Source: an uncultured Fibrobacter sp. (GTDB lineage: Bacteria; Fibrobacterota; Fibrobacteria; Fibrobacterales; Fibrobacteraceae). From it: 64,000 nt of DNA. The stretch's first letter is position 1. Each line of letters begins with the position of its first letter. Under the pieces are notes generated by a model. The model was not told where the DNA came from. It ran no database searches and saw only the letters and a program-made list of their open reading frames with translations. Shown piece by piece: positions 1-64,000 of this stretch. The DNA is taken from the NCBI RefSeq assembly GCF_947305105.1, contig NZ_CAMZCS010000005.1:1-64000 (forward strand). The letters are read 5' to 3'. The position numbers and the translations under genes are program-made.

Positions 1-247
1 CTTCGGAAATGCCGTCCTGGAGCGGGCGGTTGCGTTCCGGGAAGGTGGTCGGAATGATGTGGTCCACCGTGGCGAACGTGCGTTCCGGGAACAGAACCTT
101 CTGGCCTTCTTCGCGGAGCTGCGCAAAAGCCTGCGGGCTCGTGACTTCGTGGCAGAGGTGGAGCCCGATAAAGAGCTGGCACTGGCCGCTCGGGAGCTTT
201 GCTACCGTGTGGCTTTCAAAAATCTTCTGATAGAGTGATTTTCCCAT
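1..247 (-). CDS. leuC: 3-isopropylmalate dehydratase large subunit, partial (N-terminus only)
   Basis: The first 82 residues of an aconitase-family enzyme that isomerises 2- and 3-isopropylmalate in leucine biosynthesis, using a 4Fe-4S cluster and a small subunit (LeuD). The visible part has the family start MGKSLYQKIFESH, then HEVTSPQAF and FATVDHIIPT, where the histidine belongs to the active site. The gene runs off the left edge, so the cluster cysteines are not seen. The ATG at 247 follows a purine-rich AAAGAGAC ribosome site. A TATATTTG box lies about 40 nt upstream. LeuC is favoured over other aconitase relatives because of the short N-terminus, but the homoaconitase branch cannot be excluded from this fragment. 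Confidence 0.85.
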   Translation of the reverse strand, partial: MGKSLYQKIFESHTVAKLPSGQCQLFIGLHLCHEVTSPQAFAQLREEGQKVLFPERTFATVDHIIPTTFPERNRPLQDGISE

Positions 248-369
248 GATTATGTCTCTTTTTGTTTTTGGCGTTTTATTGCGGCACAAATATAGAATTT
301 TACACGGGAAACTAAAGAGCGGTTTCTGGATATAATTGAATTATGGGGCATTGAATTGTGGGCTGTTCA

Positions 370-397
370 TTGATTGTCCGTGTCATTTTCTTATATT
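370..397 (+). promoter_or_regulatory. Candidate sigma-70-like promoter of the FISUMP lipoprotein gene
   Basis: TTGATT at 370-375 and TATATT at 392-397 are separated by 16 nt. This would give a 5' untranslated region of about 105 nt before the ATG at 508. It is inferred from consensus only; the same TATATT box recurs before many genes here. Confidence 0.4.
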
Positions 398-507
398 TTG
401 GCTGTACTTACGAAAAACTTACAGAAATGTTGCTGGAACGGTTCTTCTTTCTATAATGTATAATTGCATGGATGTTTTTTCTCAAACCTCTCTATAAGGA
501 TAATCTT

Positions 508-2187
508 ATGAATAGAATATTATGGGTTTCATCTGTTGCATTAGCAACCGCTGCGTGTTTGACCGCTTGCGGCGATGAGGTCACCGAAGTCTCGACCACG
601 GGCGTTGCATCGGTTGCCAAGTTCAAGGATTTGGGCGAGTGTTCTGCCAAGAACGAAGGTGAACTGGTGTTCGTGAAGGATTCCGCAGCGGTGTTTCTCT
701 GTGCAGATAGCGTGTGGAATGTGTTGAGTCCATTGGCAACGAACGATTCCGACGGCAGTGATGGCGCTGACGGGAAAGACGGCAAGAATGGTGCTAACGG
801 AAAAGATGGCAAGGATGGTGAGAACGGAACGTCGTGTACGGCGAAAGCCCTCAAGGACAAGTCCGGTTTTGAACTCTCCTGCGGAGGCAAGGTTGTCGGA
901 ACCATTTCAAACGGAACGAATGGTCTGAAGGGTGAAGACGGGGCTTCTTGCGAGGGTAAGGAAAACGAGGATGGTTCCGTCACGATTTCGTGCGGAGGCG
1001 ATGAGGTCGCTACCATCAAGAATGGCGTGGACGGCAAGTCCGCTTTTGAACTTTCCGGTTTCGAAGGCACCGAGGAGGAATGGATTGCTTCGCTAAAGGG
1101 TGAACCTGGTACAAGCTGCACGATAGCTGATGATGACGATGGTGTAGTTACTTTGCAGTGCGGCACAGGCGATGATGCCAAGACGACCAAACTCTACAAA
1201 GCGATGTGCGGAGCAATCGCTTACGATCCTGAGGTGAAGATTTGTGATGAATCGGGAAAATTGCTGACCAAGTGCGGCAAAGACGATAAAAAAGGATTTA
1301 ATCCAGAAACACATTTCTGCTATGACGAAGCGGTTGGTCAGGCAATGCCGTTTTGTGCCGGAAAAACATATACAACTTTAGAATTCTGCTATCAGGGGAA
1401 TGGCGTCTATCCTAAGTGCGGGGATAAGCTTTCGCCATATAATCCCAATGAAAAAATTTGCGTAAACAACAAAATTATGGACAGATGTGGTGACGTTGGG
1501 TATGATCCGGAAAACCAGATGTGCGATAAACGCGATCTTAAGGTCTATGGATTTGTGACTATCGGCAGTGGTGAAAAAGCTCAAGTATGGATGACGCAAA
1601 ATTTGAACTACTATGATCCGTTAGACCCGACCCTTAAAGATAATAGTTGGTGCTATGAGGCTACCGATGGTGATCAGAAAACTGAAAATTGCGACAAATA
1701 TGGTCGCCATTATACGTGGGCTGCAGCGGTTGGAAAGACTAGAGAGGAGTGTGGTGCTGAAGCTAACGGTTACTGCTTTAAAGATGATTACCGGGATGAA
1801 GATTTCTACGTTCGGGGCATTTGTCCCGCTGGTTGGCATGTTCCGAGCGTAACAGATTGGAAAACACTTGCAATTAACGTAGATCCAAGCATAAATGGTG
1901 TATGGAATGATTCCAACCACGCAAGTACGCCGCTCAAATCGAATACCGATGATTGGAGGACTGGTCGTGGAACAGACGATTATTCATTCTCTGCACTGCC
2001 TTTGGATTATAGGTCTATCGAAGGTGGATGGGGTAGGTATGGAGATAGGGCCTACTTCTGGACATCGGTGGAGGTCATCTGGTCTCATTCGTTCTATGTG
2101 ATTCTGCCGACCGAACACAACATGATTATAAGCAACTCGTACAAAGACCATGGATTTAATGTTCGCTGTATAAAGGATAAGGATTAG
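508..2187 (+). CDS. FISUMP-domain lipoprotein with collagen-like repeat
   Basis: A 559-residue predicted surface lipoprotein. The ATG at 508 is chosen because AAGGA precedes it and it gives a proper signal peptide ending in the lipobox LTAC (Cys21); an upstream in-frame ATG at 472 lacks these. A collagen-like Gly-X-Y run covers residues about 82-107 (GKDGKNGANGKDGKDG). Cys-containing beta modules follow, then short repeats around YDPENQ. The C-terminal FISUMP domain starts near residue 350 with the family sequence VWMTQNLNYYD, has YGRHYTWAAAV and CPAGWHVPS, and ends GFNVRCIKD. The architecture resembles the Legionella collagen-like adhesin Lcl (collagen repeat plus a C-type-lectin-like domain). 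Ligand binding is inferred; the true function of FISUMP proteins is not known to me. It is a paralogue of the genes at 21783 and 23377. Confidence 0.85.
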   Translation: MNRILWVSSVALATAACLTACGDEVTEVSTTGVASVAKFKDLGECSAKNEGELVFVKDSAAVFLCADSVWNVLSPLATNDSDGSDGADGKDGKNGANGKDGKDGENGTSCTAKALKDKSGFELSCGGKVVGTISNGTNGLKGEDGASCEGKENEDGSVTISCGGDEVATIKNGVDGKSAFELSGFEGTEEEWIASLKGEPGTSCTIADDDDGVVTLQCGTGDDAKTTKLYKAMCGAIAYDPEVKICDESGKLLTKCGKDDKKGFNPETHFCYDEAVGQAMPFCAGKTYTTLEFCYQGNGVYPKCGDKLSPYNPNEKICVNNKIMDRCGDVGYDPENQMCDKRDLKVYGFVTIGSGEKAQVWMTQNLNYYDPLDPTLKDNSWCYEATDGDQKTENCDKYGRHYTWAAAVGKTREECGAEANGYCFKDDYRDEDFYVRGICPAGWHVPSVTDWKTLAINVDPSINGVWNDSNHASTPLKSNTDDWRTGRGTDDYSFSALPLDYRSIEGGWGRYGDRAYFWTSVEVIWSHSFYVILPTEHNMIISNSYKDHGFNVRCIKDKD

Positions 2188-2211
2188 CTTAATTCTTCCA
2201 TAAAAAGAAAT

Positions 2212-2240
2212 AACCCGCAGCCGATTGGTTGCGGGTTTTT
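2212..2240. terminator. Bidirectional intrinsic terminator
   Basis: An 8-bp stem AACCCGCA/TGCGGGTT is followed by a T run on the plus strand and preceded by A residues, so it can also serve the convergent lipoprotein gene that ends at 2265. Confidence 0.8.
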
Positions 2241-2264
2241 CTCTCTCGTAAAATCGTTTGATTA

Positions 2265-2720
2265 TTAGTACTGTTCCAACTGAGTGTCGAACTTGTATTT
2301 GTCTTTGTAGTAGGCAAGCATTTCGCCGACATTCTTGAAGCCTCCGTTGCGGGCGGCCTGGCGGATTTCGGGGTCGGAGCGCAGCATCTTGCGGAGTTCG
2401 GTATCGATATCCTTGAAGAAGAGGTCGTTGCTCGCCATGGCGACATGGTTCTGGTTGAAGTCCAGGTGGTAGCGGCGTTCGAGAGTCTGGAAGAGTTCGG
2501 ACTGGCAGGCATTCTCGGGCGGCTTGCGGTGAGCGACCGGCAGGTAGCACTTTTCGATGTAAGCCTGCTTCATCTCGACAATCATCTGATCGATGGCGGG
2601 GATGTTGTGGTCGGAGTCATGGTTGGCGATCTCGACGGAGGGCTTTTTGACGGAGGCGCAACCCATGAGGATTGTCGCGGAGATGGCAAGCGTTGCCAGG
2701 ATGCTTAACTTCATTTTCAA
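2265..2720 (-). CDS. Small hypothetical lipoprotein
   Basis: 151 residues. The N-terminus is a lipoprotein signal, ending ILMGC (Cys21). The mature part is predicted helical and charged, with no motif I recognise. An AAGG ribosome site lies 8-11 nt before the ATG at 2720. It is probably lipid-anchored in the envelope and is convergent with the FISUMP gene across a shared terminator. No function is assigned. Confidence 0.7.
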   Translation of the reverse strand: MKMKLSILATLAISATILMGCASVKKPSVEIANHDSDHNIPAIDQMIVEMKQAYIEKCYLPVAHRKPPENACQSELFQTLERRYHLDFNQNHVAMASNDLFFKDIDTELRKMLRSDPEIRQAARNGGFKNVGEMLAYYKDKYKFDTQLEQY

Positions 2721-2906
2721 TACCTTTTTGACTTTTTAACCTTTCTATCAATCCCACATTCAAAGTTATTTAAAGTACGGGGAAAAAACGATAGTAGAAT
2801 TGTAAAATAAACGCAATAAACGGCCCGAATTTGTGATTATTTTCTGTTATTTGGCGTTTCTGTGACTAGGCTCACGGAGTGAGTCTTTTAAGGGGCGTGA
2901 CGGCTA

Positions 2907-4424
2907 TCACGGAGGGGTCGGTTTGAACATGTAGAACCATTTCATGGGGTCAATTACTTTATACTTAACTCCGCCGATGGTCTTGTCTCCGTTCTTCGAA
3001 ATAAGGCCTGTAACGATGTGGGCGTGAGGCCCTGTAGTGCGTCCCGTAACGCCAATGGTCGCGATAGGGTCGCCGGGCATGACTTCTTGCCCGTCCAAGT
3101 AAAGCAGCTGGTCACAATGCATGAAGAGAATGACATCTTTTTCGCGCACTAGCCCGATAATCGTTCCGCCGTTCTTGTCGCGACTGGTCCACGCCTTTGC
3201 CGAGAACGGGGCGAGGATGCGCGCGCCCTTTTTGCTAGCAAGGTCGATGCCGTGGTGAAGTCTGTGCTTTGCTGTGGCTTCTTTGTAATAAAATTCAGTC
3301 AGGTAAGCGATGCTGTCGGTGACGATCGATGTCCAGTATTTCCAGGCGGCTCCGATGGAGTCGGCGGCTTCTTGGCCAAGGTTGTCCGGCCTCGAGAACT
3401 TGATGGTGGTGCCTTCGGGCGGGATATTGAAATTATCGGTTCGCCATGAATAGGTAGGGTAGTTGTTCTCTTCGAGAGTTGTTTCCACGTACTGCTGCAC
3501 CATCTTGTCGGTCGTGATGATAGCATTGAAACGGCCAATGGCGTAACGGGCGATGCGTTGCAGCGATTCCTTGCCATCGAACGTAAATTCGAAAGACGGG
3601 GCGACGGTCAGGCTGTTGCGTTCCTGGATTCTGTTGCGCTCGTTCGAAATGGTTGCCGTGACCTTGGTAATTTTTGCGAACGGAAGCATGAACGCAATGA
3701 GCAAAAACAGTGGGAACAGCACAAGGAAAATCTTTGGAATCCCGTCGATCGGGTTCTTCTTGAGAATGCTTATCTTGTGCAAGTTGCTTACAGTATGGAC
3801 AAACTTTTCCGGTTCGTTTGCGAAACGGCATCCCTTGAGTTTTTTCAACTTGAAGGGGCTTCTCTTTACTGCTTTCGCAATCGTCGGGTACTTTTTCTTG
3901 TCCGGCTTTTCGGGCACGTCCCAGAGAATGGCGCATTTCCCGATGTTCTTTGCATCGGCAAGGTAATTCGATGCTGTTGCCGCAGAATTTGCAGACAAAA
4001 TAAGGAGCCTGCAAATAGAAAGTATTCTGTCGCATCCGCCGTTGATTTCGTCTGTGGGGAGGACGGCAATGACGTGCGGAATTTTCTTCTTAATTTGTTC
4101 GATATTGTGGAAGAAATTCCTGAACGAGTTCTCGTCTTCGGGAACGTGGCCTATCTTGGGCGTGATGAAGCCGCAGCCATCGTCTAACTGCGTCAATTCA
4201 TCGATCAGCTTTTCGCCGAGTGGCTTCAAGAAAAGGTCGTCTGTCGAGATTGGGGCAGTCCCGTGATACCTGCTCGAAAGGTCGATAACAACAAAACGCG
4301 CGCCAGCGTTCAGCGCTAGCGCGAATTTTTGCAAGGCTTCGAAATCAATCTCCGTTTCGCTCGGGAAGGCAACTAGAGTCAATCCGCCTTGGTTATACAG
4401 GTAGTCGAGGACTTTCCTTTGCAT
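2907..4424 (-). CDS. Membrane-anchored M23 (LytM-type) metallopeptidase
   Basis: 505 residues. The first 220 or so form a soluble cytoplasmic-looking domain with alternating beta strands (TLVAFPS, ARFVVIDLSS, VIAVLPTDE) that I cannot name. One membrane segment follows near residues 225-250 (IFLVLFPLFLLIAF), then a linker, then a C-terminal M23 domain in the periplasm. All zinc ligands are present: HHGID from residue 390, MHCDQ near 437 and GPHAH near 465. It should therefore be an active endopeptidase acting on peptidoglycan cross-bridges, not a degenerate EnvC-type activator. The 3-nt gap to the upstream gene ending at 4428 suggests co-transcription. The fusion of an unknown cytoplasmic domain to M23 is unusual and could link peptidoglycan cutting to an internal signal. 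Confidence 0.8.
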   Translation of the reverse strand: MQRKVLDYLYNQGGLTLVAFPSETEIDFEALQKFALALNAGARFVVIDLSSRYHGTAPISTDDLFLKPLGEKLIDELTQLDDGCGFITPKIGHVPEDENSFRNFFHNIEQIKKKIPHVIAVLPTDEINGGCDRILSICRLLILSANSAATASNYLADAKNIGKCAILWDVPEKPDKKKYPTIAKAVKRSPFKLKKLKGCRFANEPEKFVHTVSNLHKISILKKNPIDGIPKIFLVLFPLFLLIAFMLPFAKITKVTATISNERNRIQERNSLTVAPSFEFTFDGKESLQRIARYAIGRFNAIITTDKMVQQYVETTLEENNYPTYSWRTDNFNIPPEGTTIKFSRPDNLGQEAADSIGAAWKYWTSIVTDSIAYLTEFYYKEATAKHRLHHGIDLASKKGARILAPFSAKAWTSRDKNGGTIIGLVREKDVILFMHCDQLLYLDGQEVMPGDPIATIGVTGRTTGPHAHIVTGLISKNGDKTIGGVKYKVIDPMKWFYMFKPTPP

Positions 4425-4427
4425 AAA

Positions 4428-4838
4428 TTAGGCTTTTGCGGAGCCCTTGGGATAAGTCACGCCAGAAGGGGGAGCCTTCACGAAGTTGTCCACCTGCATG
4501 TAGAGATCTTCGGGGGAGGCGGTCGGGTTGAAATAGATTTCCTGGTTGCGGTTCATGCTGCGGCCCTTGAGCGGTTCCTGGCGGCGCGGGCGAGAAACGA
4601 CACCCAGCGGGAGCACTTCGAGCAGCGGGAGCAGGCCGAAATAGCGGAACAGGCTGAAATTCTTCTGCCAAGTCTGGCGTTCGGCCAGGATGGCGAATGT
4701 GCCTTCGAAGATTGTCCTGGACTGGAGCAGTTCATCGGAGGTCATGGTGACCAGTTCGTGGTTGGTGGGGAAGTTGTTTACGAAGTTGACGAGGTCGCCC
4801 TTGAGGTAGTTGGCGTCGCACAGAAATACGAATTTCAT
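4428..4838 (-). CDS. Hypothetical protein upstream of the M23 peptidase
   Basis: 136 residues, starting MKFVFLCDANYLKGDLVNFV. An AAGGACAC ribosome site precedes the ATG at 4838. No signal peptide or membrane segment is evident. The C-terminal part is Pro-rich. The family is not recognised. Its stop lies 3 nt before the peptidase start, so the two are probably one operon and may act together. Confidence 0.65.
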   Translation of the reverse strand: MKFVFLCDANYLKGDLVNFVNNFPTNHELVTMTSDELLQSRTIFEGTFAILAERQTWQKNFSLFRYFGLLPLLEVLPLGVVSRPRRQEPLKGRSMNRNQEIYFNPTASPEDLYMQVDNFVKAPPSGVTYPKGSAKA

Positions 4839-5303
4839 TGTGTGTCCTTGTTTTTTTGAATGTATGAGTGCAAAATAAATCTTTCTAGGGCATTTGTCAC
4901 CTTATATAGACGCTTTTAACCCCTACTTTCGTCCTAAAAATTTTGATTTTACAAACATTTTACATATACAGCGATTTTTAGGGCGTAATCAGCTTAAAAA
5001 TCCTTTATCAGTATTCTTTTTTACGGGGCTTGGCTTTGAATATTTTAAAAACTGCCTGAAAATTTTCGCTGTAAGTCGTTGAGTATCAATGAGTTACGCA
5101 CAATCGTAATTTGCATTTTTTTACAAAAGGTGTCTTTTTTTTGCTAAAAACGAAACATATTTTACAATTTGACTTTTAAATACATTATATTTGGTGATTG
5201 TTATCACGTAACCGGTCAAGCGGTTCGTTAGAGTTTTTCTATCGGGTCGATAGTGTGAAACGATGGATTGCTTGAAATTATGTGTTTTAATGGGAGAACG
5301 TAA
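4839..5303. other. AT-rich divergent intergenic region
   Basis: 465 bp between the minus-strand unknown gene and the giant plus-strand gene. It is AT-rich and has no credible gene. A TATATT box at 5186-5191 is the best promoter candidate for the giant gene, but its -35 match is poor. It would give an untranslated leader of roughly 105 nt. GGGAG lies about 10 nt before the ATG at 5304. Confidence 0.4.
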
Positions 5304-8300
5304 ATGAATCGAATGAAGTCTATGGCCGCGCTGCTTGCCTCCGCTGGCGTCTTGGCATCTTTTGTAATCGCTCAAGATGGAAAAGGTGGCGCTGCTGCAG
5401 TTGAAAATAATGCTCCTTCCGTGAACGGCATTCCTGGTGAATCCATTCAGGAGGGCGGAAAGTTTGCTACGATCAAGTTGGATAGCTATGTATCTGACGA
5501 TATGGACAAACCTGAACAAATCAAGTGGTCCGTATCCGGAAACAAGAAACTCAAAGTTTCCATCAAAGACCGCGTAGTGACGATTGAAACGCCGGATAAA
5601 TATTGGAACGGCTCCGAAGATATCACTTTTGCGGCGACCGACACCAAAGGTGCGGTGGGTTCCGAAACGGTGAACTTCACGGTAGAGTCCGTTAACAATC
5701 CTCCGGTAGTCTCTGCGATTGCCGACCAAACTATCGACGAAGGCAAGCAGTTCAGCAAGATCAATCTCGACAACTTTGTCACAGACCCCGACCACCCGAA
5801 GGACCAAATCTTGTGGGAATTCGACATCCAACCGGTGGGCAAGGATCAAGCCGACGGCGACCTCAATGTTGAAATCGACCCGAAGCGCGTTGCGACGATT
5901 GTGATTCCCGACCCGCACTGGTATGGTACGGCAAAAATCAAGTTTACCGCGACCGATGGCGAATACGCAAGCGATTCCAAGACGGCGACCTTCACGGTCA
6001 AGCCGATTAACGACCCGCCCGTATTGCAGAAGATTCCGAGCCAGACGATCGAAGAGAAAAACGAATTCGAATCTATCTCCCTGTCCGATTTCGTTAGCGA
6101 TGTTGATGACGACGTCTCCAAGCTCAAATGGTCTATCAGCGGCAACAAGGACCTCAAGTTCGATATCGACAAGTACGGTACCGCAAACATCAGGATTCCC
6201 AATGAATTCTGGAACGGTTCCGAAGCGGTGACCTTCACCGTGACCGACCCGGCCGGTGCATCCGCCAAGACGACGGCAAACTTCACGGTCAAGTCCGTGA
6301 ACGACCCGCCGGAGTTCATCAAGGACGTTCCCGACCAGACGATTGACGAAAAGCAAGACTTCAAACCGGTCCAACTGGACCAGCTGGTCAAAGATCCCGA
6401 CCACACTTTCGAACAACTTAAATGGACAGTTTCTGGCAATAAAGATCTCAAGGTTGCCCTGAACGGAAAGACTGCCACCATCGGTGTTCCGAGCAAGCTC
6501 TGGAACGGTTCCGAGACGCTCAAGTTCAAGGTTTGCGACCCGGCCGGTGCCTGCGCCGAATCTGAAACTCCGTTCACTGTGAACTCCGTGAACGACAAGC
6601 CGGAATTCGTGAAGGCTATCCCGAACCAGAACATCGACGAAAAGAAGCAGTTTGCAAAAATCAAGCTCGACGAATACGTGAAGGACGCCGACCACAAGCA
6701 TTCCGAACTCTCCTGGGATGCCGACGTGAAGCACCAGGGCAAGATGCCGGAATCCGGCACGCTCAACGTGAACATCGACGAAAACCGCGTTGCTTCTATT
6801 GAAATTCCTGACACCTACTGGAATGGTGCTGCCGTGGTGACCTTCACCTGCACCGACCCGGATGGTGCTGCTGTCAAGCAGGATGTCACCTTCACGGTGA
6901 AGTCCATCAACGATATCCCGGTCTTCAAGAAGATTCCGGACCAGGCCATCGAAGAAAAGAGCGAATTCTCTTCTATTATTCTTGACGAATACGTGAACGA
7001 TGCCGACCACGACCTCTCCAAGCTGAAGTTCGAAGTGACTGGCAACAAGGATATCAAGGTCAATGTGAACCAGAAGACCCGCGAAGTCTCCTTCAAGACT
7101 CCGAGCGAACTCTGGAACGGTTCCGAAACGGTGACCATCACCGCTACCGACCCGGAAGGCGGCAAGGCCTCCTCTGCATTCAAGCTCTCCGTGAAATCCA
7201 TCAATGACCCGCCGGTCATGAAGGACATCGCCGAACAGTCTATCAAGGAAAAGGGCCAGTTCAAGCCGGTTGAACTCGACAAGCATGTCGAAGACCTCGA
7301 CCACGGTAAGGACAAACTCAAGTGGACCATCACCGGCCAGCGCGAACTCAAGGTTTCTATCGATGCGAACCGCGTGCTCAAGGTGACTCCGCCGAGCCCG
7401 CAGTGGAACGGTTCCGAAACGCTCGTCATCAAGGTCACCGACCCGGATGGCGCTACCGACGAACGCTCTGTTGCCTACACGGTTGAATCCGTCAACGACG
7501 TTCCTGAATTCGTGAAGCAGATTGCTCCGCAGACCATCAAGGAAAAGGAACAGTTCCAGGTCATCAAGCTCGGCGAAATGGTTAAGGACGCCGATAACAA
7601 GCTGAGCGACCTCAACTTCGCTGTCACCGTGAGCCCGGCTCCTGGCGTGAAGAACAAGGGTGGCGACCTCACTGTTGAAATTGATGCTAACCATGTCGCC
7701 AAGATCCAGATCCCGAACAAGATGTGGAATGGCGCCAACGAAATTTCGTTCACCGTGACTGACCCGGAAGGTGCTAAGACCACGTCCAAGGCCGTGTTCA
7801 CCGTGACCTCCGTGAACGATGTGCCGGTTCTCAAGAAGATTCCGGACCAGATGATTAGTGAAAAGATGCAGTTCAGCGACATCAAGCTCGCCGAACTCGC
7901 CTCTGACCCGGACCACAGCTTTGCCCAGTTGAAGTGGACCATTTCCGGCAACAAGGATTTGAAGGTCGAAATCAACAAGGACGGCGTTGCAACCGTCAAG
8001 GCTCCGAGCACCATGTGGAACGGTTCCGAAAAGATTTCCTTCGTCGTGACCGACCCGGAAGGCGCTTCTGCCAAGTCTGACGCTGTGTTCACCGTGAAGT
8101 CCATCAACGACCCGCCGGTCATGAAGGACATCCCGAGCCAGAAGATCAAGGAAAAGGAACAGTTCAAGACTATCGAATTGGATAACTTCGTTAGCGACCT
8201 CGACCACGACAAGTCTCAGCTCAAGTGGACCTTCAGCGGCCAGAAGGATCTGAAGATTTCTATGGACGCCAAGCATGTCGTGACGATTGCAACTCCGAAC

Positions 8301-11300
8301 AAGTTCTGGCACGGTACCGAAACGGTGAAGTTCACCGTGACCGACCCGGAAGGCGCTACCGACAGCCGCTCTGTCACCTTCACTGCTGAATCCGTGAACG
8401 ACCTCCCGGTCTTCACCAAGCCCATCAAGGACCAGACCATCCAGGAAAAGCGTGAATTCGCTATCATCAACCTGGGCGACATCGTGACTGACCCGGACCA
8501 CAAGCCGGAACAGCTCTCCTGGACCTTCAATGTTGACGGTGCCAAGGGTGCCCCGAAGGGTTACACTCCGAAGCTCTCCGTCAAGGTGGACGACAAGCGC
8601 ATGGCTCGCATTGTTATCCCGGACAAGTACTGGAATGGTTCTGAACAGATTACGTTCACCGTCGTTGACCCGGATGGCGGCAAGGCCAGCTGCGTTGCAG
8701 TCTTTACCGTGACCTCCGTGAACGATGCTCCGACCATCGGCAAGATTAACGACCAGGCTGTTGAAGAAAAACAGGAATTTGCTTCCTTCAACCTCGCCAA
8801 CATCATCAAGGATCCGGACCACAGCTTCGGCCAGTTGAAGATCGAAGTGACTGGCAACAAGGACCTCAAGGTGAATATCGCCAAGGAAGGCGAAGTCACC
8901 ATCAAGACCCCGAGCAAGATGTGGAACGGTTCTGAAAAGCTCACGTTCACCGTGACTGACCCGGAAGGTGCCAAGGCTTCTGCATTTGCAACCTTCTCCG
9001 TGAAGTCCATCAACGATCCTCCGATCATGAAGGAAATCGCGAACCAGACTATCAAGGAAAAGGGTCAGTTCAAGCCGATCGAACTCGACAACTTTGTCGA
9101 CGACCTCGACCACCCGAAGAACAAGCTCAAGTGGAAGATTGAAGGTGCCAAGGAACTCAAGGTTTCTATGGACGCAAGCCACAAGGTGACTGTGACGCAG
9201 CCGAACCAGAACTGGCACGGCTCCGAAAAGATCAAGTTCACCGTGACTGACCCGGAAGGCGCTTCTGACAGCAAGACAGTTGCCTTCACTGTGGAATCCG
9301 TCAACGACGCTCCGGTGTTCGTCCGCGAACTCAAGGGCCAGTCTATCGACGAAAAGAAGCAGTTCATGACAATCAAGCTGGACGACCTCATCAACGACCC
9401 GGACCACGCCAAGAACGAACTTAAGTGGTACTTCGACGTGAAGCCGGTCAGGGCTGTTCCGGCCGCTGCTCCGGCCAAGAAGGGCAAGAAGAATAAGGAA
9501 GAAGCTGCACCTGCTCCGGCTGCGAACAACACGCTCTCCGTCAAGGTCGATGCCCAGCATGTTGCCACCATCGTCATCCCGAACAAGTTCTGGAATGGCG
9601 CTGCCGACATTACGTTTACTGCCAAGGACCCGGAAGGTGCCGCTGTTTCCAAGACGGCTCGCTTCGAAGTCCGCTCTATCAACGATCCTCCGAAGATTTC
9701 CGAGAAGGCTCCGAAGGGTGAAACTATCCGTGAAAACGGCCGCTTCACGACTATCGACCTCTCCAACCTCGCTACTGACCCGGATCACCCGGCTGCTAGC
9801 CTCAAGTGGACGTTTACCGGCAACAAGTTCTTGAAGATCAACCACCGTAAGGACAACACGGTCGAAGTCGCTCTGCCCAACCCGCAGTGGAACGGCAAGG
9901 AAATGATTACCTTCACCGTGACCGACCCGGAAGGCGCTTCTGCTAACCACAAGATGACCTTCGAAGTCACTCGCGTGAACGATGCCCCGAGCTTCGTCAA
10001 GAGAATTCCTGACCAGAAGATCAAGGAAGGCGACAAGTTCAAGCCGATCCAGCTCGACGATTTCGTGAAGGACCCGGATAACAAGCCGAACGAACTCAAG
10101 TGGAAGGTTTCTGGCAACCAGAAGCTCAAGGCTGAAATTTCTGCCAGCCGCGTGCTCACGGTTTCTGCTCCGGATCCGCACTTCTGGTGCGCTCCTGAAA
10201 TGGTCGTGATCGAAGCCACCGACCCGGAAGGTGCTTCCACCTCCGCGACGATTACCTTCGAAATCACCTCCGTGAACGACGCTCCGGTGCTCAAGGACAT
10301 CCCGAACCAGAAGATTCGCGAAAAGGGCGAATTCAAGGATATCGACCTGAACAAGTTTGTGCATGACCCGGATCACCAGAACCACGAACTCAAGTGGAGC
10401 GTGAAGGTGACCAAGGTCGGCGCTCCTGAAAAGAAGCCGGCTCCGCCCAAGAAGCCTGCTCCGAAGAAGGCCGCCAAGAAGGGTGCCAAGGCTGACGAAA
10501 AGGCCGAAGAGAAGGAAGCTGCTCCGGAACCGAAGCACGACGATCTCGAAGTCGAAATCGACAGCAGGAACATTGCTCATGTGAAGCTCCCGTCCAAGTT
10601 CTGGAACGGCGAACGCAACGTTATCTTCACCGTCGAAGACCCGGAAGGTGCCAAGGCAAGCAAGACTGTGAACTTCCTCGTGGAATCTGTGAACGATGCT
10701 CCGGAAATGAAGGTCATCAAGACGCAGACCATCAACGAGAAGGAAAAGTTCAAGCCGATCGACCTGAACGGCATTGCTAGCGACCCGGATCACCCGGTCA
10801 AGAGCCTCAAGTTCGAAGTCAATGCGACTCGCCAGCTCAAGGCTTCTATCGACAAGCTGAACCAGTTGTGGGTCTCTACTCCGGACAAGTTCTGGAGCGG
10901 TTCCGAAAAGATTACTCTCACCGTCCGTGACCCGGAAGGTGCCAAGGCTACCCAGCAGATTCTCTTCGAAGTCCTGCCGGTCAACGACCCGCCGGTCGTG
11001 AAGTCTATCGCTGGCCAGAGAGTCAAGGAAAAGGAAAAGTTCGAGCCGATCGACCTCTCCAAGGCCGCTGTCGACCCGGATAACAAGCCGAACGAACTCA
11101 AGTGGAGCGTTACGGGCAACAAGGACCTCAAGGTGGATATCAGGGGTACTCGCGCCATGGTGCTCACTCCGACTCCGAACTGGTATGGCAAGGAAACCCT
11201 GACCTTCACGGTGAAGGATCCGTCTGGTGCCAGCGCATCGACCAACGCCACGTTTGAAGTGGTCGCCGTGAACGATCCTCCGATTCTCAAGCCCATCCAG

Positions 11301-12644
11301 CCGTTCATGATCGAAGAAAAGAAGACGTTCGCTCCTGTGGACTTCTCCAAGATGGTCAAGGATCCGGATAACGCTCCTGAAGAGCTGACCTGGTCTCTCG
11401 ACGATGCAAGGCCGATGCCGATCAAGACCAAGAAGGGCATCGTGATGAAGATGGGCAGGCCCAGCGTCAAGCATGAAATCAACTTCAACATCGACGAAAA
11501 GGGTGTCCTCACCGCCGAAATCCCGAACAAGTACTGGAACGGTACCGAAATTGTCACCGTCAACGTATTCGACCCGGCTGGCGCAAAAGCCTCCATCGAT
11601 GTCAAGTTCGTTGTGAAGCCCGTGAACGATCCTCCGACCGTGAAGGAAATCCCGGGCCAGGAAACTCTCGAAGGCAAGGGCTTCAAGCCGATCAAGCTCG
11701 ACGAATTCGTGACCGACCCGGATAACAAGGTCCACGAAATCCGTTGGAAGGTCACTGGTGCAAAGAACCTCGACGTGATGATTTCTGGCGGCCGCGAAGC
11801 CGTGATTAGGCCCAAGAAGCAGGATTGGTTCGGCGAAGAAACGCTCGTGTTCACCGCTACCGACCCGGCTGGTGGTTCCGACAAGACTGTTGCCAAGTTC
11901 GTCGTCAAGCACGTGAACTCCGCACCGGTTATGCGCGATATTCCGGACTTCACCATCAAGGAAGACGACCGTCAGGGCGTTATCGCAGTCATCAAGCTCG
12001 ACCAGTATGCCCGCGACAAGGACAACCGCTTCGAAGAACTCAAGTGGTCCTTCACTGGCAACAAGTACCTGCAGGTGAACTACGAAAAGTTCAAGAAGAC
12101 TGTGACTATTTCTCAGCCGCACGAAAACTGGAACGGCAAGCCGGAACGCATCACGTTCACGGTGACCGACCCGGAAGGTGCCAAGGCTAGCAGAGCTGCT
12201 CTCTTCACGGTGATTGCCGTGAATGACCCGCCGGTTGCTGTCCCGCACACCTACATGACCCAGGAAGGCGATGAACTGACCGTTCCCGCATCCGAAGGCC
12301 TGATGTCCGGTGTCAACGATCCGGATGGCGAAAAGCCGGTCGCTGTCGCTCTCGTCCAGAAGCCGCGCAACGGCAAGATTACGCTGAACGAACGTGACGG
12401 TTCCTTCACCTACATGCCGAACAAGGGATTCAGCGGCCTCGACGAATTCACGTTCAAGGTCCGTGACCCGGGTGGAATGTTCTCCAAGATTGAAACTGCC
12501 GAAATCAACGTCAGCTTCAAGATGAAGGACCTCCGTGGCGGCGACAAGAAGAAGGAAGCTCCGAAGGCTGAAGAACCGGCCAAGGACAAGGACGACGATA
12601 ACGCCGACCAGCCCAAGAAGAAAAAGAGAAAGAAAAAATCCTAA
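5304..12644 (+). CDS. Giant secreted protein of 22 cadherin/Ig-like tandem repeats
   Basis: 2446 residues. A signal peptide (cleavage probably after VIA, near residue 23) is followed by 22 repeats of about 97-140 residues. Each runs NDPP...Q.I.EK..F..I.LD.FV.DPDH...LKW..SGNKDLKV...WNGSE..TFTVTDPEGA....FTV.SVND. A 23rd, different domain (EGDELTVPASEGL to DEFTFKVRDPGG) resembles bacterial Ig/cadherin-like repeats of large adhesins. The protein ends in an acidic stretch and a basic tail, KKKKRKKKS. The DPDH and DPEGA acidic motifs suggest calcium binding between domains, as in cadherin-like folds (inference). Codon use is very biased (CTC, AAG, GAC), which fits high expression. No membrane anchor or FISUMP domain is visible. 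It could be a surface filament, adhesin or S-layer-like component. Confidence 0.85.
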   Translation: MNRMKSMAALLASAGVLASFVIAQDGKGGAAAVENNAPSVNGIPGESIQEGGKFATIKLDSYVSDDMDKPEQIKWSVSGNKKLKVSIKDRVVTIETPDKYWNGSEDITFAATDTKGAVGSETVNFTVESVNNPPVVSAIADQTIDEGKQFSKINLDNFVTDPDHPKDQILWEFDIQPVGKDQADGDLNVEIDPKRVATIVIPDPHWYGTAKIKFTATDGEYASDSKTATFTVKPINDPPVLQKIPSQTIEEKNEFESISLSDFVSDVDDDVSKLKWSISGNKDLKFDIDKYGTANIRIPNEFWNGSEAVTFTVTDPAGASAKTTANFTVKSVNDPPEFIKDVPDQTIDEKQDFKPVQLDQLVKDPDHTFEQLKWTVSGNKDLKVALNGKTATIGVPSKLWNGSETLKFKVCDPAGACAESETPFTVNSVNDKPEFVKAIPNQNIDEKKQFAKIKLDEYVKDADHKHSELSWDADVKHQGKMPESGTLNVNIDENRVASIEIPDTYWNGAAVVTFTCTDPDGAAVKQDVTFTVKSINDIPVFKKIPDQAIEEKSEFSSIILDEYVNDADHDLSKLKFEVTGNKDIKVNVNQKTREVSFKTPSELWNGSETVTITATDPEGGKASSAFKLSVKSINDPPVMKDIAEQSIKEKGQFKPVELDKHVEDLDHGKDKLKWTITGQRELKVSIDANRVLKVTPPSPQWNGSETLVIKVTDPDGATDERSVAYTVESVNDVPEFVKQIAPQTIKEKEQFQVIKLGEMVKDADNKLSDLNFAVTVSPAPGVKNKGGDLTVEIDANHVAKIQIPNKMWNGANEISFTVTDPEGAKTTSKAVFTVTSVNDVPVLKKIPDQMISEKMQFSDIKLAELASDPDHSFAQLKWTISGNKDLKVEINKDGVATVKAPSTMWNGSEKISFVVTDPEGASAKSDAVFTVKSINDPPVMKDIPSQKIKEKEQFKTIELDNFVSDLDHDKSQLKWTFSGQKDLKISMDAKHVVTIATPNKFWHGTETVKFTVTDPEGATDSRSVTFTAESVNDLPVFTKPIKDQTIQEKREFAIINLGDIVTDPDHKPEQLSWTFNVDGAKGAPKGYTPKLSVKVDDKRMARIVIPDKYWNGSEQITFTVVDPDGGKASCVAVFTVTSVNDAPTIGKINDQAVEEKQEFASFNLANIIKDPDHSFGQLKIEVTGNKDLKVNIAKEGEVTIKTPSKMWNGSEKLTFTVTDPEGAKASAFATFSVKSINDPPIMKEIANQTIKEKGQFKPIELDNFVDDLDHPKNKLKWKIEGAKELKVSMDASHKVTVTQPNQNWHGSEKIKFTVTDPEGASDSKTVAFTVESVNDAPVFVRELKGQSIDEKKQFMTIKLDDLINDPDHAKNELKWYFDVKPVRAVPAAAPAKKGKKNKEEAAPAPAANNTLSVKVDAQHVATIVIPNKFWNGAADITFTAKDPEGAAVSKTARFEVRSINDPPKISEKAPKGETIRENGRFTTIDLSNLATDPDHPAASLKWTFTGNKFLKINHRKDNTVEVALPNPQWNGKEMITFTVTDPEGASANHKMTFEVTRVNDAPSFVKRIPDQKIKEGDKFKPIQLDDFVKDPDNKPNELKWKVSGNQKLKAEISASRVLTVSAPDPHFWCAPEMVVIEATDPEGASTSATITFEITSVNDAPVLKDIPNQKIREKGEFKDIDLNKFVHDPDHQNHELKWSVKVTKVGAPEKKPAPPKKPAPKKAAKKGAKADEKAEEKEAAPEPKHDDLEVEIDSRNIAHVKLPSKFWNGERNVIFTVEDPEGAKASKTVNFLVESVNDAPEMKVIKTQTINEKEKFKPIDLNGIASDPDHPVKSLKFEVNATRQLKASIDKLNQLWVSTPDKFWSGSEKITLTVRDPEGAKATQQILFEVLPVNDPPVVKSIAGQRVKEKEKFEPIDLSKAAVDPDNKPNELKWSVTGNKDLKVDIRGTRAMVLTPTPNWYGKETLTFTVKDPSGASASTNATFEVVAVNDPPILKPIQPFMIEEKKTFAPVDFSKMVKDPDNAPEELTWSLDDARPMPIKTKKGIVMKMGRPSVKHEINFNIDEKGVLTAEIPNKYWNGTEIVTVNVFDPAGAKASIDVKFVVKPVNDPPTVKEIPGQETLEGKGFKPIKLDEFVTDPDNKVHEIRWKVTGAKNLDVMISGGREAVIRPKKQDWFGEETLVFTATDPAGGSDKTVAKFVVKHVNSAPVMRDIPDFTIKEDDRQGVIAVIKLDQYARDKDNRFEELKWSFTGNKYLQVNYEKFKKTVTISQPHENWNGKPERITFTVTDPEGAKASRAALFTVIAVNDPPVAVPHTYMTQEGDELTVPASEGLMSGVNDPDGEKPVAVALVQKPRNGKITLNERDGSFTYMPNKGFSGLDEFTFKVRDPGGMFSKIETAEINVSFKMKDLRGGDKKKEAPKAEEPAKDKDDDNADQPKKKKRKKKS
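5409..12224 (+). repeat. 22 protein repeats organised as a three-repeat (A-B-C) higher-order unit
   Basis: Repeats 2, 5, 8, 11, 14, 17 and 20 all carry an insertion at the same loop just before the L.V.ID strand; the other repeats do not. The true unit is therefore a triplet of about 300 residues (about 900 bp), amplified seven times plus one. Insert length grows toward the C-terminus: Ala/Lys/Pro-rich in repeat 14, longest in 17. Repeats 6-14 are most alike, which points to recent amplification in the middle. Confidence 0.85.
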
Positions 12645-12662
12645 TCTTCGATAAAGCTATCG

Positions 12663-12700
12663 AAAAAGCCTTGCAGACTAAAAGTCTGTGAGGCTTTTTT
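12663..12700 (+). terminator. Intrinsic terminator of the giant repeat gene
   Basis: A 17-bp stem (AAAAAGCCTTGCAGACT with its complement, two G-T pairs) and a T run lie 19 nt after the stop codon. Confidence 0.85.
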
Positions 12701-12738
12701 TATAAGACACTTGTAGCGCGCCCCCGTGTGTCGCGTAT

Positions 12739-12769
12739 AAAAAAAAAGCCCGGCGCAATGGCCGGGCTT
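12739..12769 (-). terminator. Intrinsic terminator of the ABC-F gene
   Basis: On the minus strand, AAGCCCGGC pairs with GCCGGGCTT and is followed by a run of T. It lies 23 nt beyond the stop at 12792. Confidence 0.85.
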
Positions 12770-12791
12770 CGTGCATTCAATTTTTAGAAGC

Positions 12792-14384
12792 TTACTTCTT
12801 TTTCTTCTTTGTCTCGAGCCATTCGTCGAAGGTGATGCTCCTGTCGAGCACTCCGTTCGGCGTGAGTTCCAGGACGCGGTTCGCGACGGTCTGCACGAAT
12901 TCGTGGTCCTGCGAGCAGAAGATAATCGGGCCCTGGAAGGCGGTGAGGCCGTTGTTGAGGGCGGTAATTGCTTCCAAGTCGAGGTGGGCGGTCGGTTCGT
13001 CGAGCAAGAGGCAGTTCGCGTTGCTGAGCATCATGCGGCTGAGCATGCAGCGCACCTTCTCGCCACCGGAAAGGACGTTTGCCGATTTCAGGGCTTCTTC
13101 GCCGGTGAAGAGCATACGGCCGAGGAACCCGCGGATGAATGTTTCGTCCTGTTCCTTGCTGTACTGGCGCAGCCAATCCACGAGGGAGAGGTCCGTTCCG
13201 AAGTAGGCGTCGTTGTTCTTGGGGAAGTAGCTGTAGCTGATGGTGTTGCCCCACTTGAGCACACCTTCCGGGCACTTGGTCTCTTCGGCAATGAGCTGGA
13301 AGAATGCCGTCTTGAGCGTGTCGTATTCGCCGACGAGCGCAACCTTGTCGCCACTGTTCAGGCTGAAGTTTAGCCCTTTGCAGACGATTCCGTCGCCGCC
13401 GTCGATGTCGGCGTTTTTGACTTCGAGCACAATTTTGCCCGGTTCGCGGTCCATCTTGAAGTTGACCCACGGGAACTTGCGGCTGGAGGCCGGCATTTCC
13501 TCGACGGTCATCTTGTCGAGAAGCTTCTTGCGGCTGGTGGCCTGCTTGGCCTTGGCAGCATTCGAAGCAAAGCGGCGGATGAACGCCTTCAATTCTTCAA
13601 TTTTTTCTTCGGCGCGGCGGTTCTGGTCCTTGCGCTGTTTCTGGGCGAGCTGGCTGGCTGCGTACCAGAATTCGTAGTTACCGCCGTAGATGTTGATTTT
13701 GCCGTAGTCGATATCGCAGGTGTGCGTGCAGACCGCGTTGAGGAAGTGACGGTCGTGGCTCACCACGATGACGATGTTCTCGAAGCGTTCGAGGTAGTCT
13801 TCGAGCCAGCCGACGGTTTCCAGATCCAAGTGGTTCGTCGGTTCGTCGAGCAGCAGGATGTCCGGGTTGCCGAACAATGCCTGGGCGAGGAGGACGCGGA
13901 TTTTCTGGCCGCCGTCAAGGTCTGCCATGAGGCTGTAGTGGAATTCTTCGGGGATGCCGAGGCCCTTGAGGAGCACCGCAGCGTTGGAGTCGGCTTCGTA
14001 GCCGCCGATTTCGCCAAAGCGTGTCTCGATTTCCATCGCCTGCATGCCCTGTTCTTCAGTCATTTCGGGCAGCGCGTAGAGTTCGTCGCGCTTCTTGCCG
14101 AGTTCGTAGAGCTCGGGGAAACCCATCATGACGGTTTCGAGAACGGTGTTCTGTTCGTAGGCGAAGTGGTCCTGCTTGAGGACGGCGATGCGTTCGCCCG
14201 GATCCTTGGTGACCTCGCCGGTGTTGGGCTCGAGTTCGCCCGAAAGGATCTTGAGGAAGGTTGACTTGCCGGCGCCGTTCGCGCCGATGACTCCGTAGCA
14301 GTTGCCGCGCTTGAAGGAAAGGTTCACTTCCTTGAAGAGGACGCGGCTACCGTATTGAAGACTGACATTAGAGACGTTGAGCAT
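12792..14384 (-). CDS. ABC-F family ATPase (YbiT-like)
   Basis: 530 residues, with two ABC cassettes and no membrane domain: a ribosome-associated translation factor of the ABC-F type. Cassette 1 has Walker A GANGAGKST, a signature region LDGGQKIRVLLAQAL, and Walker B LLLDEPTNHLD. A charged linker of about 80 residues (helical, with RRAEEKIEELKAF) matches the ABC-F interdomain linker. Cassette 2 has the signature LSGGEKVRC and Walker B LLLDEPTAHLD, but its Walker A reads GEYDTLKTA, with Leu where Gly is expected. The closing KKKKK tail is basic. The ATG at 14384 follows directly on a heptad array with no clear ribosome site. Confidence 0.88.
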   Translation of the reverse strand: MLNVSNVSLQYGSRVLFKEVNLSFKRGNCYGVIGANGAGKSTFLKILSGELEPNTGEVTKDPGERIAVLKQDHFAYEQNTVLETVMMGFPELYELGKKRDELYALPEMTEEQGMQAMEIETRFGEIGGYEADSNAAVLLKGLGIPEEFHYSLMADLDGGQKIRVLLAQALFGNPDILLLDEPTNHLDLETVGWLEDYLERFENIVIVVSHDRHFLNAVCTHTCDIDYGKINIYGGNYEFWYAASQLAQKQRKDQNRRAEEKIEELKAFIRRFASNAAKAKQATSRKKLLDKMTVEEMPASSRKFPWVNFKMDREPGKIVLEVKNADIDGGDGIVCKGLNFSLNSGDKVALVGEYDTLKTAFFQLIAEETKCPEGVLKWGNTISYSYFPKNNDAYFGTDLSLVDWLRQYSKEQDETFIRGFLGRMLFTGEEALKSANVLSGGEKVRCMLSRMMLSNANCLLLDEPTAHLDLEAITALNNGLTAFQGPIIFCSQDHEFVQTVANRVLELTPNGVLDRSITFDEWLETKKKKK

Positions 14385-14390
14385 GTTGTT

Positions 14391-14503
14391 TAGTAGGAAG
14401 TTGGAAGTAGGAAGTTAGAAGTAGAAAGTAGACAGGTTTGTTGGAAGTAGGTAGTAGGAAGTTAGAAGTTACTGTCTACTGTCTACTTCCTACTGTCTAC
14501 TCT
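14391..14503. repeat. Heptad array, TTCCTAC/TGTCTAC family, imperfect palindrome
   Basis: From 14393 the sequence can be cut into sixteen consecutive 7-mers without a slip. The left half uses GTAGGAA, GTTGGAA, GTTAGAA and GTAGACA. The right half uses the complementary words TACTGTC and TACTTCC, so the two halves can fold on each other. It fills the gap between the ABC-F start and the stop of the gene at 14513. Confidence 0.85.
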
Positions 14504-14512
14504 CCGCCGAAG

Positions 14513-17500
14513 CTATGCTTCGGCGTTCGCTTTTTCCAGTTCGCGGGCGTTGATGATGAGCATCTGCAGGCGGTTCTCGATGTTTGCGAAACTCGTATCG
14601 GGGTCGTAGTCAAGCGAAAGAATCTGCACGTGCGGGCAACGTTCCTTCACGGCCTTGGTTAGGCCACGGCCACTGATATGGTTCGCGAGGCATGCGAACG
14701 GCTGCAAGATGACGTAGCTGTTCACGCCGTGCTTCGAATTGTAGAGAATTTCGCCTGGGATGAGCCAGCCTTCGCCCGTGTTGTAGGTCGGGTCGATGAT
14801 GTCCCTGACGTAGTTCCTCAGCTCGTAGCAGTCGGCATGGTGTTCGTAGAGCTTGAACGCTTTCATCAGTTCCTGCACGCAGTTGTATGCGTAAGTGTAA
14901 ACCTTCGCTGTGATGCCTCCTTCGAGGCGGTCCATGATGGGGTTCGCGGAGAACCCGCGGGTCACCTTTTCGGCGCGCACCACTTCGTCGACGCGGAAGA
15001 AGTCGAGCATTCCCGGCAGGTAGACTTCCATGCCGTTGTCCATCAGGTATTTTTCCACGAAGCCGTTGGCGCTCGGGTGGTAGTTCATGAGGATTTCGCC
15101 GAGCACAGCCACGCGCGGCTTGCGGATGCCCTTCTTGCGGTCTTCAGTAATTTCGATCGCGTTGAAGGCTTGCACAGCAGCGGCAAACATGTCGAGGACC
15201 TTCTTGGGCAGGCGGAGTTCGCTCTTCTTGAGCTGGCCAGCCATGCTCATGATGAGCGGCATCCAGTGGTCATAGACCTTCTGCGTATCGCCCTTGTTCA
15301 CTTCGTAGGGCAAGACTGCACGGTACATCGTCTCGATGGCGTCCATGAGGACGATGCCCCACAGCATGTGCAGGCGGAAGTCGAGACCCACGGTAAAGCC
15401 TGGGTGCATTCCCTTGTAGTCGGTACCCGTCGTGATAATAGTGACGTCCTTGAAGCCTGCTTCGTCGAGGGCCTTGCGGGCGAGCACCGGGTACTGCACT
15501 GCACGGCAGTTTTCGCAGTTCTTGGCAAGGCACATGGAGACTTCGGTCTGCTTGACTTCGGGGTGGTTCACGAGCCACTTGAGGCATTCGCCGATGTTCA
15601 CCTGGCAGGGGAAGCAGATATCGTTGTGGACGAACTTCTTGCCGAGCTCGATGGCTTCCTTGTCGGCCACGGGCAGGTTCTCGGCCATGAATCCCTTCGC
15701 CTTGACGTATTCGCCAGCAAGGACGGAGAATGCCGGAGAAAGGTTCGGCGTCAAGATGCGGCGGCGCTTCTTGTCTTCTTCGACGAACGGCGTGTGGTAA
15801 AGCGGTTCGTGGCTTTCGGGCTTGTCGGGCAGGTTGGCTGCGCGGCGGGCCTTCACGGTCTCGATGAAGCTCTTGATGCGGATGCCTACGGGGCCGCGGG
15901 CGTCGCCTTCGTCGAGCTTGAGCATGAGCATTTCCTTGTTGGAATCGCGGTGCATCATGCGCATCATTTCGTCGGTCAAGATAGAGTCGTGGCCGCAGCC
16001 GAAGCTCACAATCTGGGCAAGTTCGATGTTCGGGTCCTTGGAGGCGATCATCGTTGCGCCGATCATGCGCAAGTGGAAGGTGTTCTTGATCTCGATACGG
16101 GTGTGGTTCGGGACATCCTGGTCGTATACGCCGGGGAGCGATTCCGTGGTGAGCACGGGGATGCCCATCGCGGTGAAGTGGCTTGCGATGTTGTGGTTGA
16201 TGAGCATGTCCGCATGGTACGGACGGCCAGCAATCACCACGGCAAAACTGTTCTTTGCGCGCACATCGTCCAAGACTTTCTGGCCTTCTTCCAGGAGCGT
16301 CGTCTTGTAGCAGTTGAGCGCCTTCTCGCCTTCGTCTATGGCTTTGTTCAAAAGTTTCTTGTCAAGCTTCCAGTTTTCGTGGAACCATTCGATGGTCTGG
16401 CTACGGCGAAGTTTGGCGTTGAACCAGTGGAAAATCGGCTGGTCCATCGGCACGCCGTAGTTCTTCTCGGGCTCGTCGGTGTTCTTGCAGACGTTGGGGT
16501 AGGCCTGCACCACGGGGCACACGGAAGTGGCGGTAAACTTGGTGTGGTCACTCGGGACTGCGACCATCATCGGGAAGAATATGCGGTCGACCTTCTTCTC
16601 GATAAGGCTGAGTACGTGGCCGTGCACGAGCTTGGCCGGGAAGCAGACGGTGTCGGAAGGCACGCTGTGGAGGCCTTCTTCGAACATCTTATAGTCGCTC
16701 TGGCGGCTCACGACGACGGTGTAGCCGAGGCTCGTGAAGAAAGCTTTCCAGAAGGGGAGGCTTGCCCAGAATTCCAGCACACGCGGGATACCGATAGTCT
16801 TGCCCGTGTTTTCGACAAGCTTGGCCGGTGCGTAGTCCTTCACCAAGAGCTGGTTCGTGCGCTTGATCATGTCGGGCACGGAGAGCATCTTCTTGTTGAT
16901 TTCGGCGATGAGCGCCTTCGTTTTCGGGTCGTTCGGGTCGGCGGTGACTTCGCCGCGTTCGCAACGGTTGCCCGTGACAAAGCTCTGGCCGTCGCTGAAC
17001 GTGACGATGGTGCGGGAGCAATGGTTGGTGCAGTACTGGCAGAGCTGGCCCGGCTGGTTGTGCCAGCTGAAGGTCTTCATGGCTTCGAGGCCGATGAACT
17101 TGCTCTGGACGTTCGGATCGGCGGCACGCTTTTCTTCCATGAATTTCTTCGTGAGGAGTGCGATACCGATAGCGCCCATTTCGCCCGGGCGTTCCGGACG
17201 GATGGCCTTGAGACCCGTGTACTGTTCGAAGGCGCGGAGAACGGCGTTGTTCTTGAACGTACCGCCCTGCACCACGACCTTCTTGCCGAGGGTGTTCAGG
17301 TTACGGATACGGATAACCTTCGTAAAGACGTTGTTGATAATGGAGCGGCAGATACCCGCGATGATGTCTTCGGGCTGCTTGCCGTCGCGCTGTTCCGTGA
17401 TGATGGAACTGTTCATGAACACGGTGCAGCGGCTGCCGAGCTGCGAGGGGCTCTTGGCATTGAATGCGAGTTCGGCAATCTTTTCCATCGGGATGCCGAG

Positions 17501-18949
17501 GCTGCGGGCATACGTTTCGATGAACGAACCACAACCCGAGGAGCAGGCTTCGTTCAGGATGATGCCGGTGACCACGCCGTCTTGCACGGAAATGGCCTTC
17601 ATGTCTTGGCCGCCGATATCAAGGATGAAGCTCACGTCGGGGCAGAGGCGCTGGGCGGCGTTCGCGTGTGCGACCGTTTCCACGGTATGGTAGTCGGCAT
17701 GTACGGCTTTGGCAAAGAGCTGTTCGCCGTAACCGGTGGTGCCCACACCCAAAATATTGAGCTTGCAGCCGTATTCCTCGTAGCGGTCGGCAAGTTCGTT
17801 CATGGCGCGCTTCAAGACGGCGAGCGGTTCACCGTCGTTGCTCGCGTAGAACCCGTCGACCACGTTGTCCTGCTCGTCGAGGAGCACGAACTTCGTCGTG
17901 GTGGAACCAGCGTCGATGCCCAGGTACACGTTGAGCGTGGTACCGGAGGCAGGCTGCGGGTAGTGGTTGTCGGCCATCTTGTGTTCTTCGAGGAACATCT
18001 TGTATTCGGTGTCGTTCTTGAAGAAGAGGTCGGCGGCCGCCTTTGCCTTGTTTTCGGCCTGGCGGGTTTCGTTAAAATGCACGAGGGCGTCGAGGGAGCC
18101 TTCCATGCGGTACTGGCATTCCTGATCGGCGAACATGGAGCCCAGCGAAAGGGCTGCACCCATGGCCACGAGCACTTCGGAGTGTTCCGGCACGATGGCC
18201 TGCTCGTCGGAGATACCCAGGCGTTCCTTGAACGCACGCACGAGGGTCGGGTTAAACGTAAGGGGGCCACCCTCGAAAATCACGGGCGGCTTGATTTCCA
18301 TGCCCTGGGCGAGACCGCCGATGGTCTGCTTGGCGATGGCGTGGAAGCTCGAAAGGGCGATGTCTTCCTTGGCGACACCGTTGTTGAGCATTGGCTGGAT
18401 GTCGGTTTTGGCGAACACGCCGCAACGGCCCGAAATCTCGTAGACCTTCTGGCCACGCTTGGCAAAGCCCTCGAAGGCTTCGGTCTTGATGCGCAGGAGT
18501 TCGGCCACCTGGTCGATAAATGCGCCGGTACCGCCTGCACACACGCCGTTCATGCGCATGTCAGAGGCAATGAGCTTGCCCGTGGTACGGTCCTTCTCGA
18601 AGAAGACCACCTTGGCGTCCTGGCCGCCCAGTTCGATAGCGACACGGGTATCGGGGAATGTGGCACGGACAGCAAGAGCGTTCGCGACGACCTCTTGCAC
18701 AAAGAATGCACGCGTGGCTTCGGCAAAGGGCTGGCCGCCGCTACCGCAGAAGGCTACCCTGAAATTCTTGCCTGGGAAAAGGCCGTGGGCTTCACGAAGC
18801 ACCTCGTGAACCTTCTGGGCCTGCATGGCATTGTGACGCTGGTAAGTATAGTGTAAAAGCTTGGATGTCTCGGGATCGACGACCGCAATCTTCACGGTGG
18901 TGGACCCAACGTCCACGCCGACCCATAAATCATTCTTAGAAATGCTCAT
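14513..18949 (-). CDS. Acyl-CoA dehydratase activase-related protein (HgdC/BcrAD ATPase fused to DUF2229/HgdB-like regions)
   Basis: 1478 residues. Two ASKHA ATPase domains come first: residues about 8-290 (GVDVGSTTVKIAVVD, MNGVCAGGTGAF) and about 345-610 (GIDAGSTTTKFVLLD, NEACSSGCGSF). The cysteines sit where the 4Fe-4S ligand of 2-hydroxyacyl-CoA dehydratase activators lies. A Cys-rich block follows (LCQYCTNHCSRT, NRCERG), then DUF2229-like and dehydratase-subunit-like regions with NDICFPCQVNIGECL and KNCENCRAVQYP. The family couples ATP hydrolysis to very low-potential electron transfer; large fusions of this kind occur in many anaerobes, but their substrate is unknown to me. The gene stands alone, with no separate dehydratase subunits nearby. 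A TATCTT box lies 10 nt before the ATG. Confidence 0.85.
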   Translation of the reverse strand: MSISKNDLWVGVDVGSTTVKIAVVDPETSKLLHYTYQRHNAMQAQKVHEVLREAHGLFPGKNFRVAFCGSGGQPFAEATRAFFVQEVVANALAVRATFPDTRVAIELGGQDAKVVFFEKDRTTGKLIASDMRMNGVCAGGTGAFIDQVAELLRIKTEAFEGFAKRGQKVYEISGRCGVFAKTDIQPMLNNGVAKEDIALSSFHAIAKQTIGGLAQGMEIKPPVIFEGGPLTFNPTLVRAFKERLGISDEQAIVPEHSEVLVAMGAALSLGSMFADQECQYRMEGSLDALVHFNETRQAENKAKAAADLFFKNDTEYKMFLEEHKMADNHYPQPASGTTLNVYLGIDAGSTTTKFVLLDEQDNVVDGFYASNDGEPLAVLKRAMNELADRYEEYGCKLNILGVGTTGYGEQLFAKAVHADYHTVETVAHANAAQRLCPDVSFILDIGGQDMKAISVQDGVVTGIILNEACSSGCGSFIETYARSLGIPMEKIAELAFNAKSPSQLGSRCTVFMNSSIITEQRDGKQPEDIIAGICRSIINNVFTKVIRIRNLNTLGKKVVVQGGTFKNNAVLRAFEQYTGLKAIRPERPGEMGAIGIALLTKKFMEEKRAADPNVQSKFIGLEAMKTFSWHNQPGQLCQYCTNHCSRTIVTFSDGQSFVTGNRCERGEVTADPNDPKTKALIAEINKKMLSVPDMIKRTNQLLVKDYAPAKLVENTGKTIGIPRVLEFWASLPFWKAFFTSLGYTVVVSRQSDYKMFEEGLHSVPSDTVCFPAKLVHGHVLSLIEKKVDRIFFPMMVAVPSDHTKFTATSVCPVVQAYPNVCKNTDEPEKNYGVPMDQPIFHWFNAKLRRSQTIEWFHENWKLDKKLLNKAIDEGEKALNCYKTTLLEEGQKVLDDVRAKNSFAVVIAGRPYHADMLINHNIASHFTAMGIPVLTTESLPGVYDQDVPNHTRIEIKNTFHLRMIGATMIASKDPNIELAQIVSFGCGHDSILTDEMMRMMHRDSNKEMLMLKLDEGDARGPVGIRIKSFIETVKARRAANLPDKPESHEPLYHTPFVEEDKKRRRILTPNLSPAFSVLAGEYVKAKGFMAENLPVADKEAIELGKKFVHNDICFPCQVNIGECLKWLVNHPEVKQTEVSMCLAKNCENCRAVQYPVLARKALDEAGFKDVTIITTGTDYKGMHPGFTVGLDFRLHMLWGIVLMDAIETMYRAVLPYEVNKGDTQKVYDHWMPLIMSMAGQLKKSELRLPKKVLDMFAAAVQAFNAIEITEDRKKGIRKPRVAVLGEILMNYHPSANGFVEKYLMDNGMEVYLPGMLDFFRVDEVVRAEKVTRGFSANPIMDRLEGGITAKVYTYAYNCVQELMKAFKLYEHHADCYELRNYVRDIIDPTYNTGEGWLIPGEILYNSKHGVNSYVILQPFACLANHISGRGLTKAVKERCPHVQILSLDYDPDTSFANIENRLQMLIINARELEKANAEA

Positions 18950-19072
18950 AGTGGGCGTAAAGATAGAAAAAATAGGCAGTTAACAGAATATTATAAGAAA
19001 GGAAAACCGATAAGAAGGGCGAAAACGGGGATAAGCGTTTTTTGCCTGGAACTATTGGGAAAGGGTAAAGGG

Positions 19073-20008
19073 TTAATAATCCATTACGCAGCGGACGGAA
19101 AAGCCATTAGTTTTTGCCATATAATCCCATTTTGGATTCGAAACAGATGGTCGGCTTTGAGATGATGCATAAGTGTTCTTATAAGAATTTTGACCACTTT
19201 CCTCAGGATAAAACCAAAATGTACTTTCATTCAAATTTGTAAATTGATAATCCCAGTTTTCGCCAGCGCCAACAAGGCTGAAACCCGTAGTATTATATCC
19301 ACCAAAGCCAAATGTAGAACGAGCGCCTTCAACACCATGCGTATTTCCATTGCTATGGATAACGATATAAAAATCGTTATAAGTCAACAGGCGCCATCCA
19401 TCGGGGCAAATTCCTTGGTGATTCGGTTGTATCAAGTCAGCGCAATTTTTAGTGTTACATTCACTCGGCAGTTGCATCATCTCTGCCCACTGATAAAGTC
19501 CACCATAATAATGGCAATTTAAGGTGTCATCATCATAGCAATAGCGTTCAATTTTAAAATCATCTGTTTGGTCCATTACACCCCAAATCATTTCGCCGAT
19601 ATTTAAATTTTCAGCCATCGCATAAATTGTAGAGCTTTTTCCAAGGGTATCAACACCTTCAAACTTTAGATACTTGTAAGTGCGATTATTACGAGAATCT
19701 GTAAATTCCTGATATTGATCTGCATAATCAGCCAAATTAAATGGCTGCCATAATCTACTACTGCTCGACATTATAGCCGAACTGCTTGATACAGTCTTTC
19801 TACTCGATGACGACTCGTTAGCACTGGAAGATGAAACGGATGAATCTTTTTTGCTACTAGATGAAGATTTGTCGCTTGATGACGAAGCTGCATTATCGCT
19901 ACTGGTTTCTTCGCTCGTATTAGATTCCTTGTTCGGAGAAGTGCCGCTATCATCGCTGCAGGCGGAGAAGGCAAAAGACAATAGAATCAGGAAGATAAGG
20001 GAACGCAT
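19073..20008 (-). CDS. FISUMP-domain lipoprotein with serine-rich linker
   Basis: 311 residues. The ATG at 20008 is preferred over an upstream GTG at 20032 because it starts a clean lipoprotein signal ending FSAC (Cys near 16). Residues about 20-85 are a flexible linker of serine clusters (SSSSDKSSSSSKKDSS). The FISUMP domain follows, with AENLNIGEMIW, CPDGWRLLTYNDF and the ending NGFSVRCVMDY. It is presumably displayed on the outer membrane. A TATATT box 6 nt before the ATG, with no ribosome site, suggests a leaderless message. Confidence 0.85.
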   Translation of the reverse strand: MRSLIFLILLSFAFSACSDDSGTSPNKESNTSEETSSDNAASSSSDKSSSSSKKDSSVSSSSANESSSSRKTVSSSSAIMSSSSRLWQPFNLADYADQYQEFTDSRNNRTYKYLKFEGVDTLGKSSTIYAMAENLNIGEMIWGVMDQTDDFKIERYCYDDDTLNCHYYGGLYQWAEMMQLPSECNTKNCADLIQPNHQGICPDGWRLLTYNDFYIVIHSNGNTHGVEGARSTFGFGGYNTTGFSLVGAGENWDYQFTNLNESTFWFYPEESGQNSYKNTYASSQSRPSVSNPKWDYMAKTNGFSVRCVMDY

Positions 20009-20014
20009 GTGGTA

Positions 20015-20020
20015 AATATA
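20015..20020 (-). promoter_or_regulatory. -10 box TATATT, 6 nt before the ATG of the FISUMP gene
   Basis: TATATT on the minus strand ends 6 nt from the start at 20008. Transcription would begin at or next to the ATG, giving a leaderless mRNA. There is no Shine-Dalgarno sequence. Confidence 0.5.
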
Positions 20021-20026
20021 GATAAA

Positions 20027-20215
20027 AGGCACGAGGCTCCAGGCACGAGAATAGAGACTAGAGATTTGAGGCTAGTGAAAAGAATCACGCACTTCGTGCG
20101 TCAATAAAAGACGGCGAAGCCGTGATATTTCTCTCTAGCCCCTAGATCCTAGCCCCTAGATTCTCTGATGGAGATTGCTTCAGGGCTTTCACCCCTCGCA
20201 ATGACAATTTTTTAT
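20027..20215. repeat. Composite heptad/hairpin repeat, copy 1 (CTAG family)
   Basis: Heptads (AGGCACG, AGGCTCC, AGACTAG, AGGCTAG) lead into a 43-nt core at 20084-20126 bounded by ATCACG and CGTGAT. The core contains two hairpins with three-base loops (GCAC-TTC-GTGC and ACGGC-GAA-GCCGT). CTAG heptads (TCTCTAG, CCCCTAG, ATCCTAG) follow. The 7-bp register runs unbroken from 20027 to 20166, through the core. It ends with an ATTGC...GCAAT element at 20170-20207. Confidence 0.85.
20170..20207. repeat. ATTGC...GCAATGACA palindromic repeat, copy 1
   Basis: An imperfect inverted repeat (GAGATTGCTTC ... CTCGCAATGACA) like the short palindromic elements scattered in many bacterial genomes. Further copies are at 20359-20396 and 31593-31629, each tied to a heptad array. 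Confidence 0.65.
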
Positions 20216-20437
20216 AGGCACGAGGCTCCAGGCACGAGGCGCGAGAATAGAGCTTAGAGGCTAGTGAAAAGAATCACGCACTTCGTGCGTCAATAAAAGA
20301 CGGCGAAGCCGTGATATTTCTCTCTAGCCCCTAGATCCTAGCCCCTAGATTCTCTGATGGAGATTGCTTCGGGGCTTTCCCCCCTCGCAATGACAAATCC
20401 ACTTCCTACTTCCTACTGTCTACTTCCTACTTTCTCA
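20216..20437. repeat. Composite heptad/hairpin repeat, copy 2, plus TTCCTAC heptads
   Basis: A direct duplicate of the preceding element: core at 20273-20315 and the ATTGC palindrome at 20359-20396, with a few changes in the leading heptads and in the palindrome loop. It passes into TTCCTAC/TGTCTAC heptads from about 20400 and stops next to the end of the MscS gene. Confidence 0.85.
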
Positions 20438-20441
20438 AAGC

Positions 20442-21296
20442 TCAAAGCGCAGCGCCCTCGCCGCTCCTTTCCTCCAAATGCACCGTCCGTTGCGGGAAGG
20501 GGATTGTGATGCCAGCAGCGTCGAAACGCTGTTTTACCTCGTCCGTGTATTTCCACGTGAGGTCGAAATAATCGGAGTTGCGCACCCATGCCCTGAAGGT
20601 CACGTTCACGGAACTGTCTGCCAGCGCCGAAACAAAATATTGAGGGCAAGGGGTTTTCAGGAACAGCGGTTCGTTTTCTACTAGGTCCCGCATGATGGCC
20701 AGCGCCTTGTCCGTAGAATCTCCGTAATCGATGCCTACTGTAATTTCGATTCGCCGTGTCGCGTTGCGGCTGAAGTTCACGATGGGGCTACCCCACAGGG
20801 AACTGTTCGGAGCCGAGACGTAAAGACCATCCAGCGAAACAAGCGTCGTGCTGAACAGCCCGATTCCCTTGATTTTGCCCTTGATGGAACCACATTCGAT
20901 ATAATCGCCCGACTTGAACGGCCTGAGGAACATGAGCAGCAAGCCGGATGCGATATTGGAAAGCGTATCTTTAAGTGCAAGGCCCACAGCAAGGCTCGCC
21001 GCACCCACCATAGCCACAAGCCCCGCCGTGTTCACCCCAATAATGTGGAGCACCAGCAAAAGCGTGATGACATAAATAGTGTAGGCGAAAAGAGAATACA
21101 CCAAAGGGCTCGCCGCCGGATCCAACCGGTGCTTTTCGGCGCGTGCAATGAAAATCTTCAACAGTTTCAGCGATACTTTGGCCAAAACCAATACCAGGAG
21201 AACAAGCAGAAGGCGCTGTAGCAAGGATTGCGGCTCTAAAGCTTGTTGCAGTGGAGTGATAATCCAGTCTTTTACGATATCTTTATTGTTTTCCAT
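20442..21296 (-). CDS. MscS-family small-conductance mechanosensitive channel
   Basis: 284 residues, the size of E. coli MscS. Three N-terminal membrane segments are visible (LLLVLLVLVLAKV near 30; VYSLFAYTIYVITLLLVLHI near 70; the pore helix VAMVGAASLAVGLALKDTL near 100). The MscS beta domain follows (FKSGDYIECGSIKGKI, APNSSLW, IVNFSRNATRRIE), then the alpha/beta C-terminus with FPQRTVHLEE. It would release solutes on hypo-osmotic shock from the inner membrane. It is a stand-alone gene between repeat arrays. A TATATT box lies 7 nt before the ATG and there is no ribosome site. Confidence 0.92.
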   Translation of the reverse strand: MENNKDIVKDWIITPLQQALEPQSLLQRLLLVLLVLVLAKVSLKLLKIFIARAEKHRLDPAASPLVYSLFAYTIYVITLLLVLHIIGVNTAGLVAMVGAASLAVGLALKDTLSNIASGLLLMFLRPFKSGDYIECGSIKGKIKGIGLFSTTLVSLDGLYVSAPNSSLWGSPIVNFSRNATRRIEITVGIDYGDSTDKALAIMRDLVENEPLFLKTPCPQYFVSALADSSVNVTFRAWVRNSDYFDLTWKYTDEVKQRFDAAGITIPFPQRTVHLEERSGEGAAL

Positions 21297-21303
21297 GAAA
21301 AGA

Positions 21304-21309
21304 AATATA
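21304..21309 (-). promoter_or_regulatory. -10 box TATATT, 7 nt before the mscS-like ATG
   Basis: TATATT on the minus strand, then TCTTTTC, then ATG. This is consistent with a leaderless transcript. Confidence 0.5.
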
Positions 21310-21351
21310 GGAAAAGGCGAGCCATTCCGCAGACAATTTTTATATTGTAGC

Positions 21352-21593
21352 TGTGAGCAATGAGCGATGAGGTATGAGGTGAGAGGCTAGATACTAGAGA
21401 CTGGAGGCTAGTGAAAAAGAATCACGCACTTCGTGCGTCAATAAAAGACGGCGAAGCCGTGATATTTCTCTCTAGCCCCTAGATCCTAGATTCTAACCCC
21501 TAACCCCTAACCACTTCCTACTGTCTACTTCCTACTCTTTATCCCTAACCACCAACCACTAATCACTAACCACTAATCACTAACCACTCCAAC
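21352..21593. repeat. Multi-family heptad array with hairpin core
   Basis: Successive families follow one another: GAGCAAT/GAGCGAT words, CTAG words, the 43-nt hairpin core at 21421-21463 (one extra A before it), CTAG words, CCCTAAC, TTCCTAC/TGTCTAC, and finally CTAACCA/CTAATCA words. From the core onward the 7-bp register is kept through every change of family, ending at the ATG at 21594. Confidence 0.85.
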
Positions 21594-21755
21594 ATGAACT
21601 ATCTCGGACTTGATTATGGCGATGAATTGAGTTATTGTTTCTTTGCGAACGATTGCGAACGATATGGACGCCATTACGAATGGTCTGCTGCGGTAGATTC
21701 CTGGATTCTTACCCAAAGGCCGTGGCAATCCATCTCGCATCCCACATTTTTTTAA
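21594..21755 (+). pseudogene. Chimeric remnant: 5' end of ruvX joined to a FISUMP fragment
   Basis: A 53-codon frame. Its first 26 bases are identical to the start of ruvX at 25174-25199 (MNYLGLDYG). It then becomes a FISUMP-like piece (LSYCFFANDCERYGRHYEWSAAVDS), comparable with NCETYGRLYTWATAM in the neighbouring genes, and ends out of any domain. It has no ribosome site and abuts a heptad array. It looks like the product of a recombination that duplicated the start of ruvX while FISUMP genes were inserted or amplified here. Translation is unlikely. Confidence 0.7.
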
Positions 21756-21782
21756 CAACATAATTCCTAAAAGGAAAAATTC

Positions 21783-23321
21783 ATGAAAAAACTCTCACTC
21801 CTCATACCTCTATCCTCATTCCTTCTCTTCGGTTGCGACGAGACGACCAACGTCACCGAGACGACTGGCCCGACATCGGTCGCGAAGTTCAAGGACCTTG
21901 CCGAATGTACCGATGAAAACGAGGGCGACCTCGTGTACGTGAAGGATTCTGCGGCGGCGTACCTGTGCGCCGACAGCGTATGGAACGTATTGAGCGCCTC
22001 CGCCGCGGATGGCTCCGACGGAAAGGATAGTTCCGACGGTTCTGACGGTAAGAACGGCGAAAACGGAACGTCGTGCACGGCGACTGCGTTGAAGGACAAG
22101 TCGGGGTTCGAGCTGACTTGCGGTGGCAAGGTTGTCGGAACGATTACGAACGGTACGGACGGCGAAAACGGAACGTCGTGCACGGCGACTGCGTTGAAGG
22201 ACAAGTCGGGGTTCGAGCTGACTTGCGGTGGCAAGGTTGTCGGAACGATTACGAACGGTACGGACGGCACCAACGGTTTGAATGGCGAGAACGGAACCTC
22301 TTGCAAGGGCAAGAAGAACAAGGACGGCTCCGTGACGATTTCGTGCGGAGGTAAAGAGGTCGCTACTATCAAGAGCGGCGACGACGGCAAGTCGGCCTAC
22401 GAGCTGTCAGGATTCGAAGGTACCGAAGAGGAATGGCTTGAAACGCTGAAGGGTAAGGATGGTGCAAATGGTGAAAACTGCACGTCCGAAGAGAAGGAGA
22501 ATGGTGTCGTTACGCTGAAATGCGGCGATGAAGACGCCGTGACGCTGTACAAGGCAGTGTGCGGAAATCAGCCGTTTGACCCGTCGGAAAAGTTCTGCTA
22601 TGGATTGAAACTGTACGACTTTTGCGATGGCAAGGTTTACGACCCGGAAAATCAATTCTGCTATGGATTGAAACCGTACGACCTTTGCGATGGCAAGGTT
22701 TACGACCCGGAAAATCAATTCTGCGCAATGCGTGGCGATGATGTTGAACGTGTCTACAAGAAGGTGACCATCGGCACGCAGACTTGGATGGCGGAAAATT
22801 TGAACTACCAGACCGAAAACAGTTGGTGCGGTGGCGGAAGCGGAACTACGGAAGGCAACTGCGAAACCTACGGTCGCCTTTACACATGGGCCACGGCTAT
22901 GGGCATGGACGAGTCCACGTGCGGCATAGGCTACGAATGCGACCTTGACACGGGCGATGTGCAGGGCGTATGTCCCGACGGCTGGCATTTGCCGAGCAAG
23001 GCGGAATGGGAGGCTTTGTTCACCGCAGTGGGCGGTGAGTACACAGCAGGCCGGAAACTCAGGGGTACAACACTCTGGAAAGCGGATGACTACGTCACCA
23101 ACGAGGACGCCTACGGCTTCTCTGCGCTCCCTGCTGGCAAAAAGTACTACTATGGCGACTTCAGCGATGCTGGCGACATCGCCTACTTCTGGAGTGCCAC
23201 GCAGTACGATGAGGACGACGCCTACTACATGACCATGCACTACGACGCCGACAACGCGTACTTCCTAGACTTCTACAAGTACATCGCCTACTCGGTTCGT
23301 TGCCTCGAGAACTCCAACTAG
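21783..23321 (+). CDS. FISUMP-domain lipoprotein, tandem copy 1
   Basis: 512 residues. A lipoprotein signal ends LLFGC (Cys18), and an AAAAGGAAAAA ribosome site precedes the ATG. A Gly/Asp/Asn-rich collagen-like stretch comes near residues 80-95, then a 35-residue module repeated exactly (105 bp, from 22056 and from 22161), a related third module (GTSCKGKKNKDGSVTISC), and two 21-residue repeats ending VYDPENQ (63 bp each, 22595-22720). The FISUMP domain starts near residue 325 (TIGTQTWMAENLNYQ) and ends YSVRCLENSN. It is paralogous to the gene at 508. Residues 410-501 differ from copy 2 at 21 positions, while the rest is the same. It is probably an exported binding protein whose distal FISUMP surface is changing quickly. 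Confidence 0.88.
   Translation: MKKLSLLIPLSSFLLFGCDETTNVTETTGPTSVAKFKDLAECTDENEGDLVYVKDSAAAYLCADSVWNVLSASAADGSDGKDSSDGSDGKNGENGTSCTATALKDKSGFELTCGGKVVGTITNGTDGENGTSCTATALKDKSGFELTCGGKVVGTITNGTDGTNGLNGENGTSCKGKKNKDGSVTISCGGKEVATIKSGDDGKSAYELSGFEGTEEEWLETLKGKDGANGENCTSEEKENGVVTLKCGDEDAVTLYKAVCGNQPFDPSEKFCYGLKLYDFCDGKVYDPENQFCYGLKPYDLCDGKVYDPENQFCAMRGDDVERVYKKVTIGTQTWMAENLNYQTENSWCGGGSGTTEGNCETYGRLYTWATAMGMDESTCGIGYECDLDTGDVQGVCPDGWHLPSKAEWEALFTAVGGEYTAGRKLRGTTLWKADDYVTNEDAYGFSALPAGKKYYYGDFSDAGDIAYFWSATQYDEDDAYYMTMHYDADNAYFLDFYKYIAYSVRCLENSN
22056..22720 (+). repeat. Internal repeats of the FISUMP genes (105-bp x2 and 63-bp x2)
   Basis: Exact 105-bp repeats start at 22056 and 22161; 63-bp repeats start at about 22595 and 22658. 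The same set occurs 1594 bp further on in copy 2. These in-frame repeats can change protein length by slippage or unequal crossing-over. Confidence 0.85.
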
Positions 23322-23376
23322 GGGCGCATAGCGCCACTAGAAAACCCTAGCAGATAATTCCTAAAAGGGGAAATTC

Positions 23377-24915
23377 ATGAAAAAACTCTCACTCCTCATA
23401 CCTCTATCCTCATTCCTTCTCTTCGGTTGCGACGAGACGACCAACGTCACCGAGACGACTGGCCCGACATCGGTCGCGAAGTTCAAGGACCTTGCCGAAT
23501 GTACCGATGAAAACGAGGGCGACCTCGTGTACGTGAAGGATTCTGCGGCGGCGTACCTGTGCGCCGACAGCGTATGGAACGTATTGAGCGCCTCCGCCGC
23601 GGATGGCTCCGACGGAAAGGATAGTTCCGACGGTTCTGACGGTAAGAACGGCGAAAACGGAACGTCGTGCACGGCGACTGCGTTGAAGGACAAGTCGGGG
23701 TTCGAGCTGACTTGCGGTGGCAAGGTTGTCGGAACGATTACGAACGGTACGGACGGCGAAAACGGAACGTCGTGCACGGCGACTGCGTTGAAGGACAAGT
23801 CGGGGTTCGAGCTGACTTGCGGTGGCAAGGTTGTCGGAACGATTACGAACGGTACGGACGGCACCAACGGTTTGAATGGCGAGAACGGAACCTCTTGCAA
23901 GGGCAAGAAGAACAAGGACGGCTCCGTGACGATTTCGTGCGGAGGTAAAGAGGTCGCTACTATCAAGAGCGGCGACGACGGCAAGTCGGCCTACGAGCTG
24001 TCAGGATTCGAAGGTACCGAAGAGGAATGGCTTGAAACGCTGAAGGGTAAGGATGGTGCAAATGGTGAAAACTGCACGTCCGAAGAGAAGGAGAATGGTG
24101 TCGTTACGCTGAAATGCGGCGATGAAGACGCCGTGACGCTGTACAAGGCAGTGTGCGGAAATCAGCCGTTTGACCCGTCGGAAAAGTTCTGCTATGGATT
24201 GAAACTGTACGACTTTTGCGATGGCAAGGTTTACGACCCGGAAAATCAATTCTGCTATGGATTGAAACCGTACGACCTTTGCGATGGCAAGGTTTACGAC
24301 CCGGAAAATCAATTCTGCGCAATGCGTGGCGATGATGTTGAACGTGTCTACAAGAAGGTGACCATCGGCACGCAGACTTGGATGGCGGAAAATTTGAACT
24401 ACCAGACCGAAAACAGTTGGTGCGGTGGCGGAAGCGGAACTACGGAAGGCAACTGCGAAACCTACGGTCGCCTTTACACATGGGCCACGGCTATGGGCAT
24501 GGACGAGTCCACGTGCGGCATAGGCTACGAATGCGACCTTGACACGGGCGATGTGCAGGGCGTATGTCCCGACGGCTGGCATTTGCCGAGCAAGGCGGAA
24601 TGGGAATCCCTGTTCACCGCAGTGGGCGATCAGGACACAGCAGGCAAGAAACTCAAGGGTACAACACTCTGGAAAGCGGAAGACGGCGTCACCAACGAGG
24701 ACGCCTACGGCTTCTCTGCGCTCCCTGCTGGCGAAAAGTACTACTATGGCGACTTCAGCGATGCTGGCGACATCGCCAACTTCTGGAGTGCCACGCAGTA
24801 CGGTGAGGACGGCGCCTACTTCATGATCATGTACTACAACGCCGACAACGCGGTCTTGCAATACTTCTACAAGTACTTCGCCTACTCGGTTCGTTGCCTC
24901 GAGAACTCCAACTAG
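23377..24915 (+). CDS. FISUMP-domain lipoprotein, tandem copy 2
   Basis: 512 residues, the same as copy 1 in the signal peptide, collagen-like stretch, 35- and 21-residue repeats and the first part of the FISUMP domain (residues 1-409). Residues 410-501 differ at 21 positions: for example YFMIMYYNADNAV replaces the YYMTMHYDADNAY of copy 1. The last 11 residues and the 3' flank agree again. Ribosome site AAAAGGGGAAA. The 55-nt gap and lack of an obvious terminator after copy 1 suggest that both copies are transcribed together. The sequencing assembly should be confirmed, because near-identical tandem copies are easily collapsed or miscounted. Confidence 0.88.
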   Translation: MKKLSLLIPLSSFLLFGCDETTNVTETTGPTSVAKFKDLAECTDENEGDLVYVKDSAAAYLCADSVWNVLSASAADGSDGKDSSDGSDGKNGENGTSCTATALKDKSGFELTCGGKVVGTITNGTDGENGTSCTATALKDKSGFELTCGGKVVGTITNGTDGTNGLNGENGTSCKGKKNKDGSVTISCGGKEVATIKSGDDGKSAYELSGFEGTEEEWLETLKGKDGANGENCTSEEKENGVVTLKCGDEDAVTLYKAVCGNQPFDPSEKFCYGLKLYDFCDGKVYDPENQFCYGLKPYDLCDGKVYDPENQFCAMRGDDVERVYKKVTIGTQTWMAENLNYQTENSWCGGGSGTTEGNCETYGRLYTWATAMGMDESTCGIGYECDLDTGDVQGVCPDGWHLPSKAEWESLFTAVGDQDTAGKKLKGTTLWKAEDGVTNEDAYGFSALPAGEKYYYGDFSDAGDIANFWSATQYGEDGAYFMIMYYNADNAVLQYFYKYFAYSVRCLENSN

Positions 24916-24948
24916 GGGCGCGTAGCGCCACTAGAAAACCCTAGCAGA

Positions 24949-24977
24949 CCCCAGCCCCGCCCAAAGCGGGGCAGGGG
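24949..24977. other. Strong GC-rich hairpin after the FISUMP pair
   Basis: A 12-bp stem with one mismatch (CCCCAGCCCCGC / GCGGGGCAGGGG) and a CCAAA loop. No T run follows on either strand, so it may stop or stabilise the transcript rather than be a classical terminator. 24978-25160 holds nothing else that I recognise. Confidence 0.55.
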
Positions 24978-25160
24978 GCGTGGACCGCTTTGCGCATCTT
25001 TGTATTGCGTTCAAAAGTCAATCACACCAATAAAAATATGGCTATAATTCTCTAAATGTTATGATTTGGGCCTAAATTGTACAGATTTTGGGCTAAAAAA
25101 CAAAAACGCCGAAACTCTATTTTGAGTACTTTCTGGCGGATTTTGGGGCAAAAGTTATTC

Positions 25161-25166
25161 TATATT
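25161..25166 (+). promoter_or_regulatory. -10 box TATATT, 7 nt before the ruvX ATG
   Basis: TATATT, then GCATTCT, then ATG at 25174. No ribosome site. This is consistent with a leaderless transcript. Confidence 0.5.
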
Positions 25167-25173
25167 GCATTCT

Positions 25174-25584
25174 ATGAACTATCTCGGACTTGATTATGGT
25201 GAGCACCGCGTTGGGGTCGCATTTGCCGATTCCGAGTTGCGTATGGCTTTTTCCCGTGAAACGATAGACCAGAAGACGACTAATTTGTTCGTACGCCTTG
25301 ACGAACTGGTGAAAATCAACAAGATTGACGCTTTCGTGGTGGGGATGCCCTACCATCCGGACGGACGCACCGACGGCAAGAACGTGGTGGTGGAGAAGTT
25401 TGTCGAGGACTTGAAACTGCGCTTCCCGAACATTCCGGTGTACACGCAGGACGAATCGTATTCGAGCGTACAGGCGCAGGAAAAGACGTCGTATTTCAGC
25501 AAGAAGAAAAAGCAGAAGAACAAGGCCGTCATTGACCAGCTTGCCGCCGCAATAATATTGCAGAGGTGGCTGGATCAATCTTAG
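25174..25584 (+). CDS. ruvX: RuvX/YqgF-family Holliday-junction resolvase-like nuclease
   Basis: 136 residues, the usual family length. RNase H-like fold motifs are present: LGLDYGEHRVGVAF at the N-terminus (first catalytic Asp), FVVGMPYHPDG in the middle, TQDESYSS, and IDQLAAAIILQRWL with the last acidic residue. Known roles of the family are pre-16S rRNA 5' processing and possibly recombination intermediates. The start at 25174 is chosen over an upstream TTG because MNYLGLDYG is the family N-terminus. Its stop overlaps the convergent AAA gene by 4 nt. Its first 26 bases also occur at 21594. Confidence 0.88.
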   Translation: MNYLGLDYGEHRVGVAFADSELRMAFSRETIDQKTTNLFVRLDELVKINKIDAFVVGMPYHPDGRTDGKNVVVEKFVEDLKLRFPNIPVYTQDESYSSVQAQEKTSYFSKKKKQKNKAVIDQLAAAIILQRWLDQS

Positions 25585-26927
25585 AATTCAATCTTGTCTA
25601 GTACGATTTGTTCAGAATCTTTCTGCAAGAACATAACCATATAAATGGGGAGGTACGTCACTTTCCCTTTTTGGGAAACATTGCAGTTAGCAAAGACGAA
25701 GCCCTCCTGCATTTGGTATTCGGAATTCGCAAGACAGTTGTTCATGGCGGAATGAATGGTGTAATCCTTGCCACTTTTCACTTCAATGGGCATAACGTGA
25801 TTGTTGTATTCGATTACAAAATCTAACTCACCCAAGCGTTTTGAATTGTAGTAATAAAGCTGGAACCCCTTTGAATAAAGCTCCTGCGCTATAGCGTCTT
25901 CGTAGATTCCACCAGCATTCAGGTTTTGATTTTTTGTCAGCAGCATGGACTTCGTGTTCATTCCGTATTCCGAAGTCAGCATGCCGACATCAGCAAGATA
26001 AAGTTTGAACAAACTGCTTTTTTCGTTCAGTTTGAGTGGAATCCTTGGCTCGGTGCTATTAAAAACAGAAAGTGCAACACCTGCATTTTTTAACCAAAGA
26101 AACGTACTTTGCACACGATCAAAATGAAGGCCTTTTTTCAAGTCTGTAACAATGTAGCGTCGATTTTGTTTTAAAAGCTCTGCGGGAATCAGTTCATACG
26201 CGTTCGTCAACAACAGGCGCTTATCCTCTGTTTCATATTGCGTAAAGTCGAGTTTGTACTGGCTCATAATGTCTCGATGAATCCGCATGACATCGTTCAA
26301 GTTGCTGTTGTCCGCAAAATTGCTTACAGCCTCCGGCATGCCGCCTACAATAAGGTAGCGGGTGAACATGTCCAGCATCTTTTGGTTAACCGCATCCATG
26401 ACAGGCGTCCGATTTTCGAAGGAAGAACGCAAGCTAGAAATGATTTTTTCATCGATGTTTGTGATTTGCAGAAATTCTTCGAAATCCAGCGGAAACATTT
26501 CTAGCGTGGTCATGTAGCCCACTGGTGCGGAGTCGAGATTTGTCAGTTCCACTCCAAGAAGTGATCCGCTCAAAACATATCGGAAACTCCCTTCTTCTAC
26601 AAAGAACTTGATTTTGGTAATCATCTCCTTGTATTTTTGGACTTCGTCAATGAAGATGATTGTCTTGCCCTTTTCCAGTTTCTGCGTGCTCAGGGCCGAA
26701 AAGCCCAGGACAAGATCATCGACAGTTTGTGCGGCAGCAAGTACATCTACTGCAGCGGGGGTTTCTATGAGGTTTATCTCGAAAAAATTCGCACGCTCAG
26801 CAGTTAGCACGCGCCTGATAGCGTGTGTTTTCCCCACCTGGCGAGCCCCTTTTACAAGCAAGGCTTTTTTTTGGCCGTTTTTGAACCATTCACGAATGGT
26901 ATTTTCGCTTTTGCGCTTCAATTCCAT
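25581..26927 (-). CDS. AAA ATPase with DUF4143 domain
   Basis: 448 residues. The N-terminal AAA_14-type ATPase has Walker A GARQVGKT (near residue 27), Walker B TIIFIDEVQ and a sensor YVLSGSLLG. The middle part carries the family phrases EMFPLDFEEFLQ and YLIVGGMPEAV. The C-terminal DUF4143 part has LYYYNSKRLGELDFVIEY and MPIEVKSGKDY, a PD-(D/E)XK nuclease-like pattern (D...E-x-K). The family is widespread, often strain-variable, and of unknown function; a nuclease role is inferred. GAGG precedes the ATG. The promoter region contains a 32-bp-spaced repeat array. Confidence 0.88.
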   Translation of the reverse strand: MELKRKSENTIREWFKNGQKKALLVKGARQVGKTHAIRRVLTAERANFFEINLIETPAAVDVLAAAQTVDDLVLGFSALSTQKLEKGKTIIFIDEVQKYKEMITKIKFFVEEGSFRYVLSGSLLGVELTNLDSAPVGYMTTLEMFPLDFEEFLQITNIDEKIISSLRSSFENRTPVMDAVNQKMLDMFTRYLIVGGMPEAVSNFADNSNLNDVMRIHRDIMSQYKLDFTQYETEDKRLLLTNAYELIPAELLKQNRRYIVTDLKKGLHFDRVQSTFLWLKNAGVALSVFNSTEPRIPLKLNEKSSLFKLYLADVGMLTSEYGMNTKSMLLTKNQNLNAGGIYEDAIAQELYSKGFQLYYYNSKRLGELDFVIEYNNHVMPIEVKSGKDYTIHSAMNNCLANSEYQMQEGFVFANCNVSQKGKVTYLPIYMVMFLQKDSEQIVLDKIEF

Positions 26928-26961
26928 TAAAAAACCTCGTTTTTTGCGAATTTTTAGCTTT

Positions 26962-27075
26962 TTGTCAAAAGTGTAATTAAAATATACAATTTTTTGTCAA
27001 AAATACAAATGCTTTTTAGTAAAAATTGTCAAAAATACAAATGTTTTTGGCTACAATTTGTCAAAAATGCGATAT
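26962..27075. repeat. Four direct repeats of TTGTCAAAA at exact 32-bp spacing
   Basis: TTGTCAAAA begins at 26962, 26994, 27026 and 27058. Units 2 and 3 share 18 bases (TTGTCAAAAATACAAATG). Thirty-two base pairs are about three helical turns, so all copies face the same side of the DNA. On the minus strand each repeat reads TTTTGACAA, containing a perfect -35 hexamer directed toward the AAA gene. They lie between divergent AAA and MoxR genes. It is likely an operator array. Confidence 0.7.
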
Positions 27076-27106
27076 TTGAGGCTCCAACCGTCAATCACTT
27101 TTAATA

Positions 27107-27112
27107 TATATT
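27107..27112 (+). promoter_or_regulatory. -10 box TATATT, 6 nt before the moxR-like ATG
   Basis: TATATT, then TAAAGC, then ATG at 27119. No ribosome site. It lies just downstream of the 32-bp repeat array, which could control it. Confidence 0.5.
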
Positions 27113-27118
27113 TAAAGC

Positions 27119-28030
27119 ATGATTAAAAACTTAATTCATGCTTTAGAGGGGATACTGCTCGGGAAGCCCGAGACGGTAGAGCTATTGGTAATGGCGCTGT
27201 TGGCGGACGGTCACGTGCTGGTAGAAGATGTTCCCGGCACGGGCAAGACGACGCTCGCGAAGGCGCTTGCCGCCGCCATCGGTGCAGATTTTGCGCGAAT
27301 CCAGTTTACGCCGGATTTGCTGCCGGCCGACGTGACGGGCGGTGCCGTGTTCAAGGCGAATACGGGCGAGTTTGAAATCCGCAAGGGGCCTGTCTTTACG
27401 CAGGTGTTGCTGGCCGACGAAATCAACCGTGCCTCGCCGCGCACGCAGAGCGCGCTCTTGGAGGCGATGGAAGAGCGACAGGTTTCGCTCGAGGGGCAGC
27501 GTTACAAACTGCCCGAACTTTTCATGGTGTTGGCAACCGAAAATCCGGTGGAATTCCACGGCGTGTTCCCGCTGCCCGAAGCGCAGATGGACCGATTCCT
27601 GGTGCGTATCTCGGTGGGTTACCCGACGGCGGAGACCGAACTGGAAATCTTGCGGGCGCATCGTAGCGGCCGACCGATTGACTCGCTGACGGCGGTGACG
27701 ACTCCCGAGGCGATTTTAAAGGCCCGTAGCGAAGTGCAGAAGATTCACATTGACGAGGCGCTGGAACGCTACGTGATTTCGCTGGTGCAGGCGACGCGTA
27801 ACGATGGCGGCGTGCGCCTGGCGGCAAGCCCGCGTGCCGGGATGAACCTGGTGCGCATGGCGCAGGCGTGTGCGTTCGTGGATGGCCGTGACTTCGTGAA
27901 CCCCGATGACATTCAGCATGTATTCTTCCCGGTGATGGAACACCGCGTGTTCGCCAAGGACACCGGCAACCCCGAAGCCAGCAAGAAGATATTGCAGGGA
28001 ATCCTGAAGCAGGTAGCGGTACCGAAATGA
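27119..28030 (+). CDS. MoxR-family AAA+ ATPase
   Basis: 303 residues. Walker A VPGTGKTTLAKALA near residue 40, the region FTPDLLPADVTGGAVF, Walker B VLLADEINRASPRTQSALLEAMEE (split by the usual DE), and sensor 1 ATENPVEFHGVFPLPEAQMDRF are all typical of MoxR. Family members act as chaperones that assemble or activate partner proteins encoded next to them. The DUF58 and transglutaminase genes downstream are the standard partners. A 256-bp heptad array separates this gene from DUF58 within the likely operon. Confidence 0.9.
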   Translation: MIKNLIHALEGILLGKPETVELLVMALLADGHVLVEDVPGTGKTTLAKALAAAIGADFARIQFTPDLLPADVTGGAVFKANTGEFEIRKGPVFTQVLLADEINRASPRTQSALLEAMEERQVSLEGQRYKLPELFMVLATENPVEFHGVFPLPEAQMDRFLVRISVGYPTAETELEILRAHRSGRPIDSLTAVTTPEAILKARSEVQKIHIDEALERYVISLVQATRNDGGVRLAASPRAGMNLVRMAQACAFVDGRDFVNPDDIQHVFFPVMEHRVFAKDTGNPEASKKILQGILKQVAVPK

Positions 28031-28036
28031 GATTCG

Positions 28037-28286
28037 AGGTTCCAGGCACGAGGTACGAGGCTTGAGAAGAAGTGTGCAGTGTGAAATGTGTAATGAAGAA
28101 CACCTCACACCTCATAACTCATCACCCACAACTCACAACTCATCACTCATAACTCATCACTCATAACTGACAACTCAAAACTCATAACTGACAACTCATA
28201 ACTGACAACTCATAACTCATAGCCCCTAACCACCAACCACTAACCACTAACCACTTTTTCTCTCGTCTTTCGTCTCTCGTCTAACC
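28037..28286. repeat. Longest heptad array: 36 heptads without a slip
   Basis: AGGCACG-type words pass to GTGTGAA/ATGTGTA, then ACACCTC, then many ATAACTC/ATCACTC/ATAACTG/ACAACTC words, then CTAACCA/CCAACCA, then TCTCGTC/TTTCGTC, all in one 7-bp register. The last heptad (TAACCAT) contains the first two bases of the DUF58 start codon. Early words are near-complementary to later ones, so large folds are possible. It sits inside the MoxR-DUF58 operon. Confidence 0.88.
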
Positions 28287-29492
28287 ATGCCCCTCTTCCA
28301 CTGGTTCATTCGCTCGATTCCGCAAGCCCCGAAAAAAACGGGACTCCTGATGGCGATATACTTCTGGTGGCTGGACTACTTTACTCCGGCGGGGCGGGCG
28401 TTTGCTTCGCTCTTTCTGCTGGCGATGTTCGCGGGAGCCGTTCCCGGCTTTTGGGCGGCGTGGATTTTCGGCGGGCTCGACTTTTTGCTTTTCTTGGGGC
28501 TCGTGTTCAGCCTGTTCGTGACGGCGAAGCGGAGCAAAATTGAAGTCGAAAGTGTTTCGGTGAACCACGTGCGCGAGGGCGAGACGGCGACGGTGACGGC
28601 CTATTTGACGGTGCGCTCGACAATTGACTGCGTGAACCTGGGTGCAAACCGCTTGCCGCCTTCCTTGACGGGCATTGAGTCCGATAACGTGAAAATCAAG
28701 GTGGGTGAGCCTCCGCGCAAGCTGGAATGTCTCGTGAAAACGACGCGGCGCGGCTCATTCATGCTGGGCAAGGTCTCGGCCAACGTACCCGAGATTATGG
28801 GCCTTTTGCGCTGGCCTTACGGTTACAACGGTTCCGTGGAATTACTTGTTTACCCGCGTGCGCTCAAGGTGCAGGATTTCCCGTTCCTCACGCAGGGGCC
28901 ATCGGGCATGGCGTTTGCGCCGTTCCTGATGCCGAGTCTTACGCGCGGAATGAATTTTATAGGCGTGCGGCCTTACCGCGAAGGCGATTCCCTGCGCGAC
29001 TTGCACCACAAGGCTTTTGCCCGTTACGGCAAGCCGTTTACCAAGGAATTCGAGGTGGAACGCGGTGCGGGCGTGATTCTGCTTCTAGATACGGCGACTC
29101 CGAATTTCAAGTCGCGGCAGTACCTTGAACATGCGATTCGCTTGACGGCGGCGGTGGGCGAGTGGCTCCTGGACCGCGAAATCCTCGGGCGATTCTTTAT
29201 TGACAGCGAAGAGATTGCGCTGGATGGCGGTTCCGAAAGCCGAAAGAACTTGCTCGATGCCTTGGCTCGTATTCCGCCAGCGTCGCTTGCGCATGCCCGG
29301 CAAGCCGCCCCTTGGGCCCCGGCGGCACGCCCAATGGATCCGGTGCTCCGCATTGGGCTTTACGCAAGCGAAGAGCCTCTTGTGAACAAGCATATCGTGG
29401 TGGGAACGCTTCCTGCCTCGACAGAAGATAAGCTGCTGGTGGTCATGCCGGAAGATTGCGAAGGCCTTGAACGCGGGACGGTTGTGCTATGA
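28287..29492 (+). CDS. DUF58-domain protein
   Basis: 401 residues. Two hydrophobic segments near the N-terminus (about residues 36-50 and 58-73) anchor it in the inner membrane. The DUF58 core phrase RPYREGDSLRDLHHKAFARYG lies near residue 232, followed by a vWA-like strand, GVILLLDTATP. The ATG at 28287 touches the heptad array and has no ribosome site; an alternative ATG at 28350 also lacks one. The MoxR-DUF58-transglutaminase order is common in bacteria and is thought to serve protein or envelope maturation. Its end overlaps the next gene by 4 nt (ATGA), so the two are translationally coupled. Confidence 0.85.
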   Translation: MPLFHWFIRSIPQAPKKTGLLMAIYFWWLDYFTPAGRAFASLFLLAMFAGAVPGFWAAWIFGGLDFLLFLGLVFSLFVTAKRSKIEVESVSVNHVREGETATVTAYLTVRSTIDCVNLGANRLPPSLTGIESDNVKIKVGEPPRKLECLVKTTRRGSFMLGKVSANVPEIMGLLRWPYGYNGSVELLVYPRALKVQDFPFLTQGPSGMAFAPFLMPSLTRGMNFIGVRPYREGDSLRDLHHKAFARYGKPFTKEFEVERGAGVILLLDTATPNFKSRQYLEHAIRLTAAVGEWLLDREILGRFFIDSEEIALDGGSESRKNLLDALARIPPASLAHARQAAPWAPAARPMDPVLRIGLYASEEPLVNKHIVVGTLPASTEDKLLVVMPEDCEGLERGTVVL

Positions 29493-31510
29493 TAGAAAAA
29501 GTAGACATCCGTTACGTTTTCAAGGTGCAGTTCCTCTGCATTGCCTCGGTGATGCTCGGGAATACCTTCGATTTCCTTTGGCTCGGGTTGTTGTTCGCGC
29601 TTTACTTCGTGGTAATCGGCATCTTGAATGCGACTTCTCGCCGCGAATTTGCGAAGCGCCCGCGCTATAACAAGATTTTCGCGTATGGCGCGATTGTGCC
29701 ACTTGCGCTCTTTTGGGTGATGACTCCGACGGTCGAAAACGGCGTATCGCCTTACCTGATTTTCTTGCCGGGGATTTATCTGCTCTATTTGGCGGCTTTG
29801 CAGGAACGGAGTCGCGGGAACGGCGGCTTTGAAGTTTTTGTCGCGTTCGATGGCGTGGCCGCCCTTTTGCTCGGGATGTACCTGGTTCCACATGGCTGGG
29901 CTCCGGTTGGGCTGGTGGGTTTTGTGCTTGCGCTCTGCGCTTATAGCCGTCGCGGGACTTCGCCGTACAAGTACTTGATTTTTATACTCGTGTTAGCGGC
30001 GCTTGGGGGGATTTCTTACGGTGGCTGGCGATACTGGAAAACGCAGCGTTACCAGTACGGTGCGGAAATGGCCGAGAGCTATTATATGCGCGAGCGCATT
30101 ATGGGTTTCGACCCGGCGACATCTCTCGGGAGTTTCGGGAGCAATTACAATTCCCGCTACAACGACCAGGTGGTATTGCGCGTGTGGGACAAGCGCCCTT
30201 CGAGGTACTTGAAGGCCGTGAGCTACGAAAAATATGTGGGCGGAATCTGGAAATTGCCCACTTCTTACAAGAAACATCTTGATCCTGCCTACTACCAGGT
30301 GGACTATGCGGTGTTCGAGGCGGCGGATTCGCTGACTTTGGCGAGCGAGACTCGCGAGGTGGAACAAGTCTGGGTGCAGTCGACACTGAACAATTTTGGA
30401 TTTGTCTTTGCTCCTTACGGAGCCGTAGGTTTTGCAGCGAAAGACGTGGATTCGTTGAACTATTATGCGGGCGGCATGGTGCAAGGCCTGAACGGCAACG
30501 GGAAACGCTCCGACTGGTATTATTTTAAGTGTTCCGGATGCAAGTTGCCCGATTCATTACTTGCGCCGAGCGAGGGCGACTTGCTTGTGGTGGAGCGGAA
30601 CCGTCCGCTGCTCGATACCGTGATTGCTGCGATGGGCTTGCGCGACGTTGTGGATTCTGCTGCGGATTCAGCGACATCTCTGAAGCCGATGCCAGACTCT
30701 CTTGTTTTGCAGAAGATGCTTGATTATTACCTCTCGAACTTTACTTATTCGCTTACGGTGCCGGGAATTTCGCGCTGGGGGAGAACGAAAAATGACCCTC
30801 TTGCCGTTTTTTGGAGCGCGAAGCAGGGCTTTTGCGAATACTATGCGACGCTTTCGGCATTGGTGCTGCGCCGCCTAGGGATTCCTGCGCGGTACGTGAC
30901 GGGCTTTGCGAATCCCGAAGTCGTCGAGGGCTTGCCGTATAGCATTTTCCGGCGCAAACATTCGCATGCATGGGTCGAAGCGTTTGTAGACAACCGCTGG
31001 GTTATCTTCGACCCGACGCCTCCCATTTTGCCGCAGTTCGCGGTGGCTCCAAGCTGGTGGAGCGTCAAATGGGAGGGCGTTCGCGGGCGGTTCGCCCGTG
31101 TGATGCATGCGCTCAAGGAGGGCGAGTGGCGTCGCGTCGTTGACCATTGGCAGAATCAGTCGACTGCTCTCCTGGAAAGTCCGATTCTGTATACCGTGCT
31201 TGTCATTCTTGTAGTGAGTTTTGTCGGCCGTAAAATACGCATCGCCTACAGGATTCGGCTGAAAAAAAGGGCGACAGTTTCGGCCAAGGCGCTTGAATGG
31301 GCAAAAAAGCTGAATGCCGCTGAACGTGCGCTTGCCCGGTTCGGTTACCGCCGTGAACCCGGCGAAACGGTGGGCGCATTCGCGAGGCGAGTTGAAATCG
31401 TTTTGTCGCAAGTGCCCGCAAAAGCAATTCCTCCGAAAAAAATGCAAAAGTCAAAAGACGCTCTTGCCATTCTCAATGATTACGAATTAAATCGCTGGCT
31501 CGAGCAGTGA
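29489..31510 (+). CDS. Transglutaminase-like membrane protein (TgpA/DUF3488 type)
   Basis: 673 residues. About five membrane segments fill residues 10-180. A large periplasmic part holds a transglutaminase core: GFCEYYATLSALVLRRLG (Cys), HSHAWVEAF (His) and WVIFDPTPP (Asp), so the Cys-His-Asp triad is complete. Another membrane segment lies near residues 565-580 (ILYTVLVILVVSFVG), followed by a basic DUF4129-like cytoplasmic tail. Probably a periplasmic protease or transglutaminase acting with the MoxR and DUF58 proteins. The last codons and the stop (CAG TGA) are continuous with a GAGCAGT/GAGCGAT heptad array. Confidence 0.88.
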   Translation: MIEKVDIRYVFKVQFLCIASVMLGNTFDFLWLGLLFALYFVVIGILNATSRREFAKRPRYNKIFAYGAIVPLALFWVMTPTVENGVSPYLIFLPGIYLLYLAALQERSRGNGGFEVFVAFDGVAALLLGMYLVPHGWAPVGLVGFVLALCAYSRRGTSPYKYLIFILVLAALGGISYGGWRYWKTQRYQYGAEMAESYYMRERIMGFDPATSLGSFGSNYNSRYNDQVVLRVWDKRPSRYLKAVSYEKYVGGIWKLPTSYKKHLDPAYYQVDYAVFEAADSLTLASETREVEQVWVQSTLNNFGFVFAPYGAVGFAAKDVDSLNYYAGGMVQGLNGNGKRSDWYYFKCSGCKLPDSLLAPSEGDLLVVERNRPLLDTVIAAMGLRDVVDSAADSATSLKPMPDSLVLQKMLDYYLSNFTYSLTVPGISRWGRTKNDPLAVFWSAKQGFCEYYATLSALVLRRLGIPARYVTGFANPEVVEGLPYSIFRRKHSHAWVEAFVDNRWVIFDPTPPILPQFAVAPSWWSVKWEGVRGRFARVMHALKEGEWRRVVDHWQNQSTALLESPILYTVLVILVVSFVGRKIRIAYRIRLKKRATVSAKALEWAKKLNAAERALARFGYRREPGETVGAFARRVEIVLSQVPAKAIPPKKMQKSKDALAILNDYELNRWLEQ

Positions 31511-31730
31511 GCGATGAGCAATGAGCCGTGAGAAACCTCAAAGCGACCGAAGGTCGCGACCTCACACCTCAATGCCCATAGGTCCTTATCCTGGAGATTG
31601 CTTCAGGGCTTCGCCCTTCGCAATGACAACCAAGGCGAATGACAAGCCTAGTCTCTAGATCCTAGCCTCTAACCCCTAAATTATACTTCCTAGATCCTAG
31701 CCTCTCTAGATCCTAATCCCTAAAATTCTA
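31502..31730. repeat. Heptad array with hairpin and ATTGC palindrome
   Basis: GAGCAGT, GAGCGAT, GAGCAAT and GAGCCGT begin inside the end of the upstream coding sequence. A hairpin GCGACC-GAA-GGTCGC lies at 31543-31557, followed by the complementary words CCTCACA/CCTCAAT. The ATTGC...GCAATGACA element is at 31593-31629. CTAG-family words (TAGATCC, TAGCCTC, TAACCCC) continue to about 31730. Confidence 0.82.
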
Positions 31731-31758
31731 TCTTTTACCTAAAAACTTAGGAGCACTT

Positions 31759-32589
31759 ATGTCTGTACAAGTGATGGTTAATGGTATTCCGGGCAACATG
31801 GGCCGCATTGTGGCCGAAACCTGCGTCGCCCGCGGCTTGGAACTGGTCCCGTATTCTCTGACGGGCGAGATTATCGTCGAAAACGAAGCCGAAGTGGCCG
31901 GCAGAACAATCCAGCTTTTGAAGCCGAGCAACCGTGAAGAACGCATCGGCGAAGTGCTCGCGAAGTACCCAAACGTCATTTGCATTGACTACACGCACCC
32001 GACGGCCGTGAACGACAACGCAGCCTTCTACGTGAAGCACAAGATTCCCTTCGTGATGGGCACCACCGGCGGCGACCGTGAAGCGCTTGCCCGCCTTGTG
32101 GCCGAAGCGAACCACCCGAGCGTCATTGCCCCGAACATGGCGAAGCAGATTGTCGCCTTCCAGAGCATGATCGAGTTTCTTGCAAACGAGTTCCCGTCTG
32201 CATTCGACGGCTACAAACTCTCTGTGGTCGAGAGTCACCAGAAGACCAAGGCCGACACGAGCGGTACGGCCCGCGCGGTCGTGGGCACCTTCCAGAAGAT
32301 GGGCTTCGCCTACACGCCGGACGATATCGAGAAGGTCCGCGACGAAAAGGAACAGATGGAACGCATGCACGTGCCCGAGGAATACCTCGGCGGTCACGCA
32401 TTCCACACCTACAGCCTCGACAGCGCCGACGGAACCGTCCATTTCGAGTTCCAGCATAACGTGTGCGGTCGCAAGATTTACGCCGAAGGCACCGTGGACG
32501 CCGTGAACTTCCTCGCCGAGCAGATTGCCGCCGGTACCGCCAAACCCTTCAACATGATGGACGTCCTGCGCTCCGGAAAGATGAGATAA
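31759..32589 (+). CDS. dapB: 4-hydroxy-tetrahydrodipicolinate reductase, plant-type
   Basis: 276 residues. It reduces the product of DapA in lysine and diaminopimelate synthesis. The nucleotide-binding N-terminus is VNGIPGNMGR; MGTTGGDR forms the middle loop; the substrate-binding motif is ESHQKTKADTSGTA. This motif is the plant/Arabidopsis-like form, not the E. coli HHRHKxDAPSGT form. The C-terminus has the dimer-forming sheet with GTVHFEFQHNVCGR. AGGAG lies at 31749-31753, 5 nt before the ATG. It is a single gene bracketed by heptad arrays. Confidence 0.92.
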   Translation: MSVQVMVNGIPGNMGRIVAETCVARGLELVPYSLTGEIIVENEAEVAGRTIQLLKPSNREERIGEVLAKYPNVICIDYTHPTAVNDNAAFYVKHKIPFVMGTTGGDREALARLVAEANHPSVIAPNMAKQIVAFQSMIEFLANEFPSAFDGYKLSVVESHQKTKADTSGTARAVVGTFQKMGFAYTPDDIEKVRDEKEQMERMHVPEEYLGGHAFHTYSLDSADGTVHFEFQHNVCGRKIYAEGTVDAVNFLAEQIAAGTAKPFNMMDVLRSGKMR

Positions 32590-32676
32590 GTAAACAGTGA
32601 TTAGTGGTTAGTAAACAGGGCGGCTTCGCCGCGATTATAAATCCTAACCACCAACCACTAACCACCAACCACTACT
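32590..32676. repeat. Small heptad palindrome with TTC-loop hairpin core
   Basis: The left arm has AGTGATT, AGTGGTT and AGTAAAC. The centre is a hairpin GCGGC-TTC-GCCGC at 32620-32632. The right arm is CTAACCA, CCAACCA, CTAACCA, CCAACCA and CTACTAT, complementary in character to the left arm. This is the clearest minimal example of arm-hairpin-arm. The last word runs into the ATG at 32677. Confidence 0.85.
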
Positions 32677-33693
32677 ATGCGTTCCTATATCCTCCGCCGC
32701 TTGCTTTTGATGATCCCGACCCTCATCGGGATTTCGCTGGTGTGTTTTATACTCATCCAGCTTTTGCCGGGCGGTCCCGTGGAGGAAATGATTTCGCGTG
32801 CGCAGCAGGCCGCGGCCATGAAGGGCGGGGTAGATGCTTCCAAGGCGCTCACGCCCGACCAGATAGCCCAAATCCAGGCGTACTTCGGCTTTGACCAGCC
32901 CGCCTGGAAGCGCTACCTGACCTGGCTCTGGAACGTGCTGCACCTCGACCTCGGTTCAAGCTACACCTACGGTCTCCCGGTCTGGGATGTCATCGTGAGC
33001 CGCTTCCCGATTTCGCTGTTCTTCGGTATCACCTCGTTCTTCCTGAGTTATCTGATTTGCATCCCGCTCGGTCTGTGGAAGGCCGTGCATCACGGGAGCA
33101 AGCTCGATTCGCTCAGCTCGGGTGTGATTTTCTCGGGCTACGTGATGCCCGGTTATGCACTCGGCATCTTGCTCATCATCTTCCTTGCGGGCGGTTCGTA
33201 CCTCGACATCTTCCCGCTGGGCGGCCTCACGAGCGATGACTTCGAAGATTTCTCGTTCTTCGGAAAAATCGTGGACCTCGGGCATCACCTGATTCTCCCG
33301 ATTTTCTGCTACATGATCAGCGAGTTCGCTTTCCTGACCTTCCTCATGAAGAACTCCGCGCTCGAGGAACTGGGGAAGGACTACATGCGAACGGCTCTTG
33401 CGAAAGGCATGAGTTTCAACCAGGCGCTCGTTCGCCACGCGCTTCGTAACGCGCTCATCCCGATTGCCACCCGCCTCTCCGAAATCTGCACGCTCATGTT
33501 CGCGGGCGCGCTCCTTATCGAGAAAGTCTTCGATATCGACGGCATGGGCCTTTTGTACTACAACTCCATGGTCAACCGCGACTACAACGTGGTCATGGGC
33601 ATCATCTTCTTGAGCAGCCTCATGGCGATGGTGGGCCGCCTCTTCAGCGACATCCTCTACACGCTCGTAGACCCGAGAATCAAGTTCTCGTAA
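32677..33693 (+). CDS. Peptide-type ABC transporter permease (YejB/DppB family), orphan
   Basis: 338 residues. The N-terminus MRSYILRRLLLMIPTLIGIS and the following periplasmic loop with LPGGPVEEM are typical of OppB/DppB permeases, and the insertion with alanines and glutamines resembles YejB. Six membrane segments are visible. The EAA-type loop reads KGMSFNQALVRHALRNALIP. The usual partner permease, ATPases and binding protein are not in this window on either side, so they must be encoded elsewhere. The ATG follows a heptad array directly, with no ribosome site. A terminator follows, so it is transcribed alone. Confidence 0.85.
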   Translation: MRSYILRRLLLMIPTLIGISLVCFILIQLLPGGPVEEMISRAQQAAAMKGGVDASKALTPDQIAQIQAYFGFDQPAWKRYLTWLWNVLHLDLGSSYTYGLPVWDVIVSRFPISLFFGITSFFLSYLICIPLGLWKAVHHGSKLDSLSSGVIFSGYVMPGYALGILLIIFLAGGSYLDIFPLGGLTSDDFEDFSFFGKIVDLGHHLILPIFCYMISEFAFLTFLMKNSALEELGKDYMRTALAKGMSFNQALVRHALRNALIPIATRLSEICTLMFAGALLIEKVFDIDGMGLLYYNSMVNRDYNVVMGIIFLSSLMAMVGRLFSDILYTLVDPRIKFS

Positions 33694-33719
33694 TCCTGTG
33701 TATATGGTATTTTAAAACG

Positions 33720-33750
33720 ACGCGAGACAGTTGCTGCCTCGCGTTTTTAG
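33720..33750 (+). terminator. Intrinsic terminator after the YejB-like gene
   Basis: An 11-bp stem, ACGCGAGACAG/CTGCCTCGCGT (one mismatch), with loop TTG and a following TTTTT. It also lies just beyond the end of ruvB on the other strand. Confidence 0.85.
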
Positions 33751-33782
33751 ATGATTCAATTAGAGAATGCCAAGTAAAAAGC

Positions 33783-34832
33783 TTAATCGATTTGCGTGAA
33801 AAGGTTTTCTTGCGCGTCGTCGAGCTTCCTGGACGGGATGCTCCTGTGCAGCAGCTTGTAGGCGTTGGTGGTCGCGACGCGGCCTCTGGGCGTACGACTG
33901 AGCAGGCCCTTGCGAATCAGGTAGGGCTCGTAGACTTCTTCCAGCGTGTCCGTTTCTTCGCCGAGGGCGGCACCGATGGTGCCGAGGCCGACAGGCCCGC
34001 CGTCGAACTTGTCAATCATGGTCGAAAGGATTTTGCGGTCCATCGGGTCGAGGCCCTCGCTGTCGATGCCCAGCATGTCGAGCGTCTTCGTGGCGGATTG
34101 CACGTCGATAACGCCCGTTCCACGGACTTGGGCCACATCGCGGCAACGCCTGAGCACGCGGTTTGCGACACGGGGCGTCCCGCGGCAGCGAGCGCCGAGA
34201 AGTTCGGCGGCGTCCTCGGCGAGTTCAACCCCCAAAATTCCCGCACTGCGCACGAGAATCTTCGCAATATCCTTGTCGCTGTATAGCTCCAGCCTGTATT
34301 GCAGGCCAAAACGGTCACGCAGCGGGCTGGTCAGCAAACCACTGCGGGTTGTCGCGCCTACGAGTGTAAAATGCTTGAGCGGCAGGTTCACGCTGCGGGC
34401 CGCAGGGCCGGAATCGAGCATGATGTCGAGCCGAAAATCTTCCATGGCGGGGTAGAGGTATTCCTCGACAACGCGGCTCAGCCGGTGAATTTCGTCGATG
34501 AACAGCACGTCGTTTTCTTGCAAGCTGGTAAGCAAACCAGCCAAACCGCTCGCCTTCTCGAGCACCGGGCCGCTAGTCACATGGATGTTCACGCCCATTT
34601 CCTTGGCGATAATCCCGGCGAGTGTCGTCTTGCCGAGGCCGGGAGGGCCCGCAAAAAGGCAGTGGTCCAGCGCATCCCCGCGGTGGCGGGCCGCCTCGAT
34701 GGCAATCGAAAGGCTTTCCTTGATATCGTCCTGGCCGGTAAAGTCGTTCAGGCTGGGCGGGCGCAAGTTCCTGTCGGTATCGTTTTCGTCAAAGGCGATT
34801 TTTTGCGGAGAAATGATGCGGTTGTCTTCCAT
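33783..34832 (-). CDS. ruvB: Holliday junction branch-migration helicase RuvB
   Basis: 349 residues, full length. Walker [13 protein letters not shown] near residue 63, Walker B FIDEIHRL, sensor 1 [18 protein letters not shown] with the arginine finger region, and the C-terminal winged helix ([16 protein letters not shown]) are all present. With RuvA it drives branch migration of Holliday junctions in recombinational repair. It lies 12 nt downstream of ruvA in the same operon. Confidence 0.96.
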
Positions 34833-34844
34833 TTGAATCTCCGT

Positions 34845-35453
34845 CTAAAGGTATTTGAGGGCTTCCGGGATAAGCGTTGCCGCGTCTGCCGTGTCCCCGA
34901 GGATTTCTGCCGCCTTGACGACAGCCTTCTCGGCTGCGGGATCCTTGACGCCGAGCGTGTGCAGGGCGAGTACGGCCTCCATCTTCGCGCCGGTGAGTGC
35001 ACCCATGCTTGTGACGCAGGAACCTTCGACATTGCCGAGGGCCTGGAGCATCGTGCCGGCTTTGTCCTTGAGCGCAAGCACCATCTGTTCGCACGTCTTT
35101 TTGCCGAGCCCCTTGATCTTGCCGAGGGCGCTCTTGTTGTCGCTTGCAATCATGTTCAGCAGGTCGGCGGGGGAGACTCCGCTCAGGATGCGCTGCGCCA
35201 TCTTGGGCCCCACACCGTTCACGTCCAACAGCATCAGGAAAATGTCCTTTTCCGTCTTGTCAGCGAACCCGAACAATGTCATGGAATCTTCGCGGACAAC
35301 GAGGTTCGTGTACAGCAGTATCTCGCTATCGACCTCGGGCAGCTTGCCCGCCGTATAGGCGGAAATATTCACGCCATAGCCGACGCCGTTCACGTCCACC
35401 ACCACGAAAGTGGGCGACTTTTCGACAAGAATTCCGCGAATACGTTCAATCAT
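34845..35453 (-). CDS. ruvA: Holliday junction DNA-binding protein RuvA
   Basis: 202 residues. The N-terminus MIERIRGILVEKSPTFVVVDVNGVGYGV is the OB-fold of RuvA. Helix-hairpin-helix motifs follow (LLDVNGVGPKMAQRIL and KIKGLGKKTCEQMV), then the short C-terminal domain III that contacts RuvB. It forms tetramers on four-way junctions. A TATATTTG box lies about 45 nt upstream. Confidence 0.95.
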   Translation of the reverse strand: MIERIRGILVEKSPTFVVVDVNGVGYGVNISAYTAGKLPEVDSEILLYTNLVVREDSMTLFGFADKTEKDIFLMLLDVNGVGPKMAQRILSGVSPADLLNMIASDNKSALGKIKGLGKKTCEQMVLALKDKAGTMLQALGNVEGSCVTSMGALTGAKMEAVLALHTLGVKDPAAEKAVVKAAEILGDTADAATLIPEALKYL

Positions 35454-35634
35454 CCAGAGCCTCTAAACGATGTGTACGAATGTTTACTGCACAAATATAT
35501 ACTAATTTGAAGGCTCTGTCAAGACATTTTATACGGTTCCGTCGTCATAGCAAAAAAAATCGGTTTCGTAAGCTACTCCGAAGCTGTTTATTCACTACAA
35601 AATTGCAGAATTTAGGCTATTTCGGCGGTTCTTT

Positions 35635-36234
35635 CTACGAAACAAAATCAATCAAATCTAGATACATCATCCGCGTATTTAGTGTTTGATTGACATTAAT
35701 GTGAAAAGCCTCTTTTTCGAATTTTTCGTCCGAATACAGAAACCGGAAACCGTTCTTTTGGTAAAATTCTGTGGTCTCGGGCCTATTGTATGCGTCGACA
35801 ACCATAAAACGGCAGCCGGTCTTGTTGTCAGGATGGATAAACCAAGAAATTAGGTAGTCTATAACCTGGCTCCCTAGATGCAATCCACTTCGCTGGAATT
35901 GTCCGTTGACACCTAAACGCCCTATCAGCAGTGCAGGATACGTGCGTGTATGCTTTGCGTTGGGAACTTTTCGTTCTAGGCGATTTCTTGAGGACTTTGG
36001 AATCATCGTGGATTTGATGCTGTCGTTGGCAAGCGTGAACGCACACGCAATTTGTGGCGATTCCGAGTTTGTCACGGCGATGTAACTTTTTCCCAAGAGT
36101 TGCGCGGAATATAGGTACGCATCGTTCCTGAAAAAATCGTCCAGATCATCGTCTCCGCAACAAAACGAAGACATGTCGGTGTTTTTGTCGATGGGGTAGA
36201 TTGTGCAATCAGATGCTAAACGGATTCTTTCCAT
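35635..36234 (-). CDS. GNAT-family acetyltransferase, probable toxin of a TA pair
   Basis: 199 residues from the ATG at 36234; longer upstream extensions are inside the partner gene. The GNAT core is visible: IGRLGVNGQFQRSGLHLGSQVIDYL, with the acetyl-CoA loop Q-R-S-G-L-H-L-G, then CRFMVVDAYNRPETTEFYQKNGF split over two strands. The early CCGDDDLDDFF phrase is typical of GNAT toxins that acetylate aminoacyl-tRNA (TacT/AtaT type; established for relatives, inferred here). The start lies inside the upstream small gene (26-nt overlap), as in toxin-antitoxin operons. Confidence 0.8.
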   Translation of the reverse strand: MERIRLASDCTIYPIDKNTDMSSFCCGDDDLDDFFRNDAYLYSAQLLGKSYIAVTNSESPQIACAFTLANDSIKSTMIPKSSRNRLERKVPNAKHTRTYPALLIGRLGVNGQFQRSGLHLGSQVIDYLISWFIHPDNKTGCRFMVVDAYNRPETTEFYQKNGFRFLYSDEKFEKEAFHINVNQTLNTRMMYLDLIDFVS

Positions 36235-36403
36235 TATGGGCCTCTTTATAAGAACGCGCGCGGGCGGCCATTTCGTCAATCTGGGCAAAGGAAACCTTGA
36301 GAGAGAGATGGCGTGGATTCTTTTCGCGTTCTTCGGCAGCACGAATAAACGACTCTGCCGTAGAGCCAGTAAGAACCGGGATGTTTCTTATTTCAAGAGC
36401 CAT
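36209..36403 (-). CDS. Small antitoxin-like protein paired with the GNAT gene
   Basis: 64 residues from the ATG at 36403 (GGGGGAAA ribosome site). The sequence starts MALEIRNIPVLTGSTAESF and is otherwise helical and charged, with no ribbon-helix-helix that I can name. Proteins beginning IRNIPVLTG commonly accompany GNAT genes. Its overlap with the acetyltransferase and a good promoter directly upstream support an antitoxin role. Confidence 0.7.
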   Translation of the reverse strand: MALEIRNIPVLTGSTAESFIRAAEEREKNPRHLSLKVSFAQIDEMAARARSYKEAHNGKNPFSI

Positions 36404-36413
36404 AATTTCCCCC

Positions 36414-36442
36414 AATCTAGTTTTTTTTGCCTTTCTAGTCAA
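36414..36442 (-). promoter_or_regulatory. Promoter of the TA pair
   Basis: On the minus strand, TTGACT (36437-36442) and TAGATT (36414-36419) are separated by 17 nt. The -10 box is 10 nt from the ATG, so the 5' leader would be very short. Confidence 0.6.
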
Positions 36443-36542
36443 CTTCTGACGATTTCTTTGAAGGCTACGGGCTTTAGTCAAGTCAAATCGTACACAAAAA
36501 TCGGTTTGCGGACGGATTTATAGGTCTTATTTCGATGCTTTT

Positions 36543-37631
36543 CTAAAATTCAAACAATTTATCCGGAAATTTATCTGCGCTCCGGTAGGATGCTGTTAAT
36601 GTAATTGTGCTTGTGACATCTCTACCAAGCTCTTGCGAATGAATAATGGCGACATAGTACTGCTTGTTTACAAGACCGTTTTCATATTCCGGGCGGTATT
36701 CCGCATCAATAATATCGCCATCTTCAGTTGTGGTTTGTTCCTTAAAAAGCTCCCAACTTTTCTTATTGGTATTGTAATAGAGTTCTGCGCCATCATGTCG
36801 AACGACACGGAAAATACTGTCGTCTACTTGGACTGGCTCTTCCCATTCCATGGAATCAAATGGGTTCTTAAATTGTTTTCCTAGGGTGTTCCTTATAGAG
36901 TCGGTATAGGATTGTTCTGTATCCAGAATCCTTGCTGCCGTTCCGTCAAAAAAGATTACCTTCCGGCGGTCGCCATTGATAACAGTACGTGTCTTTTTCA
37001 AGTAATCCGGATCCATAGACTGTTCGTAATAGCATCGATCTTTGCCCTTCGATACAAAGTAGTATGTTGCGGAATAACGCATGCCAGCCGCTACGCCTTT
37101 CACGGAGTAACTGATTTCAAAAGTGTCTGTCGCAAATAAGTCGTTCGACATAGCCTTGTCAACATTTTGCTTGATTTCGTCCAGGCTTATCGTAAAGACG
37201 TTTTTAGCAGGACCTTCGGGAATAGTAAAGTAATAGCTACTCGACGATACAGCGGCGGAACTTGAACTTTCTGAACTGGAGGATGTTTCGCTTGACGAAA
37301 GAATCTCACTCGAAGAACTTGATACCGAAGAACTGGATTCTACAGAACTAGAAACAGGCTTGCTTGAAGAACTCACGGCAACAGAACTAGAGCTAATTTC
37401 ACTAGAAGAACTTGCTGTCGCAGAGCTAGAGCTTTTCTTACTTGAAGAACTTGCCTTCACGGAACTGGAACTCGTTTTTGCAGAACTAGAGCTATGCTTA
37501 CTCGACGAGCTCAAAGTAATGGAATCCGAACTTGTTTCTGCCGAGGAATAATTATCGGCAATAGTTGATACAGAATCATCTCCGCAAGCAACAAGGAAAA
37601 AGACAATTAGAACAGGCCAAAATCTTTTCAT
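36543..37631 (-). CDS. Serine-rich lipoprotein with C-terminal beta domain
   Basis: 362 residues. The ATG at 37631 starts a lipoprotein signal ending FFLVAC. Residues about 20-125 form a long low-complexity linker of serine tetrads separated by two or three variable residues (SSSSVKASSSSKK). The C-terminal 220 residues (FTISLDEIKQNVDKAM onward) are predicted beta-rich with a LolA-like flavour (repeated strands, YYNTNKKSWELF), but I cannot assign the family. It lies next to the gene at 37664 and probably in the same transcript. Confidence 0.75.
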   Translation of the reverse strand: MKRFWPVLIVFFLVACGDDSVSTIADNYSSAETSSDSITLSSSSKHSSSSAKTSSSSVKASSSSKKSSSSATASSSSEISSSSVAVSSSSKPVSSSVESSSSVSSSSSEILSSSETSSSSESSSSAAVSSSSYYFTIPEGPAKNVFTISLDEIKQNVDKAMSNDLFATDTFEISYSVKGVAAGMRYSATYYFVSKGKDRCYYEQSMDPDYLKKTRTVINGDRRKVIFFDGTAARILDTEQSYTDSIRNTLGKQFKNPFDSMEWEEPVQVDDSIFRVVRHDGAELYYNTNKKSWELFKEQTTTEDGDIIDAEYRPEYENGLVNKQYYVAIIHSQELGRDVTSTITLTASYRSADKFPDKLFEF

Positions 37632-37663
37632 AAAACTATGGCGGAGATTTACCATTCGTCAGA

Positions 37664-39187
37664 CTAATCGCCGGTAAATACCGGGCGGACAGGAAGACCG
37701 TATCTAATCGCCGCGCCATCTATATCAAAGTCTAATGCTAAAAAACTATAACCGGCTCTATCGAGCCTATAGGGATTAGAATTGTTGACAAAGCTCGTTT
37801 CGTTATAGAAGCCTGCTTTAGGGAAAGCGACTTCGGTCTTGTGGATAGGATCGATTTGGTTGTAGCAAACGGTGTGGTGATCGATAATAGTTTCCGTAAT
37901 GGCTCCTCCATAGTATCGGTAGAGGTATAAGCGCCAGATTTCGCTATATCTCGGCAGTCTCCATTTCCCGCCTAGCTTGGCCCGGGCAATGTCGTAGGCA
38001 TCGTTGCCAGCTATATCACTGCTACCGATTATCTCCATCAAGTAGAAGTAGCCGCTCGTGTCCCCATAGACGAACAGGTCCAAAGTGTCGGCTTCAATAT
38101 CATAGTACAGCTCGTTGTGGTACTTGACGCGTGCTCCCTTCGAAATGATTCCGGGGGACTCAGGGATTATGCCCTCGTAGTTGCCTTCGCCCTTCTTGAC
38201 CAAAAGCAGGTTGGCCTTGGCAAAGTAGATTGGTTTTACACTGATTATGTTCCTATCGCTGTCATAGGTGGTATCGTTCGCCCCAACATAGACACCCTCG
38301 ATTCCTTTTTCGGTGGCGGTCAGTGGGTAGAGGGCATTGTTCAGGCAAACTTTTTGTAGGGTGTCGTAGGCGGTCCCGCCGCATTCCACCTTGATTGCGC
38401 CTCCGTCACAGGTCGCGACTTCGGGGTCGTATTTGGATTCGCCACAGAGTTTGTAGATGGCGTAGTCTCCGGTCAATCGGCTTCTGAAGCAGAAGGCTGT
38501 GTCGGTGGCGATTTTTTGGGAATTGCAGTTTATGACAGGAGCCTTCTGTACCGGGGGCACGGGCTTTCCTTCGGAACTAGATGAAGATGACGAATCTTCT
38601 GCCTTATCGGAAGAATTCGTTTCATTTGACTTTTCGGAGGAAGAACTTGCTGTCTTTACAGAAGAAGAGGAACTATTCGATTTTACGGAGGAGGAACTCG
38701 TTGTTTTTGCCGAAGAAGATGAAGAATTTTCTGATTTAACAGAAGAAGAGGATTTCTCCGATTTTACGGAAGAAGAACTTTTTTCTGTGGATTCCTTTTT
38801 CTTGGACGAGGAGCTTTTTTCTTTGCCGCTAGAGGCTTGTTTGTCATTGTCGTTCGTCGCAGTCCATACAACTCGGGTGGAATCTCCGCAAGTGATTCTC
38901 ACTCCGGCGTTCCCAGAGGTGTTGACCGTATCTTTCACGTGGCAGGTTCCCTGCTCGGTCTCCTCGTCGTGGATGGTGTCAACGGAATCCCCGTTGCAAA
39001 TAATGTCGAAGCCTTCTGTGGATTCTTTTACGGTACAACCAGAATCGCTTTGGTCTTTTTGTTCTTGGGGGGTAACTTCGGCGGTGTTGGACGAGTCGTT
39101 TTTCGCCGCGCTTGTGGAGGAATCGTCGCCGCAGGCAACGAGATAGAACAGGGTGCAAGCCCCAGCCAAAAGAGCAATTTTTTTCAT
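37664..39187 (-). CDS. Serine-rich lipoprotein with divergent FISUMP-like C-terminus
   Basis: 507 residues. The lipoprotein signal ends FYLVAC. Early Cys-containing modules (CTVKESTEGFDIICNGDSV, CHVKDTV...RITCGDS) resemble those in the FISUMP lipoproteins. A serine-tetrad linker spans about residues 118-208. The C-terminal domain has KYDPEVATC, GGKWRLPRYSEIWRLY and RYGLPVRPVF. The LPxxxE phrase and the closing RPV strand are in C-type-lectin-like order, but the usual SVRC ending is absent. It is probably a surface protein. Its stop is 32 nt from the next start, so the two genes look co-transcribed. Confidence 0.75.
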   Translation of the reverse strand: MKKIALLAGACTLFYLVACGDDSSTSAAKNDSSNTAEVTPQEQKDQSDSGCTVKESTEGFDIICNGDSVDTIHDEETEQGTCHVKDTVNTSGNAGVRITCGDSTRVVWTATNDNDKQASSGKEKSSSSKKKESTEKSSSSVKSEKSSSSVKSENSSSSSAKTTSSSSVKSNSSSSSVKTASSSSEKSNETNSSDKAEDSSSSSSSEGKPVPPVQKAPVINCNSQKIATDTAFCFRSRLTGDYAIYKLCGESKYDPEVATCDGGAIKVECGGTAYDTLQKVCLNNALYPLTATEKGIEGVYVGANDTTYDSDRNIISVKPIYFAKANLLLVKKGEGNYEGIIPESPGIISKGARVKYHNELYYDIEADTLDLFVYGDTSGYFYLMEIIGSSDIAGNDAYDIARAKLGGKWRLPRYSEIWRLYLYRYYGGAITETIIDHHTVCYNQIDPIHKTEVAFPKAGFYNETSFVNNSNPYRLDRAGYSFLALDFDIDGAAIRYGLPVRPVFTGD

Positions 39188-39289
39188 GTTGCTACCATCC
39201 TAGAAAACAGTTCCTCATAAAATTAATTTAACAGGGGGAGCGAGTCAAGGGATGCCAGGTATTTGATTACTTTGTCAACCCTTTTATGC

Positions 39290-39323
39290 ACAAAAGCCGC
39301 CCACTCAGTGGACGACTTTGTGT
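39290..39323 (-). terminator. Terminator hairpin of the deacetylase gene
   Basis: A long stem ACAAAGTCGTCCAC/GTGGGCGGCTTTTGT with G-T pairs and loop TGA, beyond the stop at 39354. The T run is weak. Confidence 0.6.
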
Positions 39324-39353
39324 TACAAGATTAGTTTATTGAGTCGATTAAAT

Positions 39354-40676
39354 TTACTTCACTACTTTCTTGATGTAGTTGGACTTCAGGTCCTTGATGT
39401 AGTAAGTTCCATGCGGGATTTGCAGGGCCTTGAAGGAATCTTCGGCAGACTGCGGGATGGCCACGAAAGTCTTCACCAACACGCCCGTAGCAGAGAACAC
39501 GGTAAAGGTTGTCGGCGTCTGGCTTGCCCAATGGATATTCTGGGCAATGGCATCGGCAGAACTTGCCGGGGCGTCTGCGCTAGATGTGACTTCGGCACTA
39601 GATGTTGGGGCTTTTTCGGAGCTGGATGCCGGAGCCTTGCCGTCACTGGATGCCACTGCGCTGCTAGACGTTGGGGTATCGCTGCTGGAGGCCGGAGCAT
39701 CGGCACTGCTGGATTCCGGGGCGGCTGCGGCACCTACAACTTCCAATTCCAAATCCATGAATTCGATGACAAAAGAACCATCGGATTCAGCCTTGACTTC
39801 TTTGCCCTTCTGCTTCACGGTCTTGCCTTCGGCACCTTCGATCTTCACGCGGAGAGGCACGCTCCTGGGCATGGCGGGGTGGGGGGAGGTCCAAGTGACC
39901 TTGAAACCGCCATCAATTTCTGTCGAAGTCGCCTTGTCAATCACGAAGTGTGCGCGGTAGTAGGCAGCCACGCGGCCCATCGGGGCGCGCCACAGACCCT
40001 GCGCCTTGGCTTCGTCCATAATAGAAATCATGTCCGAGGGTTGAATGCCATAGCCAAAGCCGGCACCATCCACGCCGTGGTTCAGCTGCACCGTCCAGGC
40101 GTTCTTCTGTTTGGCTTCGCTCATGTTGCCCTTGGATTGCTGGGTATTGCCCTGATAGCAGTCCGAACTGATGCGTTCCCAAATGGGTTCTTCGTCCCAC
40201 TTGTACTTGGTAGCGCCCTGGCAATTGCGGTTGACGATGTGTTCTTTCGCGATTTCGGCTTCCACGGCGTCGTTGTAATAGCAATAAGGCGTCGCGAACG
40301 CGACGACGTCAAAGTCGCCATTGGCTTCCAGGGTATGCTTATAATCGGTAATTTCGCTCTTGAGGTTGGCTCCGGCGGCGGTCAAGTCGCTGTGCGTCTT
40401 GGAATGGTTGCCAATTTCGTGGCCCTTTGCGACCATCGGGAAGTACTTCGGCTGGTTTCCGGCATTCATGCCGCCTGTCAAGAAGAACGTCACCTTGATA
40501 TCGTCGTTTTTGTCGAAATATTCCCCGAGATTGTTCAGCTGAGAAATTTCGCAGTCATCAAAGGTGAAGGATACTGCACCGGGATGGCCGTCCCAAGGAA
40601 CCGTGGTGATGGGACCGGCATAGGCCGCCACTCCCATCAAAGACATAACTCCTACAGATTTTAAACCGATTTTCAT
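39354..40676 (-). CDS. Secreted polysaccharide deacetylase (CE4-like) with sorting tail
   Basis: 440 residues. The ATG at 40676 follows GGAGG. The signal peptide ends AAYA-G. The NodB-like domain has motif 1 VSFTFDDCE (catalytic and metal Asp) and motif 2 HEIGNHSKTH (two metal His), so the metal site is complete. VQLNHGVDG provides the late His. After residue about 290 comes a small beta domain, then an Ala/Ser/Pro linker (ASSSDTPTSSSAV), then a tail TFTVFSATGVLVKTF to GTYYIKDLKSNYIKKVV. Such tails act as sorting signals in Fibrobacter and Bacteroidota. A likely substrate is acetylated xylan or chitin-like polymer (inference). Confidence 0.88.
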   Translation of the reverse strand: MKIGLKSVGVMSLMGVAAYAGPITTVPWDGHPGAVSFTFDDCEISQLNNLGEYFDKNDDIKVTFFLTGGMNAGNQPKYFPMVAKGHEIGNHSKTHSDLTAAGANLKSEITDYKHTLEANGDFDVVAFATPYCYYNDAVEAEIAKEHIVNRNCQGATKYKWDEEPIWERISSDCYQGNTQQSKGNMSEAKQKNAWTVQLNHGVDGAGFGYGIQPSDMISIMDEAKAQGLWRAPMGRVAAYYRAHFVIDKATSTEIDGGFKVTWTSPHPAMPRSVPLRVKIEGAEGKTVKQKGKEVKAESDGSFVIEFMDLELEVVGAAAAPESSSADAPASSSDTPTSSSAVASSDGKAPASSSEKAPTSSAEVTSSADAPASSADAIAQNIHWASQTPTTFTVFSATGVLVKTFVAIPQSAEDSFKALQIPHGTYYIKDLKSNYIKKVVK

Positions 40677-40889
40677 TTTACCCTCCAAAATCGAATCAAC
40701 CATAATTTAAATTCAAAGCATATTTTCCCTTCTGAGCCCAATGCCTTTTCTGTTGTAGCAAATGACAACAAATGTGGCGAATTTGGCTAAAAAATGGAAA
40801 GTTTGGCGTCGCCGAAGTAGGTGAGCTTTTCTCTTTTGTTGATTTTGATTCCGGTACATGTCAATTTTTGAAGGGTTAGTAAAAAAACT

Positions 40890-42458
40890 TTATTCACCCA
40901 ACAAATGGAAATTCAAGTATAACGTATATGTATGGATGCGCCGGGACATGGGTTCGGCAATTTCAGATGAATAGGCCGCCATTTTTATATAGGAATCAAG
41001 CCGATATCCGACATCCATCCAGCGCAGCAGCCTATATTCCAGCGCCGTCTTGTTGAGTAACAGGAAATCCCAGCCAGTCACGCCGTAATCCGGAATGGTG
41101 CCTTCAATCGTCTTCATGGCGTCTAGGATGGTCTTGCTGAAAAAGCGCCAGCGTTTTTTGTAGAGAATTTCGAGCAGCAAACTGTATTTTACGCCGGAAT
41201 TGTACTGGTAACTGTCCTTGTCCGGGTGGTATTCGGGGTGGAATTCCTGAATGATGTCATCGTAACCCATATCCGCAGAACCGAGCATTATCCAGTAAAG
41301 CTGATTCATCACCCTGAAACGCAAATTAGACGTCAGCCAGAGAGCCAAATCCACGGCTCCGCCCAGCGAAAGCGTGCTGACCGTGGCAAGGTCCCCGTAA
41401 AACGTGTCGTAATCCAAATCAATGGAAAAATCAAGCCAGTGCCCGCGTCCATGTATGCCCCTGTTCAGGAGTTTGCCCATGACATCCAACTGCAGCACGG
41501 CCCCTTCGAGGCCTTCTTCGCTCATGAATTCCACCTGGAAGTAGTCAAAAGGCCTTTTCACCTTGTCGTAGGGCCTCCCGTATTCTAGTGATAGGGCAAT
41601 AATTCCATGATGATCGTTCCATTCGTCATCCAGTTCGTCGGCGCTTTTGCCGCCAAATCGGTAATCAGAACCGAATCTTGAACCCAGACCAGCGGCCACG
41701 GCAAGTTCAATGGGGACCCAACCCGTGTAAAAATCCCTGTTTCCAAATGCTTTGCGTTGCAAATAACCGGCAGGTTCAAGAGCAAATGCAGTCAGTTGCC
41801 TGTACCAAGGCGCTCCTGGCTTATTGTATGCAGCCCGCGAAAGTCTATAGAGGACTTCGCCGAACACAGAGCCGGCGATAGTCGTCGAAATTAAATCGTT
41901 CGGGGCAGGGTATTCCGACTCGCAGAACATTTCCCAAGTGGAACTGCCGAGCGCAGCATAGAGCATGCTAGTATAGAATCCGTAGCCGCCACCGCGTGCC
42001 GTGGCGTAGTACATGGAACCTTGATAGGGGTGGCCGTAAAAGTTGATGGCCCAGTGGTTGTGGTCCCATTCCCAGCCTTCGCGAAAGTTCCTTTTCCAAT
42101 AGCTGGGCCCCGTATGGGCATAATCCTTGTCAAGTACGTAGTAATCCCACGCCCACACAATTCCATTGAGCCCGAGGACCTCTGTCGACACAATCAGCGG
42201 GTTCACATGGGTGTCATAGAGACTGTCTTTGGGCATGATAAGGGTATCGGGAGAATCCAGTATTGTAGAGTCGCCCCGCAGGGCAGCTCGCAACAACTGG
42301 GCTTCTTCAATACTCAGAACCGCATGTTCGTCCTGTAACTTCTGGCGAATGGAGTCCGGAATCGAGGCAATTACGTTTGAATCTATTTGTTGTGCGTGCG
42401 AAAAAGCGCATAAGCACAAAAATATCCCCGTAATCGCGACGATTTTTCTAAAGAACAT
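40890..42458 (-). CDS. DUF3943-type outer-membrane protein
   Basis: 522 residues from the ATG at 42458 (the frame extends upstream only through a TTG). The signal peptide ends SHA-QQ. The family phrase DHNHWAINFYGHPYQGSMYYATAR lies near residue 130, split by Gly-rich turns. The rest alternates aromatic strands (LRFRVMNQLYWIML, HTYTLYLNFHLLG), as expected of a beta barrel. The function of DUF3943 is unknown. No ribosome site is visible. Confidence 0.75.
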   Translation of the reverse strand: MFFRKIVAITGIFLCLCAFSHAQQIDSNVIASIPDSIRQKLQDEHAVLSIEEAQLLRAALRGDSTILDSPDTLIMPKDSLYDTHVNPLIVSTEVLGLNGIVWAWDYYVLDKDYAHTGPSYWKRNFREGWEWDHNHWAINFYGHPYQGSMYYATARGGGYGFYTSMLYAALGSSTWEMFCESEYPAPNDLISTTIAGSVFGEVLYRLSRAAYNKPGAPWYRQLTAFALEPAGYLQRKAFGNRDFYTGWVPIELAVAAGLGSRFGSDYRFGGKSADELDDEWNDHHGIIALSLEYGRPYDKVKRPFDYFQVEFMSEEGLEGAVLQLDVMGKLLNRGIHGRGHWLDFSIDLDYDTFYGDLATVSTLSLGGAVDLALWLTSNLRFRVMNQLYWIMLGSADMGYDDIIQEFHPEYHPDKDSYQYNSGVKYSLLLEILYKKRWRFFSKTILDAMKTIEGTIPDYGVTGWDFLLLNKTALEYRLLRWMDVGYRLDSYIKMAAYSSEIAEPMSRRIHTYTLYLNFHLLGE

Positions 42459-42561
42459 TGCCAATATTTAATAAAGATGGGGGCTTTTTCAAGCAAAAAA
42501 TGGCAAATTTCTGACAAAGTGCATTTTTCTCATTTTTAAATGCAAGAATCGCCTATATAAG

Positions 42562-42605
42562 AAAACGGGAAATTACACCCTGTCGGGGTGAATTGTCCCG
42601 TTTTT
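42562..42605. terminator. Long bidirectional terminator hairpin
   Basis: AAAACGGGA, AATT and ACACCC pair with GGGGTG, AATT and GTCCCGTTTT, with internal bulges, and T runs on both sides. It serves the aminotransferase gene (minus strand). Confidence 0.75.
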
Positions 42606-42640
42606 AATAACTTAACCGGATTTTACGTTAACTAGAATGA

Positions 42641-43942
42641 CTAGCTGTGCAGGTATTCCACAATCGCATCGTGGATCGTGGTGAACACGCTGCGCAGTTC
42701 ATCTTCGTCTTCTTCCAAAAGCGTCACGCGGAAGCCCTTCAAGTCCGTGCAGAAGCTGGTACTCGGAACTACGCAGATGCCCTTCGCGCCCAGCAGGTAG
42801 TACACGAAGCGGTAGTCGAGGTTCGTCGTCTTGCTGCACCATTCCTCGACCTTCTTCTTGATGATCGGGTTGTCAATCTTTAAGCTCTGGTGGTTGTTGA
42901 GCGTGCCTTCGCGGAAGATGATGGTGTTGTAGAACGCACCATAGGTCGGGTTGAAGTACAGTTCCGGAATGTCGGAAAGGATTTCGTTGATGATGGCGCT
43001 ACGGCGGCCAATCTTCTCGTTCAGCGCGGTGCGGTGCTCGGCAAAGCGCTTGTCGCCCAGCACGCGCGGAATCGTCATCTGCGGGAGCGTGGTCGAGCAG
43101 ACTTCCACCATCTTCGCGTTGTCGAGAGCGCGGCAGAAGGCGTCGAACTGTTCGTCCTTGTCGCGGTTGTAGTATTCGGCCCAGCCGCAGCGAGCACCCG
43201 GCCACGGGTATTCCTTGGAAATGCCCTTGAGCGCGATGCCCGGGACGTCACCGATATATTCGGCGAGGGCGTAGGCGTGGGCGCCATTGTAAGTAATCTT
43301 GTTGTAGATTTCGTCGCAGATGATGAACAGGTTGTAGCGCTTGGCGATGTCCACAATCTTCTTGAGGATGTCGAGCGGGTAGACCATGCCGGTCGGGTTG
43401 TCCGGGTTCAAGACGAGGATACCGGCGATGCTCGGGTTGTACTTCACCTTGTTCTCGAGTTCTTCGAGGTCCGGGTACCAGTGGTTTTCCGGCTGCAAGC
43501 GGTAGGTGATGGGGGCCGTGTGGGCGTGGGCCGCTTCGGCGGAGCTGTGGGTGGAGTAGGCCGGGGCCGGTCCGATAATGCGGGTGTTCATCGACAAGAG
43601 GCCGTAGATGGTGGCGATGGCGTCACCGAGGCCGTTGAAGAACAGGATGTCGTCGACGTTAATCTGGGCGCCGCCGAGCTTGTTGTTCTCTTTCACCAGA
43701 AATTCGCGGGTCTCGAGCATGCCCTTGGAGGGGCAGTAACCGTAGCTGCGGTTCGTCTTGGCGAGGTCCACGACGATATCCTTGATCCAGTCGGGAATCT
43801 GGCACTTCTTTTCGATCGGGTCGCCGATGTTTTCCCAGTGGATGGGGAGGCCGAGTGCCTTGAGCTGGTTTGCCTTCTTCACGATCTCGCGGATTTCGTA
43901 AGAGAGTTCCTTGGCACCTTCGCTCAATAGTCTTCTGCGCAT
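42641..43942 (-). CDS. PLP-dependent aminotransferase, class I (alanine-type)
   Basis: 433 residues, fold type I. Recognisable motifs are YGYCPSKGMLETREF, NGLGDAI, LVLNPDNPTGMVYP (PLP-ring Asn), IICDEIYNKITY (Asp-Glu-Tyr) and the Schiff-base lysine in LKGISKEYPWPGARCGW. The C-terminus carries FRVTLLEEDEDEL with the substrate-binding Arg. The sequence is closest in style to AlaA-type glutamate-pyruvate aminotransferases; aspartate or other specificity is possible. An AGGAG site precedes the ATG. It is a single gene with its own terminator. Confidence 0.85.
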   Translation of the reverse strand: MRRRLLSEGAKELSYEIREIVKKANQLKALGLPIHWENIGDPIEKKCQIPDWIKDIVVDLAKTNRSYGYCPSKGMLETREFLVKENNKLGGAQINVDDILFFNGLGDAIATIYGLLSMNTRIIGPAPAYSTHSSAEAAHAHTAPITYRLQPENHWYPDLEELENKVKYNPSIAGILVLNPDNPTGMVYPLDILKKIVDIAKRYNLFIICDEIYNKITYNGAHAYALAEYIGDVPGIALKGISKEYPWPGARCGWAEYYNRDKDEQFDAFCRALDNAKMVEVCSTTLPQMTIPRVLGDKRFAEHRTALNEKIGRRSAIINEILSDIPELYFNPTYGAFYNTIIFREGTLNNHQSLKIDNPIIKKKVEEWCSKTTNLDYRFVYYLLGAKGICVVPSTSFCTDLKGFRVTLLEEDEDELRSVFTTIHDAIVEYLHS

Positions 43943-44059
43943 TTTATGCTCCTGTATAGGTATCGAAAATTCACTTTTTTACCGTGTAATTATAGAATAA
44001 TAATTTTGTGAATTTCCGTTCGATTTGTGGTTTTAGGTTAAGTTTTGGGTAAATAATTA

Positions 44060-44083
44060 GGGCAGCCGTTTGCGGGGCTGCCC
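44060..44083. terminator. Hairpin GGGCAGCC/GGCTGCCC
   Basis: An 8-bp GC stem 28 nt beyond the stop of the small gene at 44111-44221 (minus strand). The T run is weak. The rest of 43943-44364 shows nothing beyond this hairpin and the small gene. Confidence 0.5.
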
Positions 44084-44110
44084 TTGAAACTTTTGTTCTG
44101 GCTTTTCGCT

Positions 44111-44221
44111 TTATGCGTTCCAGACGCCTGTTTCTTTGGACAGCCCCACAATAGCTCGGGCTGCTGCCGGGCTTGCTGCGATTGCTTTCGCTGCGAGAGT
44201 TTGTCCAAAGATTTTATTCAT
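44111..44221 (-). CDS. Probable small protein, 36 residues, Ala-rich
   Basis: The sequence begins MNKIFGQTLAAKAIAASPAA and ends with an SKETGVWNA segment. It could form one amphipathic helix. There is no Shine-Dalgarno site, but TATATT lies exactly 7 nt before the ATG, the same geometry as ruvX, the mscS-like gene and trpL, and a hairpin follows the stop. The combination of box, frame and hairpin supports a real leaderless gene. The function is unknown. Confidence 0.5.
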   Translation of the reverse strand: MNKIFGQTLAAKAIAASPAAARAIVGLSKETGVWNA

Positions 44222-44228
44222 GAGCCCA

Positions 44229-44234
44229 AATATA
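44229..44234 (-). promoter_or_regulatory. -10 box TATATT, 7 nt before the 36-residue gene
   Basis: TATATT, then TGGGCTC, then ATG on the minus strand. Confidence 0.45.
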
Positions 44235-44364
44235 GTTTGAGACAATAAGGTTTTCAAGTGGTTAGGGGAGCACTATTCCATGTTGGAATAAAAGAAGCTT
44301 GCAATAATGTTTCAGAAATATTACAAAATAGGTTAGATTTAAATAAAATCCCCCGGAGGCTTTT

Positions 44365-47300
44365 ATGAATTCCAAGATAGTTGGTTCCATCTTGGCTCTT
44401 GGCTTGACTGCCTGGGCCGCAGCTCCGTTGAACCTTCCGCTCAACGAATCGCTGCTCATCGACAATTTCGCGGATGAGGACCTGAATTCGGCACTTGGAC
44501 CATGGGAATCATATGCGGATGCCGGTGGCTTGACGACATTGAACCAGACTTTTTCGTCGAACGCCGGTGTGAACGGAACATCGAAAGCCTTCAAGATGGA
44601 CTTCTCCCTGGATGGTTACAGTATCTTGGGATATGACCCCTTCGTCGAAGCAAAGGTCTATATGGTCGACAGGGAAGAATCCATGGACATGTCCAGCTGC
44701 AACGAAATTACCTATGAGTATCGTGGAACCGAGGACCACTTTTTCAAGGTAATGAGCAGCATCGACGTTCAAAACAATTATCATCGAAAAAAATTCCCGT
44801 CGAGCGGAAAATGGGTGACGGCCCACGTTCATTGGGATGATTTAATCCAGTATGAAATTGATTATTGGGGATTGAAGGCTAGTATCAGTGATGTGAAGCT
44901 GACGCTTCTTGCCTTTTCATGGCAGGTCGAGGAAAGTGACGGGACTGTAGGGACACTTGAAATCACCAACATTCGTTGCGCCCATAAGCCGACATACGAG
45001 GTGAGCTTCTACCTCGAAGATAGCCTGCTCCAGACTAAGGATTTCGTTGAGGGTGAAATGCCGTTTTATGATGGAGACACTTGGATCCAGACGGAAGGGT
45101 ATGAGCTTTATATTGAAGGATGGAAGCCCAATATTGTGCCCGTCTCGGCGAATGCTTCTTACGTAGCCGTGGCAGACAGCTCTGTCCGCCATTTTGAGGT
45201 TTCGTTCAACGACGAATATGACAATCGTCTCTACAGTACAACTTTGCCGTATGGTGCGACACCGCAATATATGGGTTTGGAGCCCTTCAAGTTTCCATCA
45301 GAAGAATACACGTACACGTTCAAGGGATGGGGCGTAGAGATATGTGGAAAAAAATGCACGATTGAATATTTGCCGACCTTGCCTCCTGTAACAAGCGATG
45401 TCTATTATTATCCGGTCTTTGATTCTGCTCGCATTGAATATACGGTCAAGTTCGTGGACCACGATGGCCGTACGATAAGTTCCCAGAAATACTACTACGG
45501 AACGGAGGCCGAAGACATTGTCCTGCCGGCAAATCCTGAATGGTCTGGGCATACATTTGAAGGCTGGATTCCCGAAATATCCTGGGTTACAGGAAATACC
45601 GCGTATGTTGCTTCTTATTCGTCCGAAGGGAATGACAAATACACTGTCACATTCCTGGACGGTTCCGAAGTCCTGCAGATAATTGAAGTCGATGCTGGCG
45701 AAACGCCTGTATATACGGGAGAAACACCCGCCAGGGAACCGACTGTTACCAACATATGGACATTCAACGATTGGCGAGACCAGAATGGTTATGGTATTGA
45801 CGAAATTTATGAAAATACGGTTTATATGGCGGATTTCTATGAATATGTGAGACACTATAATATCGTTTTCCACGACGATGATGGTTCGGTGATGGCTACC
45901 GTGGACCATTATTATAGTCAGAATGTCTCTACCGATGAGGTTACGACAAAGGCGGATACATCGGATGATTATCAGGTCGCAAGGTGGGAACCCGAATTTG
46001 AGCGAGTTACAGGAGATGCCGAATATCAGGTTGTCTACAATTACCGTGTTCGCTATGTCGACGACGAGGGAAACGAAGTCTGCTGGGCGAATTATTATGC
46101 TGCCGGCGAAATTCCCGATTCATATTGCACACCACAAAAATCGTCTACAGCGGAGTTCACATATGAATTTGCTGGGTGGGATAAGGAATTTACGGCAGTG
46201 ACTGGGCCGACGACCTATACGGCCCTGTTTATAGCGACGCCTGTACCGCCGGCTGCCTCGATCGAGATTGCGTCAGGGGAATCCTGGCTTGTCGATGACT
46301 TTGACGATGGAAACGAAACCTCGAAACTAGGGACGGGCTGGTTCGTTTTCGATGATAAAGATGCTTATGGATTGTCTGAAATATCGAAGGAGATTGTTGC
46401 CAAGGATGATGGCAATGCGATGAAAGTCAAGTACACCGTTGACCGGTGGGCCGGATTGGGTATCGATTTATCTGCCGATGGACATCCGGTTGACTTGTCG
46501 CAGTGCAATGCCATCCGGTACGATTACAAGGGTGGACATCATACATTTGAAATCGGAAGTGCGTTCGATGAAGATTACGATTATCGAATCAAATCCTATG
46601 CTAGAACCTCGAGGGAATGGACTACTGCTACGCATTATATCAAAGGTTTCTACGGAGGGTCGGTTGAACCATCGCTCTCGATTACTCGTGCCACACAGTT
46701 TATATGGGATGATTTCGATTATGATGACGAAGATTCTCTGGAAGTGGACAATATCAGGTGCCTGAACTTGCCGACCTATGCCGTAAAATTCTATAACGGT
46801 GAAGAACTGCTCTATAGCGAGACTGTTGTCGAGGGTGACGAAACGTGGTATCGCGGCGATGTCGATTTGTATGAACTGGCAAGGGATATGTCCAATAATC
46901 AGTACGTATACAATTTTGTAGGTTGGGATTTGGAATATGCGCCTATCATGGCCGAGACGAATTACCATGCGGTATTCGATACATCCTTGAAAACTTACAC
47001 TATTTCTTTCTATACGCACCAAGAAGATTCGTACTGGCAGTCGTGGGATTATTGGTCCATGCATTATCAGGATGTTCCGTACGGCTCAACTCCTGTTTAT
47101 GACGGCCCCGAACCGACGAGAGAATCCGATTACACTTGTAATGGTTACGTTTTTGACAAGTGGACTCTGGATCCCGATGAAGAATCGGTTTATGGTTTGC
47201 AGCCTGTAACGAAGAGCGTGACGTACTATCCCTTGTTTACCTGTGAAGATCCCGTAGTGTACACGGTAACGTTCAAGGACGACGAAGGCAATGTCATTTC

Positions 47301-50300
47301 GTCGAAGGAATACCAGTATTGGGATGAACTCGAAGTCGTTGATGACCCCATAAAAGAATCAACGGCGGAATACGAATGCAGATTTGAAGGGTGGGATTCG
47401 TATTTGGAATATCATGTAATTGGAAATGCGACGTATGTCGCAGAATTTGATTGTTCCGTTCGGGATTATACCGTCAAATTCGTGAATCCGGACGGAGAAA
47501 TTCTTGATCAACGCGACTATCCTTATGGAACATTGTACGCGGATATTTTTGATCAAATCTGGGATCCTTCAATGTATAGTGTGGGTGTAGAATACACGTT
47601 TACTGGCTGGTTGCCTGATTCGAATAGCTCGGGGAACAGTGTAACAGGCCCTGTGACATTTACAGCGCAGTACAGCAAGCGTTTTGCGGTGCGTTTTGTA
47701 GATTACGATGGGAGCGGCTTTTATGTAAATGATATGTACCAGGAAATCCTTTACCCGGAAGGGACTCCCTTAAGCGAAATTGCAACTCCAAATATGAAAA
47801 ATTGGATTCGTTCACCGGGGTATGACAGTCTCGGAACAGAATATGAATATACGTTTGTCGGATGGCTACCGGCATTGGATTCCAGTGCAACACTGACGGA
47901 GCCGATGACATTCGTGGCGACGTACACGTCTAGTTTGAGGACGCACATGGTTGTCTTCAAGAATGGTTCGGAAATTCTCGAACAGAAGGAAGTCGCCGAA
48001 GGCGTGGTCCCGGAATATACAGGGTGGATTGAACCGTTCAAGGACAGTGATGATCAGTACAATTACACCTGGAATCGTAATGACGGATGGGATAAACCTC
48101 TTGTCGCTGTAAATGGCCCTGTTATTTATACTGCAAAGTTTACGCCGACGCTCGCAAAGTATGAAGTCGTCTTTGTGGGTGACGATGGCACGGAACTGTT
48201 ACGTAAATTCTACGATTATGGATCTGCAGTGACCGACGTCCCGACAGAAGCTCAAATTCTTGGTGGAAGGACGGGAGAATATCGATTTAACGGATGGCGC
48301 AATGTGTGGTGGGATGAATGTAATCTTGATTTTGTATCTGAAGATATGGAATGTTATGCAGATATGGAGTACAAGGTTAGATTCTATGATGCCGATGATA
48401 ATTTGATTGATGTGAATCCTTATGATGACGATTGGTATCGTTATGGCGAAACGGTTGCCTATTGTGATGATCATTATTATGATTGTTATACGCCAGTCAA
48501 GGAGATGACCGTTGCGAACATATTCACATGGAATGGTGAATGGAGCCCGTCTTTCGATAGTTATGTTACGGGGCCTGTCGATTACAGACCTGTATTCGAC
48601 GTGACACTGCGCAAGTACAATGTCTCGTTTGTCGATGAGAATGGTATTGTTCTCAAGGCGGCTGTTGCTTATGACTATGGTACCGAGGCGTCGGCCATTG
48701 AAACTCCTGAAACATATCCGATGAAAAATCCGACCGTTACACAGGTTTACTCGTTCAATGGTTGGAATTTGGCGGATGTAACGGGCGATACGGTATATGT
48801 TGCCACGTATACGTCTTCACCCAGGCCCTATACGGTATCGTTTGTAGATCAAGATGGATTTACGATAATTCAATCTAGAGACTATGTTTACGGGACGCCC
48901 GCTTCGGCTATTGAAGTCCCGACACCCGAAAAGAACGGTTTCCGCTTCGTGGGCTGGGAGCCTGAAATCTCGAATGTTACGGGTGATGCGGCTTATCGTG
49001 CGAGGTATGTCAATGCGAACGAGTTCGTGGTGACGTGGCGTGATGATGATGGTACATTGCTTGACCAGCAGGTTTATACGGGAAATGTGCCGCCCGAATA
49101 TCCGGATGGAACCCCCTCCAAGGCTCCCACGGCAGAAATTGAGTATGTGTTCAACGGCTGGACGTCCAGTGTAGTCGATTTCCCTGCGGATGTTGAGTTT
49201 ACAGCGACATACACAGAACAGACGCGTCATTATCTCGTCACGTTCGTGGATGGTAATGGAAATGTGCTTGATCAGCAGGATTACGTGTATGGTACTCCTG
49301 CTGCCAGTATCGTAGTTCCGGATGCTCCTGAAAAAGCGTCTACCGAATTCTATCTCTATACGTTTGTCGGGTGGACGCCGTCGATTACGAATGTTACAGG
49401 TGATGCGACTTATAGGGCGTTGTTTGCTAATAAGAGACGCACTTATACAATAACGTTCAAGGAAGGGAATGGACGTGTCTGGCAAGAATGGGATGCCTTC
49501 TATGATTCCGAACTAGACGTGTCTTACGGCCCCGACAAGTATACGGACGGCTGTATCTATGGATTTGACCATTGGGAAACAGAATCTACTCCGGCAAATA
49601 TCGTTAAAGGCGATATGGAATTCACGGCCGTTTATTCTTCTGAATGCAACGTTCGTAAGTATGAAGTGGAATTCTATGATTCGCTCAGGGACAGGTGGCT
49701 TGGTTTCGCTTATTACGATTATGGTACGCCGGTGGACGATATACAGGTTCCTGGTATTGCCGACATGGAAGTGGATGGATGTAACCATCATTTCGTAGGC
49801 TGGGAGCCGGAACTCTCCGAAGTGAAAAAGAATGTTGAATATAGAACAGTCTACGAGTTGCAATGCGGCGAACCGGAAAGCAGTTCCAGCGTAGTCGTGA
49901 GCAGCAGTTCCGTGGTGCCGCCGTCCAGTTCCAGCGTAGTCCCGAGCAGCAGTTCCGTTGTGCCGCCATCCAGCTCCAGCGTAGTCCCGAGCAGCAGTTC
50001 TGTGAAGCCCAGCTCGAGTTCCAGCGTGAAGCCGAGCAGCAGTTCTACGAAGTCTCGCTCGAGTTCCAGCGTGAAACCGAGCAGCAGCTCTGCGAAGTCT
50101 CGCTCGAGTTCCAGCGTGAAACCGAGCAGCAGTTCTACGAAGTCTCGCTCGAGTTCCAGCGTGAAAGCAAGCAGCAGCTCTGCGAAGTCTCGCTCGAGTT
50201 CGTCTTCTCCGAAGACTTCGTCTAGCGGAAAGAATGCTATAATCGCTGTGTCTGGCGTGCCTAGCAGTCTCAGAATCGGATTCACGGACAATGTTCTGAC

Positions 50301-50490
50301 CGTTGCGCTGGCGAGCCCCTCGATGGTCAGGGTCCAGGTATTCGATATGACCGGCCAGCTCATTGAGAAAATGGACGAGTATGTCTCGGGTTCTCACGTA
50401 TTTGACTTTGGAAGGTTGACGCAAGGGAATTACGTCGTGCGGGTGTCTAGCAGGTCCGTGCATAAGTCGGTACGTATTGTAGTGCGGTAA
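44365..50490 (+). CDS. Giant surface protein: two CBM-like domains, about 20 InlB-type repeats, serine linker, sorting tail
   Basis: 2041 residues. GGAGG precedes the ATG and there is a signal peptide. Two related jelly-roll-like domains (about 25-210, LLIDNFADEDLNSALGPW; and about 630-810, WLVDDFDDGNETSKLGTGW) resemble CBM11/CIA30-type carbohydrate-binding folds. They are separated by six repeats and followed by fourteen more. Each repeat of about 70 residues runs YTVTFVD.DG..L..Q.Y.YGT....P......Y.F.GW.P....VTGD..Y.A.Y, the Listeria-Bacteroides (InlB B-repeat) pattern. A linker of serine tetrads (about 1835-1955: PSSSSVKPSSSS) leads to a beta-sandwich tail, VQVFDMTGQLIEKM to GNYVVRVSSRSVHKS, probably a sorting signal. 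Likely role: a long stalk presenting glycan-binding domains for adhesion to plant fibre. Confidence 0.87.
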   Translation: MNSKIVGSILALGLTAWAAAPLNLPLNESLLIDNFADEDLNSALGPWESYADAGGLTTLNQTFSSNAGVNGTSKAFKMDFSLDGYSILGYDPFVEAKVYMVDREESMDMSSCNEITYEYRGTEDHFFKVMSSIDVQNNYHRKKFPSSGKWVTAHVHWDDLIQYEIDYWGLKASISDVKLTLLAFSWQVEESDGTVGTLEITNIRCAHKPTYEVSFYLEDSLLQTKDFVEGEMPFYDGDTWIQTEGYELYIEGWKPNIVPVSANASYVAVADSSVRHFEVSFNDEYDNRLYSTTLPYGATPQYMGLEPFKFPSEEYTYTFKGWGVEICGKKCTIEYLPTLPPVTSDVYYYPVFDSARIEYTVKFVDHDGRTISSQKYYYGTEAEDIVLPANPEWSGHTFEGWIPEISWVTGNTAYVASYSSEGNDKYTVTFLDGSEVLQIIEVDAGETPVYTGETPAREPTVTNIWTFNDWRDQNGYGIDEIYENTVYMADFYEYVRHYNIVFHDDDGSVMATVDHYYSQNVSTDEVTTKADTSDDYQVARWEPEFERVTGDAEYQVVYNYRVRYVDDEGNEVCWANYYAAGEIPDSYCTPQKSSTAEFTYEFAGWDKEFTAVTGPTTYTALFIATPVPPAASIEIASGESWLVDDFDDGNETSKLGTGWFVFDDKDAYGLSEISKEIVAKDDGNAMKVKYTVDRWAGLGIDLSADGHPVDLSQCNAIRYDYKGGHHTFEIGSAFDEDYDYRIKSYARTSREWTTATHYIKGFYGGSVEPSLSITRATQFIWDDFDYDDEDSLEVDNIRCLNLPTYAVKFYNGEELLYSETVVEGDETWYRGDVDLYELARDMSNNQYVYNFVGWDLEYAPIMAETNYHAVFDTSLKTYTISFYTHQEDSYWQSWDYWSMHYQDVPYGSTPVYDGPEPTRESDYTCNGYVFDKWTLDPDEESVYGLQPVTKSVTYYPLFTCEDPVVYTVTFKDDEGNVISSKEYQYWDELEVVDDPIKESTAEYECRFEGWDSYLEYHVIGNATYVAEFDCSVRDYTVKFVNPDGEILDQRDYPYGTLYADIFDQIWDPSMYSVGVEYTFTGWLPDSNSSGNSVTGPVTFTAQYSKRFAVRFVDYDGSGFYVNDMYQEILYPEGTPLSEIATPNMKNWIRSPGYDSLGTEYEYTFVGWLPALDSSATLTEPMTFVATYTSSLRTHMVVFKNGSEILEQKEVAEGVVPEYTGWIEPFKDSDDQYNYTWNRNDGWDKPLVAVNGPVIYTAKFTPTLAKYEVVFVGDDGTELLRKFYDYGSAVTDVPTEAQILGGRTGEYRFNGWRNVWWDECNLDFVSEDMECYADMEYKVRFYDADDNLIDVNPYDDDWYRYGETVAYCDDHYYDCYTPVKEMTVANIFTWNGEWSPSFDSYVTGPVDYRPVFDVTLRKYNVSFVDENGIVLKAAVAYDYGTEASAIETPETYPMKNPTVTQVYSFNGWNLADVTGDTVYVATYTSSPRPYTVSFVDQDGFTIIQSRDYVYGTPASAIEVPTPEKNGFRFVGWEPEISNVTGDAAYRARYVNANEFVVTWRDDDGTLLDQQVYTGNVPPEYPDGTPSKAPTAEIEYVFNGWTSSVVDFPADVEFTATYTEQTRHYLVTFVDGNGNVLDQQDYVYGTPAASIVVPDAPEKASTEFYLYTFVGWTPSITNVTGDATYRALFANKRRTYTITFKEGNGRVWQEWDAFYDSELDVSYGPDKYTDGCIYGFDHWETESTPANIVKGDMEFTAVYSSECNVRKYEVEFYDSLRDRWLGFAYYDYGTPVDDIQVPGIADMEVDGCNHHFVGWEPELSEVKKNVEYRTVYELQCGEPESSSSVVVSSSSVVPPSSSSVVPSSSSVVPPSSSSVVPSSSSVKPSSSSSVKPSSSSTKSRSSSSVKPSSSSAKSRSSSSVKPSSSSTKSRSSSSVKASSSSAKSRSSSSSPKTSSSGKNAIIAVSGVPSSLRIGFTDNVLTVALASPSMVRVQVFDMTGQLIEKMDEYVSGSHVFDFGRLTQGNYVVRVSSRSVHKSVRIVVR

Positions 50491-50512
50491 TTGCACTCGC
50501 AAAGGTTAGCTC

Positions 50513-50542
50513 AAAATCCCGTTCCGTCTGGAGCGGGATTTT
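50513..50542 (+). terminator. Intrinsic terminator of the InlB-repeat gene
   Basis: A stem AAAATCCCGTTCC/GGAGCGGGATTTT with loop GTCT. The promoter box of the next gene starts 2 nt later. Confidence 0.85.
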
Positions 50543-50543
50543 C

Positions 50544-50549
50544 TATATT
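50544..50549 (+). promoter_or_regulatory. -10 box TATATT, 6 nt before the HsdR_N-like ATG
   Basis: TATATT, then CAGGCC, then ATG at 50556. It directly follows a terminator, so the gene needs its own promoter. Confidence 0.5.
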
Positions 50550-50555
50550 CAGGCC

Positions 50556-50963
50556 ATGCCCCACGAAACCTTATTCGACCCCATCCGCAAGAAGGATGTA
50601 CCCGCCACACCCGAAGAACAAGTGCGCCAGGCGACTATCCAGTTCTTGCTGAACGAGGTCAAGGTACCTGCGCACTTGATTGCGGTGGAGTTTGCGCTTT
50701 CGACAATAGAGCCCAAGACGGACGACCGCGTGGATATAATGGTCCACAACTTCCGCGAGGGGGCCCCGCTCGACAAGCCGTGGCTGCTGGTGGAATGCAA
50801 GGCTCCCGGCGAATACACATGGGAAGCCCTACAAGTCCAGCTCAACAAGTACCTGAGGATTCTTACGCCCAAGTATGTGATGCTCGCGCTGGGGGATACC
50901 GTCCGCTATTTCAAACTTGACGGCAAAAAGTTTTCCAAAATAGAAGCCCTTCCATTATATTAG
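50556..50963 (+). CDS. Stand-alone HSDR_N_2-type restriction-nuclease domain protein
   Basis: 135 residues. It shows the pattern of the type I restriction enzyme R-subunit N-terminal domain: ERQxR-like start (PEEQVRQATIQFLLNEVKVP), acidic DRVDIMVHN and LLVECKAPG, giving the D...E-x-K nuclease triad. It ends after TPKYVMLALGDTVRYF, where full HsdR would continue into helicase motifs. No hsdS or hsdM lies nearby. Such short versions are common single-gene proteins in Bacteroidota and relatives. The role is unknown; DNA cleavage or protection is inferred. Confidence 0.8.
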   Translation: MPHETLFDPIRKKDVPATPEEQVRQATIQFLLNEVKVPAHLIAVEFALSTIEPKTDDRVDIMVHNFREGAPLDKPWLLVECKAPGEYTWEALQVQLNKYLRILTPKYVMLALGDTVRYFKLDGKKFSKIEALPLY

Positions 50964-50987
50964 GGCATCATCGGATATTTTTTCATA

Positions 50988-51017
50988 AAAAAAAGAATCC
51001 CGCAAGACTGCGGGATT
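50988..51017 (-). terminator. Intrinsic terminator of the outer-membrane protein gene
   Basis: On the minus strand, AATCCCGCA and TGCGGGATT flank a 4-base loop and are followed by a run of T. Confidence 0.85.
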
Positions 51018-51041
51018 CACAAGATTCATGCTTGACTTCGA

Positions 51042-52406
51042 TTAGAAGAAGATGAAGCCGCCCAGCGAGGCAATCATAGGATCGCCGTTGAATCCGCCAA
51101 GAGGATCGTTGTAGAAGTTCTTGGCGACGTTCGCTTCGAGGGCGTAGTTGTTGTACTGGAAGCGGACTCCCGTGTCAACCGTCGTTCTGTCGGTGTGGAA
51201 CGTGATCTTGGAGTAATCCGTCTTGTTCTTGCCTTCGATAGCAGTTGTCGATGCGTAGTTGATCGGAGTCCAAGTGTGGGCTACGCCAGCATGGATGATC
51301 CAGCATTTGGTGAGAGCGAGTTCGCCGAGGATGTTCGGAGTCGTGTTGATGCCGAATTCCATAGCGCTTTCACGTTCGTTCTCGATATCGTCATAGATGA
51401 AGACGGGGACTTCCGTGTTCAAGCCAATGAGGATTCGGGCGTTTTCAGCACTGAGGACTGTTCCACCGATATTGAAATACGGGTTGAACTTCAGATGAGA
51501 TTCCGGGTCCGTTTCCGTGACTTCCTTGCCAATATCAGGCTTCGTGGTCGTCGTGAGGTTATGACGGACGAATTCCAAGCCTACAGTCCAGAACACGTCC
51601 TTTCCGGACGGGGCATTGGAGAAGCTCACGTTGGCCTTGATGTCGAAGAAGTCTTCGTCATATTCGCCGAGATTTTTTACCTCGTAATCGTTTTCTTCTC
51701 GAGTGGTAATCCAATCGACGCTGGCACCCAGCTTGTAGCCGCCCAGGATGAAACCGGCCTTGACGCCGATATCGTCACCGGGTTCGGTCTTGAGGGAATC
51801 GGTTTCATTGTCTTCTTTGATGGTTTGTAACGTATTGCCGAGCGATGCGTTAACGCTAATGCCGAAGGACTGCGTTGCAAGACCGGCAGTAAGGAGACCG
51901 AGTTCGTTAGAGTTGTCGAAGCCGAGGAAATAGGTCGTAGATTCGCCGAAGGCGACAACGCCGGTCTGGAGAGTCGGTTCAACATAGAACAGCTTGGAGC
52001 CGAACATGTCTACCGGAATGCCCATGTTGCCACCAACGGTAGCGGCGGCAGCTTCGTTGCCGACGGCGTTGTAGGAATTGCCATGGAGAACATTGAAACG
52101 GTCTGCGGGGGCTGCTTCTGCTGTAGCTTCCGGAGCCGGTTCAGCAACAGGTTCTGGAGCCGGAGCAGGTGCCGGGGCCGGAGCGGGTGCCGGGGCCGGT
52201 TCGGCAACGACAGTTTCTTCGGCTGGTTGTTCGGCCGGCTGTTCGGCGTATTGTTCTGCCGGAGCGGTTTGTTCAACCGGAGCAGCCTGTTCTGCAACAG
52301 GCTGTTCGGCGGGCTGTGCTGCGGGGGCAGTAGCCGGTGTTGCATTCTGAGCCATTGCTGCAGAGATGGCAACAGCGGTTCCAAGAGTCAAGAGTTTAAG
52401 ATTCAT
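51042..52406 (-). CDS. Outer-membrane beta-barrel protein with Ala/Pro/Glu-rich N-terminus
   Basis: 454 residues. The signal peptide ends AMA-Q and a GGAG site precedes the ATG. Residues about 22-105 are a low-complexity, disordered Ala-Pro-Glu-Gln segment (AEQPAEQPAEE, PAPAPAPAPAPAP). The remainder alternates polar and aromatic residues (FWTVGLEFVRHNL, VDTGVRFQYNNYALEANVAKNF) and ends in Phe-Phe, the usual C-terminal barrel signal. Probably an abundant porin-like or structural protein whose Pro-rich part spans the periplasm and contacts peptidoglycan (inference). No OmpA domain is visible. Confidence 0.75.
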   Translation of the reverse strand: MNLKLLTLGTAVAISAAMAQNATPATAPAAQPAEQPVAEQAAPVEQTAPAEQYAEQPAEQPAEETVVAEPAPAPAPAPAPAPAPEPVAEPAPEATAEAAPADRFNVLHGNSYNAVGNEAAAATVGGNMGIPVDMFGSKLFYVEPTLQTGVVAFGESTTYFLGFDNSNELGLLTAGLATQSFGISVNASLGNTLQTIKEDNETDSLKTEPGDDIGVKAGFILGGYKLGASVDWITTREENDYEVKNLGEYDEDFFDIKANVSFSNAPSGKDVFWTVGLEFVRHNLTTTTKPDIGKEVTETDPESHLKFNPYFNIGGTVLSAENARILIGLNTEVPVFIYDDIENERESAMEFGINTTPNILGELALTKCWIIHAGVAHTWTPINYASTTAIEGKNKTDYSKITFHTDRTTVDTGVRFQYNNYALEANVAKNFYNDPLGGFNGDPMIASLGGFIFF

Positions 52407-52516
52407 CTAAATCTCCTTTGTTGATTAAACTAAAAAGAAGATAGTTAAAAAAAAGTTAAATAACAAAAAAAGGTAAAAAAAGACTCTTTTTTACCCCTAA
52501 ATTATATGGATTATTG

Positions 52517-53893
52517 TTAAAACTGACTTTTTCGCTTGTCAATCCAGGCCAAAACGGCCTTTTTTGCCTCTTCTGCAAGGATTTCCTTCTTGTTTTTCTT
52601 TTTCATCTCAATTTTATGGGGAAGAAGCCCGAAATTGAAGTTCATTGGCTGGAAATTCTCGTTTTCTTCGACAAGACGGTTCATCAAAGAGGCGATGCAG
52701 CTTTCTTCGGGGAGCGGGTCGGCCACCCCGTGACGCAACGTCTGGGCCATGTTCCAGGCGGCATACCATCCGGTCGCCACGGCCTCGGTATAACCTTCGG
52801 AACCGGTAATCTGACCAGCGAACCAGGTCGGGGGAATTCCTTGGGAACAGGGGAGGTCTGGGCGCAGGCGAAGTGTTGCGTCCAGGAACTTGGGCGACTC
52901 GATGAAAGTATTGCGGTGCATGCAGCCGAGGCGTGCGAATTTCGCATTGCGCAAGGCCGGTACCATCGTGAAAATTTCTTTCTGCGTGCCCCATTTCAGG
53001 CGCGTCTGGAAACCGACCATGTTGAAAAGGGTCTTTTGCTTGTTCTCGGCACGGAGCTGGATGACGGCATACCACAGGTGCCCGTTGTTGCCTAAACCGA
53101 GTCCGATGGGGCGCATGGGGCCGTGACGGAGCGTCTCGTAACCGCGGCGTGCCATTTCCTCGACAGGGAGGCAACCTTCGAACAGTTCGTTCTTTTCGAA
53201 GGGGCGTGGTTCCACGGCTTCGGCTTCGCAGAGTTTGCGGACGAATTCCGTGTAGGTTTCCTTGTCAAGCGGGCAGTTGATAAAGTCGGCCGTTTCGCCC
53301 TTCTCCCAGCGGTTCATGTAGAACGCATGGTCAAAGTCGATGCTGTCGGCTTCGACAACGGGTGCGATGGCGTCGAAAAAGTGCAGGCGGTTCCCGCCAA
53401 GGCGTTTAAAGATGTCGTCGGCGAGGGCGTCGCTGGCCAAAGGGCCTGCGGCCACGAGGGTAGGGCAGTCGCCTTCGAGGCTTGTGACTTCTTCGCGGCG
53501 GAGGGTGATGTTGGGGCATTCCGCGATCTTCTTTTCGACCGATTCGCTGAAGATATCGCGGTTGACTGTGAGCGAATCGCCTGCGGGTACCGCCGCTTCG
53601 CGTGCGGAATCCAGCAGGAAACTGCCGAGCATCGTGAGTTCCTGTTTCAGGAGCCCATGCGCACTTGTGATTCCCAAAGCCTTGAAACTGTTGGAACAGA
53701 CGAGCTGGGCCAGATGGCCGTCCCGGTGGGCAGGAGTCTGCTTGACCGGGCGCATCTCGTACAGGTCGACCTTGAAACCACGGCTTGCCAACTGCAGCGC
53801 TGCTTCGCAGCCAGCAAGACCACCACCGATAACACGAACACGTTGTGGCTTTGAGGTCAGGGCTTCGCCCCTTTGAGTAATGAGGTCGCTCAT
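52517..53893 (-). CDS. trmFO: Methylenetetrahydrofolate-tRNA-(uracil-54-C5)-methyltransferase
   Basis: 458 residues. FAD-binding N-terminus RVIGGGLAGCEAALQLASRGF followed by VDLYEMRP; the TrmFO signature LAQLVCSNSFKA; PLASDALADDIF; and the late GITGSEGYTEA-like phrase (QITGSEGYTEAVATGWYAAW). It makes ribothymidine 54 in the tRNA T-loop with folate as carbon donor. It is the last gene of a three-gene operon (purH, unknown, trmFO) with 11- and 15-nt gaps; both end genes use folate one-carbon units, which may explain the linkage. Confidence 0.94.
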   Translation of the reverse strand: MSDLITQRGEALTSKPQRVRVIGGGLAGCEAALQLASRGFKVDLYEMRPVKQTPAHRDGHLAQLVCSNSFKALGITSAHGLLKQELTMLGSFLLDSAREAAVPAGDSLTVNRDIFSESVEKKIAECPNITLRREEVTSLEGDCPTLVAAGPLASDALADDIFKRLGGNRLHFFDAIAPVVEADSIDFDHAFYMNRWEKGETADFINCPLDKETYTEFVRKLCEAEAVEPRPFEKNELFEGCLPVEEMARRGYETLRHGPMRPIGLGLGNNGHLWYAVIQLRAENKQKTLFNMVGFQTRLKWGTQKEIFTMVPALRNAKFARLGCMHRNTFIESPKFLDATLRLRPDLPCSQGIPPTWFAGQITGSEGYTEAVATGWYAAWNMAQTLRHGVADPLPEESCIASLMNRLVEENENFQPMNFNFGLLPHKIEMKKKNKKEILAEEAKKAVLAWIDKRKSQF

Positions 53894-53904
53894 TTACCTC
53901 ACAC

Positions 53905-54360
53905 CTAGTTTGTCACCATCTTGCGATAGCTTTTGGCGTTGCCTATCCAGAGTTTGACAAGCAAATCCTCAAGCGAGGCAGTACTGACACATTCGGGGTC
54001 GGCATCTTGGATCTCGTCGGAAATCAGGTTGGCCTGAGTCTGGTTGAGCATGCCGTAGTACAGGGCTTCCATCAGTTGCGAAAGAAATTCCTTCGAAACT
54101 TTGGCGATGGCTTCCATGTCGTTCAGTGGGGGCAACTGCGCCGTTTCGGGATGGAACTGGTCCAGGTTGTCCATGGCCCACATGTCCGCAGCCTTGTACA
54201 TTTCCGGAGAAAGCGACAACTTTTTCAGGAGAGCGCGATAATCGCCCCATTCCTTCTGCGTTGTACGTCCTTTTTTCCGGACACCCTTCAAAAAGGAAAG
54301 AACGGTGTAGTACAAGTTCTTTTCTTTTTGGACAGTTTCTTTTGTTGATGCCTGAGTCAT
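53905..54360 (-). CDS. Hypothetical helical protein between purH and trmFO
   Basis: 151 residues, charged and mostly helical, with no signal peptide, membrane segment or metal motif. The middle has MWAMDNLDQFHPETAQLPP. The family is not recognised. Tight spacing places it in the purH-trmFO operon. Confidence 0.7.
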   Translation of the reverse strand: MTQASTKETVQKEKNLYYTVLSFLKGVRKKGRTTQKEWGDYRALLKKLSLSPEMYKAADMWAMDNLDQFHPETAQLPPLNDMEAIAKVSKEFLSQLMEALYYGMLNQTQANLISDEIQDADPECVSTASLEDLLVKLWIGNAKSYRKMVTN

Positions 54361-54375
54361 GACAACCTAAAACGC

Positions 54376-55428
54376 TTAGTGCCTAAAGTGCCTCATTCCG
54401 GTGAACACCATCGCGATGCCGAATTCGTCGCACTTCTCGATAGAGAGGTCGTCCTTCTTGGAACCACCCGGCTGCACAATGTAGCGCACACCGGCGTCGT
54501 GGGCGGCTTCTACGTTGTCCGGGAACGGGAAGAAGGCGTCGGAACCCATCACGACTTCGCCGAAAACCTTGCGTTCCAGCGCCTTGAGTCCGGCCTCGTC
54601 AATGAGCTTGCCAGATTCGTCGAAGAACGGCTTGGCTTCTTCCAAACGGGCGACGTTGTCGCGGACACGCGGCTGGCAAAGGCGGAGGTTCGAGTCGATG
54701 CGGTTGGGCTGGCCGGGGCCGAGGCCCATCACCTGGAAGTAACCGGGCTTGTATTCGTAGCCCATCACGATAGCGTTAGACTTGGTGTGCTTAGTCACGA
54801 GCCAAGTAAAGCGGGCGAGGTCTTCCTTGTTCTTCGGGAACTGGGCCTTCGTTACGCATTCAAACTTTTCGTAGGTGTCCACGTCGCGGTCCTGCACCAG
54901 CATGCCGCCGATGACGTGCTTGTACACCTTGCAGTGGGTTGCCTTCTTGATTTCGCCGACTTCGAGGAGGCGGATATCCTTGGACTTGTTCTTGAGGAAT
55001 TCGAGAGCGTCGTCGTCGAATGCCGGAGCGAGGAGAATTTCCACGAACTTGCCCTTGAGGAACTCGGCCGTCTGGAGGTCGACCTTGCGGGTCACGGCAA
55101 TCACGGAACCGAACGCCGACACCGGGTCACCTGCCCAGGCGGCTTCCATGGCTTCGCGGAGCGTTTCGCCGGTGGCGAGTCCGCAGGGGTTCATGTGCTT
55201 CACGATGACGACTGCGTTGCCGTCGCTGAATTCGCGGGCCATTTCGAGGGCAGCGTCAGCGTCGACGATGTTGTTGTAGGAAAGTTCCTTGCCCCAGAGC
55301 TGCTTTGCGGTGGCGAGGCTTGCTTCGGTGCAGGTCGGGTCGCGGTAGAACACAGCGGACTGGTGGGAGTTTTCACCGTAGCGCATCGGCACGGGATCGA
55401 CAAATTTCAAAACGAGTTCTTCGGACAT
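54376..55428 (-). CDS. purH: AICAR transformylase, stand-alone (PurH C-terminal domain only)
   Basis: 350 residues from the ATG at 55428 (AGGAAA site). It begins just before the transformylase motif MRYGENSHQSA and contains VIVKHMNPCGLA (catalytic Lys-His), the substrate loop with DPVSAFGSVIA, and the closing GGSKKDDLSIEKCDEFGIAMVFTGMRHF (split over two strands). A normal PurH of about 520 residues has an additional N-terminal MGS-like IMP cyclohydrolase of about 190 residues. That part is absent, and the upstream DNA is a heptad repeat, so the two activities must be split. It performs the ninth step of purine synthesis. Confidence 0.88.
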   Translation of the reverse strand: MSEELVLKFVDPVPMRYGENSHQSAVFYRDPTCTEASLATAKQLWGKELSYNNIVDADAALEMAREFSDGNAVVIVKHMNPCGLATGETLREAMEAAWAGDPVSAFGSVIAVTRKVDLQTAEFLKGKFVEILLAPAFDDDALEFLKNKSKDIRLLEVGEIKKATHCKVYKHVIGGMLVQDRDVDTYEKFECVTKAQFPKNKEDLARFTWLVTKHTKSNAIVMGYEYKPGYFQVMGLGPGQPNRIDSNLRLCQPRVRDNVARLEEAKPFFDESGKLIDEAGLKALERKVFGEVVMGSDAFFPFPDNVEAAHDAGVRYIVQPGGSKKDDLSIEKCDEFGIAMVFTGMRHFRH

Positions 55429-55461
55429 AAAGTTTCCTTTGATAATTACAGGATGCAATAT

Positions 55462-55590
55462 AGAAAATAGAGGCTAGAGAATAGAGACTTAGAGACTAGT
55501 GAATAAGAATCACGCACTTCGTGCGTTAATAACAGACGGCGAAGCCGTGATATTTCTCTCTAGCCTCTAGATCCTAGCCTCTAGATCCTA
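55462..55590. repeat. CTAG-family heptad array with 43-nt hairpin core, copy 4
   Basis: AGAGGCT, AGAGAAT and AGAGACT words lead into the core at 55509-55551 (ATCACG ... CGTGAT), nearly the same as the cores near 20.1, 20.3 and 21.4 kb although 34 kb away. TAGCCTC and TAGATCC words follow. The last CTAG supplies the stop codon of the NifU-like gene. Confidence 0.88.
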
Positions 55591-56427
55591 GAACAAACTT
55601 GGTGGCGGATTGTTGTCGTCTAGCCCGGCCAGATTGCGGTCGGCATCGGACATTTGGTTCGGCGGGAGGTTGTCGAGCGGGTCTTCGGGTTCCACAATCA
55701 GGTTGTAGTACACGTTGTTCTTGAGTTCGTCCTCGATGTAGAAGAGCGTGCCGCCCATGGCAGAACCGCAACCGGCACATGCGCCCTGGTAACGGATCTT
55801 GAGCCGGTTGTCTTCCGTAAGGTCGAGGATTTCCACATCGCCGCCGTCGCCCTGAAGCATTCCACGGACGGACTGGTGCAGCCAGGCCTCAATTTTCTCG
55901 ATTTTTTCGTGTTTCGCAAGGGCGTTCCACTCGGCGTCCGCCTCGGCACGACCTTCTGCGGTCTGCGTGCGGTACTTGATGCGTTCCATCTTTTCGCGCA
56001 CGAGGATGGCCGTGCCCTTCTTTTCGGGGTAAGTCTCGAGGATGCGCTTGATGAGCGTATTCATCTGCTTGATTTCGGGAGCGTTTTCGGGGATGGCGCG
56101 CACGTCCGGAGTATCGCGGAGTTCAAGTTCCAGGCTCTCGGCCGTAATAGCGCAAGCCTCGTCCACCGTCACCATCTGGATCTTCTTGCAGAACGAGTCG
56201 GCGAGGGCGGTGAATATCGGGCCACCATAGGTGAAGAACCGCGTCTCGAGAATCTTGTCGCAGTCCGGGTCTATCATCAAGTAGACCTTGAGGCTTGATT
56301 CTTTCACATCGACGAGGGCGAGACCCTTTTCGTCAGCTTCAATTTGGAAAATGGCTCCACGGTACTTGGGGGCCTTGGCGGTCTCCTGCACCTTCTGGGA
56401 GAGGTTTGCACACAATTCTTCGCTCAT
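55588..56427 (-). CDS. NifU-like protein: degenerate IscU-like domain plus Nfu domain
   Basis: 279 residues from the ATG at 56427. Residues about 1-125 follow the IscU/NifU-N fold (ETRFFTYGGPIFTALADSF, VDEACAI), but the scaffold cysteines are missing: FGCG is TYGG, and the late Cys is replaced in PEIKQMNTL. Residues about 175-245 are an Nfu domain with GDGGDVEIL and the intact C-x-x-C in ACAGCGSAMGG. So only the C-terminal part should carry a 4Fe-4S cluster, delivering it to client enzymes; the N-terminal part may serve in dimerisation or docking. The stop codon lies in a heptad repeat. The tail after GLDDNNPP is low complexity. Confidence 0.8.
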   Translation of the reverse strand: MSEELCANLSQKVQETAKAPKYRGAIFQIEADEKGLALVDVKESSLKVYLMIDPDCDKILETRFFTYGGPIFTALADSFCKKIQMVTVDEACAITAESLELELRDTPDVRAIPENAPEIKQMNTLIKRILETYPEKKGTAILVREKMERIKYRTQTAEGRAEADAEWNALAKHEKIEKIEAWLHQSVRGMLQGDGGDVEILDLTEDNRLKIRYQGACAGCGSAMGGTLFYIEDELKNNVYYNLIVEPEDPLDNLPPNQMSDADRNLAGLDDNNPPPSLF

Positions 56428-56451
56428 GATGCGGCCAAATGTAGAATTTTT

Positions 56452-56700
56452 TAGGCGCGAGGCGCGAGGCACGAGGCTCGGGAAGAGAGCGGTGAGCCAT
56501 GAGCAGTGAGTTTTTTGATGATTAGTAAGCAGTTAAAGGATAAATCCAGAATTCATCACTTCCTACTGTCTACTAGTACTCTCGCTACGCTCAAGTACCA
56601 AATGCTCGGCTCGGCCATGTTCAAGCAAGCTTGACCGCGGCGCTCGCCTTACGCATTTGTCCTACTTCCTACTGTCTACTGTCTACTTCCTACAGTCTAC
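56452..56700. repeat. Composite heptad region between nifU-like and DUF748 genes
   Basis: AGGCGCG/AGGCACG words, GAGCCAT/GAGCAGT words, then TTCCTAC/TGTCTAC words at about 56561-56575 and 56660-56703. Between them (56576-56650) is a different stretch with nested hairpins (GTACTCTCGCTACGCTCAAGT type and TTCAAGCAAGCTTGA). The final heptad runs into the stop codon of the DUF748 gene. Confidence 0.75.
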
Positions 56701-58968
56701 CTACTGCACATCCACGGTCACCTTATACATCGCCTTGCCTTTATACCCGGAGAGTTCGCCTGCCGGAGCGGTAAGGACCTTGATGTTCTTCTTGGTGACG
56801 CCGTTTTGCTGCATCAGCACTTTGAGCAAGTCTTCGTCGCGCTTGCTTGCGAGTGTGGCCAGTTCGGTTTTCAGTTTTTTCTCATCAATATCTGCGGCAT
56901 GTTCATTGGCGTAGGCCTTGAAGGCTTCGTCGCTGTCCTTGATTTCGAGGATAGCACGTTCGTCAAGTTCGTTCAGCGTCTGCTTGCCCTGCGACTGCTT
57001 GTAGAACTCTGTCTTGAGCATGTGCTGCTTGTTCCTCTTTGCAGCCCTGTTCGGGTTGTAGTACTGCGTAAAGATGAGCTTGAGCTTCGGGTCGTTGGCC
57101 AGGACCTCGGTCATCTTGGAAGCCTTGGCGTATTGCTCGCTCGTGAAGGTCGCACTCTTGACATCGATGAGAATTTCGTCGTTATTGCCGAGGTCAAGAC
57201 CGACCATGCCGGCACCTGTCGTGGCGACATTGCCCACAACCTTCAGCGGGGATACCGCGACCTTGATAATCAGGTTCATCACGGTCTTCCAGATAATCTT
57301 CAGCACAGAGAACTCCGGGTCCTTCATGTTGCCCTTGACCGGGATATCGAACTGGATCTTGTCGTTCTTGTCTTTAAGGATGTAAAGGCCGACCTTCATC
57401 GGGACTGTGAATTCCGGATTGACAGAATTGTCTTTGTCACCGACGTCAATATTGTAGATGTCGATGGTGTTCTTGCTTTCCAGGTTGAAGTCCTGAATCT
57501 TGTTCTCGCTCGCGAAGGCCATCGTGCCAGCGCTGATGGGGTAGCCAGTGTAGTGGAGGCTGTAGTTGCTGAAGTGCTTCAGGGCGAGGTTCTTCACGCT
57601 GATGTAGGCGTCCATTGTGCCGATGTCGCTCAAAGCACCTTTGTACTTGACCGAGACGCTGCCACCTTCGGGGAACGATGCTGTGACGTTTACGGTGCAC
57701 GGGGTGTCGAAATTGATGTTCGAGCCATTCACCGTAATGCCGCTCACCGTGTAGTTGAACGGCTTCGTGAGAGTCTGGTCGTTTGCGCTGACCTTGGTGT
57801 TGTGGACGTAGAGCTTGCCGACCTTGGCGACCATCTTCTTGGCTGGTTCAGGCTTCGCTTCCTCGGCCTTGGCCGTGGTGTCAGGGGCGCTACTGTCAGC
57901 CGGAGCGGCGGACTTTTTGTTCAGCGGGGCAAGCAGCACGTCGATGTTTGTCTTGCCGTCCTTGTACATGTCCATGTGGGCGTAGGCCCCGTCAACAATC
58001 ACCGAGTCAATGATGAACGTATTCTCGTTCAAGTTCGCCTTGCCGATGCCGACACCGACATGCTTAACTCCGATAGTCTTGCCGCTTGTTTCGGTCAAAA
58101 CAACGTTGTCTACGGAAACGATGCCGCCCACGTTGCTTGAAAGCACGTCGTTAAGGTTGCCCGCGACAGAAATGTCGGTGGATACGCTACCACTGAAGTC
58201 CTTGTAAGCGATAAAGTCGTTCAGATAGGGCTTGCCACAGGCCAGTGCGAAGTCCTTGAGGCCCACGTTCACGTTGAAATCGTTCGTCGCCGCATTGACG
58301 GACACTTTGACGTTCAAATCGCCGCCGTCGGCAAACTTGAGGCTCACGCCTACGTCGGTCTGTTTATTGCTCAGGTAGACAGCCGGGATGGCGATGCCGA
58401 AATCCTTGATATGAATTTTAGAGCCGATTTTCGTGTCTTCATATATAATGTTGCCGTTCTCGAACACGATATTCTTGACGGAAATGCTGACCGGGAGGCC
58501 TTTCGCGATTTCGGCGGCGTTGACCATGCCGGTATCGGATGCAGCCGTGTCAACGGCGACCGTGTCGGGGGAGGTTGAGTCCGCTTTGGCGAGAAAATCC
58601 AAGATATCGCTGAAGTTGAACTTGTCCCCATTTTGCGTGACATGCACAAAGAGACCTTTCATGTAGATTTCGCTGACAGCGGCCGTCCTGGTCACAATCT
58701 TGAGCGGGTCCACATTGATGCGGAACTTGTCAAAGGAGACAAAAGGCGTTGTTCCGTCCTGCTCCAGCAAGGCAAATTTGTCGACATTCACGGTAAACGT
58801 GAACGGATTGAGGCTTACGCTCTCAATCGCCATTTTTCGACCGATAAACTCTTCGGAATGGGCTACTACGTAATCCTTGATGAATCCCGGGGCGAATTTG
58901 AGGGCCGCGAGAACGAGGACAATCAAGGCGACAAGGGAAATCAGGATAATCTTAATAGCTTTTTTCAT
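56701..58968 (-). CDS. AsmA-like DUF748 envelope protein
   Basis: 755 residues. An N-terminal signal anchor (IILISLVALIVLVLAALKF) is followed by the DUF748/AsmA start, IGRKMAIESVSLNPFTFTVNVDKFAL. The rest is long beta-repeat periplasmic sequence with a Pro/Ala/Lys insert near residue 365. The C-terminal quarter (VAVSPLKVVGNVATTGAGM) includes the typical MNLIIKVAVSPLKV phrase. AsmA-like proteins bridge the envelope and are linked to lipid transport to the outer membrane (established for relatives such as TamB, YhdP). TAGATT lies 7 nt before the ATG with no ribosome site. Confidence 0.85.
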   Translation of the reverse strand: MKKAIKIILISLVALIVLVLAALKFAPGFIKDYVVAHSEEFIGRKMAIESVSLNPFTFTVNVDKFALLEQDGTTPFVSFDKFRINVDPLKIVTRTAAVSEIYMKGLFVHVTQNGDKFNFSDILDFLAKADSTSPDTVAVDTAASDTGMVNAAEIAKGLPVSISVKNIVFENGNIIYEDTKIGSKIHIKDFGIAIPAVYLSNKQTDVGVSLKFADGGDLNVKVSVNAATNDFNVNVGLKDFALACGKPYLNDFIAYKDFSGSVSTDISVAGNLNDVLSSNVGGIVSVDNVVLTETSGKTIGVKHVGVGIGKANLNENTFIIDSVIVDGAYAHMDMYKDGKTNIDVLLAPLNKKSAAPADSSAPDTTAKAEEAKPEPAKKMVAKVGKLYVHNTKVSANDQTLTKPFNYTVSGITVNGSNINFDTPCTVNVTASFPEGGSVSVKYKGALSDIGTMDAYISVKNLALKHFSNYSLHYTGYPISAGTMAFASENKIQDFNLESKNTIDIYNIDVGDKDNSVNPEFTVPMKVGLYILKDKNDKIQFDIPVKGNMKDPEFSVLKIIWKTVMNLIIKVAVSPLKVVGNVATTGAGMVGLDLGNNDEILIDVKSATFTSEQYAKASKMTEVLANDPKLKLIFTQYYNPNRAAKRNKQHMLKTEFYKQSQGKQTLNELDERAILEIKDSDEAFKAYANEHAADIDEKKLKTELATLASKRDEDLLKVLMQQNGVTKKNIKVLTAPAGELSGYKGKAMYKVTVDVQ

Positions 58969-58975
58969 GCCAATT

Positions 58976-58981
58976 AATCTA
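58976..58981 (-). promoter_or_regulatory. -10 box TAGATT, 7 nt before the DUF748 ATG
   Basis: TAGATT, then AATTGGC, then ATG on the minus strand. Possible leaderless start. Confidence 0.45.
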
Positions 58982-59071
58982 GAAAAAACCAGTATTCTCT
59001 TTTATAAAGCAACTCATATGGAAGGCAAAAGAATTGTATATTAAAGAAAAATGATTAATTCCACGCCAATC

Positions 59072-59125
59072 CTAACCACCAACCACTAACCACTGTCTAC
59101 TTCCTACTTCCAACTACCAACTAAT
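59072..59125. repeat. Short heptad array before the NamZ-like gene
   Basis: CTAACCA, CCAACCA, CTAACCA, CTGTCTA, CTTCCTA, CTTCCAA, CTACCAA and CTAATAT: eight heptads in one register, changing family without losing phase. The last overlaps the ATG at 59126. Confidence 0.85.
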
Positions 59126-60223
59126 ATGATTTCCCTCGCACTCACACGTTTTGAAAAAGTTTTCCCTGCAAATCTCAAAGGCAAGCGCCTCGGTGCCGTC
59201 CTTCATCCGGCATCCGTCCTCCCGGATTTGCGCTATACTCTCGACCTTCTTAAGGAATACGACGGTAAACTCTTTAAACTTTCGGCGCTTTTTGGCCCGC
59301 AACACGGCATCAAGGGGCACACCCAGGACAACATGATCGAATGGGAAGGCTACACCGACCCCGAACTGGGTATTCCCGTTTATAGCTTGTACGGCGAACA
59401 CCGCGAACCGACTCCTGAAATGCTCAGCCACGTGGACATGATGCTCGTGGATTTGCAAGATGTGGGCGCACGCTATTACACGTTTATCTGGACGCTTTTC
59501 CTCTGCATGAAGGCCTGCGAGAAGGCCGGCATCCCTGTCATTGTGGTGGACCGCCCGAACCCCATCAACTGCGTAGACGAAGAAGGCCCGGTATTGGATC
59601 TCGATTACACGAGTTTTGTGGGGCTCCACAGCATCCGCACGCGCCATGCGAAAACGATTGGCGAACTTGCGGTGCAGTTCAAGGAAGAACGCTTCCCGAA
59701 GTGCGAACTCTATGTGCTCGGCATGGAAGGCTACGACAAAAAGATGTGGTACGACCAGACGGGACTCCCGTGGATTCTGCCGAGCCCGAACATGCCCACG
59801 CTCGATACCGCCATCGTTTACCCGGGCATGTGTCTGTTCGAGGCGACCAACGTGAGCGAAGGCCGTGGCACCACGCGCCCCTTCGAGATTTTCGGTGCGC
59901 CGTTCATCGATGCAGTCAAGCTCTGCAAGTACATGAACGGGCTTAAGCTCCCCGGAGTTTACTTCCGCGAGAACTACTTCCAGCCCACATTCCACAAGGG
60001 TGCTGGCCAGATTTGCGGGGGCGCGCAGATCCACGTGCTCGACCGCGACAAGTTCCGCAGTTTCGACATGGCGGTGAAGCTTTTGCAGTACATCTTCAAC
60101 GAGTATCCGAACGATTTTGCCTGGAAGCAACCGCCTTACGAATATGAATTCAAGAAGTTGCCCATCGACATTTTGCTCGGCAACGGCACGTTCCGCAAGG
60201 AATTCATAGAGAGTATTATTTAA
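59126..60223 (+). CDS. DUF1343 / NamZ-like exo-beta-N-acetylmuramidase
   Basis: 365 residues. The family phrases are present: KGKRLGAVLHPASV, ALFGPQHGIKG, IPVYSLYGEHREPTPEML, VDLQDVGARYYTFIWTL, VVDRPNPIN, and YPGMCLFEATNVSEGRGTTRPFE (split over two motifs). NamZ of Bacillus removes terminal MurNAc from peptidoglycan fragments for recycling. Most relatives are secreted. This one begins MISLALTRFEKVF with no evident signal peptide, so it may act in the cytoplasm or the start may be wrong. The ATG touches a heptad array and lacks a ribosome site. Confidence 0.88.
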   Translation: MISLALTRFEKVFPANLKGKRLGAVLHPASVLPDLRYTLDLLKEYDGKLFKLSALFGPQHGIKGHTQDNMIEWEGYTDPELGIPVYSLYGEHREPTPEMLSHVDMMLVDLQDVGARYYTFIWTLFLCMKACEKAGIPVIVVDRPNPINCVDEEGPVLDLDYTSFVGLHSIRTRHAKTIGELAVQFKEERFPKCELYVLGMEGYDKKMWYDQTGLPWILPSPNMPTLDTAIVYPGMCLFEATNVSEGRGTTRPFEIFGAPFIDAVKLCKYMNGLKLPGVYFRENYFQPTFHKGAGQICGGAQIHVLDRDKFRSFDMAVKLLQYIFNEYPNDFAWKQPPYEYEFKKLPIDILLGNGTFRKEFIESII

Positions 60224-60236
60224 CCAAGGAGACCAC

Positions 60237-60836
60237 ATGACTGAACAGAAAAACGGAAAATTTGAAATGCCCGCCCTCCCGTACGCGGGCGCAGACCTGG
60301 CCCCGGCTCTGAGCGCGGAGACCATCGAGTTCCACTACGGAAAGCACCTGCAGACCTACCTCAACAACCTGAACGCGGCCCTCCCGGGTAGCGCCTTCGA
60401 AGGCAAGTCGCTCGAAGACATCGTGAAGACTGCTGAAGGCGGCGTTTTCAATAATGCGGGCCAGTTCCTGAACCACTCCATGTACTTCTTGCAGTTTGCC
60501 GCCCCGAAGGCTGACAACGCCCCGACGGGTAAGATTGCGGATGCCATCGCTCGCGACTTCGGCTCCTTCGAGAAGTTTCAGGAAGAATTCCAGGCGAAAG
60601 GTGCTGGCCTCTTCGGTTCCGGCTGGGTCTGGCTCTCCACCGATGCATCGGGCAAACTCGTGATTACGCAGGAAGGCAACGCCCAGAATCCGCTCACCAA
60701 GGGCCTCAAGCCGCTGTTGACCTTCGACGTGTGGGAACACGCCTACTACATTGACTACCGCAACCGCCGTCCGGATTACCTCAAGGCGCTGTGGAGTATC
60801 GTCAATTGGGACGAAATCAATAACCGTCTTGGCTAA
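60237..60836 (+). CDS. sodB: Superoxide dismutase, Fe/Mn family
   Basis: 199 residues. Metal ligands are visible in order: His in EFHYGKH, His in FLNHSMYF, and Asp/His in FDVWEHAYY. The motif NHSMYFLQF replaces the NHTFYW of E. coli SodB, as in SODs of some anaerobes that use Fe or Mn. It converts superoxide to peroxide and oxygen in the cytoplasm, which protects an anaerobe on exposure to air. AAGGAG lies 5 nt before the ATG and the gap from the muramidase gene is 13 nt, so it may be co-transcribed. Confidence 0.94.
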   Translation: MTEQKNGKFEMPALPYAGADLAPALSAETIEFHYGKHLQTYLNNLNAALPGSAFEGKSLEDIVKTAEGGVFNNAGQFLNHSMYFLQFAAPKADNAPTGKIADAIARDFGSFEKFQEEFQAKGAGLFGSGWVWLSTDASGKLVITQEGNAQNPLTKGLKPLLTFDVWEHAYYIDYRNRRPDYLKALWSIVNWDEINNRLG

Positions 60837-60870
60837 TTTCTTGCCTATGGAGTGTCAATAACTCCTTACA

Positions 60871-60902
60871 AAAAGTCCCGGATTCTAAATCCGGGGCCTT
60901 TT
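60871..60902 (+). terminator. Intrinsic terminator after sodB
   Basis: A stem AAAAGTCCCGGATT/AATCCGGGGCCTTTT with loop CTA and one bulge, ending in TTTT. Confidence 0.8.
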
Positions 60903-60910
60903 AAATTTAT

Positions 60911-60942
60911 AGGAGATCCCCGCTCGGAGGCGGGGATGACAA
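60911..60942. repeat. GGAGATCCCCGC...GCGGGGATGACA palindromic repeat
   Basis: An 8-bp stem ATCCCCGC/GCGGGGAT with loop TCGGAG and a trailing GACA. This layout is common among short palindromic repeats scattered in many bacterial genomes. It lies between convergent sodB and trpB2. Confidence 0.65.
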
Positions 60943-60950
60943 ATTAGGGC

Positions 60951-62336
60951 TTAACCCTCAACCTTCGGAAGCTGGGCGAGGCTCTTCGCGATGTCTTCAT
61001 CCGTCGGGATGTAGTCGTTCATTTCGCCGTCGTTGAACTTCTGGTAGGCGACCATGTCGAAGTAACCTGTGCCGGTGAGGCCGAACACGATGTTCTTGGC
61101 CTGGCCGTTTTCCTTGCACTTGAGGGCTTCGTCGATCGTCGCGCGGATGGCGTGGCTGGATTCCGGAGCCGGGAGGATGCCTTCGGTCTGGGCGAAGAGC
61201 TTGGCGGCTTCGAACACCTTGGTCTGTTCCACGGACGTTGCACGCATCAGGCCCTGATCGTAGAGTTCAGAGAGGATGCTGCTCATGCCGTGGTAGCGGA
61301 GGCCACCGGCGTGGTTGGCAGACGGGATGAAACTGGAGCCCAGCGTGTACATCTTGGCGAGCGGGCAGACCTTGCCGGTATCGCAGAAGTCGTAGGCGTA
61401 CTTACCGCGGGTGAAGCTCGGGCAGCTTGCCGGTTCCACGGCGAGAATGTCGTAGTCGGCTTCGCCACGGAGCTTTTCACCGACGAACGGGCTGATAAGG
61501 CCACCGAGGTTGGAACCACCGCCGGCGCAACCGATGATGAGGTCGGCCTTCACGCCGATCTTGTCGAGGGCGGCCTTCGTCTCGAGACCGATGACGGACT
61601 GGTGCAGCAGCACCTGGTTCAGCACGGAACCGAGAACGTAGCGGTAACCCGGCTGCTTCACGGCGGCTTCAACGGCTTCGGAAATGGCGCAGCCGAGGCT
61701 ACCCGTGGTGCCCGGGAATTCGGCGTTGATCTTCTTGCCGATTTCGGTGGTCATGGACGGGGACGGGGTGACGCTTGCACCGTAGGTGCGCATGACTTCG
61801 CGGCGGAACGGCTTCTGCTCGTAAGAAACCTTCACCATATAGACCTGGCAGTCAATGCCGAAGAAGGCCGATGCCATCGAGAGGGCGGTGCCCCACTGGC
61901 CTGCACCCGTTTCGGTGGTCACACCCTTGAGGCCTTGCTTCTTGGCGTAGTAGGCCTGGGCGATGGCGGAGTTGAGCTTGTGGGAACCCGAGGTGTTGTT
62001 GCCTTCGAACTTGTAGTAGATGTGGGCCGGAGTGCCGAGGGCCTGTTCGAGGAAGTAGGCGCGGACCAGCGGCGACGGACGGTACATCTTGTAGAACGTG
62101 AGAATGTCTTCGGGAATTTCGAAGAAGCGGGTGTCGTTGTCGAGTTCCTGCTTGATGAGCTCGTCGCAGAACACGGGCTGCAGGTCTTCGAAAGTCACGG
62201 GCTTGCCGGTACCCGGGTTCAGGAGCGGTGCGGGCTTTTTCTTCATGTCGGCACGTACGTTGTACCATGCCTTCGGGAGTTCGTTTTCTTCGAGGTAAGT
62301 CTTGACCGGGCCGTCGAGTTTGAGAGAGTTTCTCAT
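60951..62336 (-). CDS. trpB: Tryptophan synthase beta chain, TrpB2 type
   Basis: 461 residues. It belongs to the long TrpB2 class: N-terminal extension with AWYNVRADM, RPSPLVRAYFLEQALG, the PLP lysine in NTSGSHKLNSA, TETGAGQWGTALS, the phosphate loop GCAGGGSNLGG, and a C-terminus with GLTGTGYFDM. It joins indole to serine to make tryptophan and may work without TrpA. A trp-type attenuator with a WWW leader peptide precedes it, showing that it is controlled by tryptophan supply. GAAAGGAAAA precedes the ATG. Confidence 0.93.
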   Translation of the reverse strand: MRNSLKLDGPVKTYLEENELPKAWYNVRADMKKKPAPLLNPGTGKPVTFEDLQPVFCDELIKQELDNDTRFFEIPEDILTFYKMYRPSPLVRAYFLEQALGTPAHIYYKFEGNNTSGSHKLNSAIAQAYYAKKQGLKGVTTETGAGQWGTALSMASAFFGIDCQVYMVKVSYEQKPFRREVMRTYGASVTPSPSMTTEIGKKINAEFPGTTGSLGCAISEAVEAAVKQPGYRYVLGSVLNQVLLHQSVIGLETKAALDKIGVKADLIIGCAGGGSNLGGLISPFVGEKLRGEADYDILAVEPASCPSFTRGKYAYDFCDTGKVCPLAKMYTLGSSFIPSANHAGGLRYHGMSSILSELYDQGLMRATSVEQTKVFEAAKLFAQTEGILPAPESSHAIRATIDEALKCKENGQAKNIVFGLTGTGYFDMVAYQKFNDGEMNDYIPTDEDIAKSLAQLPKVEG

Positions 62337-62403
62337 TTTATTTTCCTTTCTTTGTTGTAGTGAGCATCCGTTTCAGGTTCTTGCCGGGTATCCAAAATTT
62401 TTG

Positions 62404-62433
62404 CAAAAAAATTGGCTCCCTTTGAGGAGCCTG
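62404..62433 (-). terminator. Attenuator terminator in the trpB leader
   Basis: On the minus strand, GGCTCC-TCAAAG-GGAGCC is followed by AATTTTTTT. The segment AGGAGTCTG (62463-62471 on the plus strand as its complement) can pair with CAGGCTCCT of the terminator's first arm, giving an alternative antiterminator. This is the arrangement of ribosome-mediated trp attenuation. Confidence 0.8.
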
Positions 62434-62473
62434 CTTCTTTTTGAATACCGTAGCAAAAATACCAGACTCCTAA

Positions 62474-62521
62474 CTATAGGGCCTGCCACCACCAGAAGTT
62501 GATGCTTGCTACGAATTTCAT
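62474..62521 (-). CDS. trpL: trp leader peptide (MKFVASINFWWWQAL)
   Basis: Fifteen residues with three tandem Trp codons near the end. It is followed 40 nt later by an intrinsic terminator and then trpB2. When charged tRNA-Trp is scarce the ribosome would stall on the Trp codons and favour the antiterminator. TATATT lies 7 nt before its ATG with TTGCCA 17 nt further up, so the leader peptide itself may be leaderless. Confidence 0.82.
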   Translation of the reverse strand: MKFVASINFWWWQAL

Positions 62522-62528
62522 GTGCCGA

Positions 62529-62557
62529 AATATACCTAAAAATGGGCTTTTTGGCAA
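62529..62557 (-). promoter_or_regulatory. trpL-trpB promoter
   Basis: On the minus strand, TTGCCA (62552-62557), a 17-nt spacer and TATATT (62529-62534). The -10 box ends 7 nt before the trpL ATG. Confidence 0.65.
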
Positions 62558-62705
62558 AAAAGAAATGTAAAAAAACGTTTATGTGCGCTTGTTTGCCCAA
62601 AAAAGGGAATTGTTCATTTGTTTTTTTTGGCAAAATAGATTATCTTGATTAAATATCTCTTACTTCATTTAGCTTTTTCCATTTTCGCATTCACAGGTAC
62701 GATTT

Positions 62706-62864
62706 ATGGCTATAGACAACAGACTTTTTACGGGACAGTATTCCTCCTTCGGCGAGGAAAAAATCGAGCACACTCTCTCGGCGACTTCCAAGATCATGCC
62801 GTTGCATCCGGGTAACAGACGCCCGAGCATCCATCGTACACCGCGAAAACCGGTGCATAAATAA
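62706..62864 (+). CDS. Possible small protein, 52 residues
   Basis: Starts MAIDNRLFTGQYSSFGEEKI; the C-terminal third is Arg/His/Pro-rich and basic. A weak AGG lies about 10 nt before the ATG. It sits in the divergent gap between trpL and the MurC-like gene. No family is recognised, and the evidence is limited to an open frame with acceptable codon use. Confidence 0.4.
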   Translation: MAIDNRLFTGQYSSFGEEKIEHTLSATSKIMPLHPGNRRPSIHRTPRKPVHK

Positions 62865-62924
62865 CAAACGGAACATTTTTTTCGGGGCAATACAGAAGAT
62901 GCGATAATTTTTTAATTTTATCGC

Positions 62925-64000
62925 ATGGAATCCTATTTCTTTATCGGTGTTGCGGGCGTGGGCATGAGTGCCATTGCCCAGTATCTTGTTGGCAAGGGTG
63001 TTTCTATCAGCGGGTCCGACCGTCAATTTGGCGAGTTCCTTGCCGGTAAAACGGAAAAGCCGCTCGTCATGGGCCAGCTCGAAGATTGCGGGGTCAGGTG
63101 CTTTGCGCAGGACGGTTCGGGCATAACAGATGGCCTGACCGCCGTGGTGGTGAGCACCGCCATCGAGGATACGAATCCCGACCTCAAGCGCGCCAAGGAA
63201 CTTGGAATCCCGGTGATGCACCGCAGCGAAATGCTCGCGAAGATTTCGAAAGAGGCAAAAACCATCGCCGTGAGCGGCACCAGTGGCAAGTCCACCGTGA
63301 CCGCGATGATTTACCATATCTTGCAGTATGCCGGCCTCCAGCCCTCCGTGATGACGGGTGCTGGCCTCGTGAACCTGCAAAAAGAAGGCAAGATTGGCAA
63401 CGCCGTGAGCGGCAAGGGCGAATGGCTTGTGGTCGAAGCCGACGAAAGCGACGGGACGCTCGTACGCTACGAACCCGAAATTGGGCTTATCCTGAACGTC
63501 GACAAGGACCACAAGGAAATGAGCGAGCTTCAGGAAATCTTCCTCAAGTTCAGCCACAACATCCTCGACAACGGGAAAATCCTCATCGTAAACGACGCGC
63601 ACCCGCTTGCCAAGAAGTTCAGTGCGGGCCGCGAATTTGATTTTGGCTTCGAAAGCTACGTGGGCGTGCAGGGCACCGACTTCAAGTCTGTCGGCACCTC
63701 CATCCAGTTCCGCGTGCGCCACAAGGCCGAACTCGTGAAATTCATCGTGCCGCTTCCGGGTAAGCACAACATGGAAAATGCGCTCGCCGCGACGGCTGCC
63801 GCCTTGTTTACGGGAGTTTCCCTGCATACCTGTGCCGATGCTCTGGCCACTTTCCCCGGCGTGTTCCGCCGTCACCAGATTTTGGGGACGTTCAACGGGG
63901 TCACGCTCGTGGACGACTTCGCGCACAACCCTGCCAAGATTGCAGCCAGCATCAAGAGCGCCCAGGACTTTACCGATGGCCGCGTGATTGCCTGGTTCCA
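62925..64000 (+). CDS. Mur ligase family protein, MurC-like, partial at right edge
   Basis: The first 358 residues are visible. The N-terminal Rossmann domain has FIGVAGVGMSAIAQYL and SGSDRQF; VVVSTAIEDTNPD and IPVMHRSEMLA follow as in MurC/Mpl; the ATP loop is AVSGTSGKSTVTAM, where MurC normally has GTHGKTT. VVEADESDGT, LNVDKDHKEM and LPGKHNMENALAA come next, and DDFAHNPAKIAASIKS at the end of the window. It would add alanine (MurC) or a peptide (Mpl) to UDP-MurNAc. The ATP loop and the DKDH phrase differ from the canonical, so the substrate is uncertain. Confidence 0.72.
   Translation, partial: MESYFFIGVAGVGMSAIAQYLVGKGVSISGSDRQFGEFLAGKTEKPLVMGQLEDCGVRCFAQDGSGITDGLTAVVVSTAIEDTNPDLKRAKELGIPVMHRSEMLAKISKEAKTIAVSGTSGKSTVTAMIYHILQYAGLQPSVMTGAGLVNLQKEGKIGNAVSGKGEWLVVEADESDGTLVRYEPEIGLILNVDKDHKEMSELQEIFLKFSHNILDNGKILIVNDAHPLAKKFSAGREFDFGFESYVGVQGTDFKSVGTSIQFRVRHKAELVKFIVPLPGKHNMENALAATAAALFTGVSLHTCADALATFPGVFRRHQILGTFNGVTLVDDFAHNPAKIAASIKSAQDFTDGRVIAWF

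Follow-up and report, generated by a model that had tools for sequence, protein, structure and literature searches.

How a lone trpB2 gene might respond to the supply of tryptophan is the question raised by one locus on a contig of an uncultured Fibrobacter sp., a genome whose nearest named record, also Fibrobacter, is 98% identical. In the window, that is, the whole stretch of 64,000 nucleotides analysed here, the segment at 62404-62557 had been singled out in a preliminary description as a ribosome-mediated trp attenuator, with a 15-residue leader peptide containing three tandem Trp codons, an antiterminator/terminator pair and a T run. All of these parts were found, and they lie on the minus strand, which that description had not specified. 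The segment is very probably a Trp transcription attenuator of the enteric trp type, as judged from the sequence, with a leader peptide translated from a leaderless RNA, and it is one of at least four. The layout of the locus, a chance test, the conservation of the Trp codons and terminator and the gene context all support the mechanism first proposed.

Architecture of the trpB2 leader

On the minus strand, the strand on which all elements of this leader are read, the locus begins with a promoter-like site. Its -35 box TTGCCA (62552..62557) and -10 box TATATT (62529..62534) are separated by 17 nt, and the ATG of trpL follows 7 nt after the -10 box, a spacing from which transcription is predicted to start at 62521, the A of this ATG. 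The leader ORF, MKFVASINFWWWQAL plus stop codon (62521..62474), encodes 15 aa and is conserved in relatives; the three tandem TGG triplets at codons 10-12 (62486..62494) form invariant columns of the alignment. An in-frame TTG at 62557 was considered as an earlier start of trpL and rejected, being part of the -35 box.

Three alternative helices can be drawn downstream of the Trp codons. Region 1, CAGGCCCTA (62477..62485), comes just after these codons and pairs with region 2, AGGAGTCTG (62463..62471), which begins 2 nt past the trpL stop codon and can pair with region 3 instead. Region 3, CAGGCTCCT (62425..62433), has two possible partners: with region 2 it makes the antiterminator, with region 4 (62414-62420) the terminator. 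The terminator hairpin 3:4 occupies 62414..62431 and, together with a T7 run (62405..62411), reads GGCTCC-TCAAA-GGGAGCC + T7 over 62431..62405. A further helix, termed helix 0, has its 5' arm at 62505..62514, within trpL codons 3-6, and its 3' arm at 62448..62457, in the linker after region 2.

These parts suggest the following course of events. The first transcribed base would be the A of the trpL ATG, with a ribosome initiating on this 5' AUG behind the RNA polymerase. When charged Trp-tRNA is scarce, this ribosome would stall at codons 10-12 and mask region 1, allowing the 2:3 antiterminator to form and trpB2 to be transcribed; when Trp is plentiful, a ribosome at the stop codon would mask region 2, and the 3:4 hairpin would terminate transcription. 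Without a ribosome, helix 0 and the 1:2 helix would form, and termination would again be the default. The two masking steps are assigned from the coordinates and the known size of the ribosome footprint, which would cover region 1 when the ribosome is on the Trp codons and region 2 when it is at the stop.

Folding, chance expectation and pairing energies

Folding of the leader, recommended in the preliminary description, gave -51.7 kcal/mol for the minus strand (z = -3.8 versus shuffles). The 1:2, 2:3 and 3:4 helices are mutually exclusive, and their regions are complementary in all leaders compared. The plus strand was rejected as the leader strand, since its fold is much weaker (-39.4, z -2.7) and no such leader is present there. 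Short ORFs and hairpins are each common singly; that one of the former should merely happen to lie beside an ordinary terminator here is nevertheless barely credible, because 300 dinucleotide-resampled windows yielded two short ORFs with WWW and none (0/300) with a terminator, whereas the real window has one WWW leader ORF accompanied by both a terminator and a -10 box. The conservation and gene context described below argue against a chance resemblance as well.

In the window leader, the pairing energies are -12.3 kcal/mol for the 1:2 segment, -16.3 kcal/mol for 2:3 with region 1 masked and -11.4 kcal/mol for 3:4 alone. With all of 50-110 free, and hence regions 2-4, the terminator form is slightly favoured (-16.9 versus -16.3 kcal/mol, the latter for the shorter 2:3 RNA); antitermination control would therefore be kinetic. 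Among the trpE leaders compared (n=22), one position co-varies across regions 2, 3 and 4, reading C/G/C in 20 and U/A/U in 2, the pattern demanded by exclusive 2:3 and 3:4 helices; the U/A/U leaders are related, and the triple co-variation may represent one event. In the trpB2 leaders one pair of the 1:2 helix is compensated, and pairing support otherwise comes mostly from invariant pairs; helix counts from alignment A3, in which the aligner had shifted region 2 in two rows, were excluded. Rfam searches of the leader at gathering and relaxed thresholds gave no credible match, and no attenuator model such as Trp_leader was hit. The leader is outside any Rfam family, yet in its predicted working it is like Rfam leader families such as Trp_leader.

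Predicted leaderless start of trpL

A search for Trp leaders that ignored promoters, made upstream of trpE, trpB1 and trpB2, retrieved 74 distinct leaders. A promoter of the form TTGNC-N17/18-TANNNT is present in 70 of them, and in 67/70 the ATG stands 6-8 nt past the -10 box. The remaining three were scored at 1 nt, apparently on account of an extra ATG inside the discriminator: leaders of the TAGTTT-TATG form carry such an ATG in addition to one at 6-7 nt. Spacing of this kind at a sigma-70 promoter is expected to put the first transcribed base at the A of the ATG or roughly one base upstream of it, and in all trpB2 leaders this A is preceded by a pyrimidine. A leaderless trpL RNA starting at its own ATG, which had been raised as a possibility, is thus a well-supported prediction.

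The same layout recurs in the genome at large. In a sample of 304 long ORFs (G000 contigs C1 and C5, comprising L158-L177 and the window), TANNTT stands 6, 7 and 8 nt before the ATG in 26, 11 and 12 cases, against a background of about 1.4 per position further upstream, so that about 16% of the sampled genes have a -10-like box at 6-8 nt. The preliminary description had regarded a leaderless trpL as unusual; this part of it was not borne out: S. lividans (PMC8079986) and S. meliloti (PMC7298713) are both reported to have such leaders, and in the Fibrobacter genome itself the layout is frequent.

It is unlikely, though less so than the other alternatives considered here, that the attenuator works as described with trpL placed on a longer 5' UTR, transcribed from an unrecognised promoter further upstream. 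The upstream intergenic region exceeds 100 bp, promoter types beyond the cover of the scan may be used, and the trpL start site is a predicted one. Against this reading stand the spacings of 17 and 6-7 nt, which stay constant from one leader type to the next despite divergence of the spacer, discriminator and upstream flanks; the genome-wide enrichment of the -10 layout at 6-8 nt; and the single minus-strand promoter-like site found in the region scanned.

As a separate matter, the proportion of about 16% suggests that leaderless mRNAs may be common in Fibrobacter, a genus not named in a survey of leaderless genes (PMC3160421).

The trpB2 gene and its putative role

The gene downstream, trpB2 (60951..62336, minus strand), encodes a TrpB-like PLP enzyme of 461 aa. 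Its designation as TrpB2-type is supported by profile scores: the product passes NF009057 (676 bits, cut-off 366) and TIGR01415 (576, cut-off 519) and falls below the cut-off of the TrpB1 model TIGR00263 (146 bits, cut-off 392). The gene also stands alone, as first described, with neither trpA nor any other trp gene among the neighbouring ORFs, which from their reading we take to be a superoxide dismutase and a murC-type gene; the same genome has an ordinary trpBA in addition.

For TrpB2 the most likely activity is the synthesis of Trp from indole and serine; that it would do so without TrpA is supported indirectly by genomes from which trpA, trpB1 and trpE are missing. Two Fibrobacteraceae genomes, G104 (99% complete) and G121 (98%), have kept trpB2 with its leader and give no match to trpA, trpB1 or trpE, and the same pattern is seen in G007 (85% complete) and G170 (71%). 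All four match what one would expect of indole-salvaging Trp auxotrophs. Control of trpB2 by Trp, whether through an attenuator or, as noted below, a T-box, and its retention in pathway-poor genomes fit indole-to-Trp synthesis, which has been described for TrpB paralogues of Thermococcus according to work cited in PMC11085991. The attenuator would accordingly constitute functional evidence for a Trp-making TrpB2, clearest in the genomes that have no rest of the pathway.

In an Oscillospiraceae locus (L066, Candidatus Avoscillospira), a T-box precedes trpB2 at L066:2174-2415, with UGG at the apparent specifier position. This places trpB2 of a member of Bacillota under a different kind of Trp-sensing RNA.

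Conservation and patchy distribution of the leader

An exact leader pattern in which the two spacings could vary over 16-18 and 6-8 nt was found in 11 of the 101 genomes searched, and in every one the spacings are 17 and 7. The -35 box is TTG(C/T)CA, with the 17-nt spacing kept in 11/11, and in all ten loci with enough sequence the gene 3' of the leader is trpB2. A covariance model added Fibrobacter copies in G104, G105 and G117. It also retrieved related leaders outside the genus but within the family: before trpB2 in G121 and G170, before trpE in G162 and G163, and in G130 before a gene that we take, from reading its protein, to be trpC. Altogether, the leader with its Trp codons and terminator is conserved in about 15 Fibrobacter genomes and in another genus of the family. 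Two genera have kept the peptide, Trp codons, stop position and terminator before trpB2, and their flanks and promoter spacers have diverged.

The majority of Fibrobacter trpB2 genes, however, are without the leader; what precedes them, at a distance of a few tens of nt, is a promoter. On the midpoint-rooted trpB2 tree, in which Clostridia are close with regard to the origin of the gene (82-85% identity), the leader is clustered but patchy, and its distribution needs 5 changes; thus L010 carries the leader, and in its close relatives L012 and L014 a similar promoter is joined directly to the trpB2 start region. Losses, gains and exchanges are all possible in this history, and a single gain of the leader does not follow from the 5-change tree. 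Absence of conserved Trp codons or terminator in related strains had been named beforehand as grounds for abandoning the attenuator. Both are conserved wherever the leader occurs; the leader as a whole is not present throughout the genus. Sister genomes with the leader and with the directly joined promoter represent natural attenuator-plus/attenuator-minus pairs.

This patchiness, together with the loss of a stop codon from one leader (L285), is what would be expected if the leader were a decaying relic, still readable but no longer regulating trpB2. Such decay is quite improbable for the window copy, as all elements are intact in this genome and codons, stop position and helices are conserved across leader-bearing species.

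The exceptional leader itself stands before trpB2 of G075. Its sequence, MKIVTSINFWWWQIPSVMESGV, lacks the stop codon, and the frame runs through region 2, possibly marking a decaying attenuator.

Other probable trp attenuators of the same genome

The attenuator of trpB2 is not an isolated case, for in the same genome leaders of its kind also stand before trpE, trpBA and a trpC-trpF fusion. The trpE leader, MMIYATSATLNRRWWRGL, belongs to an attenuator on the plus strand (G000:C1:337704, L147), and the trpBA and trpC-trpF leaders, MKMNEAIRFNRWWWGSRT and MQIKVASTAKEFFANRWWWGSIG, to attenuators on the minus strand (G000:C9:35383 and C9:39782, L225). A scan blind to the amino acid, requiring a promoter, 6-8 nt, ATG, a short ORF and a terminator and covering 2.05 Mb (57% of the genome), detected exactly four leaders, all of them for Trp, before trpE, trpBA, trpCF and trpB2; within the same 2.05 Mb no convincing leader for another amino acid was found, with 5' UTRs of up to 60 nt allowed. 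Pattern and covariance-model searches for the known leader types covered the whole genome. The trpE-type pattern occurs in 65/151 genomes, which belong to the genus, to one other genus of its family and, within the same order, to a second family. By their sequence features, at least four related attenuators would coordinate the dispersed trpE, trpBA, trpCF and trpB2 loci.

The peptides of the four leaders differ strongly, and the Trp codons and pairing geometry are common to all, which fits regulation in cis. It is correspondingly improbable, to the same degree as decay, that the main action of the terminated leader RNA or of the peptide is in trans, along the lines proposed for Sinorhizobium rnTrpL/peTrpL, even though S. 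meliloti provides an example of a leaderless trpL RNA with such functions (PMC7298713) and the peptide sequence is well conserved among the trpB2 leaders.

A further structured element, equipped with a promoter of its own and a strong terminator, lies just upstream of the trpBA attenuator (L302, minus strand); it is also present at L305, L298 and L294. Its 13-bp closing helix, AUGAAAUUGGCAA/UUUGCCAAUUUCAU, includes some compensated pairs in four genomes. Trp codons are missing from the usual position in this element, which also gave no match in Rfam, and it looks like either a diverged tandem copy of an attenuator or an unknown regulatory RNA.

Helix 0 as a possible 5'-end gate

The leader ORF is complementary at its 5' end to the linker beyond region 2, and the resulting helix 0 has 10 bp in the window copy. 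The trpCF leader has a helix 0 of 9 bp whose sequence is unrelated to that of the window copy; the helix is weak in the trpE and trpBA leaders of this genome. In a swap test of 23 leaders, the leaders' own pairs of 5' end and linker beat swapped ones (2/20,000 permutations), and the same was seen with 15 divergent representatives (16/20,000 permutations), numbers that are not strict probabilities, the leaders being related.

Helix 0 had not been noticed before and, as a possible gate at the 5' end, is the most novel part of the finding. One may tentatively envisage that it shuts the 5' AUG once the linker has been made, so that a single pioneer ribosome would be admitted per transcript and the leader would act as a one-shot sensor, a distinct variant of attenuation in a four-locus Fibrobacteraceae trp regulon; as matters stand, we consider this scheme possible but doubtful. 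The leaderless layout in any case offers a clean test of whether initiation at the 5' end and a helix at the 5' end suit attenuation.

Comparison with known systems

A literature search revealed no report joining Fibrobacter, leader peptide, tryptophan and attenuation, and none for Fibrobacterota. The present analysis places classical ribosome-mediated Trp attenuation in this phylum, with separate copies at scattered trp genes rather than at one operon. In E. coli, the trp attenuator has tandem Trp codons near position 10, a stop codon before region 2, alternative 1:2, 2:3 and 3:4 helices and an intrinsic terminator. The Fibrobacter leader has in common with it the short tandem-Trp peptide, the position of the stop codon, the alternative pairings and the terminator. 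However, trpL of E. coli comes with a Shine-Dalgarno site and a 5' UTR and serves one trp operon, whereas no 5' UTR is predicted for the Fibrobacter leader, its target is a lone trpB2, separate copies stand at scattered trp loci, and helix 0 is added.

Closer in its 5' end is trpLE(G) of Sinorhizobium meliloti, whose RNA starts with the ATG of a tandem-Trp leader peptide and whose control extends to just one of three trp operons, trpE(G) (PMC7298713); phylum and peptide differ from those described here. Streptomyces lividans likewise has leaderless Trp leader peptides, trpL1 and trpL2, at separate genes, the separately transcribed trpE and trpS, with trpL2 containing just one Trp codon and lacking a U-rich tract (PMC8079986); its targets, phylum and sequences are different. 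More than one candidate Trp attenuator per genome was described for Corynebacterium diphtheriae, one of them before an operon named trpB2A (PMC1262725), but there trpB is paired with trpA, whereas the TIGR01415-type gene of Fibrobacter stands alone and four copies of the attenuator were found.

The T-box (RF00230) of the Oscillospiraceae locus is likewise a predicted Trp-responsive RNA control of an orthologous trpB2, although it senses tRNA directly, with neither leader peptide nor ribosome, unlike the Fibrobacter leader. The mechanism itself is classical, and both Sinorhizobium and Streptomyces provide earlier examples of a leaderless trpL.
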